This document shows positions 1 through 38,499 of a stretch of DNA of 38,499 nt, piece after piece (the stretch's first letter is position 1; each line of letters starts with the position of its first letter). The translations under genes and the position numbers were made by a program. The notes beneath the pieces are model-generated. The model saw only the letters and a program-made list of their open reading frames with translations. It did not search any database and was not told the DNA's origin. Where the stretch lies: the NCBI GenBank assembly GCA_023663685.1, contig JAMPHB010000001.1, positions 681,469-719,967 on the forward strand. The letters are read 5' to 3'. Origin of the DNA: Blautia sp. (GTDB taxonomy: Bacteria > Bacillota > Clostridia > Lachnospirales > Lachnospiraceae).

Positions 1-54
1 GTAGAACACCAGCCTTCCAAGCTGGATACGTGGGTTCGATTCCCATCACCCGCT
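1..54 (+). tRNA. tRNA-Gly (anticodon UCC), 3' part, truncated by window edge
   Basis: The anticodon stem CCAGC/GCTGG (11-27 region) encloses the 7-base loop CTTCCAA, giving anticodon TCC (glycine, GGA codons). The T-arm GTGGGTTCGATTCCCAT follows, then the acceptor 3' strand CACCCGC (47-53) and discriminator T54, which is typical of bacterial tRNA-Gly. CCA is not encoded. The 5' acceptor strand and D-arm lie upstream of the window. Confidence 0.93.
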
Positions 55-124
55 CTTTATTATTTATTTTATTCTAACACAATCCCCCCGGCTTTACTAT
101 TCGTAAAATTACAAAAAGCACAGC

Positions 125-158
125 AAAAAACCGACCCGCATATGCGGATCGGCTTTTT
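125..158. terminator. Rho-independent terminator, probably bidirectional
   Basis: A GC-rich stem-loop (131-152, CCGA..CCGCAT/ATGCGG..TCGG) is flanked by AAAAAA on the left and TTTTT on the right. It therefore resembles an intrinsic terminator in both directions. It lies 20 bases beyond the stop of the DUF6465 gene and about 75 bases after the tRNA. Confidence 0.85.
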
Positions 159-177
159 AAGAATCATCTTTATGCAA

Positions 178-558
178 TTAGAACAAATCTACATCTCCGG
201 TAAACTTGCCGTCGTTGATCACATAGTAAGCCTTGTTGTTCTCCGGCTGAATGTATACCTCAAACTTCTTGATTGCGCCGGCTCTGTGACCCTCTGCAAC
301 AAACTTCGCCTTGATCTTCTCCTGCACGGCAGCCATGTCAATATCCGGGCGGTTATTGGTCTGTACTACCAGCTTAAGCTCCATCTCAGCTTTCTCCTTC
401 TTCGCTGCGCCCGGCTTGCGGCCCGGCTTCTTTGCGCCCGGCTTGCGGCCCGGCTTCTTTGCCTCCGTGTCCTTCACCTCTTTTGCCGCAGCGGTCTCCG
501 CAGTTACCTTTTCCTCTGCCGCAGACATTGCTGCCTTAGTTTCCTTTTTCTCCTGCAT
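178..558 (-). CDS. DUF6465 family protein with KPGRKPGA repeats
   Basis: This is a 126-aa protein. Residues 1-55 are low-complexity, Ala/Lys/Glu-rich and carry two direct copies of KKPGRKPGA, which resemble AT-hook or histone-tail-like DNA-binding basic repeats. Residues 58-126 form the conserved DUF6465 domain (ELKLVVQTNNRPDIDM through the Gly-Asp-Val-Asp-Leu-Phe end), a small family common in Lachnospiraceae with no assigned function. The start is supported by TAGGAGGGAG eight bases upstream of ATG. It lies just downstream of the HPr-like gene and ends before the terminator at 125-158. DNA binding is inferred only from the basic repeats. Confidence 0.85.
   Translation of the reverse strand: MQEKKETKAAMSAAEEKVTAETAAAKEVKDTEAKKPGRKPGAKKPGRKPGAAKKEKAEMELKLVVQTNNRPDIDMAAVQEKIKAKFVAEGHRAGAIKKFEVYIQPENNKAYYVINDGKFTGDVDLF
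407..460. repeat. 27-bp tandem repeat, two copies, inside the DUF6465 gene
   Basis: Copies 407-433 and 434-460 are identical. Each encodes the 9-residue unit KKPGRKPGA on the minus strand. This is an in-frame coding repeat that could expand or contract without a frameshift. Confidence 0.9.
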
Positions 559-585
559 AATTTCTCCCTCCTATTTGGTTATAAT

Positions 586-840
586 TTACGCACAGACTAA
601 AAAATTTTCAATTGCAACAAGTGCTTCCTGTTCATCAGTCCCTTCAGTCACAATATCCACTGACATTCCCTCCGAAGGATTAAATGCCATAATACCCATA
701 ATGCTCTTCGCATTTATGCGCCGGTTATCGCTCTCCAGTATAATATCACTGTCAAATCTGCAAGCTACCTGAACAAGCTCAGCAATTGGATTATCATGTC
801 CTTCAGCCACGTTTGAAACAACTACATTTTTCCTACTCAT
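586..840 (-). CDS. HPr-family protein with atypical active-site loop
   Basis: This 84-aa protein, read from the ATG at 840, aligns with HPr without gaps. His15 is present, and so is the regulatory Ser46 in KSIMGIM. However, the loop normally reading H-A-R-P is H-D-N-P, so Arg17, which helps stabilise phosphohistidine in canonical HPr, is Asn. The downstream start is chosen over an in-frame ATG at 879 because AAGGAG sits five bases before 840 and the family begins there. A good promoter lies upstream (880-908). It could be a regulatory HPr paralogue rather than the general PTS carrier, which is inferred from the altered loop. No PTS enzyme gene is nearby. Confidence 0.85.
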   Translation of the reverse strand: MSRKNVVVSNVAEGHDNPIAELVQVACRFDSDIILESDNRRINAKSIMGIMAFNPSEGMSVDIVTEGTDEQEALVAIENFLVCA

Positions 841-879
841 ACGCGCTCCTTTTCCAATTCTGTATAAACACATAATCAA

Positions 880-908
880 AATATACTCTAGTTTACGGAT
901 ATTTGCAA
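880..908 (-). promoter_or_regulatory. Sigma-A-type promoter of the HPr-like gene
   Basis: On the minus strand, TTGCAA (903-908), a 17-base spacer and TATATT (880-885) lie about 40 bases upstream of the start at 840. Confidence 0.65.
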
Positions 909-980
909 GTACTGAAAATATTTTTGTTAATGTTCACTAATGTGAGCCAAAACTCTTTCACAAATTGTTCAAATTAACAA

Positions 981-3512
981 CTATTTTTCATTTAAATATG
1001 TGAAAAACACATTTCCCGCTCCTGAAAACCATTCGCCCGCACTCTCGTAAGAAATAGATTTTGTTGTATTTTCTGCCGGGTCATAATAATAAATCATATT
1101 TGCAGAATATCCGGTCACCAGCACCGCGCTCTCACTCCCCGTCATGGCAAAGACCGGACTTCCCTCACTGACATAATAAATAATCTCATTTACGGTACAG
1201 CCCGATACATCCAGCACCACTCTCTCCCGCAGGGTCGTCTCCAGCGCGCTTTTCGGCGTCTCGCCATTGTCGATCAGCTCCTTCACGCTCAAGCCCTCTC
1301 CGGCGTATTCCAGCATGGCTGAAAGCGCCTGCACCACCTGGGAGGAGCCCTGATCCGCATCATTGACCTTTACTCCGGCAAAGGCGTTCTGAACCGTCTT
1401 GCGGGCACGTCTCCAGATATACTGCTGGTTATTGTCCACCACCACCCCAAGACTCTCATTTGCGAAAATAATGGCGTCCGCAATATCGTCGGTTGCCAGA
1501 AGGACATTCCCCTTCACATAGACATAAAAACGCTCCTGCACCTCCCTCTCCTCGAAGGAGAGAATCCTCGGCGTCTCCTGCACAATCACCTTGGAGGTGA
1601 CCATCACCGTCTTGTCGCTCTGTGCCGCATTCTGCAGGACAATCCTCCGCTGGGTCTGCTTGTCCTCTGTCACAAGCTGTCCAACAGCCACACGCCCCTC
1701 TGTGTCCGCCACGCGGTTCATAATTGCGTCCGTTCCACAGGCCAGATACTGTCCGCCGGATTTTTTAAATAAATTTACTGTAATCGTATAGCCCTCCACC
1801 GAAATGGACTCTATTTTCCCCTTCTGCGGCTGATAGGTTTTCAGAACCTCCCGGCTCTCCTGCGAGGTCGCCAGAATCTTCAAGAATTTCATTGGAAAAA
1901 CGGTGTTGCCCGCCGCGTCCACCTCCACCTTTTCCTTTGGTGCCGCCCCGTAAATGAAATCTTCGTCGATAAATCCCAGCGGCCGCAGATACACCTTGCT
2001 CTCCTCTGTGATTTCATAGACGGAGCCGTCGGAAAAATCCATCAGATGAATCACGTCGCCCGCATACTCCCTCTCGCTGTCCGTCCACGCAAAATAACGG
2101 CTGGATGCGGAGGTCTTACAGCAGCTTTCCTTGAGATTATCGACCTCCACCTTCGTCTCTAAAGTATCGAGGTTTATACTGTACAGCCTCCGGTCTATCA
2201 TCAGGTATAAAATGCCCAGATCGTTCACATACATGAGCTGTCCCATCTCGGCTTTTATGATCTCGTAGGATTTTTCGGAGGGGATAAATACCTCCTCATT
2301 GACCGTGTGCACAAGTCCGTCGTAGTGGTACACACCGATCCCTGTCTCCCCCTCATGGCCGCCGCGGTTCATATAGCCGTACACGACAAAATCCACGCTT
2401 CCGGCCTCGTCCACGCGCACAATTTTGATATCGTGCTGGTTCCAGTTTTCCCGGGCGTCTATGCCCTCCGCCCCGCGAAAGCTGAACACCTGCGCGATTT
2501 TACCGCCCAGACGGTCGTAGCACCAGAGCTCGCCCTCCTGCACAAAGGCGATGATGTCCCCCGTCTCGCTGGCGGCGTACTCGATATCGGCGCTCCGAAT
2601 CCCCAGCTGAATGCTTCCTGCATCCGAGAGAAAGGTATTTGTCCCCCGAAAAATCTGATTCATTCTGCGCTCAAAATTCAGCACATACATCCGTGTGCTG
2701 GTAAGCCGCAGGCGGTAGTATTCCTCCACATTGTAAAATTCCATCTCCCCGGCGGCATTCTGGTTTGTCATAACATAGTGAAAAGTCAGCACATTATAGG
2801 AATCGTTCAGCTCCTTGAAGGAAATCATCGGCTGTGTCAGTTTTTTCCCCGGAAAATCCGCCCATGTAATCTGCCTTAGGGTACAGCTTAAATCCACATA
2901 ATCCAGCGTAGTGGCGTCTCCGGTGGCCGCATCCATGTAGGTGGGAATAAACTCATCCGCGTCCTCCCTGAATGTGTACTCATGGAATTTTTGCGCAAAC
3001 TCCAGACAGCCCGCCGCTGTACCGTCGGTCTGCATAAGCCTTGTATAATAATAAAAGCTCTCCTCCCCGGAAGTCACCGTGAGGATCACCACATACTCCT
3101 GATCCTCCTCCAGCACATTCTGAATTTCAATATTTCCGAAGGCTGTCTCCCCCTCCGTCCGCAGATCCTCCACATCATTTTTTGCCACCAGCCGCTGGGA
3201 ATCCATGCTGCGGATTTCACAGTGGACGCCGTCTATTTTCCGCCCATAGGTCTTAACCGTAACAGGCAGCCGCCTCTCGCTGCTCACCGGGGTGATGCTG
3301 TCCCGCATGGCGGTGGCGTCCATCTCATTCACATAACCGTGCAGCTCATTGACCGGTGTATTCTCGTAAGTAAAGCTGAGTATCGGAAGGCTCGCCTCCG
3401 GCATGGAGGTAGTCAGATCCTGCTTGTCCTTGTTCAGCGTAAATGCAAAGATTGTGAGGGCCGTAAAAAATACGACAAGCATCACAATCGGTTTAATCAT
3501 TTTTCGTTTCAT
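981..3512 (-). CDS. Large membrane-anchored extracytoplasmic protein with C39-like C-terminus
   Basis: This is an 843-aa protein. Residues 7-26 form one hydrophobic segment (uncleaved anchor or signal peptide), so the rest should be outside the membrane. Residues about 300-640 are beta-rich, with repeated short strands and Trp/Tyr/Gly pairs that suggest a propeller-like fold. Residues 720-843 resemble a C39/papain-like peptidase (the stretch ending AMLEYAGEGLS, then EGSPVFAM, SAVLVTGY, IYYYDP). The places where the family has catalytic Cys and His hold Ser (GSSQ, 722-725) and Ser-Ala (795-796), so it is probably inactive. The start has AAAGGA about nine bases upstream. I do not recognise the family, and the domain assignment is an inference from motif order. 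Confidence 0.75.
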   Translation of the reverse strand: MKRKMIKPIVMLVVFFTALTIFAFTLNKDKQDLTTSMPEASLPILSFTYENTPVNELHGYVNEMDATAMRDSITPVSSERRLPVTVKTYGRKIDGVHCEIRSMDSQRLVAKNDVEDLRTEGETAFGNIEIQNVLEEDQEYVVILTVTSGEESFYYYTRLMQTDGTAAGCLEFAQKFHEYTFREDADEFIPTYMDAATGDATTLDYVDLSCTLRQITWADFPGKKLTQPMISFKELNDSYNVLTFHYVMTNQNAAGEMEFYNVEEYYRLRLTSTRMYVLNFERRMNQIFRGTNTFLSDAGSIQLGIRSADIEYAASETGDIIAFVQEGELWCYDRLGGKIAQVFSFRGAEGIDARENWNQHDIKIVRVDEAGSVDFVVYGYMNRGGHEGETGIGVYHYDGLVHTVNEEVFIPSEKSYEIIKAEMGQLMYVNDLGILYLMIDRRLYSINLDTLETKVEVDNLKESCCKTSASSRYFAWTDSEREYAGDVIHLMDFSDGSVYEITEESKVYLRPLGFIDEDFIYGAAPKEKVEVDAAGNTVFPMKFLKILATSQESREVLKTYQPQKGKIESISVEGYTITVNLFKKSGGQYLACGTDAIMNRVADTEGRVAVGQLVTEDKQTQRRIVLQNAAQSDKTVMVTSKVIVQETPRILSFEEREVQERFYVYVKGNVLLATDDIADAIIFANESLGVVVDNNQQYIWRRARKTVQNAFAGVKVNDADQGSSQVVQALSAMLEYAGEGLSVKELIDNGETPKSALETTLRERVVLDVSGCTVNEIIYYVSEGSPVFAMTGSESAVLVTGYSANMIYYYDPAENTTKSISYESAGEWFSGAGNVFFTYLNEK

Positions 3513-3535
3513 ATTCCAAATCCTTTATGATATAC

Positions 3536-3556
3536 GAGGCAGCCAGGGGCTGCCTC
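3536..3556. repeat. Perfect 9-bp inverted repeat upstream of the 843-aa gene
   Basis: GAGGCAGCC and GGCTGCCTC are separated by AGG. In the minus-strand transcript this would form a strong hairpin just upstream of the ribosome binding site of the gene starting at 3512. No U-tract follows, so it is not a typical terminator. Confidence 0.8.
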
Positions 3557-3672
3557 CAATGTGGTCACTCCTCGCTTTGCTCGGGTGACGGGTCATCAAA
3601 GATCCCTCCGGGCTGCCTCCAATGTGGTCACTCCTCGCTTTGCTCGGGTGACGGGTCATCAAAGATCCCTCC
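3547..3672. repeat. 63-bp tandem repeat, two copies plus partial third
   Basis: Copies 3547-3609 and 3610-3672 are identical as read, followed by a 7-base start of a third copy. Each holds a semi-palindromic core TCAC..GTGA. The last copy's GTCATCAAAG (3655-3664) is mirrored by CTTTGATGAC (3679-3688), a 10-bp perfect inverted repeat just after the stop codon at 3691. The block therefore looks like an array of structured intergenic repeats (REP/MITE-like) rather than coding sequence. Confidence 0.88.
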
Positions 3673-3690
3673 GGGCTGCTTTGATGACAG

Positions 3691-4155
3691 TTACCACCAC
3701 CTTCGGCAGCGGCGGTGCCTGCATCTTCTGCGGTAGAGCTCGTTGCCGAAAAGCACTCCCACCATACTGCACAGCCAGCTGTCCCGGCACTCGCTTTGCC
3801 CCGCCGCCGCAAGGCCGGGTCCCGCGATCTCCATGGGCACCATATCAAAATACATCTTTCCCGCAGGCTTTTCCGACACCTCGTCGGCAATCTTTTTGTA
3901 GAGCCGGTCAACCACCATCTGAATCATCAGACGGTCCGGCTCCTCGTCATAGATCCGGCTCCCCTCATATTCCAGTTCGTCCAGACGATCCTCCACCTGC
4001 TTCATCACCATCTGGGTCTCCTTCGGATAATACGACTTCATTCGTTCGATATCCTTCTCATACTCCATCTCCGTCAAATACATATTCTGCATGGGATAGG
4101 TCATATAAAAGGGGATCTTCGGGTAGGCTTCTTCCTTATAATCCACGGCGTTCAC
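3691..4155 (-). CDS. Conserved hypothetical protein with Cys/Arg-rich tail
   Basis: This is a 154-aa cytoplasmic protein. The N-terminus is Tyr/Pro/Met-rich (FYMTYPMQNMYL). It is followed by an acidic helical region at about residues 35-95 (CKE-like spacing, ELEYEGSRIYDEEPDRLM) and a basic Cys-Arg tail ending RRRCRHRRCRRWW. I recall proteins of this shape in Clostridia near sporulation or coat genes, but I cannot name a family with certainty. The start appears to be GTG at 4155 with a weak TTGGAG upstream. The tail is in frame with the acidic body and reaches TAA at 3691, so I read it as genuine rather than a frameshift. Confidence 0.7.
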   Translation of the reverse strand: MNAVDYKEEAYPKIPFYMTYPMQNMYLTEMEYEKDIERMKSYYPKETQMVMKQVEDRLDELEYEGSRIYDEEPDRLMIQMVVDRLYKKIADEVSEKPAGKMYFDMVPMEIAGPGLAAAGQSECRDSWLCSMVGVLFGNELYRRRCRHRRCRRWW

Positions 4156-4210
4156 TCCAAGCTGTTATCACTATAGCATATGCAAAAGCCCCCCGGTCTG
4201 TGCAAAGCAA

Positions 4211-6466
4211 TCAGCCGCCGATTATTTTTACCGTAATCTCCTCGTAGCGGGGATAGCCCTCCTGCTCCATGCGAACCGACAGCGTTTTGTCCGCCGTCTT
4301 GGAAAAGGCGTAAAGATTACATCCGCCCTCCCGGTACTCATAATTTTCACCGTTGTCCTGAAAATGCAGATACTCCGCAGGCTCCGGAGTGGCAAGAAGT
4401 GTGAGCCTGCGATAAGGCTTTTCCCCCACATAGGCCACTGCTTCATACATCGGTATCATGCTCCCCGCCCGCATATACATCGGGCACAGCTCTATCGGGG
4501 CGTCCCTCAGAATATACTGCTGCCCCTCGAGCCGTTCTCCCGTCCAGTAGTCGTACCAGACGCCCTCCGGCAGATACACAAGCTTCTTCGTCGCGCCCTG
4601 CTCCACCACCGGCGCCACCAGCAGATTCTCGCCCACCAGAAACTCCCCGTTCAGATTGCGGGTATTTTCATCCTCCTCATAGTGCAGCACCAGCGGCCGC
4701 ATCACCGGAAGCCCGGTGCTCTCCCCCTGATAAAACAGATCGTAGAGATAGGGTAAAAACTGATAGCGCAGCTTCACATAGCTCCGGTAGATATCCAGCG
4801 TCTTTTGCCCGAACATCCACGGCTCCTGCCGCCTTGTGCCCTTTGCGGAGTGATTGCGGAACAGCGGGGAAAATACCGCCGCCTCCACCCAGCGGATTAA
4901 AAGCTCCGGCGTCACGTCCGCGCCAAAGCCGCCGATATCGGTTCCCGCAAACGCAAAACCGCTCATTCCCAGATTGCAGAGCTGGGGAATCATCATCTGC
5001 AAATGCGGCCACAGGCTCTGGTTGTCCCCCGTCCACACGGTGGAATATTTCTGGCTGCCCGCATAGCAGGCTCTCGTGATTACAAAGGGGCGCTTGTCCG
5101 AAAGCCTGCGCAGCCCCTCGTAGGTCGCCTTACTCATATAATGCCCGTAGACATTGTGCATCTCCGCGTGGGTTGTGGCGCGCGCACCGTCGTGGAATAC
5201 CACATCTTTCGGCAGCTCTCCGCGAAAGCTCGCGGGCTCGTTCATATCGTTCCAGATCCCGGCCACACCGATGTCCAGAAGGAATTTGTGGTGGTCTCCC
5301 CACCAGTCCCTGACTTCTTTTCTGCCGAAGTCGGGATAGTTGGACTCACCCGGCCAGACTACGTTCACATACACTTCTCCCCCGGCGTCCGTGGCAAAAT
5401 AGCCATTCTCCACACCCTCGTCATGCATGAAATAGCCCTGCTCCTGCTTTGTCCCCGGATCAATGATCGTCACCACTTTGATGCCCTTTTCTCCCAGCTC
5501 CGAAATCAAAGCCCCCGGCCTGCCGTAATTCTTTTCGTCCCAGGTAAATACCTTAAAGGCGTCCATATAGTCAATGTCAAAATGCAGCACATCGCAGGGA
5601 ATGTCGTTCTCCCGCATCCCCGCCGCAATCTCCCGCATATCCTCCGCGCTCCCGTAGCCCCACCGGGACTGCTGATAGCCCAGCGTCCAGAGCTGGGGCA
5701 GGGGCGTGCGTCCGGTCAGACCGGTGTAATTTTCCACCACCTTCGGCATGGAGTCTCCGCCGATGATATACAGATCCAGATTGCCGTCGTCCGCACCGTA
5801 GTAAAAATAATCCGGCTGCTCCTTTCCCAGATTCACATAGCTGTGAAAAGTATTGTCAAAAAACATGCCGTAGACGCCCTTCGCCTTCTTGCAGATTAAA
5901 AACGGGATGGACTTGTACAATGCATGGAAATCCTCCGTGTGCGCCTGCGGAATATCCGAGTTCCAGTTTTCATACTCATAATATTTTTTATTTAAAAATC
6001 CGGTCTTGTCCCCGAGGCCATAGAAATCGTCCCCCGCATCCAGCGCGCACACAAGCTGCACCGGATAATTCCGCGAGCCCATACCGGAGGTGTCGTGCCC
6101 CTCCGCCTCCAATAGCTTTTTGAGCTGCTCGTCCACCGCACCCGTCACTGTGCGTCCCCTGTCATAGGTGGAAAACAGCCTGTTTTCCGAAGCATCCCAC
6201 GCCTGCATCGCAAGATCCTCCCCGAAGGTGAACCTTAAGGCGTCCGTCGCCACGGTGAGCGTCTCCCCCTCCTGCTGCACCGCAATGACCACGGGAATCC
6301 CCTTCTCCCCCTCGATGGCCTTGGAATAGTGCTCTCTTGTCCTGCGGGGGACAAAGACATTGACAATCTCCGGGGTGATGACTTTTACGATTACCTCCCC
6401 CTTCTCATAGTGAATCAAAACCTCGCTGCCGCCGGACTGGCAGCTCCTGATTTTCCCCAGCTCCAT
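4211..6466 (-). CDS. Glycoside hydrolase family 31 (alpha-glucosidase-like)
   Basis: This 751-aa protein lacks a signal peptide, so it is cytoplasmic. The N-terminal GH31 beta-sandwich spans about 1-240. The (beta/alpha)8 barrel carries the family signature GIWNDMNEP with nucleophile Asp407 and the acid/base Asp481 in WTGDNQS. The insertion HFDIDYM (about 295-301) is also typical. GH31 members cleave alpha-linked glucose or xylose from oligosaccharides by a retaining mechanism. Alpha-glucosidase is the likeliest activity, but alpha-xylosidase cannot be excluded from sequence alone. It is last in an operon after an SH3 protein whose stop codon lies two bases before this start. Confidence 0.92.
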   Translation of the reverse strand: MELGKIRSCQSGGSEVLIHYEKGEVIVKVITPEIVNVFVPRRTREHYSKAIEGEKGIPVVIAVQQEGETLTVATDALRFTFGEDLAMQAWDASENRLFSTYDRGRTVTGAVDEQLKKLLEAEGHDTSGMGSRNYPVQLVCALDAGDDFYGLGDKTGFLNKKYYEYENWNSDIPQAHTEDFHALYKSIPFLICKKAKGVYGMFFDNTFHSYVNLGKEQPDYFYYGADDGNLDLYIIGGDSMPKVVENYTGLTGRTPLPQLWTLGYQQSRWGYGSAEDMREIAAGMRENDIPCDVLHFDIDYMDAFKVFTWDEKNYGRPGALISELGEKGIKVVTIIDPGTKQEQGYFMHDEGVENGYFATDAGGEVYVNVVWPGESNYPDFGRKEVRDWWGDHHKFLLDIGVAGIWNDMNEPASFRGELPKDVVFHDGARATTHAEMHNVYGHYMSKATYEGLRRLSDKRPFVITRACYAGSQKYSTVWTGDNQSLWPHLQMMIPQLCNLGMSGFAFAGTDIGGFGADVTPELLIRWVEAAVFSPLFRNHSAKGTRRQEPWMFGQKTLDIYRSYVKLRYQFLPYLYDLFYQGESTGLPVMRPLVLHYEEDENTRNLNGEFLVGENLLVAPVVEQGATKKLVYLPEGVWYDYWTGERLEGQQYILRDAPIELCPMYMRAGSMIPMYEAVAYVGEKPYRRLTLLATPEPAEYLHFQDNGENYEYREGGCNLYAFSKTADKTLSVRMEQEGYPRYEEITVKIIGG

Positions 6467-6468
6467 AT

Positions 6469-6912
6469 CTACTCCTCCGTTTCTGTCTGGGAAGTGACCT
6501 CCTCCAGATAGTCCATGCTTACATAACCCACCTGTCCCTGATAGTCCACGATGGCCCAGCTGCCGTCCTGCTCCTGCCCGATCAGCTCAAGCTGCGTCCC
6601 CTCGGTGAGCACCGTGAGCACCTCGCACTCTGTATTCGGCTCCGCGCGCAGATTGACGCCGGTGGTCGTGCGCATGACGGGCTTGGGTTCCGGCTCCGGT
6701 TCTGTCTCTGTCTCCGTCTCAGTATCCTCCGTGGGCGCGCCGGTCATCTCTGTGCTCTGGGAGGTCTGTGTATCCTGCGTATCCGGCTGGTCTGCCGCAA
6801 GTTTTTTTCTCACCAGAAATACCGCGCCGACAATCGCTGCAATCAGCAGCAGGCACGCCGCGGCAAAAATCACTCTCGCGAGAATTACGTCTTTTCTGTG
6901 GCTCTTTTTCAT
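6469..6912 (-). CDS. Membrane-anchored SH3b domain protein
   Basis: This is a 147-aa protein. A cytoplasmic basic N-terminus is followed by one transmembrane helix (about 12-35). A Thr/Glu/Pro-rich linker (about 40-78, TETETEPEPEPKP) follows, and then a bacterial SH3 domain (about 80-140) with GVNLRAEPN, GTQLELIGQ and WAIVDYQGQVGYV. Such domains usually bind peptidoglycan, so the protein probably sits at the cell surface. AAGGAGG lies seven bases before the ATG. It is translationally linked to GH31, although a functional tie between them is not obvious. Confidence 0.88.
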   Translation of the reverse strand: MKKSHRKDVILARVIFAAACLLLIAAIVGAVFLVRKKLAADQPDTQDTQTSQSTEMTGAPTEDTETETETEPEPEPKPVMRTTTGVNLRAEPNTECEVLTVLTEGTQLELIGQEQDGSWAIVDYQGQVGYVSMDYLEEVTSQTETEE

Positions 6913-6924
6913 TGCCCTTCCTCC

Positions 6925-7779
6925 TTATCCTTCGCTCTCCCTGCACACGATCTTCGTAAGCTCCGGCTGTATCCGGTTCCGCTCAAGGATCAGCTCCCCG
7001 ATGGAATCCGCCGTGATCCTGCCGCTCTTCGGATTTATGACACTGTCGATCCTGCCGGTGATATCAGCGTCCACGGCAGAGTACTCAAAGGCAAGCGTGG
7101 TATGGATGAGCTTACAGTTTCTCATCACCAGATTGTCAATATAGCAAAGCCCCTGCAGGCTCTCGATCGTACAGTTTTCCAGCAAAAGATCCTTCGCATT
7201 CCAACCCAGGTACTCCCCCGAGATGAAGGAATCGTACACCTGCACATGCTCCGTATTCCAGAAGGCGTCCTTCGACATGAGCTTCGAGTTGCGGATTGTA
7301 AGGTTTTTCACCCCGTCAAAGCAATAGTTCCCCACCAGCTCAAAGTGATCCAGCTCCATGTTCTCACAGCCCATCGCGAAGTAGTCGCCCTTTGCAAACA
7401 CCCCGTCAAGCCTGACGTTTTTACAGTACCAGAGCGTCTCCTCCGCGTTGGCAAAATTCACATGCTCCAGCGTCAGCCCGTCACAGCGCCTGAAATTTTT
7501 CGGTGCCTCGACCAGCGCATTTTTTACTTCTACATTGTCCGAGTACCACACGCCCGCCCTCGCCATCTCAAACCAGCTGCAGTCGAATGCCCGGATATTT
7601 TTACAGTACCAGAGCGGATATTTCCATTTGAACATGCTGTTGTACAAATCAATATCACGGCTCTCCTTCAGGGGGGATTCCCCGTCGTCGAAGATGGTAT
7701 CGTAGATTTCCAGCCCGCCGGACGCAAAAAGCGCCCGCTCCCCCGTCAAAAATTCCTGATGAATCTGTCTCCTGTCCAT
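6925..7779 (-). CDS. DUF3737 family beta-helix protein
   Basis: This roughly 284-aa protein has short repeating strands of about 20 residues (WYCKNIRAFDCSWF, WYSDNVEVKNA, WYCKNVRLDGV), characteristic of the DUF3737 right-handed parallel beta-helix. The N-terminal signature GESPLKESRDIDL...FKWKYPLWYCKN is the family hallmark. The family function is unknown. The start is uncertain: ATG at 7779 is preferred, and an in-frame TTG at 7791 with AAAGGA close by is the alternative. It is probably the first gene of the operon with the SH3 protein and GH31. Confidence 0.9.
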   Translation of the reverse strand: MDRRQIHQEFLTGERALFASGGLEIYDTIFDDGESPLKESRDIDLYNSMFKWKYPLWYCKNIRAFDCSWFEMARAGVWYSDNVEVKNALVEAPKNFRRCDGLTLEHVNFANAEETLWYCKNVRLDGVFAKGDYFAMGCENMELDHFELVGNYCFDGVKNLTIRNSKLMSKDAFWNTEHVQVYDSFISGEYLGWNAKDLLLENCTIESLQGLCYIDNLVMRNCKLIHTTLAFEYSAVDADITGRIDSVINPKSGRITADSIGELILERNRIQPELTKIVCRESEG

Positions 7780-7840
7780 GTCCTCTCTCAAAGTTCCTTT
7801 CTGAAATCATTATCTCAATAATTCGTCCATCTCTAAATTT

Positions 7841-10540
7841 TCACCGCATACCAGACCTTTGCAATCCAAGTCCCCGAAGATAAATATCCGGAAAATGATA
7901 ACGAATAGGATCGGATAGTTTGAGCTGATAACGTCTTAAAATCCCAATATTAATTAAATTCCGTATTTCCTCCATCGGATTTGAAAAATCGCACCTTCGC
8001 AAAGCATCCTGCAGTATTCCTTCATCCACCGGTGATCGTCGAACAGTATCCTTCAAACTATCCAAAAAAACGGCATATTCCTGAAATTCCTCTTTTAAAT
8101 CTATTACCCTTTTCTCAGACACTTCTGGAAGTACATCCTCAAAGCACCTCGGTCGAATAATACCCTTCCCTATTGTCTGATTCCCTTCTTTTTGCGGCCC
8201 TGTCTCTTTATCTGCGGCCTTTGCAAAAATATCAATCATACTTCTGGGCACAATGACACCCTGCGTATCAGAAAGCCTGTTTTTAAACCAATTATAAGTA
8301 GATGCCTTATTGCCACTTCCCATCTTAACACCAATAAGCGCAGACAGCATCCTTCTATTGTCGCCCTCATCCACGTTTGGAATATATCCCAATCCATCTA
8401 CTTTACTAATTTGCTTTAAAGCAATTTTTTCATATAGGCTTTTCACATCATCCGATATACTAATGGCTCGTTTCCAGATCATTGCAAACAGCTGGTCGTA
8501 ATCCCACGCTATAGTGACCGAATAATTTTTTAGCTTAACCTTATCCGGGACATTCACCTCTCTGTCATAAATATCTTTGCGCAGAAAAATCCTGCTCCGG
8601 ACATTCTGCATAGCCGTCTCATTCTTATACCACATATCAATTAAAGCACTGACAAATTTTCCACGCTTCTTAGGTTCCACAATCCGGTCTAATGCATCAT
8701 AAATAATGGTAACTACTGTGGTCTTCTCCTTATAGTATTGATCAACCTTCTCCAGTACTTTTTTCATCTGGTATGCTGTTTCCCCCGACCATTCACTGTA
8801 AAGCTTTGCGGCAGACACATCATTAAATATACCGCCCACAGGACTATCAGAAATAATACAGCTTAGATTACTGTCGTTCTCCAGTAAAATTCTTAATGTT
8901 TCGTAATACAGAAATGCTCTAATTTGTTCTTCATTTTTTAGGCAGCTAAAATCGTCAACATAATTCGTTGCCTGCGAAGTACCTACAATCCATTCTGTAT
9001 GTTCGTACTGTTCTGTGGTTACATTCAAATATTTGGCAAGCGCTTTTGCATATTCATTGTTCTTTAATGCACTAAATAGTGCAGTCTTTCCTACACCTTT
9101 TTGACCGAGAACCAAAAATTTCCTCTGATCAAAAATAAACGTGTAACCTTTTAAAGGATAAAAATTGTTCTGCAAGTCCTTTTCAGTTGCAAATTCATCT
9201 TCTGCTGCCGCTGTCTCCAGTCCCCCCATAATTTTAGAGAATGCTGACGCAATTTTCTTAGCGTTGTCAGTATCCACTATCACAGCTGCGTCGGCGGGAT
9301 CATTTTGAAGTGTATCCTCAATTACATTCACAATCCTGCCATACTCTGTTTCCTGTTCCTCATATCCTTTTAAAAGCTGCTCTGTTGAGGCAACCACCTC
9401 CAAAGCTGCATTATAAGTTATATGAATCGGATAATGCTCCGCCGTTTCATCTTCCACAAGGATTTCTTCCGCCTGATATCCTTTATCACATTTTCTCAAC
9501 GCATGGTAGGCGCCGTCAATGTACATTTTCTTTTCTATCTGCGCCAGGGATTCGTTGACCGGAACTTTGCTGTTAATTAATAAAAATGGAGTACCACTAC
9601 TCTTTAGAATAGGCAAAGTCATCTGCATTCCTTCGATATTTTGCCTGCTTCCATAGAAAAACAATAATGCAAGATCCGAATATCTGGTTAGTGTAATTCC
9701 GCCAATCTGGTGAATACCTGAGCGCGTATCAATGAAAATATAATCCGGTTTCAAAAACAAGTCTATCTTCGACAATAATATATCAATAGGCGTCTTTTCT
9801 TCTTCATATGCCGGAACATCCATGTCAAACCGCATTAAGTTTTTACGGTAGACTTCAATGTCATTTTTCACCGCCGTCCCTACCGCAGGCAGGATGTATA
9901 TCTCACCTCCATATTGATTGACATTGCAATATTCGCCTATAGGATACAAATATTCATCAATATTGATTTCTTCCTGATAAACATTACTCTCCACCAAAAA
10001 ATCCAATATTCCATATTGTGACAAAGCATCTTCCGGAAAGAAACTGGACACCCCTGGGGCTTCCAGATCAAAATCCAGTATAGCAACCCTTTTTCCCCTT
10101 CTCGCGACTCCGATCGCAGACATCATCATTGTAGTTGTCCTGCCAACGCCTCCCTTAAAAGAATAAAAGCTTACCAGCTTGCTGGACAAAGCACACTTTT
10201 CTTTCTTTCTTCTTTTCGCATCCCAATATACATTGGTGATATATTTTTCAAATATCCACACCCGCTCCTTAATAGGAGTGCTTTCCTGCTTCCATATTTC
10301 AATTTCCTCTTTCGCAAAATAATTTTCCTCGATTGATTCACAGGAATTCAGCCATACATCAATCGTACCTCTCAATTCCTGTTCCAGTTGAACGACCAGT
10401 TCCTTCCGGGAAGTATCCATATATATAATAATTTTTCCATACACATTTTGGACAATATACAGCTCCAAATCGGTATATTCTTCCGCAAATTTCATAGCTG
10501 TTTCAACGGTTTTGTCCAAAACTCCATTATTATGTATCAT
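7841..10540 (-). CDS. KGGVGR-motif double P-loop NTPase
   Basis: This is an 899-aa protein. Residues 1-120 form a small alpha/beta region of unknown type. Residues 122-400 are a MinD/ParA-like (SIMIBI) ATPase with deviant Walker A FKGGVGRTTT (128-137), DFDLEAPG (156-163) and DYIFIDTRSG (266-275). The Arg in place of Lys in KGGVGK defines a known variant class. Residues 470-720 are a second NTPase with canonical P-loop LGQKGVGKTAL (478-488) and a hydrophobic strand ending IIYDALDR (Walker B). The C-terminus (about 720-899) looks helical or winged-helix. The start overlaps the upstream HEPN-like stop by four bases (ATGA), which implies translational coupling. Base composition is visibly AT-richer than flanking genes. 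A role in phage or plasmid conflict is inferred. Confidence 0.88.
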   Translation of the reverse strand: MIHNNGVLDKTVETAMKFAEEYTDLELYIVQNVYGKIIIYMDTSRKELVVQLEQELRGTIDVWLNSCESIEENYFAKEEIEIWKQESTPIKERVWIFEKYITNVYWDAKRRKKEKCALSSKLVSFYSFKGGVGRTTTMMMSAIGVARRGKRVAILDFDLEAPGVSSFFPEDALSQYGILDFLVESNVYQEEINIDEYLYPIGEYCNVNQYGGEIYILPAVGTAVKNDIEVYRKNLMRFDMDVPAYEEEKTPIDILLSKIDLFLKPDYIFIDTRSGIHQIGGITLTRYSDLALLFFYGSRQNIEGMQMTLPILKSSGTPFLLINSKVPVNESLAQIEKKMYIDGAYHALRKCDKGYQAEEILVEDETAEHYPIHITYNAALEVVASTEQLLKGYEEQETEYGRIVNVIEDTLQNDPADAAVIVDTDNAKKIASAFSKIMGGLETAAAEDEFATEKDLQNNFYPLKGYTFIFDQRKFLVLGQKGVGKTALFSALKNNEYAKALAKYLNVTTEQYEHTEWIVGTSQATNYVDDFSCLKNEEQIRAFLYYETLRILLENDSNLSCIISDSPVGGIFNDVSAAKLYSEWSGETAYQMKKVLEKVDQYYKEKTTVVTIIYDALDRIVEPKKRGKFVSALIDMWYKNETAMQNVRSRIFLRKDIYDREVNVPDKVKLKNYSVTIAWDYDQLFAMIWKRAISISDDVKSLYEKIALKQISKVDGLGYIPNVDEGDNRRMLSALIGVKMGSGNKASTYNWFKNRLSDTQGVIVPRSMIDIFAKAADKETGPQKEGNQTIGKGIIRPRCFEDVLPEVSEKRVIDLKEEFQEYAVFLDSLKDTVRRSPVDEGILQDALRRCDFSNPMEEIRNLINIGILRRYQLKLSDPIRYHFPDIYLRGLGLQRSGMR

Positions 10541-11004
10541 CTGGCACCTCCGATTACAATATTCGCCACAAATTGAAAGATATATCTGCTCTCCTCGATA
10601 TATCTCTCACACCATTCCTTTTCATGCCATTTTATATGGTCACCATACCGATATGCCGGACTCCAGTGCGGATATCCTTCTGGCCCAACAAAAATGTAAG
10701 GACATTTCTTTCTGCAGTCTAATCGGTATGCGGGCGAAATACCGCCAGTCATAGAAATCCAGTTTTCTAACTGGCTGTTTAATTCTTTGGTATTATGACC
10801 AAATTCCTTTAAGTCGCTCACCGAGTAAGGCTGTCCGTCCTGCTTTTTTCCATACCTTTGTAAAATATACTTTAAGGCACACTCCATAATATAGCCGCAT
10901 AAATAACAGCAATTATAGTATTCCCCTTTTTGAAACAATATTCTGGAGTCTTTGTACATTCTTTCCATTGTCTCCAAAAAATCAACTTCTCCCATTTGCG
11001 GCAT
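10537..11004 (-). CDS. HEPN-like domain protein
   Basis: This 155-aa protein is all-helical at its core. Residues about 8-50 carry the typical HEPN helix pattern (LFQKGEYYNCCYLCGYIMECALKYIL). The usual RNase motif of catalytic HEPN proteins (Arg-x4-6-His in a helix) is not visible, and the only close match, RYGDH, has the wrong spacing. It may therefore be a non-nucleolytic HEPN acting as adaptor or binding partner. AGGGGAAC lies just before ATG at 11004. It overlaps the downstream NTPase gene by four bases, so the pair should be made together. AT-rich codon use fits recent acquisition. Confidence 0.75.
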   Translation of the reverse strand: MPQMGEVDFLETMERMYKDSRILFQKGEYYNCCYLCGYIMECALKYILQRYGKKQDGQPYSVSDLKEFGHNTKELNSQLENWISMTGGISPAYRLDCRKKCPYIFVGPEGYPHWSPAYRYGDHIKWHEKEWCERYIEESRYIFQFVANIVIGGAR

Positions 11005-11086
11005 AGTTCCCCTGCTCCCTTTATTTCATCTGTTAAAAAATCTCCTCTAAAACACTCTTTCCAATATAATGTTATATGTTATCATA

Positions 11087-11116
11087 TCTATTCCCATTTT
11101 GTCTATTCCCATTTTG
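11087..11116. repeat. 15-bp direct repeat upstream of the HEPN-NTPase unit
   Basis: TCTATTCCCATTTTG occurs twice in tandem (11087-11101 and 11102-11116) and is followed by TCTAC, the start of a decayed third copy. It lies in the 129-base gap between the deacetylase stop and the HEPN-like start. It could be a regulator site or a scar of insertion. I see no convincing -35/-10 pair for the unit here. Confidence 0.75.
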
Positions 11117-11133
11117 TCTACTCTCAATCATCT

Positions 11134-11868
11134 CTATTCTAACAGCAGCTCCTCCACCGTCACAAATTCATAGCCCTGCTCCGTCAGCGCATCGATCACG
11201 GTGAAAGCCGCCTGCACGGAGGATCCGGAGGCGTCGTGGAGGAGAATGATCGTCCCGCCCTTATCCACGGCCTTTAGAATCCGCTGTGCCACAACATCGG
11301 AATCCGTCGCGGCCCAGTCCAGGGGATCCACGTCCCACAGCACCTCAATCATGGGAACCTTGTCATTGAGCGAATCCTTCCAGCAGCCGTAGGGCGGGCG
11401 GATATAGCCCGTGTACTCGCCGGTCACGGCATAAATCGCCTCCCTCGCGGCGTCAATCTGCTTCATGGCCGCCTCGTCCCCGATCTCCCCAAAATTCACA
11501 TGCCGGTAGGAGTGGACGCCGATCAGATGGCCATCGTCGTTGATTTTTTCCACCAGCTCAGGATACTCTTCCACCTCGGAGCCCAAAAGAAAAAACGTGG
11601 CTTTTACATCACGCTTCTTCAGCCCCTCCAGCAGCTTTTCTGTGTAAACAGCATTCGGCCCGTCGTCGAAGGTGATTGCGATCTGCTTCGGCAGCTCCCT
11701 GCCCATCTCCGCCTCCTTCCCCTCGTCCTTCTTTGTGTCCGCCAGCCGGATCACCGCTTCCCACTCTATGGGGAGTCCATGCGCCGCCACCCTCCCCAGA
11801 ATAAAGGCCAGCGCGAGAATAATCCCATACGCCGCCCTCCTTCTTTTCTCTGCCCGTTTTTGTCCCAT
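11134..11868 (-). CDS. Polysaccharide deacetylase (NodB family, CE4)
   Basis: This is a 244-aa protein. Residues about 9-30 form a hydrophobic N-terminal anchor or signal. The NodB domain shows motif 1 TFDDGP with the catalytic base and zinc Asp, motif 2 HSYRH (zinc His pair), motif 3 RPPYG, motif 4 WDVDPLDW and motif 5 LLHD. All metal and catalytic residues seem present. Such proteins remove N-acetyl groups from peptidoglycan or other glycans outside the membrane. AGGTGC precedes the ATG. It diverges from the chemoreceptor gene. A role linked to mannan acetyl groups is possible but unsupported, since CE4 enzymes mostly act on amino sugars. Confidence 0.92.
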   Translation of the reverse strand: MGQKRAEKRRRAAYGIILALAFILGRVAAHGLPIEWEAVIRLADTKKDEGKEAEMGRELPKQIAITFDDGPNAVYTEKLLEGLKKRDVKATFFLLGSEVEEYPELVEKINDDGHLIGVHSYRHVNFGEIGDEAAMKQIDAAREAIYAVTGEYTGYIRPPYGCWKDSLNDKVPMIEVLWDVDPLDWAATDSDVVAQRILKAVDKGGTIILLHDASGSSVQAAFTVIDALTEQGYEFVTVEELLLE

Positions 11869-11976
11869 TGGCGCACCTGCCTGCAGTAGTTATTTACATT
11901 CTATTCCCCATACACGGCGCGTATCACCAGACGGGCATGGCTGCCCGGAAAAATACCACAAAAAACTTTCGTTTGT

Positions 11977-11986
11977 TTTAGCTAAA
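11977..11986. promoter_or_regulatory. Candidate LacI-type operator (TTTAGCTAAA) at the chemoreceptor promoter
   Basis: This perfect 10-bp palindrome lies seven bases upstream of the -35 at 11993. The longer stretch TTTAGCTAAATTTTAC is mirrored by GTAAAATTAGCTTA (12015-12028), which spans the -10 box, so two arms bracket the promoter. The same 10-mer occurs at the LacI gene promoter (28373-28382). Confidence 0.5.
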
Positions 11987-11992
11987 TTTTAC

Positions 11993-12021
11993 TTGATTAT
12001 ATGAAGAAAATGAGGTAAAAT
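11993..12021 (+). promoter_or_regulatory. Promoter of the chemoreceptor gene
   Basis: TTGATT (11993-11998), a 17-base spacer and TAAAAT (12016-12021) lie about 43 bases upstream of the start codon. It reads as a sigma-A-type promoter. I do not see a sigma-D flagellar promoter. Confidence 0.6.
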
Positions 12022-12063
12022 TAGCTTATAAAAATAAGTACTTTTCAGGGGGGATGGTTGCGC

Positions 12064-14124
12064 ATGAAAAATCACAGAGGAAAACGAAGCGGCAGCATCA
12101 TGCAGACTCTGCTGGCGGGCTTTTTTGTCCCGGTTATTTTAATCATTGTTCTGGGAGTCGTGTGCTACAATACCGCCTCCTCCGGGATTATGTCCAAATA
12201 CCGGACGTCCGCCGTCTCCACGGTATCCGCCGTGGGAAGCTACGGCGACCTGATGTGCCGCGCGGTTTCCAACAAGGCATTAGAGCTGGTCACGAACGGC
12301 AGCGTGGGCGATTACTATTCCAAATACTATAAGCGCAACGATTCGCAGTCTGCGGAGTCCTACCGCGAAGCGGCCGCCCTGCTCCGCAACGCTCTGGCGA
12401 CGAATTCCACCATGTACAGCTGCTCTGTGATTCCCGCTGGCGGCTCCTACGCCACCACCCTCTCCGGCACCATGTCGGACAATCCCGGCGAGGACTTTTT
12501 CGCCAGCCCGGAGGGCGCATTTTTCGCGGCGGACGCCGGCGCGCAGAACCAGTGGTGCGGCTATCACACTTATCTGGATGAGAATTTAAACAGCGACCCG
12601 TCCAAATACGGTCTCGCCTTTTTTCAGCGGATCAGCCACGGCGATTCGGTGCTGGTCATGGATATCAGTATGGATGCCATCCGGGATATGCTGGAGCAGA
12701 TGGACTTCGGCGAGGGCAGCATAAGAGCCGTAATCTCACCGGACGGCAGGGAGACTGCCCTTCGGCAGGGGGAGGAGGAGCTTCTTGCCGACACATGGTT
12801 TTCGGGCGAATCCTTCTATGAGGAGACGAAGGATGCGCCCGAGCCCGGATACCGGAATGTGACGATTGGCGGCGAGAGCTATCTGTATGTATACAGCTCC
12901 ATGGGCGCCAAAGGCGTCATGGTCTGCGCCCTGATTCCAAAGAACCATCTGCTCAGCCAGGTGATGACCATCAAGTATGTGACAATTGCGATTGTAATCC
13001 TTGCCGTGATCGCCTCCCTCCTGATCGGCATGTATATCTCCGCAGGCATCAGCCGGACGGTCAGAAGTATGACGGCCGGGCTGTCGCGGGTGGCGGAGGG
13101 CGATTTTTCCGCAAGCTTTCACACGAAGCGGAGGGACGAGTTCCAGACGCTCACTCAGAGCCTCAATTCCATGCTCCAGAGTATGCGGGAGCTGATGCGC
13201 AATATGAAACAGTTCTCCTCAAAGGTGAACGATATGGCGGGCAATGTGCAGACCAAAACCCTGACCGTGAACGACTCGATCGAGCATGTATCCACCGCCA
13301 TGGGAGAGGTGTCCAAAGGCGTGCAGAGTCAGGCGCAGGACACCGAGAAGAGCAATGAGAAGATGATCGACTTTTCCGGCTCCATCAACATGGTCACCGA
13401 CCGTACCTCCGATATGGGAAGTGTCGCAGACCGGGCCATCGACGCCGTGGGGCAGGGCAAAGCCATCGTAGAGGAGCTGAACCGGAAATCCAACCACACG
13501 GTAGAGCTCACAGCCAACCTTGTGGACGATATCCGCGCGGTGCAGGAGAATTCGCAGGAGATCACGAACTTTGTCGCAATCATCAGCAGTATCGCAGACC
13601 AGACCAACCTGCTGTCACTGAACGCCTCCATTGAGGCCGCCCGGGCAGGGGAGGCAGGCAGGGGCTTCTCCGTCGTTGCGGAGGAGATCCGCAAGCTGGC
13701 GGACCAGTCCAATGAATCCGCAAGCCAGATCCAGCACATTGTGGAGCACATTGTCGCCACCACAGACCAGACCACAGCCTCCGCCCAGAAGACCGAGGCG
13801 ATGGTCAATGAGCAGGCGCGGGCACTGGAACAGACCTCAGAGGTATTTACACTGATTCAGGAGAGCGTCGGGGAACTGGTAGAAGATATCAAGTCGATCA
13901 CAGATCATCTGACTCAGATTCTGGCAGAAAAAGATGTGGTGGAGGCCTCCATTATGAATATCTCCGCCGCCTCCGAGGAGGTAGCCGCCTCTACAGAGGA
14001 GGTCAACACCTCCATGGGCGCACAGGTTTCTGCCGTGCAGAGCCTCAAGCAGGAAGCGGAGCTCCTGAGCAGGGATGCCGAGGAGCTCAACGCCGCAATG
14101 GAAAGATTCCGCATTGAAAATTGA
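12064..14124 (+). CDS. Methyl-accepting chemotaxis protein
   Basis: This is a 686-aa transmembrane chemoreceptor. TM1 spans about residues 13-36, an extracytoplasmic sensor region of about 260 residues follows (probably Cache-like, type not certain), and TM2 lies near residues 302-322. A HAMP linker (about 323-376) and a long coiled-coil signalling domain come next. The hairpin tip reads [20 protein letters not shown] and continues into [15 protein letters not shown]. The start is taken as ATG 12064; an in-frame TTG at 12058 with AGGGGGG four bases upstream is an alternative. It is the only plus-strand gene between 1 and 26 kb and it converges on the GGDEF gene. A palindrome shared with the LacI promoter hints at sugar-linked control. 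Confidence 0.93.
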
Positions 14125-14136
14125 CAAAGAAACGCA

Positions 14137-16110
14137 TTAAGAGGGATGTTTGACGACATCCTTCTTTCTTGTCTTTTTCATCTCATAGAGCTGCCCGTCG
14201 GCGAGGCGGAGGGCGTTCTCAAGCGTGACCGTATCCTCCGGCCGCAGCAGATAAGCGCCCACGGACACCGTCACATTGTAGGGGCGGTCGCTCATCGCAT
14301 TGAAGTCGTCAAAATCATCTGCAATCTGTGCGAACAGCTCGCCATCCTTAAGCTCCGTCGCCAGCGCGCAGGCAAACTCGTCGCCCCCGATGCGCGCCAC
14401 CACCCCGGAGCCGGCCGCCCGCGTCAAAATCCGGGCGATCGTGTTCAGTGAAAAATCTCCCTCCTCGTGGCCGTAGCGGTCGTTAATAATTTTCAGATTG
14501 TTCATGTCCACATACAAAAGCATAAGGGAGCAGCCCTTCTGTGCGCACTCCTTCCGCAGCTTCTCCGCCGCAGCGTAGAATCCCCTGCGGTTATAGATTC
14601 CCGTGAGCGGATCGCGCTTTGAGATCGTCTCCAGCTCCAGATTGTTCTCCTGCAAAACCGTAAGGCTCTCCTCCAGTTTTTTCTGGATTGTCTCGTTTGT
14701 CTTAAGCAGGTCAATCACCTTCACCGCCACCGACATCTGATTGCCGAGAAATTCCCCATTCTCCAGCACCTCAGCCGTCAGGTCGCAGACCAGCACGCCG
14801 TATAGCATCTCGTTGGAGTAGAGCGGGAGTGTCACCAGGGCACTGTTTTTTGACCCCAGCCGTCCAAACGCCGCGGCAAAAATCTCCTCCGCCTCCACCT
14901 CCTGCTCAGTTCCCTGCACATTCGACACTCTTTCCCTGCACTGCATGGATTTTAAATACATCCGCTCCGGAAGCTCAAACAGCTCCCGGTACAAATGAAT
15001 CTGCGGCGTCTCATAGAGAAAGATAAAGGCGTTGCGGATTCCCAGCCAGTCCATCGTCCCTAAGATTTCCCCGTAACTCTGGTCGTTGCCCCGCTCAAAA
15101 CGCAGCACCTTAAGAATAAACTGCTTCATCTCAAAGCTCGCCCGGTTGTGCTTGCCGCGCTGCTCGTCCAGCAGATGGTTCATTTTCAGATACTGCTCGT
15201 GTACCTCCGCCTGCCGCTCCTCCTCGGTCTGGCCGTCCATGCAGAAGGAATCCCTGCGCACAAATTTCGTCGGCAGGTTCACACTCTCCACCGTCTCCCC
15301 GTCCAGCATACGCATCAACAGCCGCAGCGTCTCCTCTCCGAGCACGGACACGTCCGCCTCCACCGAGGAGAGCGTGGGAAAAATCTGGGACGACCACGCC
15401 GTATTGTCGTAGCCGAACACCGAGATATCCCTGCCCGCCACCAGATTTCTGCGCTTTAACTCCTCGTACAGCCCCGAAGCCACCTCGTCGTTGACACAGA
15501 AGACGCCCTGCAGATCCGGGTTATTGTTTAAAAGCCTTGCAAACTCCCTGCGGCTGTTGCCGCTCAGATCCCCGGACACATAGCGTCTCTCCTCCGGCTC
15601 GATGCCGTGCTCCCTTAAGGTCTGCTCAAAGGCCGCCCTCCGCTCAATCGAGTCCGAGAGGGCAGGAGGACCCCCTACCATGCCGATTCTGGTATAGCCC
15701 AGCTTCTCGATCATGTAGGAGACCCCCTCTCTGATGCCCTGGTAATTGTCATAGTTGACCGCCACATAGCCCTCCATCTTGGTGGAGGCCAAAACGCAGG
15801 GAATCCCTGCGTAGCGCGCCATAAATTCCCGCAGCCGCTCCTCAGTCGTATAGCAGCCGATACAGTTGGCAGCGACGATCAGTCCGTCCATGTTTGATTT
15901 TTTTGCAAAGGAAAATACCGTCTCATACTGGTATTCGTACATAATATCAGGAAAGCCCGAGTAGTCTCTGTCCAGAAACTTCCCCGGCAGAAGCACAATA
16001 TGCACCGGATACTCCTTCATCACCCTGCGGATGCCCGCGCAGAGCGCGCGCGTAAAATCGTCCGCGACTCCACCCACCAATACACCAATCGTCTTTTCCC
16101 TTTTCTCCAT
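14137..16110 (-). CDS. LacI-type sugar-binding domain fused to GGDEF
   Basis: This is a 657-aa cytoplasmic protein with no membrane segment and no N-terminal helix-turn-helix. Residues 7-270 form a type-I periplasmic-binding fold as in LacI/GalR effector domains (IGVLVGGVADDF near the start, VFGYDNTAWSS near 240). Residues about 330-480 are a linker or GAF-like region, then a coiled coil. Residues about 500-650 are a diguanylate cyclase domain with RDPLTGIYNRRGF and intact GGDEF (575-579). The inhibitory I-site RxxD is absent, with Ala and Gly at those positions. Start at 16110 is chosen for AGGGGTGG upstream; the upstream extension lies in the CE2 gene. It is last in the mannan operon, so a sugar ligand controlling c-di-GMP synthesis is a reasonable inference. 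Confidence 0.9.
   Translation of the reverse strand: MEKREKTIGVLVGGVADDFTRALCAGIRRVMKEYPVHIVLLPGKFLDRDYSGFPDIMYEYQYETVFSFAKKSNMDGLIVAANCIGCYTTEERLREFMARYAGIPCVLASTKMEGYVAVNYDNYQGIREGVSYMIEKLGYTRIGMVGGPPALSDSIERRAAFEQTLREHGIEPEERRYVSGDLSGNSRREFARLLNNNPDLQGVFCVNDEVASGLYEELKRRNLVAGRDISVFGYDNTAWSSQIFPTLSSVEADVSVLGEETLRLLMRMLDGETVESVNLPTKFVRRDSFCMDGQTEEERQAEVHEQYLKMNHLLDEQRGKHNRASFEMKQFILKVLRFERGNDQSYGEILGTMDWLGIRNAFIFLYETPQIHLYRELFELPERMYLKSMQCRERVSNVQGTEQEVEAEEIFAAAFGRLGSKNSALVTLPLYSNEMLYGVLVCDLTAEVLENGEFLGNQMSVAVKVIDLLKTNETIQKKLEESLTVLQENNLELETISKRDPLTGIYNRRGFYAAAEKLRKECAQKGCSLMLLYVDMNNLKIINDRYGHEEGDFSLNTIARILTRAAGSGVVARIGGDEFACALATELKDGELFAQIADDFDDFNAMSDRPYNVTVSVGAYLLRPEDTVTLENALRLADGQLYEMKKTRKKDVVKHPS
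14139..14166. terminator. Shared stem-loop between converging genes
   Basis: An 11-bp stem (14139-14149 with 14156-14166, one G-T pair) and a 6-base loop overlap the last codons of the GGDEF gene, 15 bases past the chemoreceptor stop. The T-rich tract after it on the plus strand is short (TTCTTTCTT), so termination strength is uncertain. Confidence 0.5.
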
Positions 16111-16111
16111 A

Positions 16112-17149
16112 TTACCACCCCTGAATCTGTAAACCCTCAATGTAGCAAACCAGCTCCTCCGCCATCTCGCGTGCCTCGGGAATCCGCAGATGTCCCGGCG
16201 TCCCCCTGCCGTTCCTCCGGAAGAGGTAGTGCGTGATCCGCGGGTCGGCAAGAGAGCCGCACACCTCTTCGACCGCCTCGTCCCACCCCCTGTCATGCTC
16301 CAGAAGTGTCGTGATGCAGACGATGGAGGCCAGCGGATAGACGCCCCTTAAGTTCTGCAGAAAGCCCCTGTAATGCGCCTTCCAGCGGCGCGCCTCCTCC
16401 CCGTGCGGGGAAAGCCTCATATAGTCCAGCGGATTGCTGTCATTCTGCCCGATGGCGACAAGCACAAGCTGCGGCTGCCACCGGGAAAAATCCCACGGCG
16501 CCGGCTCATGCAGGGCTGTATTGCAGCATACCTTATCCCAGACGCTCTCCATGCCGACGTACTCCGGCTCCTGAAACCAGCCCGTTTTGTCCATGAGCGC
16601 GATGCCGCCCTGCGCGATATCGTGGAGCTCCGCGCCCAGCAGGCGGGCGGTCATCCAGCCGTAGGAATACCAGCTGTTGGAGTACTCCCCGTCGTGCTCC
16701 GGGTCAGGCCGCCCCACATAGGCCTCTGCCTCGGCGAGCTCCCCGGCGGAAACGGAATCTCCGTAGATCTCCATACGGCGGCGCGGACGCTGGGGCGGTG
16801 CAAGAAGCTCCCCCGCCAGTTCCAGCCTTATGAGCGTCACCTCATGGCAGCTGTCCATGCGCTTGAACACCAGCGCCTCGTGCTCTGCCTCCCCTCCTCC
16901 CGGAATGTCTATGACGGTCTCTCCCGTCTCCGCAAGGCGCACGCGTTGCTGCTGCCCGTCCACGATCACTCCGAAAAAGCTGCTCCAGTACTGTCTCTTA
17001 TTGCCCACCGTAAGCCTCGCCGTCCCGCGAAAGCGGAAGCGAAGGCTGGTAGCGGGGAACACAAAGACCGGGGAGCCGCCGCGCCAGTCGATTCTTCCCG
17101 TATACAAAAGCCTCCCGTCATCGAGCTTTATCTCTTTCCATTCTAACAT
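16112..17149 (-). CDS. CE2-like acetyl esterase (SGNH fold)
   Basis: This 345-aa protein lacks a signal peptide. The N-terminal beta-sandwich spans about 1-120 and the SGNH hydrolase about 125-345, the domain order of carbohydrate esterase family 2. Nucleophile Ser132 sits in YGDSVSAGE, the oxyanion Asn in AIGQNDSN, and the catalytic His is at about 320 (GTPGHLRIPEA). In Roseburia the CE2 partner removes 3-, 4- and 6-O-acetyl groups from manno-oligosaccharides, and the same role is inferred here. ATG 17149 is chosen because AGGTGA lies five bases before it and the beta-sandwich begins there. The stop lies directly before the GGDEF start, which makes the two genes one transcript. Confidence 0.87.
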   Translation of the reverse strand: MLEWKEIKLDDGRLLYTGRIDWRGGSPVFVFPATSLRFRFRGTARLTVGNKRQYWSSFFGVIVDGQQQRVRLAETGETVIDIPGGGEAEHEALVFKRMDSCHEVTLIRLELAGELLAPPQRPRRRMEIYGDSVSAGELAEAEAYVGRPDPEHDGEYSNSWYSYGWMTARLLGAELHDIAQGGIALMDKTGWFQEPEYVGMESVWDKVCCNTALHEPAPWDFSRWQPQLVLVAIGQNDSNPLDYMRLSPHGEEARRWKAHYRGFLQNLRGVYPLASIVCITTLLEHDRGWDEAVEEVCGSLADPRITHYLFRRNGRGTPGHLRIPEAREMAEELVCYIEGLQIQGW

Positions 17150-17174
17150 ATATTCACCTGAGCCTCCACAATTT

Positions 17175-18137
17175 TTATGCTTCCCTGTCCGCCACAGCGG
17201 ACGCAATGAGCTCCATATTTCCCGTAAACTCCATATCCCCGTAGCCCGCGGGAACGATGAAGTGATCCCCCTTTTCTATGGGCGTCCCGTCGATGGCTCC
17301 CGCCCCTTCCGTGACGCTCATAATCAAAAACGGCCATTGCTGTGCAGTCTGCGCTTTTCCCTCCACCCGCAGGGAAAACACCTGATAGTACCGGCACGCG
17401 ATCAGCCGCACAAGCTCGTTTGCCCTGTGGGTATCTACCGCAATCAGGCTGTCGGACAAGGGCTTTGCCGGAACTGTGATCACATCGAGGCTCTGCGCAA
17501 TGTGCAGCTCCCTCGGCCTGCCGCCGCTTAATCTGTCATAATCGTAGACCCGGTAGGTGATGTCGCTGTTCTGCTGTGTCTCCAGAATTGTGATGCCTCC
17601 CTTGATGGCGTGCACAGTGCCCGGGTCAATCTGTATAAAATCCCCCTTTTTCACGGGAATCTCGCGGATCAGCGCACTCCAGCGTCCCTTCTCCACCATG
17701 TCGGCAAGCTCCTCCCGCGTCCCGGCGTTGTGGCCGATGACCAGAGAGGCGTCCTTTGGACAGTCCAGAATGTACCAGCACTCCATCTTTCCCAGCGAGC
17801 CGTTCTCGTGCTCCGCCGCGTAGGTATCGTCCGGATGCACCTGAATGCTCAGATCCGCCTTCGCGTCGATAATCTTGACGAGCAGCGGAAACTTGTCTCC
17901 CGGCACATTCCCGAACAGTTCTCTGTGGCTCTCCCACAGCTCCATGAGCGTCCTCCCTGCGAAGGAACCGCTCTTTATTTTACAGTTGCCGTTCTCGTGA
18001 GCCGCCACGCCCCAGCACTCCCCGATATCGTCCCCCCCGACCGGATAGTGAAATACGTCCCTGAGCTTGCTTCCTCCCCATACATTGTGGGTGAATACCG
18101 GCTCTAAAAATAAGATGCTCCCGTTCTCTGTTTTCAT
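17175..18137 (-). CDS. manA: Mannose-6-phosphate isomerase, class I
   Basis: This 320-aa, cupin-type zinc enzyme interconverts mannose-6-P and fructose-6-P. Zinc-site signatures are QVHPDD (about residues 98-103), the Glu in GKMECWY, and PGTVHAI (about 172-178). A conserved Arg-containing YRVYDYDR follows. The length fits the short Firmicutes ManA form. AAAGGAG lies eight bases before the ATG. It lies between the two esterase genes and supplies the last dedicated step that takes mannose from phosphorolysis into glycolysis. Confidence 0.95.
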   Translation of the reverse strand: MKTENGSILFLEPVFTHNVWGGSKLRDVFHYPVGGDDIGECWGVAAHENGNCKIKSGSFAGRTLMELWESHRELFGNVPGDKFPLLVKIIDAKADLSIQVHPDDTYAAEHENGSLGKMECWYILDCPKDASLVIGHNAGTREELADMVEKGRWSALIREIPVKKGDFIQIDPGTVHAIKGGITILETQQNSDITYRVYDYDRLSGGRPRELHIAQSLDVITVPAKPLSDSLIAVDTHRANELVRLIACRYYQVFSLRVEGKAQTAQQWPFLIMSVTEGAGAIDGTPIEKGDHFIVPAGYGDMEFTGNMELIASAVADREA

Positions 18138-18156
18138 GCTCCATGCTCCTTTCTTA

Positions 18157-19290
18157 TCATGCCACCTGTACCGATGCGAGGTAAAAATCCTGCCGGACTT
18201 CCTCCCCGCCCACTATAGTTACAGTGACCGTGTGCTCCGCGGCCTCCCCGGACTCGTACACAGTCTCAAGCTCTAAGCTGTCGCCCCAGCCCCCCGGAAA
18301 GTTTCCGTCCAGCACGCACACGCTGCGGCCGTCCACCTCCACCAGCGCCGCCGGCGCATGGCACGCGGGGCTTTTTCTATACTGGATTGCGATACAGCGC
18401 CCGCTGACCTTAAGGGCAAAGGAGGCTCCCTCCTTTCCCGCCGTCCAGCCGCGCTTAAACACGTCCGTGATTCCGTTTTGTTCCTCCATATCCGCCGCAA
18501 AGCCGAAAAGCTCCGGCGCGGCGTTTATATTCCGGAGGCGCACGGTATTCTGATAGCGGTTTTCTGTGAGCGGTGCGGGCAGCCCCGCAGACTCCAGCTC
18601 CCTTGTGCCCTCCCCCTGCCCCGCCGCATCCGCGCGGATTTTTTCTAAGGCATGGCAGATCACCGAGGCGATCAGCCCATGCCCCCTGTCGTTCGGGTGC
18701 AGATTGTCCTCCGTCAGTTCCCGGGGCAGGATTCTGCCGGAAAGCACTTCGGGATATATACTGTAAGGCATACTCACGCAGGGCACGCCATAGTGCCTGC
18801 CAATCTGCCCGTGCATGAGCTGGGCGGTTTTTCCACTGTCGTAGTACATGTTATGTACAAGGAGCAGCGCGGGCTTATTTTCCGCACCGTAAATCCGCCG
18901 GACTAAACCCTCGTAAGTCTCCCTGAAATGCTCCGTGCTCTCATCATTGACGGAAAATTCCACAATCACAAAATCCGGTCTGTACCTCAAAAGATCCTCC
19001 TGCACCCGCGCCGCGCCAAACTGCGAGGTCGTGCCGCCGATTCCCGCGTTGACACAGGTGAAGGCGCTCTTTGGAAAGGTCTGCTCCCACCACTGAAACA
19101 CTCTCGCCGCATAACAAAGCTGCGGCCTGCTGGCGAGACTGCCCTGCGTGATGGAGCCGCCGATAAAGCCGATGACTAACGCCTCCCCCTCCTTCGCCCT
19201 TCGCATCACAGTCTGTATCCGGCTCCAGTCTCCCCGGTTGCTCATGCCCCTCTCCAGCGCCTCCTGAGGGAGGCTTATATTTTCTTCCAT
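18157..19290 (-). CDS. CE17-like mannan acetyl esterase (SGNH plus C-terminal CBM-like domain)
   Basis: This is a 377-aa cytoplasmic protein. The SGNH domain spans residues about 37-225 with nucleophile Ser46 (GFIGGSITQG), block II Gly in NAGIGGTTS, block III Asn115 (EFSVNDES) and Asp195/His198 in EDNLHP. A C-terminal beta-sandwich (about 240-377) resembles a CBM35-type module. Order and size match the Roseburia CE17 enzyme, which removes 2-O-acetyl groups from mannose residues and works with CE2. Assignment to CE17 rests on architecture and on the neighbouring genes. A 96-base gap with two stem-loops separates it from the GH130_2 gene upstream. Confidence 0.85.
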   Translation of the reverse strand: MEENISLPQEALERGMSNRGDWSRIQTVMRRAKEGEALVIGFIGGSITQGSLASRPQLCYAARVFQWWEQTFPKSAFTCVNAGIGGTTSQFGAARVQEDLLRYRPDFVIVEFSVNDESTEHFRETYEGLVRRIYGAENKPALLLVHNMYYDSGKTAQLMHGQIGRHYGVPCVSMPYSIYPEVLSGRILPRELTEDNLHPNDRGHGLIASVICHALEKIRADAAGQGEGTRELESAGLPAPLTENRYQNTVRLRNINAAPELFGFAADMEEQNGITDVFKRGWTAGKEGASFALKVSGRCIAIQYRKSPACHAPAALVEVDGRSVCVLDGNFPGGWGDSLELETVYESGEAAEHTVTVTIVGGEEVRQDFYLASVQVA

Positions 19291-19320
19291 ACTCTGCTCC
19301 TTTCCCCCATGATAGGGAGG

Positions 19321-19380
19321 AACCCCGGAACTAAGTCCGGGGTTTATGAAAAAGAAACTATTTTGTCTGCCTTTGCAGAC
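19321..19380 (-). other. Two intercistronic stem-loops between GH130_2 and CE17 genes
   Basis: AACCCCGGA/TCCGGGGTT (19321-19344, 6-base loop) and GTCTGC/GCAGAC (19365-19380, 4-base loop) lie in the gap. On the transcript strand the second is followed by AAAATAGTTTCTTTTT, a weak terminator-like tail. They could cause partial termination or protect the upstream mRNA from decay. Confidence 0.65.
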
Positions 19381-19386
19381 CTTCGG

Positions 19387-20409
19387 TCAACGCCTGCCCA
19401 GCTCCGTATCCTGCGGGGTTACAACGCTGCCGGCTTTGATGTAGTCCACGATATCGTCGATCTCGGTGAAGGCCAGCCCCACATAGCTGTCCGCCGCACC
19501 GTAGTAAATTGCGATTTTACCGCTTGCACTGTCGCAGATGGTGGCGCAGGGGAAGCACACATTCGGCACAAAGCCGCGCTCCTCGTACCACTCCTCGGGC
19601 GTGAGCAGGAAATTCTGACAGCGGTACTTTACCTTTGAAGGCTCGTCGATGTCCAGGATTGCGCCCCCGATGGAATATACATAGCCGTTGCAGGTGCCGG
19701 TCACTCCGTGGTAGAACAAAAGCCAGCCCTCGGAAGTCTCGATCGGAGCGGCGCCGCCGCCAATCTTGACCGACTCCCACCACTCGGAGCCCTTGCCCAT
19801 CACATGTCTGTGCCTGCCCCAGAACTCCATGTCCGGGCTCTCGCTGACAAAAATGTCACCGAAGGGCGTATGGCCGCTGTCGGACGGGCGGGAGAGCATC
19901 ATAAAGTTGCCGTGCACCTTGCGCGGGAAAAGCACCGCGTTGCGGTTGAATGGCAAAAAGGGATTCTCAATTCTTGTAAAGGTCTTGAAATCCGTCGTCT
20001 TTGCCATGCCGATGGCCGCGCCGTAGAAATCCTGGCACCAGATGATGTAGTAGGTGTCCTCCACCTTTACCAGCCGGGGATCGTAAGCGTATACCGGCAT
20101 AAAAGGCTCGCCGTTCTCATCGACAAAGGGAATCTTGTTCTCATCAAAATTCCAGTGGACTGCGTCCTCGCTCCTGCCTAAATAGATATAGGGAATGCCG
20201 TTTGTCTGCTCTCCCCGGAATACGCCGATAAAAGCGCCCTCGTAGGGCATGACCGCGCTGTTAAATATGCGGGCGACGCCCTTCACCGGATTGCGGCCGA
20301 TAATGGGATTTTCGCTGTATCTCCAAATGGGCGCATCCGTAAGCCCCTCCGGCCGTTCCTGCCACGGTACATTCGGCACCGGCGGCGTCATAATTTTCAC
20401 CTTGCTCAT
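19387..20409 (-). CDS. GH130 subfamily 2 type beta-1,4-manno-oligosaccharide phosphorylase
   Basis: This is a 340-aa five-bladed beta-propeller enzyme. The catalytic acid Asp110 is in YAYDPRL, and phosphate-binding basic residues are visible (RPSDSGH, the stretch beginning GSEWWESVKIG, and YHGVTG). The N-terminal extension MTPPVPNVPWQERPEG and the missing long N-terminal helix set it apart from the GH130_1 neighbour. The family phosphorolyses beta-1,4-manno-oligosaccharides to alpha-mannose-1-phosphate. AGGAGG-like GGAGGT precedes the ATG. It sits directly after GH130_1 in the operon. Confidence 0.92.
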   Translation of the reverse strand: MSKVKIMTPPVPNVPWQERPEGLTDAPIWRYSENPIIGRNPVKGVARIFNSAVMPYEGAFIGVFRGEQTNGIPYIYLGRSEDAVHWNFDENKIPFVDENGEPFMPVYAYDPRLVKVEDTYYIIWCQDFYGAAIGMAKTTDFKTFTRIENPFLPFNRNAVLFPRKVHGNFMMLSRPSDSGHTPFGDIFVSESPDMEFWGRHRHVMGKGSEWWESVKIGGGAAPIETSEGWLLFYHGVTGTCNGYVYSIGGAILDIDEPSKVKYRCQNFLLTPEEWYEERGFVPNVCFPCATICDSASGKIAIYYGAADSYVGLAFTEIDDIVDYIKAGSVVTPQDTELGRR

Positions 20410-20426
20410 AGCAATACCTCCATGTT

Positions 20427-21599
20427 TTAATTATTTTTCAAAAATTCCAGATTTTTCTGTATGAGCGCACAGCGCTGCGCCACGCACTCCACGCTCCTGC
20501 CCGGATCCTGCGGAGTGTTGAACACAAAATCCGTAAGCCTCTCCAGCGTGGTCGCCGCTACATGCACTCTCGTATCGCTGGAGGCATAGTAGATGTACAC
20601 CTCGTTCTTTTCATTGACAATGGCGCCGTTGGTAAATACCACATTGGAGACGTCCCCGACGCGCTCTGCGCCTCTTGGCCCGATCAAAAGCCCCGAGGGC
20701 TCCGCGATCACCCGGGAAGGATCGTCCAAAGCTGTCGCAAAGGCGTAGATGACATAGCGGAGCCCGGCCGCCGTATTGCGCACGCCGTGGGCGATATGGA
20801 TCCAGCCCTTGTCCGTCTTAATCGGAGGCGCTCCCGCGCCGTTTTTCGCCTCGGTGATGGTATGGTATTTGCGCAGGCTCGTCATCTTCTCCTCGTCGAT
20901 CACCGCGCGGGTGATATCCTCACAGAGGCCGAAGCCCACGCCGCCGCCGCTGCCCGTCTCAATAAAGTCGTCCATGGGTCTTGTGTAAAAGGCATACTTC
21001 CCGTCCACGAACTCCGGGTGCAGCACCACGTTGCGCTGCTGGGGGGAGCGGAGAGTTTTCAGGTTCTCCAGCCTCTCCCAGTTTTTCAGATCCTTTGTGC
21101 GGACGATTCCGGCCGCCGCCACCGCCGCCGACAAGTCGTTTACGGTGGTATCCTTGCTCTCGGAGCAGAACACGCCGTAGATCCAGCCGTCCTCATGCTG
21201 CGTCAGGCGCATGTCGTACACATTCGTCTCCTCCGGGCACACGTCCTCAAGAAGAATCGGGTAATCCCAGAAGCGGAAGCCGTCAATCCCGTTTTCGCTC
21301 TCCGCCACGCCGAAGAAGGACTTGCGGTCATTGCCCTCGATGCGGGCAATGAGATAATATTTTCCGTTCAGATAGATGGCTCCGGCATTCATCACCGCGT
21401 TGATGCCCAGACGCTCCATAAAGAAGGGGTTCGTCTCCGGGTTTAAGTCGTAGCGCCATGTGAGCGGAATCATCTCCCGCGTGAGCACCGGATACTCGTA
21501 GCGGTCGTAGACGCCGTTGTAAAAGTCCGTCTTTACATTTTTCCGGGAGAGCAGCTTTTCCTGCCGTGCCCTCTCGACACCATACATTTCATGCATCAT
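20427..21599 (-). CDS. GH130 subfamily 1 type 4-O-beta-mannosyl-glucose phosphorylase
   Basis: This 390-aa enzyme has the longer N-terminal helix region ([16 protein letters not shown]) typical of mannosylglucose phosphorylases. The catalytic Asp129 lies in VYDMRLT and the phosphate site in [14 protein letters not shown] and HGVRNT. It converts Man-beta-1,4-Glc plus phosphate to mannose-1-P and glucose. The start at 21599 is chosen over an in-frame one at 21656 because GAGGAG lies six bases before it. Its ATG overlaps the epimerase stop as ATGA, so translation is coupled to the enzyme that makes its substrate. Confidence 0.94.
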
Positions 21600-22762
21600 C
21601 GTAATCTCCTCAATACCTCTAAACACATCCGCCCATTGTGGTACGGACATTTCCACGGCTCCACGATCGGCTCAGCCGCCGGAGCGCCCTCTTTATCCAC
21701 ATACCAGAACCACTCGCCCCCGGGGCGCTTGTCGATGACGTAATCCCTCGTAAACTGCCAGATGGACTCAGCCGCCTGCAGATACTCCCTGTGCTCCGGC
21801 GAGTGCTCATAAGCGTTCAAAAATCCGACGATGGCCTCCGCCTGCACCCACCAGATCCTGCGCTCGCTGACCACGCCCTGCTCGCACTCGTTGGCGAGGG
21901 AACGCCCGTCGAAGGCTGTCTCGTAGATTCTCTTTGTAAGCGCAGCTGTCACAGGAGAGAGCTTTTTCGTACAGTCCTCATCTTCCAGCACTGAGAGTCC
22001 CCTGTCGATCAGCCACGCCGTCTCGATATCGTGGCCGTAGGAGTGAAGGTCGATCAGGCTGTGATAGTCCCTGTCGAAAAACACCTCCAGCCGCTCAAGC
22101 TTCGGGTTATATACCTTCTTTGCAAACACGTCCAGCATCCAGACGAGGCGCGCCCGCACCGCCTCCTCACGGCTTACCCGGTAGAGCTCGGTGTACGCCT
22201 CGAACACATGCAGAAGCGTGTTCATCGTCTTTTCCGCCATCACGCCGTTCTCCGAGAGCTTCTCGTTGGACTCCAGCGCAAATTCCCGCGTAAACGCCTC
22301 CAGATAGCCCTGCCTGTCGGTGCACTTTTCTTCAATCAGCGAGAAGAGCTCCATCGCCAGCGCAAGCGCCTCACCGTCCTTCGAAGCATCGTAGTATGAG
22401 GAGAGGGCATAGATGGAAAATGCCTGATTGTAAGTGTGCTTCGTCGTATCCTCCGGCCTGCCGTCAAAGGTCATCGACCAGTAGACGCCGCCATTTTCCT
22501 TATCCACGCAGAAATCTTTTAAGAAAGCGTAAGCGTGCCCTGCCTCCTCAAGCAGGGCAGGCTCCTTAAGCTCCCTGTAGGCGTTGGAGAAAAACCAGAG
22601 GATGCGGCTGTTTAAGATACAGCCCTTGACTGCCCGTTTATCCACGGCAAGGTCATAGCCCACATAGCCGTAATAGCCGCCGTTCTCCTTATCCTTTAAG
22701 CCCCTCCAGAAGGGGATCAGCGTATCTGTCAGATGCGCTCTAATCTCGTCTTTCATCATCAT
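21596..22762 (-). CDS. Mannobiose/cellobiose 2-epimerase (AGE family)
   Basis: This is a 388-aa (alpha/alpha)6-barrel enzyme of the N-acylglucosamine/cellobiose 2-epimerase family. The two expected catalytic His are His244 ([11 protein letters not shown]) and His375 ([10 protein letters not shown]), close to the positions in Ruminococcus albus cellobiose epimerase. Trp-rich substrate walls ([21 protein letters not shown]) are present. In this pathway it turns the reducing-end mannose of mannobiose into glucose, which makes mannosylglucose for GH130_1. AAAGGG precedes the MMM start. It lies two bases from the permease stop upstream. Confidence 0.94.
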
Positions 22763-22763
22763 G

Positions 22764-23627
22764 CTACCCTTTCACCGCACCTGCGGTAATTCCGCTGTAG
22801 ATCTGTTTCTGGCACGAAATAAATACAATCAGCGCCGGAAGCAGGGAGATGATCACTCCCGCACAGATCAGGTTGTACTTGCTTCCCATCGGCCCCACAA
22901 AGGTGTACAGAGAAACGGCCACCGTGCGCAGATCCTTCGTCTGCAGATACAGGCGTGCAGCGTAGTACTCGTTGTAGATTCCCACGCCCTTTAGGATGCA
23001 GGCGGTAACGATCGCCGGTTTCAGCAGCGGGAGAATAATCTTCCAGTAGATTGTCCAGTAGCTTGCGCCGTCCACGATCGCCGACTCGTCAAGGGACGGG
23101 GAGATGTTCTCCATAAACTGGATAAAGATGTAAATCGAAATTACGTCCGTTCCACAGCTCATAATGATGTAGCCGTAGAGATGGTTGACAAAGCCCAGCG
23201 CGCTCATAATGTTGTACACTGTCACCTGCATGGCAACCGCCGGAAGCAGGGAGGCCACAAGGAAGAGGCTCCGGATAAATCCGTTGCCCGGGAACTTGAA
23301 GCGGTCGAGCACATAGGCGAGCTGTGTTCCCACAATGACCGACACCAGCAGCACGCAGATCATTACAATGAAGGAATTGATAAACGCCCTGCCCATGCCC
23401 GCCGTGGTGAAGGCCTTGACAAAGTTGTCAAAATTCAGCCAACTCTCAGGCAGCGTCATTACATTCATGCTCTGGTACTCCGCCTCGGTCTTAAAGGCGG
23501 TGATCATGCAGGACACGATCGGTACGACCGCGACCAGAGAAAAGAAAATCAAAATGATATATTTTACAACCGTCAGCACTACCGAGCCCACTTTTTTTCT
23601 GGAGCCGTAGGTTATTGTTCCTGCCAT
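22764..23627 (-). CDS. Sugar ABC transporter permease, MalG-like
   Basis: This 287-aa inner-membrane protein has six hydrophobic segments. The first is at about 18-40, and the ATPase-docking EAA loop (ESAIVDGASYWTIYWKIILP) lies about 85 residues before the C-terminus. The end GITAGAVKG is typical of MalG-like permeases. It pairs with the MalF-like permease whose stop abuts this start. The ATPase is missing from the window, so a shared MsmK-type ATPase encoded elsewhere is expected. Confidence 0.95.
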   Translation of the reverse strand: MAGTITYGSRKKVGSVVLTVVKYIILIFFSLVAVVPIVSCMITAFKTEAEYQSMNVMTLPESWLNFDNFVKAFTTAGMGRAFINSFIVMICVLLVSVIVGTQLAYVLDRFKFPGNGFIRSLFLVASLLPAVAMQVTVYNIMSALGFVNHLYGYIIMSCGTDVISIYIFIQFMENISPSLDESAIVDGASYWTIYWKIILPLLKPAIVTACILKGVGIYNEYYAARLYLQTKDLRTVAVSLYTFVGPMGSKYNLICAGVIISLLPALIVFISCQKQIYSGITAGAVKG

Positions 23628-23628
23628 A

Positions 23629-24657
23629 TCAGCGTCCCCCCTTCATCGCTTTCGCCTGTGCTTTTTCCATCTTAAGACGCGCCCGCTTTGCCTTGTAGGA
23701 CTCGTCGTCGGAATCCGCATCCCTGAACACATACTTAAAGAACAGCTGCTGCAGACCGGCACAGGCGAGAATAATCACAAGAAGCACGACTGCCATCGCG
23801 CAGGCCAGACCAATTTTCTGGGAGGTGTGCGCCAGACGATCCATGATCACGAAGTAAGTTCCGGTTCCGTTTGCGCCGCTGGTGATTACATAGGGCTGCT
23901 CGAATGCACTTAAGGAGCCCGTGATCGCCAGAATAATATTCAACGTAACGATGGTCTTGATGCTCGGCAGGATGATGTGCCGGAACTGCTGGAATTTGTT
24001 TGCGCCGTCCAGATCCGCCGCCTCGTAAAGCTCCGCATCCACAGACATGATCGCTCCGATAAAGAGCACCATCATCTGTCCCATGTACCGCCAGATGGAG
24101 GTAAATACCAGAGACCAGTTGTTTATGCTCTGATCCTTCAGCCAGTACGGGAGGCTGTCTGCGCTAAAGCCGCACCACTGCAGAATCGTATCCAGCACGA
24201 AGCCTCTGGTGTAGAAGAACTTGAAGATAAAGCCGATGGCAATACCACTGATCAGATACGGGAAAAACATAAAGCCCTTGAAGAGGTTGCCGCCCTTTAC
24301 CTTAAAGCTTAGGATTGTCGCAAGAAACAGCGCGAACACGAGCTGGATCAGCGCTCCCACGATGTAGTAGAGACTGAGCTTTAACGCCCCGAAACAGTCG
24401 TCGCGCCGGAACACATCCAGATAATTCTGCCAGCCGACAAACTGTCTCTTCTCCACCGGCGTCGTGTATTTCATTTTCAAAAAGCTGAACTGTATCATCT
24501 TGCCAAACGGCAGATATGTAAATACAAAGAGCAGCAATAAGGGAATGACCGCAAAGGCGATGCAGATTAAGGCCTGCTGTCCCTTCCTGCTCTTAATCCA
24601 TTTGCCCAGATGAAACGGTTTCTTTTTCCCCGCTGTGGTAAGCGTTGTAGCTGCCAT
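23629..24657 (-). CDS. Sugar ABC transporter permease, MalF-like
   Basis: This roughly 342-aa membrane protein has six transmembrane helices. The first begins near residue 25 (after the basic LGKWIKSRKGQQ) and the EAA loop reads EAADLDGANKFQQFRHIILP. A basic Lys/Arg-rich C-terminal tail (KAKRARLKMEKAQAKAMKGGR) is unusual in length. The start at 24657 has GGGAGG seven bases upstream, whereas an in-frame start at 24705 falls inside the intercistronic hairpin. It forms the channel with the MalG-like partner for manno-oligosaccharides. Confidence 0.94.
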   Translation of the reverse strand: MAATTLTTAGKKKPFHLGKWIKSRKGQQALICIAFAVIPLLLLFVFTYLPFGKMIQFSFLKMKYTTPVEKRQFVGWQNYLDVFRRDDCFGALKLSLYYIVGALIQLVFALFLATILSFKVKGGNLFKGFMFFPYLISGIAIGFIFKFFYTRGFVLDTILQWCGFSADSLPYWLKDQSINNWSLVFTSIWRYMGQMMVLFIGAIMSVDAELYEAADLDGANKFQQFRHIILPSIKTIVTLNIILAITGSLSAFEQPYVITSGANGTGTYFVIMDRLAHTSQKIGLACAMAVVLLVIILACAGLQQLFFKYVFRDADSDDESYKAKRARLKMEKAQAKAMKGGR

Positions 24658-24679
24658 AAACCATCCTCCCTTCGATGGA

Positions 24680-24705
24680 TTGAACCGGGGCATTGCCCGG
24701 TTCAA
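24680..24705 (-). other. Intercistronic stem-loop after the binding-protein gene
   Basis: A perfect 10-bp stem (TTGAACCGGG/CCCGGTTCAA) with a 6-base loop lies in the 76-base gap. No U-tract follows on the transcript strand. Such hairpins often stabilise binding-protein mRNA so that it is made in excess over the permeases. Confidence 0.75.
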
Positions 24706-24733
24706 CCAAAATACAATTGTCTAAGGTACTGTC

Positions 24734-26170
24734 TTATTCGTAGCTTACCTCTACGCCGTTGGCCTCCTGCGCAGATGTCCACGCCTCATTCCACTCCGCC
24801 ACGATCTCATCGTAGGTCATGTCGCCGTTGGCTGCGTGCTCGATGACTCTCTGAAGTCTGGAGCCGTCGTCCTGATCAATGTTCACCTCGGAATCTGCAT
24901 TCAGAAGGTTCATAAGATCCTCCTCGCCCGCAATCACCGGCTCGTCAACCAGCATCTCCATATTGTCGAAGGAGAGCTGTGTATCCGCGCCCTTTACCAC
25001 CGGAAGGGAGTACTCATTGTACGCATAACCTGAGCACTCTACCAGCCACTTCACGAAGATGATTGCCGCCTGAAGGTCATCTCCCTCAAGGTTTGCGTTG
25101 ATGCCGTAGCCTCTGTCCGCCGATGCGCCTGCATACTGCTTTCCGTCTATCGTGATCGGGAAGGGCATATAGCCTACATCGTCCGGATTGTCACCGGCCG
25201 CCTTCATCTGCGGAAGCGCCCATGAGCCAAGCACCATCGCGCCAATCTCGCCGTTGTTCATTCTCGGCTTGCAGCCCTCCCAGTCAGTCGTGGTGTAGTC
25301 GTCCTCGGTCACACCCTCTGCAACCATGTCATAGAGCAGCTTGTATAATGCATAGGCGTGGGTGTCGTCGCCGTAATCCTTGAAGGGATCCTGCGTGTGC
25401 GCCAGCTTCTGGTTCTTGTAGGTGTTGTCTCCGGTGGCCGGAATGCCGATGAAGCCGTCCCACTGCCCGGAGAGCGCCCAGCCTGCCGCGTAATTGGTGT
25501 AGTAGGGATCCACGCTGTCGCCGTAAGTCTCTTTGATCTTCTTCATCGCGTCGATGAACTCATCCGGGGTCTTCGGAAGCTCGGTGATGCCTGCGCCCTC
25601 AAATACCTTCTTGTTGTAGACGATTCCGCTGGCATTTACCGTAGAAGGAATGCCGTACACGATGTTGTTGTACATGGAATTGTCCGCGTAATTGATGGTC
25701 TGTGAAATCGTATCGTAGTCGCCGTATGCATAGAAGTATGCCTCCATATCCGCCTTATCCATGGTCGGAATGCACATCACAGACTCATACTCGCCGGACT
25801 GCAAATGCGTCTGTGCGTCGCCGTCGTAGTCGGTGCTGGTCAGAATATCCACGGTGATATTCGGATACAGCTCGTTGAACGCCTCCACATACTGTTTCCA
25901 GTTGGTTCCCGCATAATCATCTGCGTCCAGGTCGGTACGGTTATTGAAGAAGCTCACCGTCGCTGTGATGTCCTTACAGTCACTGTCGAGGTCTAAATCC
26001 GTGTAGCTGATGATTCCCTCGGGCTGCTCTACATCTGCCCCCCCGTCATCTGATACCGGACTCTGTGAATCCCCGCCGCCTGTCGTGCTGTCATCGCCGC
26101 CGCCGCAGGCTGCGAGCGATACGGTCATAACCGCTGCCATCGTCATTGCCAGTACTCTTTTCAGTTTCAT
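24734..26170 (-). CDS. Extracellular sugar-binding lipoprotein of ABC transporter
   Basis: This is a 478-aa protein. A lipoprotein signal peptide with lipobox SLAAC (Cys22) is followed by a Gly/Ser/Asp-rich linker (23-50) and a family-1 solute-binding fold. Residues such as YPNITVDILTS, NKKVFEGAGITELPKTPDE and MNNGEIGAMVLGSWALPQM are classic for oligosaccharide binders. It would be anchored outside the membrane and feed the two permeases. By context it is the manno-oligosaccharide binding protein of the locus. GGAGGG precedes ATG at 26170. It is first in the operon. Confidence 0.95.
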   Translation of the reverse strand: MKLKRVLAMTMAAVMTVSLAACGGGDDSTTGGGDSQSPVSDDGGADVEQPEGIISYTDLDLDSDCKDITATVSFFNNRTDLDADDYAGTNWKQYVEAFNELYPNITVDILTSTDYDGDAQTHLQSGEYESVMCIPTMDKADMEAYFYAYGDYDTISQTINYADNSMYNNIVYGIPSTVNASGIVYNKKVFEGAGITELPKTPDEFIDAMKKIKETYGDSVDPYYTNYAAGWALSGQWDGFIGIPATGDNTYKNQKLAHTQDPFKDYGDDTHAYALYKLLYDMVAEGVTEDDYTTTDWEGCKPRMNNGEIGAMVLGSWALPQMKAAGDNPDDVGYMPFPITIDGKQYAGASADRGYGINANLEGDDLQAAIIFVKWLVECSGYAYNEYSLPVVKGADTQLSFDNMEMLVDEPVIAGEEDLMNLLNADSEVNIDQDDGSRLQRVIEHAANGDMTYDEIVAEWNEAWTSAQEANGVEVSYE

Positions 26171-26455
26171 GTTTTTTCCCTCCTATGAAATTATGTAGCT
26201 TTGTTTTTAAGCTAATTTAAGTATACATGAATTGTTTATTTAATCATCACTTATTATTGTTTTTAATCACACAATCTTGCTATAACCATCACTTTCCACA
26301 TTCTGCACATTTTTAACCCCCGATTTATGTGCAAAATGTATATATTAGTTTTGTCAAATACTTTATTTATTCTAATGATTAGGCTCAATTTAAGTAATTT
26401 TTCTCTTGTCATATGGATAAAGCTCCGTTATAGTATAAGTAAGGGGGGATTCGCT
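26171..26455. promoter_or_regulatory. Divergent control region between binding-protein and AraC genes
   Basis: This 285-base AT-rich region carries a good promoter toward AraC (26406-26434). Toward the binding protein it has a -10-like TATACT (minus strand, 26220-26225) with no recognisable -35 at 17 bases, which fits an activator-dependent promoter. Downstream of that -10 lies TTAAATTAGCTTAAAA (minus strand). It shares AAATTAGCTTA with the chemoreceptor promoter region and could be a regulator site. Confidence 0.5.
26406..26434 (+). promoter_or_regulatory. Promoter of the AraC-family gene
   Basis: TTGTCA (26406-26411), a 17-base spacer and TATAGT (26429-26434) lie 22 bases upstream of the start at 26456. 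Confidence 0.7.
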
Positions 26456-27391
26456 ATGAATCACAGCTTTTTTAATCAATTAACTTTAACCTCAGGCCCG
26501 GTCGGGGAGCAGGGCTTTCGCGAAAATCTGCGCAGGCTGATGAGCTTTCCTCTGCCGCAGACAGAGAACGACGGACTCCTTCACCTGCTGGCGCAGGGGG
26601 AGTACAGCTTTGCCTCCGGCTGCCGCTTCATTTTTGACGCAAAGCCCTGCTGCCATCTCTACTATATATATGAGGGAAGGCTGCGCCTGGCCATGGGGGA
26701 GCAGCTTTTGAGCGCGGAAGCCGGACAGCTTTTGTTTTTCTCCACGGAGACTGCCATGGACTGTGAGCCCTCCCACTGCCGCTACTACCACGCCTGCATA
26801 GTGGGAGCGGCGCTTCCTCTTTACCGGAAGCATATCCGTCTGTGCACGGACGCTTCCTTCCTCCACTCCGGCGTCTCCTGCGTGCCTGAGCGCATCCGCC
26901 AGCTTATGGACTGTCAGATGGCGGACGGGGCAGACGTCCTCAGGTGCTCGAAGTGGCTCACGGACATTTTGACAGAGCTTGCCCTCTACGCCACGGACTC
27001 CACCAAAAGAAATGAACAGGCTCCCGCCTATATCCGGCAGATGAAGGAGCTGTTTGATTTGCAATATGCCAGGGATTTTTCGCTCGAAGAGCTGGAACTG
27101 GAATTTGATATAAGCAAATACCGCTTATGCAGGGAATTTTCTAAATATAACAGGATCTCTCCCTTTAAATATCTGAACAGACGCAGAATCGAGGAGGCCA
27201 AAAGGCTCCTCCTTACCACAGGGCTTCCGGTTCACGAGATCGGCGCGATGGTGGGCATGGAGAACACCAACCATTTCATCAACCTCTTTAAACGCGAAAC
27301 CGGAGCCACCCCGCTGGTATTCCGGCAGGAGGCTCCGTCTGCTATATCTGGATTACACTATCCTTGTACACCGGATGACCGTCCACGATGA
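26456..27391 (+). CDS. AraC-family transcriptional regulator
   Basis: This is a 311-aa protein. The N-terminal cupin-like ligand-binding half spans about 25-150. The C-terminal double helix-turn-helix spans about 195-295, with FSLEELELEFDISKYRLCREF and the second helix MVGMENTNHFINLFKRETGATP. ATG 26456 is chosen since AAGGGGGG lies just upstream and the -10 box is at 26429. It diverges from the binding-protein gene, so it is probably the activator of the importer operon, responding to a cytosolic sugar. Its 3' end overlaps the converging LacI gene by 50 bases. Confidence 0.93.
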   Translation: MNHSFFNQLTLTSGPVGEQGFRENLRRLMSFPLPQTENDGLLHLLAQGEYSFASGCRFIFDAKPCCHLYYIYEGRLRLAMGEQLLSAEAGQLLFFSTETAMDCEPSHCRYYHACIVGAALPLYRKHIRLCTDASFLHSGVSCVPERIRQLMDCQMADGADVLRCSKWLTDILTELALYATDSTKRNEQAPAYIRQMKELFDLQYARDFSLEELELEFDISKYRLCREFSKYNRISPFKYLNRRRIEEAKRLLLTTGLPVHEIGAMVGMENTNHFINLFKRETGATPLVFRQEAPSAISGLHYPCTPDDRPR

Positions 27392-28358
27392 AGGCTCCGG
27401 CGGTATATTTTTCATTTGCAATTTTGCGGATGATCTTGTGCAGCGTGCGCCTCGCCATCTCGCTGATATCCACCTCGTAGGTGGTGATGCCAATATCGCA
27501 GATTCCGGGGTAGAGATAGTTGTCGAAGCCCACCAGCGAGATGTCATTCGGCACCCGGTAACCACGCCTGCTTAAATACTTCACTAGATAGGCCGCCGTC
27601 ACATCACAGTTGCACACAAAGGCTGTGGGCATCTGCTCCGGCAGGGTCAAAAGCCTCTCCAGGTCGATCGTGCCCTCGCTGTCCCTGTCGTCCAGCACCC
27701 ACTCGCCCCGCAGGGGTTCGCCGTGCTCCATCAGAGACTTGACATAGCCCAGATACCGGTCGGTGATACTGTTCGTCGCGCAAAGCGTACCGAGATAGGC
27801 AATCCTTCGATGCCCCATGTCAAACAGATAGTTTGTCAGCATGTAGCTGCCATAAAAGCTGTTGGGTATCACGGTGTCGATCGGTCTCTCGTTGTCGTAG
27901 TAATCCATGTAGACGATCGGCACTCCCGCGTGCTCCTCCAGCTGCAGCAGATACGGCTTCTCCATGGAGCCGACGACCACAATGCCGTCCACCCGGCTCT
28001 CCTTGAGCATCACCGGCATATTGCACGCCAGCACATCTTTTCTGCTCACGAGCTCCAGGACGGTAAAGCACCCCCGCCCCACAGCCTTTTTTGTTAATTC
28101 CTGATATAACTGCCAGTAAAAACTCGCATATTTTCCGAGATATATCTCCTGGATCAGGACGCCGATTGTATACTGCTTCTGGGGTTCCTGCTTCCTGCCC
28201 GATGCCGGAGGCCGGTAGCCCATCTCCGCCGCAAGCTGCTTAATCCTCTCCCGAAGCTCTTCGCTCACTCCCTTCTGGTCGGAAAGCGCCTTCGAGACCG
28301 TGACGGTGCTGACTCCCACAATTTCTGCAATATCTGCTAATTTAACCGCTTTTGCCAT
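27342..28358 (-). CDS. LacI-family transcriptional regulator
   Basis: This is a 338-aa protein. The N-terminal helix-turn-helix (VKLADIAEIVGVSTVTVSKA, 6-25) and hinge region are followed by a type-I periplasmic-binding effector domain from about 65 (YTIGVLIQEIYLGKYASFY). The dimer and ligand landmarks VGFDNYLYPGI and ITTYEVDISEMARRT are visible. It has its own near-consensus promoter (28397-28425) and a palindrome TTTAGCTAAA downstream of the -10, which suggests autorepression. By location it controls the mannan genes. Confidence 0.94.
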   Translation of the reverse strand: MAKAVKLADIAEIVGVSTVTVSKALSDQKGVSEELRERIKQLAAEMGYRPPASGRKQEPQKQYTIGVLIQEIYLGKYASFYWQLYQELTKKAVGRGCFTVLELVSRKDVLACNMPVMLKESRVDGIVVVGSMEKPYLLQLEEHAGVPIVYMDYYDNERPIDTVIPNSFYGSYMLTNYLFDMGHRRIAYLGTLCATNSITDRYLGYVKSLMEHGEPLRGEWVLDDRDSEGTIDLERLLTLPEQMPTAFVCNCDVTAAYLVKYLSRRGYRVPNDISLVGFDNYLYPGICDIGITTYEVDISEMARRTLHKIIRKIANEKYTAGAFIVDGHPVYKDSVIQI

Positions 28359-28372
28359 ATTATCCCCTTTGA

Positions 28373-28382
28373 TTTAGCTAAA
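28373..28382. promoter_or_regulatory. Candidate LacI operator (TTTAGCTAAA)
   Basis: This perfect 10-bp palindrome lies within GATTTAGCTAAAATC, between the predicted transcription start of the LacI gene and its start codon. That position suits autorepression. The same 10-mer occurs upstream of the chemoreceptor gene. Confidence 0.55.
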
Positions 28383-28396
28383 ATCACTTTAATTTA

Positions 28397-28425
28397 ATAT
28401 TAGTTTTCTTAGCATATTTTGTCAA
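28397..28425 (-). promoter_or_regulatory. Near-consensus promoter of the LacI gene
   Basis: On the minus strand, TTGACA (28420-28425), a 17-base spacer and TAATAT (28397-28402). The -35 overlaps the stop region of the NUDIX gene (28422), so LacI can be transcribed independently of the upstream operon. Confidence 0.8.
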
Positions 28426-29048
28426 GATGAAAGGTGCAGAAATCCGAAGGGGTTTTCTTCGTCCAAATGCAGAAACTGGATCAGAAGATAGCCTGCCCTC
28501 GCCGAGAGCTTCTCCTCGCGCAGAATCCGAAGCGCCTCCGCCCGGTCCACATAGCAGACCCCGATATCCTCAGTGTCCTCCATCAGCCTCTGGTCTACGA
28601 CTCCCGCTGCATAGCCGTAAACGGTGCTGACCAGCTCGTCGGAGATTCCCTGCGCCAGATAAAGCCCCCGCCGCAGCTCCGGCGCACCCCCGTGGTACAC
28701 GCGCAGGTCAAGCCCCGTCTCCTCCTTCATCTCCCGGACGGCCGCCTCCTCGTCGCTCTCCCCCTCCTCGATCAGACCCGCCGGGAGCTCATAGAGGTAC
28801 TCGTCCATCGGATAGCGGTACTGCCTTAGCATGATGAGGCGGTGGGGCGCATCTTCCGTGATGGCAAAGACCGCCATACCCTCCGCTTTATCTGAATGGG
28901 TATGAAGCTTAAGCCCATCCTCCTTCTTCCGGGATGCAAAATAGTAGCAAAACGGTTTCCCCGAACGGGTTCTGGCGTCAATCCCGTATAAATTTAAAAA
29001 CGGATTGTCCGTGAGCTTTCTCACACCGCGGTTTTTCTCTGAATTCAT
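28422..29048 (-). CDS. NUDIX hydrolase
   Basis: This is a 208-aa protein. The complete Nudix box runs from GLIEEGE to REMKEETGL (G-x5-E-x7-REUxEExGU). The surrounding region YRYPMDEYLYELPAG upstream of the box resembles ADP-ribose/ADP-sugar pyrophosphatases, but the substrate cannot be fixed by sequence. The start is placed at 29048, where AAAGGA lies about seven bases upstream, and not at the in-frame 29111 inside GH36. It follows GH36 with a short gap, so it is co-transcribed. A link to mannan metabolism, such as clearing a nucleotide sugar, is only a guess. Confidence 0.9.
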   Translation of the reverse strand: MNSEKNRGVRKLTDNPFLNLYGIDARTRSGKPFCYYFASRKKEDGLKLHTHSDKAEGMAVFAITEDAPHRLIMLRQYRYPMDEYLYELPAGLIEEGESDEEAAVREMKEETGLDLRVYHGGAPELRRGLYLAQGISDELVSTVYGYAAGVVDQRLMEDTEDIGVCYVDRAEALRILREEKLSARAGYLLIQFLHLDEENPFGFLHLSS

Positions 29049-29065
29049 AGCCCGTCCTTTCTCTG

Positions 29066-31252
29066 TCAGAGCGCACACAGATGATACAGCCTGCTCTGAA
29101 AATCTCCCCACGGGCGCTCAATCACAAGCCCCGCCTGCATCAGCAGATCTCCGCCGCAGACCCTGCCGCTCTCCTCTATTCTATAGTCCCGCATGGGATC
29201 GAGTCCCTGCAGGCGAAGCCTGCGGCTCCTGCGGTTCGGCTCTCCCATGACCTGCACAAAGGTGACCAGCGCCTCCGAGCGGTCTGCGGACACGACCATG
29301 TAACAGTCATGGGTGTGGTTGTCATGGTAGGAGGCGATCCGGTAATAATCGCCGGAGCGCACCAGATCGTTGTATTTATGGTACATGGCCACCTGCTCCG
29401 GTATCATGGCAAGCTCCTCTTTTGTGAGCGCCGTGATATCCAGCTCATAGCCGAAGGTTCCGGCGAGCGCCACATGCCCCCGCGTCTCAAATGGCGTGAT
29501 GCGCCCCACTGTGTGGTTCGGGCACGCCGACACATGCGCCCCCATGGCGGACAGCGGATAAACGAGCGCTGTTCCCTCCTGAATCGACAGCCGCTCAATC
29601 GCGTCCGTGTCGTCGGAGCACCAGATCTGCGGGCTGTAATAGAGCATACCCGGGTCGAAGCGGGCGCCGCCCCCGGAACAGTTCTCCAGCAGAATATGCG
29701 GAAACTCCTGCACCAGCCGCTCCTGCAGCTCATACACGCCGAGCACATAGCGGTGGCAGATTTCCCCCTGCCTTTCCGCCGGAAGGGCAAGGCTTCCCAG
29801 ATCCGAGAGCTGGCGGTTCATGTCCCACTTTACATACTCGATATTTGCGCTTTTTAACACGGCGGAGATTTTCTCATAAATGTAATCCCGCACTTCCTTC
29901 CTCCCGAAGTCCAGCACATACTGGCAGCGGGAGAGAGCCGCCGGACGCCCCGGCACGGCCAGCGCCCAGTCGCTGTGCGCCTCATAGAGCTTCGAGTCCG
30001 GGGATATCATCTCCGGCTCGATCCAGATGCCGAACTTAAGCCCCAGCGCATTGACCTGCTCCACCAGATACGCGAGGCCTCCGGGGAGCTTCTCCTCGTT
30101 CACATACCAGTCCCCGAGGCTGGAATCATCGCTCTGGCGGTGGCCAAACCAGCCGTCGTCCATGACCAGCATCTCGATGCCCGAATCCGCCGCCTGTTTT
30201 GCGATTGCCAGAAGCTTTTCAGTGTTGAAATCGAAGTAGGTCGCCTCCCAGTTGTTGATGAGGATCGGCCTTTTCTTATGCGTATAGCTGCTTCGCATCA
30301 TATGGCTGCGGTAAAAATCGTGGAAGCTTCTGGTCATCTTCCCAAGGCCTGCATCCGAGTAGGTCAGCACGGCCTCCGGGGAGATAAAGGACTCCCCCGT
30401 CTCCAGATACCACGCAAAATCCTCCGGGTGTATGCCAAGCACCGCGCGGACCATATCGTGCTGTGTCTTCTCAATCTGGGCGAGAAAGTTGCCGGAGTAG
30501 ACAAAATGCATGGCATAGACCTCACCCCTTGTCTGGTCTGTGCCCGGCGCAAGCCACGCCATGAAGGGATGCTCCTGATGGGAGCTCTCCCCCCTTCCCG
30601 AGCTGACTCCCTGCCTGCCGTAGCCCAGCGCCCGTCTCTGTATCTGCCGCTCCCGCGCCCATGAGCCGTGCAGCGTCAGCATCTCAAAGTCTGCATCTTC
30701 CATATCTATGCAGGCCGACATCACCTTTGTCAGCGTCAGGGCTTCCCCGTCGTTGTGCACCTGCACGCTCCTCGTAATGATGTCTTCACGCGCAAAGACC
30801 GAATACAGAAGGTCTACCCGCAGGCGCAGGTACTTGTCCACACAGTGGAGCACCAGCGTCTGCACCGGCTCACCGCCCGCAAAGGAAGCGGGCAGCCCCG
30901 GCAGCGCAGGCTTTTCGTCCAGTATCTCGTAAGAATCAAACAGCGGCATCACCGCAGAGTGTCCCTGCGCCGTGCGCACTGCAATACAGCTCTCCCGGTA
31001 ATCCCCGACCCCGTTGCCGGAATACTCCGTGGGAAAAGAGTCCAGAAAGGAGGCGCGCTCCCTGGCATTGGCACTGGGCACAAAGGGCGGCTCACCGATG
31101 CGCAAAAGACCTGCCGCATCCTGCGGGCGCAGCCGCTTCCCGTAATAGATATGGCCTAAAAAGCCCTCCTCATCCACGATTCCAAGCAGATAGCTGGTAT
31201 TTGCCGTATCCAGATGAAAAGTTCTGGTTTCTTCATAATATTTAATCCCCAT
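29066..31252 (-). CDS. GH36 alpha-galactosidase
   Basis: This is a 728-aa cytoplasmic enzyme. The N-terminal beta-supersandwich spans about 1-330, followed by a (beta/alpha)8 barrel with NNWEATYFDF, VMDDGWFG (364-370), nucleophile Asp477 in KWDMNR, and acid/base Asp548 in CSDDTDAIER. The C-terminal beta domain ends near 728. Residue positions agree closely with the well-studied Geobacillus AgaA. It would strip alpha-1,6-galactose from galactomanno-oligosaccharides after import. GGGAGA precedes the ATG. It lies between a membrane protein gene and NUDIX in one operon. Confidence 0.94.
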   Translation of the reverse strand: MGIKYYEETRTFHLDTANTSYLLGIVDEEGFLGHIYYGKRLRPQDAAGLLRIGEPPFVPSANARERASFLDSFPTEYSGNGVGDYRESCIAVRTAQGHSAVMPLFDSYEILDEKPALPGLPASFAGGEPVQTLVLHCVDKYLRLRVDLLYSVFAREDIITRSVQVHNDGEALTLTKVMSACIDMEDADFEMLTLHGSWARERQIQRRALGYGRQGVSSGRGESSHQEHPFMAWLAPGTDQTRGEVYAMHFVYSGNFLAQIEKTQHDMVRAVLGIHPEDFAWYLETGESFISPEAVLTYSDAGLGKMTRSFHDFYRSHMMRSSYTHKKRPILINNWEATYFDFNTEKLLAIAKQAADSGIEMLVMDDGWFGHRQSDDSSLGDWYVNEEKLPGGLAYLVEQVNALGLKFGIWIEPEMISPDSKLYEAHSDWALAVPGRPAALSRCQYVLDFGRKEVRDYIYEKISAVLKSANIEYVKWDMNRQLSDLGSLALPAERQGEICHRYVLGVYELQERLVQEFPHILLENCSGGGARFDPGMLYYSPQIWCSDDTDAIERLSIQEGTALVYPLSAMGAHVSACPNHTVGRITPFETRGHVALAGTFGYELDITALTKEELAMIPEQVAMYHKYNDLVRSGDYYRIASYHDNHTHDCYMVVSADRSEALVTFVQVMGEPNRRSRRLRLQGLDPMRDYRIEESGRVCGGDLLMQAGLVIERPWGDFQSRLYHLCAL

Positions 31253-31267
31253 TTAATTAAATCTCCC

Positions 31268-32011
31268 TTATCTTTCTTTCTCCAGTACTTCAAGGATAAA
31301 GGCGGCAGCAACATCCTTATGCGCCGCACCATCCGCAATGCCAAGCACCGCACCACCAGAGTACCAGCCGCTTTCCGCAAGCCACGCATTGTCCGCCGGA
31401 AGGCGGATTCCCGCGGGATAGACCTCTTCCGTCTCCACGCTCTTCGCGTACACGATATTGTCCTCCTGCGCAGACAGCACCTCTTCGGGCAGATAGTCCG
31501 AGAGGTCTGAAAAGTAATCGAACTCCGCAAGGCTGTAGAAAAAATCCTCGTCCGCGAAAAAAGCGTCCACCGCCCCCGCCATGAACCATGTCTGAATCGT
31601 CTGCACATTCCCCTCGCTGGCACTGTCGTTCGGATCCGGGGACACCCCGATATCACTGCTGATGCTCACCCGCACGCTCTCCGGGTCAATGCCGCAGGAG
31701 GACAAAAGAGACGCATAATGGCTCTCCTCGTTCGCCACGGTCGCGGAGTGCTCCGTGGCATTCACCGCCACCACAGAAAAAGCCGTCTCCTTATTCGTGA
31801 GAAAGTGCACAAGTAAAAAGGATGCCGCAGCCACGAGAAACACAACGGCAGCAATGCGCAGACCATAGTACTCGATTATATAATCCACTTTTTGCTTTTT
31901 GTTCATTTCCGACAGTTTCTGGCGTTCAGTTCTCTCCTCCTCTTTTTTTAGGAGAGCGGAGGCCTCGTCAAGCTTCGCTGTCTTTGGATGTACTGACTTT
32001 TGTTCTCTCAT
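31268..32011 (-). CDS. Single-pass membrane protein of unknown function
   Basis: This is a 247-aa protein. A charged cytoplasmic N-terminus (about 1-50, rich in Lys/Glu and partly coiled coil) is followed by one transmembrane helix (about 52-72) and an extracytoplasmic region of about 170 residues. That region is acidic, with YFSDLSDYLPEEVLS and a binding-protein-like pattern (VQTIQTWFMAGAVDAFFAD). It reads like a truncated solute-binding lobe, but I cannot assign a family. AAAGGA precedes the ATG. It is sandwiched between the mutase and GH36 genes with short gaps, which implies co-expression. Confidence 0.75.
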   Translation of the reverse strand: MREQKSVHPKTAKLDEASALLKKEEERTERQKLSEMNKKQKVDYIIEYYGLRIAAVVFLVAAASFLLVHFLTNKETAFSVVAVNATEHSATVANEESHYASLLSSCGIDPESVRVSISSDIGVSPDPNDSASEGNVQTIQTWFMAGAVDAFFADEDFFYSLAEFDYFSDLSDYLPEEVLSAQEDNIVYAKSVETEEVYPAGIRLPADNAWLAESGWYSGGAVLGIADGAAHKDVAAAFILEVLEKER

Positions 32012-32042
32012 GCAGCATTCCTTTCCTTATGTGCTGATTCAA

Positions 32043-33767
32043 TTACTGTTCTGTTATCGACATCATATCCTGATTTAATTTCTTTAATTTTCCCTCTGCG
32101 TCTGCGAGGGAATCTCCCTTCACGCCAAAGTAGTATTTAATCTTCGGCTCCGTGCCGGAAGGACGCACACAGCACCAGGAATTGTTGGACAGCTCATAGT
32201 AGAGCACGTTGGACTCCGGCAGACCGCTGGCTGTCACCTCCCCGGTAAGCAGATCCGTTCTCGTGTCCGCCTTGTAGTCCCGGACCGCCAGCACCCTGCA
32301 GCCGCCCAGCTCTGTGGGCGGGCACTCCCTGTAGTGGTTCATAATCTGCAAAATCCTGTCCGCGCCGTCGATGCCCTTTAAGGTCAGCGTCTCCAGCCCT
32401 TCCTTATAATAACCGTACTTTTCATACATATCCAGCATGGCAGACCACAGGGTCTTGCCGTGCTTTTTGCACCATGAGGCAACCTCACAGAGCATCATCA
32501 CGGCCACACAAGCGTCCTTGTCCCTCGCGTAGGTTCCCGCCAGACAGCCGTAGCTCTCCTCCAGGCCAAATACATACGCATAGCTCTTCTGCTGCTCAAA
32601 CAGCTTGATCTGCTCCCCGATATACTTAAAGCCCGTGAGCACCTCAATCAGTTTCACCCCGTACTCCGCCGCGATGGCTTTCGCCATATCCGTGGTCACG
32701 ATCGTCTCCACTAACGCCCCGTTCTCCGGGAGTGTGCCGGCCGCCTTTCTCTCCCGCAATATGTACTCCGCGATCAGCATACCGGACATGTTGCCGGTGA
32801 AGGATACATATTCTCCGGTCTTCGTATCCTTACAGTACACACCGAGGCGGTCTGCATCCGGGTCTGTGGCCAGAACGATATCGGCATCCACCTCCTTCGC
32901 CAGCTTAAGCGCCAGCTCAAAGGCTTTCGGAGATTCCGGGTTGGGGTAGGACACGGTGGGGAAAGTGCCGTCGGGCTTCTCCTGCTCCGGCACCACATAG
33001 ACCTGTGTAAAGCCCAGCCCCTTTAATACCCGGCGCACCGGCAGATTTCCGGTTCCGTGCAGCGGCGTGTATACGATTTTGATATCTCCCGACATCTCTC
33101 TTATGATTTCCGGGTGAATGGACTGCTTTTTCAGCTCCTCCATGTACTCGTCGTCGATTTCCTTTCCAATCACCTGATAGAGCCCGGCCTCCACAGCCTT
33201 GTCCTTTTCCATGGTCTTCACCTCGGAAAACTCTGTGACTGCAGCCACTTCCGTCAGAATGTTCTTGTCGTGGGGAGGCGTGATCTGGGCGCCATCCTCC
33301 CAGTATACCTTGTAGCCGTTGTACTCTCTCGGATTGTGGCTGGCCGTAATCACGATGCCCGCGATACAGCCAAGCCTGCGCACCGCAAAGGACAGCTCGG
33401 GCGTGGGGCGCAGGCTCTCAAACACATAAGCCCTGATGCCATTCGCGTTTAGGCACAGCGCGGCCTCGTCTGCGAATTCCGGCGACATAATCCTGGAATC
33501 ATAGGCAATCGCCACGCCCTTATCCTGCCCGTTCTGACTCTTAATGTAGTTTGCAAGCCCCTGCGTCGCCTTGCGCACGGTATAGATATTCATGCGGTTC
33601 GTGCCCGCCCCGATGACGCCTCTCAGCCCTCCGGTTCCGAACTCAAGCTGGCGGTAAAAGCGATCCTCAATCTCCGCCTCGTCGGTAATCCCCTTGAGCT
33701 CCGCCTGCGTCTGCGCGTCAAAATAACTGTCCGTACACCACTTCTCGTATTCTGTTCTGTAATTCAT
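32043..33767 (-). CDS. Phospho-sugar mutase (phosphoglucomutase/phosphomannomutase)
   Basis: This is a 574-aa alpha-D-phosphohexomutase. The catalytic phosphoserine is Ser143 in TASHNPREYNG, the metal loop is DPDADR (302-307), the sugar-binding loop is GLEESYGC and the phosphate-binding loop is RPSGTEPK. It has the length of the long Firmicutes PgcA/Pgm type. Here it is expected to convert mannose-1-P from the phosphorylases into mannose-6-P for ManA, and it may also handle glucose-1-P. AAGGAGAGG precedes the ATG. It is first gene of its operon, with a promoter at 33808-33836. Confidence 0.95.
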   Translation of the reverse strand: MNYRTEYEKWCTDSYFDAQTQAELKGITDEAEIEDRFYRQLEFGTGGLRGVIGAGTNRMNIYTVRKATQGLANYIKSQNGQDKGVAIAYDSRIMSPEFADEAALCLNANGIRAYVFESLRPTPELSFAVRRLGCIAGIVITASHNPREYNGYKVYWEDGAQITPPHDKNILTEVAAVTEFSEVKTMEKDKAVEAGLYQVIGKEIDDEYMEELKKQSIHPEIIREMSGDIKIVYTPLHGTGNLPVRRVLKGLGFTQVYVVPEQEKPDGTFPTVSYPNPESPKAFELALKLAKEVDADIVLATDPDADRLGVYCKDTKTGEYVSFTGNMSGMLIAEYILRERKAAGTLPENGALVETIVTTDMAKAIAAEYGVKLIEVLTGFKYIGEQIKLFEQQKSYAYVFGLEESYGCLAGTYARDKDACVAVMMLCEVASWCKKHGKTLWSAMLDMYEKYGYYKEGLETLTLKGIDGADRILQIMNHYRECPPTELGGCRVLAVRDYKADTRTDLLTGEVTASGLPESNVLYYELSNNSWCCVRPSGTEPKIKYYFGVKGDSLADAEGKLKKLNQDMMSITEQ

Positions 33768-33807
33768 AGCTACCTCTCCTTTTTAATACGGGTTTTTAGA
33801 TAGCTAT

Positions 33808-33836
33808 AGTATACTCCAACTAATTTAATTTGTGAA
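33808..33836 (-). promoter_or_regulatory. Promoter of the phosphosugar mutase operon
   Basis: On the minus strand, TTCACA (33831-33836), a 17-base spacer and TATACT (33808-33813). AT-rich TTTAGCTTT-like sequence further upstream resembles a half of the LacI-type palindrome. Confidence 0.6.
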
Positions 33837-33861
33837 GATAGTTTTTTAACTTTTTTTAGCT

Positions 33862-34434
33862 TTATTTTAACAATTCCCGTAGCATGGATTTCAGAAGCAT
33901 GATATGATACTCCTCATCAATGATGATGCGGGCGAGCACTGCGTTGACATGTTCGTCCCTTATCATGCGCATGTGCATCCGGTACTGGTTGATTGCGCTC
34001 TTCTCCGCCTCAATGTCTGTGCGCAGCATAATCTCGGCTTTTGCCGGAAGCTTTAGGTATTCCGGCGTCCACATGCGCGCGTTCCCGTTCTGCTGTCTCG
34101 CCACATAATCCGGGCCTCCCCCCAGTAGCACGATGAGCTGCCCAAGCTTCTGCAGATGCATCATCTCCGCCATGGCGATGCCAAGAAGCGTCCTTGCCAT
34201 CGGACAGCACTCGCAGGAAAGTCTCGTCTCATTATTGATATACTGTGTGATGGCGGACAGCTCCGAGACCGGACCGCAATAATCGATGCTCAGCAGGCTG
34301 GCATATGCCGGATTCTCCCCGCATACCTGCAGCTTTGGATAGGGCAGCTCCGCCATCGCCGGCCGGATACCGGAAAATTCGCAGGCATCCACACGGTCTC
34401 CCGCTCCCCTCTGAATATTTTGGGCTTCTTTCAT
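33862..34434 (-). CDS. Ferritin-like / manganese-catalase-like protein
   Basis: This roughly 190-aa four-helix protein has helices that carry repeated metal-ligand-like Glu/His (SELSAITQYINNE, GIAMAEMMHLQKLGQLI, TDIEAEKSAINQYR, IIIDEEYHIMLL), the spacing of the ferritin/rubrerythrin fold. A segment with YPKLQVCGENP precedes it. In Clostridia such proteins are annotated as ferritin-like or bacterioferritin-like, and some are spore-associated. The start is set at 34434 because AAAGGG lies nine bases upstream; ATG 34443 is an alternative with almost no leader. It has its own promoter. Confidence 0.85.
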   Translation of the reverse strand: MKEAQNIQRGAGDRVDACEFSGIRPAMAELPYPKLQVCGENPAYASLLSIDYCGPVSELSAITQYINNETRLSCECCPMARTLLGIAMAEMMHLQKLGQLIVLLGGGPDYVARQQNGNARMWTPEYLKLPAKAEIMLRTDIEAEKSAINQYRMHMRMIRDEHVNAVLARIIIDEEYHIMLLKSMLRELLK

Positions 34435-34455
34435 GGTTTTCATCCCTTTTTCATT

Positions 34456-34484
34456 ATTATATGAAAAAACGCCCTCCTTGACAA
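34456..34484 (-). promoter_or_regulatory. Near-consensus promoter of the ferritin-like gene
   Basis: On the minus strand, TTGTCA (34479-34484), exactly 17 bases, and TATAAT (34456-34461). It lies in the short gap after the BlaR1-like gene and predicts a very short 5' leader, which supports the start at 34434. Confidence 0.75.
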
Positions 34485-34489
34485 TAGCG

Positions 34490-37078
34490 TTACCGAAATC
34501 CCACCTGATTGCTGCAGATTCCTTTGTCATAATCCGTCTGAAACAAAATCCTGCATCCCGGCGTTTCTGTATCGTGAAGGGTTCCGGACAAAAATGTCTG
34601 CTCTCTGCTTCGAAAGAACAGAATATCTTCCGCTGCCAGCCCCCATTTGTCATAAAGCTGTTCTTTCCCGGTTGCGAGGTTTTTCTTCCAGATTCCTGGC
34701 TCCTTCTGTGTTCCGGCAAAATAGTAGACATACCCATCCATGACGCCGCACAAATATCCCGGCAGCTCCCCTGCAGGCTGCGACCCGCTGCTGAAATCCG
34801 GCGATATGCGGCACAATGGTCTGGGCAGCCGGCCGTCATTGCTCCAGCCCAGATAATAGAGCCAGCCGCCGTCTTCACAAATATTATCAAATACGCCGTA
34901 AGGGATATCGTCCGCAATCCTCCGGTCACTGCCATCTGCAGAAATGCTGACCAGCGAGGGAGATTTTATGGCGGCGACGTCCGCTGTTTTTGCTGCCTTG
35001 TAGACAATCCGCCCCGCCACAAACAGCATCGGACATTCCTGATACGCCTCCTGATAGATCAAATCTTCCAAAACCTGCCTCTGCCCGTCCTGATACCGGG
35101 TCAAAAGCAACGGCTCGAAAGGCGCCCCGATTTCCCAGAGCTCACTCTCCCTTCCCTCGTCCTCCTCCAGATAATAGCGCCAGCCGTCCTCGTCCTCATG
35201 GAGAAATTTTTTCCCCGTGACCCTGCCAAAATCGCTCCAGTCCAGATGCGGAAAAAGCACTTCCTGCTGACCTTCAAAATATTCCACGAAAAGCGGGCAG
35301 ACCTCGCACTCTCCCCAGTCCGGACCGCTCACAATCAGGGAAAGTCCCTGCACATCCTCTGGATGATAAGTGTCTCCGTCCGCTGTCAGCAGGGAATCTG
35401 CAGACAAAGAAACCTCTGCACCGCTTTCCGTAATGGCATATGCCTGCCCTTCCCGCTCAAGAAGCCCGTCATAATGGTTTTCTGCAAAGGAATCCAGATC
35501 CGAATATTCCAGCCTCTTATCATCTATGTAATAGACAAACCTCTCTTTTGTATCCGGCTCATTGTAAAGTAAAATCTGCGCGCCGTCCGCCGATACTTCG
35601 ACATGCGTCACCCGCTCTCCCTGCATATGGTTCAGATCCACAGCCTTTAAATCCAGAATCTGCTCTATCCTCTGGTTTCCGATATCATAAACCAGAAGCC
35701 CCCAGTAATCGTAAAGCACCGCCCGTTTATCCGAAGCGTAAACCAGCCTTGGAAATACGGCGCCGTATTCCGCCTCTGCTATCAGCCCTGGCGAAAATCC
35801 CAAAAGCAGGGAACGCTTCTCCTCCAGCATATTTTCTGAAACTGCCATACCCGACAGTGCTTCCTTCTGTGTATCTTCTCCATAATCCTCTCCTGCGCCC
35901 GGCTTTCCTGATACAGCAGCCGGTTTTCCCGTATCCCGTTCCGATGTGCCAAATGCGGCAAACAGGCTTATCACCGCCAAAAGGATTCCACCCAGCACGG
36001 CAGCAAAAATCCCCTTCCTTTTCCCTTCCTGCGAAAAAAGATTTGCAAACCGCACCTTTAATGACCGCGCATCCTTTGAAAACTCGCTGGTACAAAAAAT
36101 TACCGTCCGTCTTTTTTCCGCCGACGCACAGCCAAGCAGCGTCTCTCCATACAATCTCTTTTCTTCTCTGGAAAAACCTTTCGTGACCCGGCTGTCGCAT
36201 AAAAGCTCCATGTCCTGTGCCGCCTGCCGCATCATCCAAAACACCAGCGGATTGAACCAGTGGATTGTCCAGGCCAGACTCAGCAGCATCTTTACCAAAA
36301 GATCTTTTCTTTTGTAGTGCGTATATTCATGCTCCAAAATAAAGTCCAGCTGCTCTTGTTCACATTGCGTGCAAAAATAATCCGGAAGCAGGATCTGCGG
36401 TCTCCAAATGCCCGCCAGCATGGGAGATGAGACGGCGCTGGAAGTGTAAACCGGAAGATTTTCTTTAAGCGCAAAAAACACCCTTGTCCTTTTTATTTTC
36501 CGGCAAAAAACCGCATAGCAGACGAGCTGCCAGACCAAAAGAACAATTACAGCGGCCGCCCATACGGCGGCTGCCCATTCAACTACGCGGTCTGTGGTAA
36601 CGGCTTTCATATTCTTCATTACGTCATTTTGATTGTTCGCCTTTCCCGCTGTACTGTTTTCCTCCACAGGTATCGCCGCTTTATTTTCCTCCTGTTCCAT
36701 TCTGCCGTTTTCGTTTTTTACATCCGTCGTTTCTCCTAAAAAATCAGCCATTGAGATATTTTCTTCTCTTCCGCGCTCTCTCGTCCCGAAATCTTCTCCC
36801 CTGTCCTCTCCAAAAGCATTACCCGGCCAGTCTTCTGGCAAAACGCCAGTCTCCGCCTCTTTTGCCTCCTCCCAGACCGGAAAGGGAAGCACAACTGCCC
36901 TCCCGGGAAGCGAAAGATTAAACGGCAGAACCAGCCGCGCCGCAAACAGCATCCACAGACAATACCGCCAAAACACCGTATTCCTCTTCCGAAGCAAAGG
37001 CGACACCGCAAACACCAGAACAATCCCCAAACCACAGACCAGTGATACCCAGACTGCCTCCAAAAACATTTCTTCCAT
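34490..37078 (-). CDS. BlaR1/MecR1-type M56 metallopeptidase with beta-propeller-like sensor
   Basis: This is an 862-aa membrane protein. Transmembrane helices lie at about 10-28, 38-56, 168-190 and 350-375. The cytoplasmic zinc protease carries HEYTH (250-254) and third ligand Glu291 in MELLCD. Between 60 and 165 lies an unusual acidic loop. The C-terminal roughly 480 residues outside the membrane show YDYWGLLVYD, LYYLGWSNDGRLP and YVYYFAGTQ, resembling DUF5050-like propeller repeats. They do not resemble the penicillin-binding SxxK/KTG sensor of BlaR1. The protein is paired with a BlaI-like repressor 15 bases upstream. The signal may not be a beta-lactam. Confidence 0.88.
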   Translation of the reverse strand: MEEMFLEAVWVSLVCGLGIVLVFAVSPLLRKRNTVFWRYCLWMLFAARLVLPFNLSLPGRAVVLPFPVWEEAKEAETGVLPEDWPGNAFGEDRGEDFGTRERGREENISMADFLGETTDVKNENGRMEQEENKAAIPVEENSTAGKANNQNDVMKNMKAVTTDRVVEWAAAVWAAAVIVLLVWQLVCYAVFCRKIKRTRVFFALKENLPVYTSSAVSSPMLAGIWRPQILLPDYFCTQCEQEQLDFILEHEYTHYKRKDLLVKMLLSLAWTIHWFNPLVFWMMRQAAQDMELLCDSRVTKGFSREEKRLYGETLLGCASAEKRRTVIFCTSEFSKDARSLKVRFANLFSQEGKRKGIFAAVLGGILLAVISLFAAFGTSERDTGKPAAVSGKPGAGEDYGEDTQKEALSGMAVSENMLEEKRSLLLGFSPGLIAEAEYGAVFPRLVYASDKRAVLYDYWGLLVYDIGNQRIEQILDLKAVDLNHMQGERVTHVEVSADGAQILLYNEPDTKERFVYYIDDKRLEYSDLDSFAENHYDGLLEREGQAYAITESGAEVSLSADSLLTADGDTYHPEDVQGLSLIVSGPDWGECEVCPLFVEYFEGQQEVLFPHLDWSDFGRVTGKKFLHEDEDGWRYYLEEDEGRESELWEIGAPFEPLLLTRYQDGQRQVLEDLIYQEAYQECPMLFVAGRIVYKAAKTADVAAIKSPSLVSISADGSDRRIADDIPYGVFDNICEDGGWLYYLGWSNDGRLPRPLCRISPDFSSGSQPAGELPGYLCGVMDGYVYYFAGTQKEPGIWKKNLATGKEQLYDKWGLAAEDILFFRSREQTFLSGTLHDTETPGCRILFQTDYDKGICSNQVGFR

Positions 37079-37093
37079 ATGTGCCTCCTTTCC

Positions 37094-37462
37094 CTACAGC
37101 TGATCCAGATAATCCTTGAGCTCGTCGATCTGCTCCTTCGAAAGCCCGTCTCCATCATACAGGGCCGCCACAAATTTCTTCACCGAACTCCCATACAGCC
37201 GTTTTAAGATTGAACCGCTCTCCTGCTTTAAATAATCCTCTTCCTTTACTAAGGGAATATAGCAATTGCTGCGCCCTTCCTTTACCACGCGCACAAAGCC
37301 TTTTTCCTCCAGCCGTTCCAGAAAAGAAAGAACCGTCGTTTTCGACCAGTGGTTCTTTTGGGGCAGAAGCTCTTCGATTTCCGTCCGTGTCATAGCGCGG
37401 TTCATTTTCCATAGAATCATCATCAGCTCCAGTTCCGAATTTGGCAGTGTTTTGTACCTCAT
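37094..37462 (-). CDS. BlaI/MecI-family repressor
   Basis: This is a 122-aa protein. The winged helix-turn-helix spans about 5-75 (LPNSELELMMILWKMNRAMTRTEIEE then KTTVLSFLERLEEKGFVRVVKEGRSN). The dimerisation half (about 75-122) contains the helical region where the partner protease normally cleaves. GAGGAGGG lies just before ATG. It is followed within 15 bases by the M56 protease. The promoter is overlapped by two near-identical direct repeats that could be its operators. Confidence 0.94.
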   Translation of the reverse strand: MRYKTLPNSELELMMILWKMNRAMTRTEIEELLPQKNHWSKTTVLSFLERLEEKGFVRVVKEGRSNCYIPLVKEEDYLKQESGSILKRLYGSSVKKFVAALYDGDGLSKEQIDELKDYLDQL

Positions 37463-37485
37463 CTCTTTCCCTCCTCACATGTTCT

Positions 37486-37536
37486 TATATTCTGCATTTG
37501 CCGAACATCTGATTATATTCTACATTTGCCGAACAT
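37486..37536. repeat. Two 23-bp direct repeats at the BlaI promoter (candidate operators)
   Basis: TATATTCTGCATTTGCCGAACAT (37486-37508) and the same with A for G (37514-37536) are spaced 28 bases apart. The second overlaps the predicted -10 and spacer; the first lies downstream. A repressor binding both would block transcription. Confidence 0.75.
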
Positions 37537-37545
37537 AAAAGTCAA
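37517..37545 (-). promoter_or_regulatory. Promoter of the BlaI/BlaR1-like operon
   Basis: On the minus strand, TTGACT (37540-37545), 17 bases and TAGAAT (37517-37522). An overlapping TATAAT at 37512-37517 would need a spacer of 22, so the first pairing is preferred. Confidence 0.65.
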
Positions 37546-37666
37546 TAGAAAAGTATGATGAATTACTCTTTATGAGAACTTGCATGTTGACAAAACAGGA
37601 GCCTGATTTATAATGTTTTATGTAATTTTGTTTCCCTTAAAAGCCTCAAATCACAATTGGGATTTA

Positions 37667-37707
37667 TTAAAAAAGCGCCAAATGATTTACTCTGTCATTT
37701 GGCGCTT
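37667..37707 (-). terminator. Rho-independent terminator of the toxin-antitoxin operon
   Basis: A 13-bp perfect stem (AAGCGCCAAATGA/TCATTTGGCGCTT, 37673-37707) with a 9-base loop is followed on the minus strand by TTTTTTAAT. It overlaps the toxin stop codon. Confidence 0.9.
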
Positions 37708-38008
37708 ATAGATTTCTTCCCTGATACTGTATCGTTACCACATAAACCGTTTTGCGCGGTTCATCAATACGGAAGATAGCAATATAGTTATCAATCAACA
37801 ACTGTCTGTAACTTTTTCCAGCATATCTGCCCTCGTTTCGCTCTTGATGAGACTGCGCAAAAGTTCCTAAACTTAAAACAGCTTTCTTAATTCTGTCAAC
37901 CTGTCCTCTAGCATTTTCAGGAGCCAATTTCTCATTTGCGATATATTTGTATATACTGTCTAATTCGCGTATTGCTCTGGGGGTAATCATTACCTTGTAT
38001 TTATCCAA
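37706..38008 (-). CDS. RelE/ParE-family toxin
   Basis: This roughly 100-aa protein has the RelE/ParE core: PRAIRELDSIYKYIAN at the N-terminal helices, then YRQLLIDNYIAIFRIDE and VYVVTIQYQGRN strands. Such toxins cut mRNA at the ribosome or poison gyrase, and sequence does not say which. The start is chosen as TTG at 38008, overlapping the antitoxin stop by eight bases with GGAG eight bases upstream. ATG 37990 and a TTG at 38032 are alternatives. It is paired with a Phd-type antitoxin. Confidence 0.88.
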   Translation of the reverse strand: MDKYKVMITPRAIRELDSIYKYIANEKLAPENARGQVDRIKKAVLSLGTFAQSHQERNEGRYAGKSYRQLLIDNYIAIFRIDEPRKTVYVVTIQYQGRNL

Positions 38009-38264
38009 AGTGCTTTCTCTCCAATTCTGCAAAAACTATCTCTGCCTCGACTGCTTTAGCTCCGTTTTCCATTTCCTGCTCGGATTCAAAAATAGCTTGG
38101 TCAATGCGGTTCATCTTTGCGAATTTATCATACAATTCACTACTCATTACAACCAGGTCGCTATATCCGTTTTTGGTAATAAAAATAGGCTCCTGCTCCT
38201 TGTGTGCAATATTGGAAATTTCGTTTGTATTCCGTAAATCCTTAATCGGCATAATAAGTGGCAT
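38001..38264 (-). CDS. Phd/YefM-family antitoxin
   Basis: This 87-aa protein starts at ATG 38264 (AAAGGAG nine bases upstream; the longer in-frame version lacks one). The DNA-binding Phd-type N-terminus MPLIMPIKDLRNTNEISNIA is followed by the typical EPIFITKNGYSDLVVMSSELYDK. An acidic C-terminal tail is expected to wrap the toxin. It overlaps the toxin start. Its promoter contains a perfect palindrome that probably serves as autoregulatory operator. Confidence 0.9.
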   Translation of the reverse strand: MPLIMPIKDLRNTNEISNIAHKEQEPIFITKNGYSDLVVMSSELYDKFAKMNRIDQAIFESEQEMENGAKAVEAEIVFAELERKHFG

Positions 38265-38290
38265 AATTCTTCGCTCCTTTCTTTGACGCA

Positions 38291-38319
38291 ATTATAGCAT
38301 AATTATGCGTTGAAAACAA
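38291..38319 (-). promoter_or_regulatory. Promoter and palindromic operator of the toxin-antitoxin operon
   Basis: On the minus strand, TTGTTT (38314-38319), 17 bases and TATAAT (38291-38296). The spacer holds the perfect palindrome GCATAATTATGC (38297-38308), and ATTAT-AGC-ATAAT overlaps the -10, a likely antitoxin-binding site. Confidence 0.75.
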
Positions 38320-38338
38320 TAGAAACATATGATATACT
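38310..38338 (+). promoter_or_regulatory. Divergent promoter toward the right edge of the window
   Basis: TTGAAA (38310-38315), 17 bases and TATACT (38333-38338). Its -35 overlaps the -35 of the toxin-antitoxin promoter on the other strand, so the two promoters could compete or share a repressor. Confidence 0.6.
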
Positions 38339-38387
38339 CTGGTGGAAATTTTCGGATACAATTTTGTATGCAAGGCGGGGAAAAATA

Positions 38388-38459
38388 TTGAAAGATTATG
38401 CAATAGACGACTTAATAGCAGACCTGATGACAAAATCGGCATTTGCAGAGGTGATTTGA
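38388..38459 (+). CDS. Possible 23-residue small ORF
   Basis: A TTG start preceded by AAGGCGGGG seven bases upstream opens an ORF ending in ...SAFAEVI at 38459. It then runs straight into the ribosome binding site of the next start. The frame is open further upstream, so it may be a remnant of a longer gene or a leader ORF. I do not recognise it. Confidence 0.3.
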   Translation: MKDYAIDDLIADLMTKSAFAEVI

Positions 38460-38460
38460 G

Positions 38461-38499
38461 ATGGAGAAGTATTTCAAGATGCTAAAGGAAAATGGGGCA
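38461..38499 (+). CDS. Start of an unidentified gene, truncated by window edge
   Basis: ATG at 38461 has GAGGTGA six bases upstream and opens MEKYFKMLKENGA, which runs to the window end. It is too short to identify. A plus-strand promoter at 38310-38338 would transcribe it, divergently from the toxin-antitoxin operon. Confidence 0.45.
   Translation, partial: MEKYFKMLKENGA

Follow-up and report, generated by a model that had tools for sequence, protein, structure and literature searches.

The catalogued system closest to the locus described here is PDC-M28, an unvalidated PADLOC-DB candidate. According to the available part of PMC12988326, which cites the preprint 10.1101/2024.01.29.577857 for them, PDCs are candidates derived from "guilt-by-embedding" that are mostly unvalidated, with validation pending for most of the set discussed there, and the available part of PMC11811056 describes them as unpublished candidate systems. 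A literature search with preprints outside its scope found no published account of the make-up or action of PDC-M28; no relevant paper came up under the exact terms KGGVGR, PDC-M28 and Sll1717, none described it among the papers listed in wider searches, one of which returned PMC3710099 alone, and a pair of HEPN and twin-NTPase genes did not appear in the accessible sections of PMC13092281, PMC12839542 or PMC8195603. Further points of comparison come from HEPN systems covered in the available part of PMC3710099: 1) the AbiV/HEPN-T proteins, for which an upstream H together with the R has been proposed as an alternative active site, 2) the HEPN-MNT toxin-antitoxin systems, in which the MNT gene is almost always located 5', and 3) the dyad of the MAE_18760 HEPN with a ParA/Soj ATPase, which has been proposed as a toxin-antitoxin system.

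The present locus lies in a 38,499-nt stretch of Blautia sp. DNA (the window) and consists of two intact minus-strand ORFs, with a HEPN gene upstream of a gene for an 899-aa protein (Table 1). When compared with the PADLOC models, the HEPN protein matches PDC-M28A (E=6.6e-11), whereas residues 5-413 and 445-855 of the 899-aa protein match PDC-M28B (E=7.4e-53) and PDC-M28C (E=8.3e-35), respectively. All three components are thus adjacent, in one orientation and in the order A-B-C, membership being defined here by component matches and their order and not by PADLOC's own system rule. The PDC-M28 models are each of single-gene length, whereas B and C form a single protein in the window. The B and C models each match 43 of 43 aligned fused proteins, the main A model matches 52 of 58 aligned HEPN relatives, and the fused form is the majority form in our sample. 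The pair therefore belongs to an already catalogued anti-virus candidate, although the original prediction did not assign it to a named system. Other elements of that prediction stand, namely an ATGA-overlapping gene pair that is AT-richer than its surroundings and inserted between surface-type genes. The overlap would be expected to couple translation of the two genes, at 39.4% GC the pair contrasts with five flanking genes measured at 52-59% and is among the lowest-GC 3-kb stretches of the window, and it is flanked by a polysaccharide deacetylase gene on one side and a DUF3737 gene on the other. The short direct repeat that had also been reported exists as a 15-nt tandem repeat at 11087-11116, but not as the insertion footprint it might have been, since the closest genome searched (G061) carries a single copy in the stretch compared and the repeat consequently looks like slippage. 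A further minus-strand ORF of the window (981-3512; 843 aa) has a weak C39-like match and no Pfam match above cut-off.

Table 1. Coordinates of the gene pair and its parts within the window.
Feature	Position	Strand	Remarks
Inserted stretch, approximate ends	7792..11133		~3.3 kb; flanked by the deacetylase and DUF3737 genes
HEPN gene (PDC-M28A)	10537..11004	minus	155 aa; 5' gene of the pair; invariant E41, H70, R119, Y120
ATGA start/stop overlap, 4 nt	10537..10540	minus	End of HEPN gene / start of fused NTPase gene
Fused NTPase gene (PDC-M28B + PDC-M28C)	7841..10540	minus	899 aa
N-terminal region of PDC-M28B, residues 1-120	10181..10540	minus	Outside NCBIfam domain, inside PDC-M28B match (5-413)
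KGGVGR MinD/ParA-like NTPase, residues 121-308	9617..10180	minus	Walker A K129-R134, D156xD158, D271
Sll1717-family P-loop ATPase, residues 443-870	7931..9214	minus	GQKGVGKT 479-486, YDALD 614-618, R654

The arrangement found in the window is conserved among its relatives. A genome scan was seeded with the window protein and a relative from G004, and the best 80 of at least 540 relatives were kept. Among these best 80, B and C are fused in 61 and split in 19, and 72 are immediately preceded by a HEPN gene, which is no more than 20 nt away in 60 of the 72 and shares the identical 4-nt overlap in 29. Because the partners and their order are the same in 72 of the best 80, a chance arrangement is excluded, and the adjacency of homologs that had been proposed as a check is evident. 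As for loci that depart from this pattern, two without an upstream HEPN gene begin at a contig end (L084 and L087), one has a transposase-like gene in its place (L053, by eye), one has a HEPN-like ORF only at E=0.22 (L092), and in three (L054, L090 and L091) the upstream sequence is present and HEPN was not found in it. In L078, HEPN adjoins a broken B gene, which was scored as fused in the linkage count and as split in the tree. That tree, built from 78 C domains (57 fused, 21 split) by a quick method and with long branches flagged, contains three changes between the fused and split forms, a value as low being reached in 0 of 500 shuffles, and a single split clade accounts for 19 rows. Both forms can also be found together, as one cyanobacterial contig (L048) carries a split copy (3697-7016) and a fused copy (9169-12328) ~2 kb apart. 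At L183 (G159, 4526-6207), HEPN and B occur without C near spore-germination-like genes (by eye), in what is a reduced or decayed form.

When examining its distribution, it is also evident that the HEPN and twin-NTPase unit is mobile and moves horizontally. In G061, the region is colinear with the window, insert included, at 94.2% identity over 8,957 alignment positions. In contrast, the deacetylase and DUF3737 genes lie ~80-100 bp apart with no insert at two sites in G005 (an assembly listed at 4% contamination) and at one site in G027, both of the same genus. In G010 (L164), a different insert of ~11.6 kb, with several histidine kinase/response regulator-like genes (by eye), occupies the same interval, which may mark the junction as prone to insertion. 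Among the remaining genomes of the genus that were compared, the two flanking genes are on separate contigs, far apart, or one is absent. The neighbors of the pair in the close relatives L022-L026 likewise differ from those of the window (by eye). A core gene at a fixed chromosomal place, the outcome that would have counted against the original prediction, is rejected by these empty sites and differing flanks. Within the one genus there are three distant versions, i.e. that of the window, a fused one in G004 with 38% identity, and one of the split clade in G016. A threshold of E<=0.001 gives matches in 51 of 60 genomes, though nearly all of these cover just a short ParA-like stretch; both halves are present in 2 of the 59 other genomes, and a C-like gene occurs in G006 with B missing. 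At E<=1e-60, matches were found in 3 of 397 genomes of the family, the window's own included, and in 1 of 391 of the class, which is its own only.

When the two genes are compared with G061, dN/dS is ~0.09 in the fused protein and ~0.05 in HEPN, where changes are few; synonymous divergence amounts to 0.14 and 0.05, respectively, as against higher values of 0.19-0.42 in three flanking genes. These values show purifying selection that maintains the pair, and exchange at a later time is possible. Sequence identity by itself does not prove recent transfer, since MetRS of the L022 genome is as similar to that of the window's genome (75%) as the fused proteins are to each other (76%); the argument for transfer thus rests upon the empty sites, the differing flanks, and the tree. 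Among 72,556 plasmid records, 34 yielded tblastn matches, of which only 4 cover at least 80% of the query. In eight of the 34, chosen among the better matches, a small gene is located just upstream of B in every case, with seven of the eight matching PDC-M28A, and integrase genes are found near the pair in four. E. coli genomes queried with two plasmid-borne relatives returned nothing useful, and no match was found in phages, a single viral-contig scan confirming none.

Turning to the proteins themselves, the NCBIfam models AAA_KGGVGR (NF047398; 157.4 bits, cut-off 90) and ATPase_Sll1717 (NF047389; 114.4 bits, cut-off 75) match the 899-aa protein at residues 121-308 and 443-870, in agreement with the MinD/ParA-like domain bearing a KGGVGR Walker A and the second canonical P-loop NTPase that had been predicted. 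No variation is seen among the 43 aligned fused proteins in the KGGVGR motif, D156, D158, D271, GxKGxGK, D615, D618 and R654, bearing in mind that KGGV belonged to the search pattern used for relatives and R134 did not, and that "Walker-B-like" for YDALD 614-618 is a label assigned in the present analysis. The first domain shares its KGGVG loop, a signature Lys and switch-like motifs with the MinD/ParA ATPases. However, at the position of the P-loop lysine in aligned MinD-like chains, all 43 fused proteins carry an arginine, R134 of the window protein. STAND profiles gave weak matches to the protein (PF01637 at 19.1 bits, cut-off 33.2; nSTAND3 at E=0.11).

The HEPN protein, also as predicted, matches Pfam PF05168 (E=2.1e-6, 28.3 bits, cut-off 22), as do 20 of 58 aligned members at E 0.01, and it has no visible Rx4-6H motif, the classical signature of HEPN RNases. 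The window HEPN reads RYGDH at the relevant site and, together with its nearest relatives L022-L024, follows RYG[DE]H; Rx4-6H is present at the RY site in 3 of 73 HEPNs and absent there in 70. What the original prediction had missed is that E41, H70, R119 and Y120 are identical in all 73 rows (71 distinct), which were collected by profile and are therefore biased towards sequences keeping the motifs. These rows are 79 matches minus six that were dropped (one copy duplicating the window, an additional short ORF, three ORFs that are truncated or partial, and one of 558 aa). In the 558-aa ORF (L073, 7983-9659), HEPN is possibly fused to another domain. The retained R119, upstream H70 and acidic E41 provide, in 73 of 73 rows, the features of the HEPN-T alternative site, and the window HEPN thus fits that proposal as set out in the available part of PMC3710099. 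With such a candidate site, the protein does not appear clearly non-catalytic and is possibly an RNA-cutting toxin. RNase activity is nevertheless a prediction, as most of these HEPNs have no Rx4-6H at the usual site, and the invariance of the four residues may reflect the fold, since the set extends to the compared PF05168 HEPNs in general: five MNT-associated examples from related genomes have E, K, H and Y in 5/5 and R in 4/5. PDB profile searches with the HEPN alignments gave one match at E=0.16 in one search and none in the other.

Despite these parallels, the pair is distinct from each of the described HEPN systems. AbiV and AF0298-like HEPN-T proteins have in common with the window HEPN the retained R, the missing classical H, the upstream H and the acidic residue (PMC3710099, available part), whereas the partners of the window HEPN are P-loop NTPases; AbiV membership is rejected by a score of 15.1 on NCBIfam TIGR04498 (cut-off 27). 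The HEPN-MNT systems share a PF05168 HEPN as well as E, K, H, Y and mostly R. Membership in this group is rejected, as the window HEPN has no adjacent minimal nucleotidyltransferase, its neighbors being the NTPase gene and the deacetylase gene, and it is itself the 5' gene, whereas the MNT gene was 5' of HEPN in 9 of 10 HEPN loci checked by eye (the tenth had no visible MNT). Two more PF05168 HEPN genes of the window's genome (L187 and L195, on contigs C19 and C22) each follow an MNT-like gene (by eye). The MAE_18760 dyad similarly places a HEPN beside a SIMIBI-type ATPase, but, as described in the available part of PMC3710099, it keeps Rx4-6H and has its ATPase gene 5'; the window pair shows neither and carries a second, fused ATPase, so this membership is rejected as well.

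Based upon these features, the pair is on balance probably, if only just, a mobile immunity module of the PDC-M28 type, in which an NTPase-gated HEPN RNase would act on RNA in the infected cell. The fused NTPases would form a nucleotide-state sensor or switch, its MinD-like half presumably serving as a binding-type switch, with the P-loop Lys replaced by Arg and the signature Lys kept, and its Sll1717 half as an ATPase. In the resting state, the NTPases would keep HEPN inactive and, upon an invader cue, release or assemble it; HEPN could then act on RNA via E41/H70/R119 (and perhaps Y120), an alternative active site of the AbiV/HEPN-T type, thereby stopping translation in the infected cell. 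It is conceivable, with somewhat less than an even chance, that this amounts to a distinct class of HEPN immunity, i.e. one with an RNase toxin of the AbiV/HEPN-T type that is controlled by two fused P-loop NTPases rather than by AMPylation or cyclic nucleotides, the MinD-like switch among these NTPases having an arginine fixed in place of its P-loop lysine. A different division of labor, still serving defense, would have HEPN as a non-catalytic RNA- or protein-binding adaptor and the NTPases as the active part, a MinD-like or STAND-like machine assembling on invader DNA or membrane. Both P-loops are indeed invariant in the fused proteins, Rx4-6H is missing from the RY site of nearly all HEPNs, and L183 offers an H-B unit without C. 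However, a candidate catalytic set identical in 73 of 73 rows that fits the AbiV/HEPN-T proposal (PMC3710099, available part) makes an adaptor unlikely.

A role in immunity is also suggested by the company that some copies keep. On the plasmid pTs417, the HEPN, B and C genes are inside BREX-2, with pglX on one side and the BrxC/PglY and PglZ genes on the other, and at L047 they are inside an Hma operon, after HmaA (1e-134) and before a PDC-M48B-like gene, HmaB and HmaC, although the L047 C gene extends across two overlapping ORFs and is possibly broken. L024 adjoins JetA2-B2-C2-D2 of Wadjet II, L102 adjoins hsdR and L106 adjoins a TIR protein gene; together, these cases do not constitute a random sample. 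The PDC-M48B/LmuA-like gene of L047 (12973-14001, before HmaB) places two candidates within one Hma operon. A scan of 148 neighbor genes of 100-900 aa at 15 loci, a size limit biased against large defense proteins, produced few PADLOC matches at 1e-15, largely PD-T4-6, with each model matching at most two genes; single or double matches besides PD-T4-6 included mad6, MkoA, SspA and DndA, among the families listed (25 of 38). Of the seven neighbors above 900 aa at these loci, two match PADLOC models, namely a methyltransferase/PglX-like protein (L031) and a DpdE/ZorD-like helicase (L088). As uncontrolled counts, these figures support neither enrichment nor its absence. The original prediction of a conflict or defense module is partly supported: the conserved, mobile HEPN and twin-NTPase unit behaves like such a cassette, and a broad defense-island association did not emerge from the 15-locus scan.

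The same data bear upon the possibility that the pair resembles a toxin-antitoxin system or is an addiction module, serving mainly to make its host element persist and yielding defense only as a by-product. Usual antitoxins are far smaller than an 899-aa partner with two NTPases, which counts against such a role. The copies within BREX-2 and Hma operons also argue otherwise, and we consider addiction improbable in spite of the overlapping two-gene layout, the plasmid matches with their nearby integrase genes, and the proposal of the HEPN-ParA/Soj dyad as a toxin-antitoxin system (PMC3710099, available part). An accessory stress or surface regulator with no tie to mobile elements, to which the position between deacetylase and DUF3737 genes and the weak defense signal of the 15-locus scan would be suited, is very improbable given the differing flanks of L022-L026, the empty sites within the genus, and the sparse occurrence in the family.

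Our results provide PDC-M28 with an anatomy, H-B-C (HEPN, B and C), in which B and C are mostly fused among the best 80 of at least 540 relatives, as well as with invariant residues for every part and with evidence for its mobility from empty sites, multiple versions within a genus, and copies located in BREX-2 and Hma operons. Should the HEPN protein prove to be an RNase, the pair would contribute a type of switch to immunity based on HEPN proteins and put the alternative active site proposed for them in 2013 to the test.
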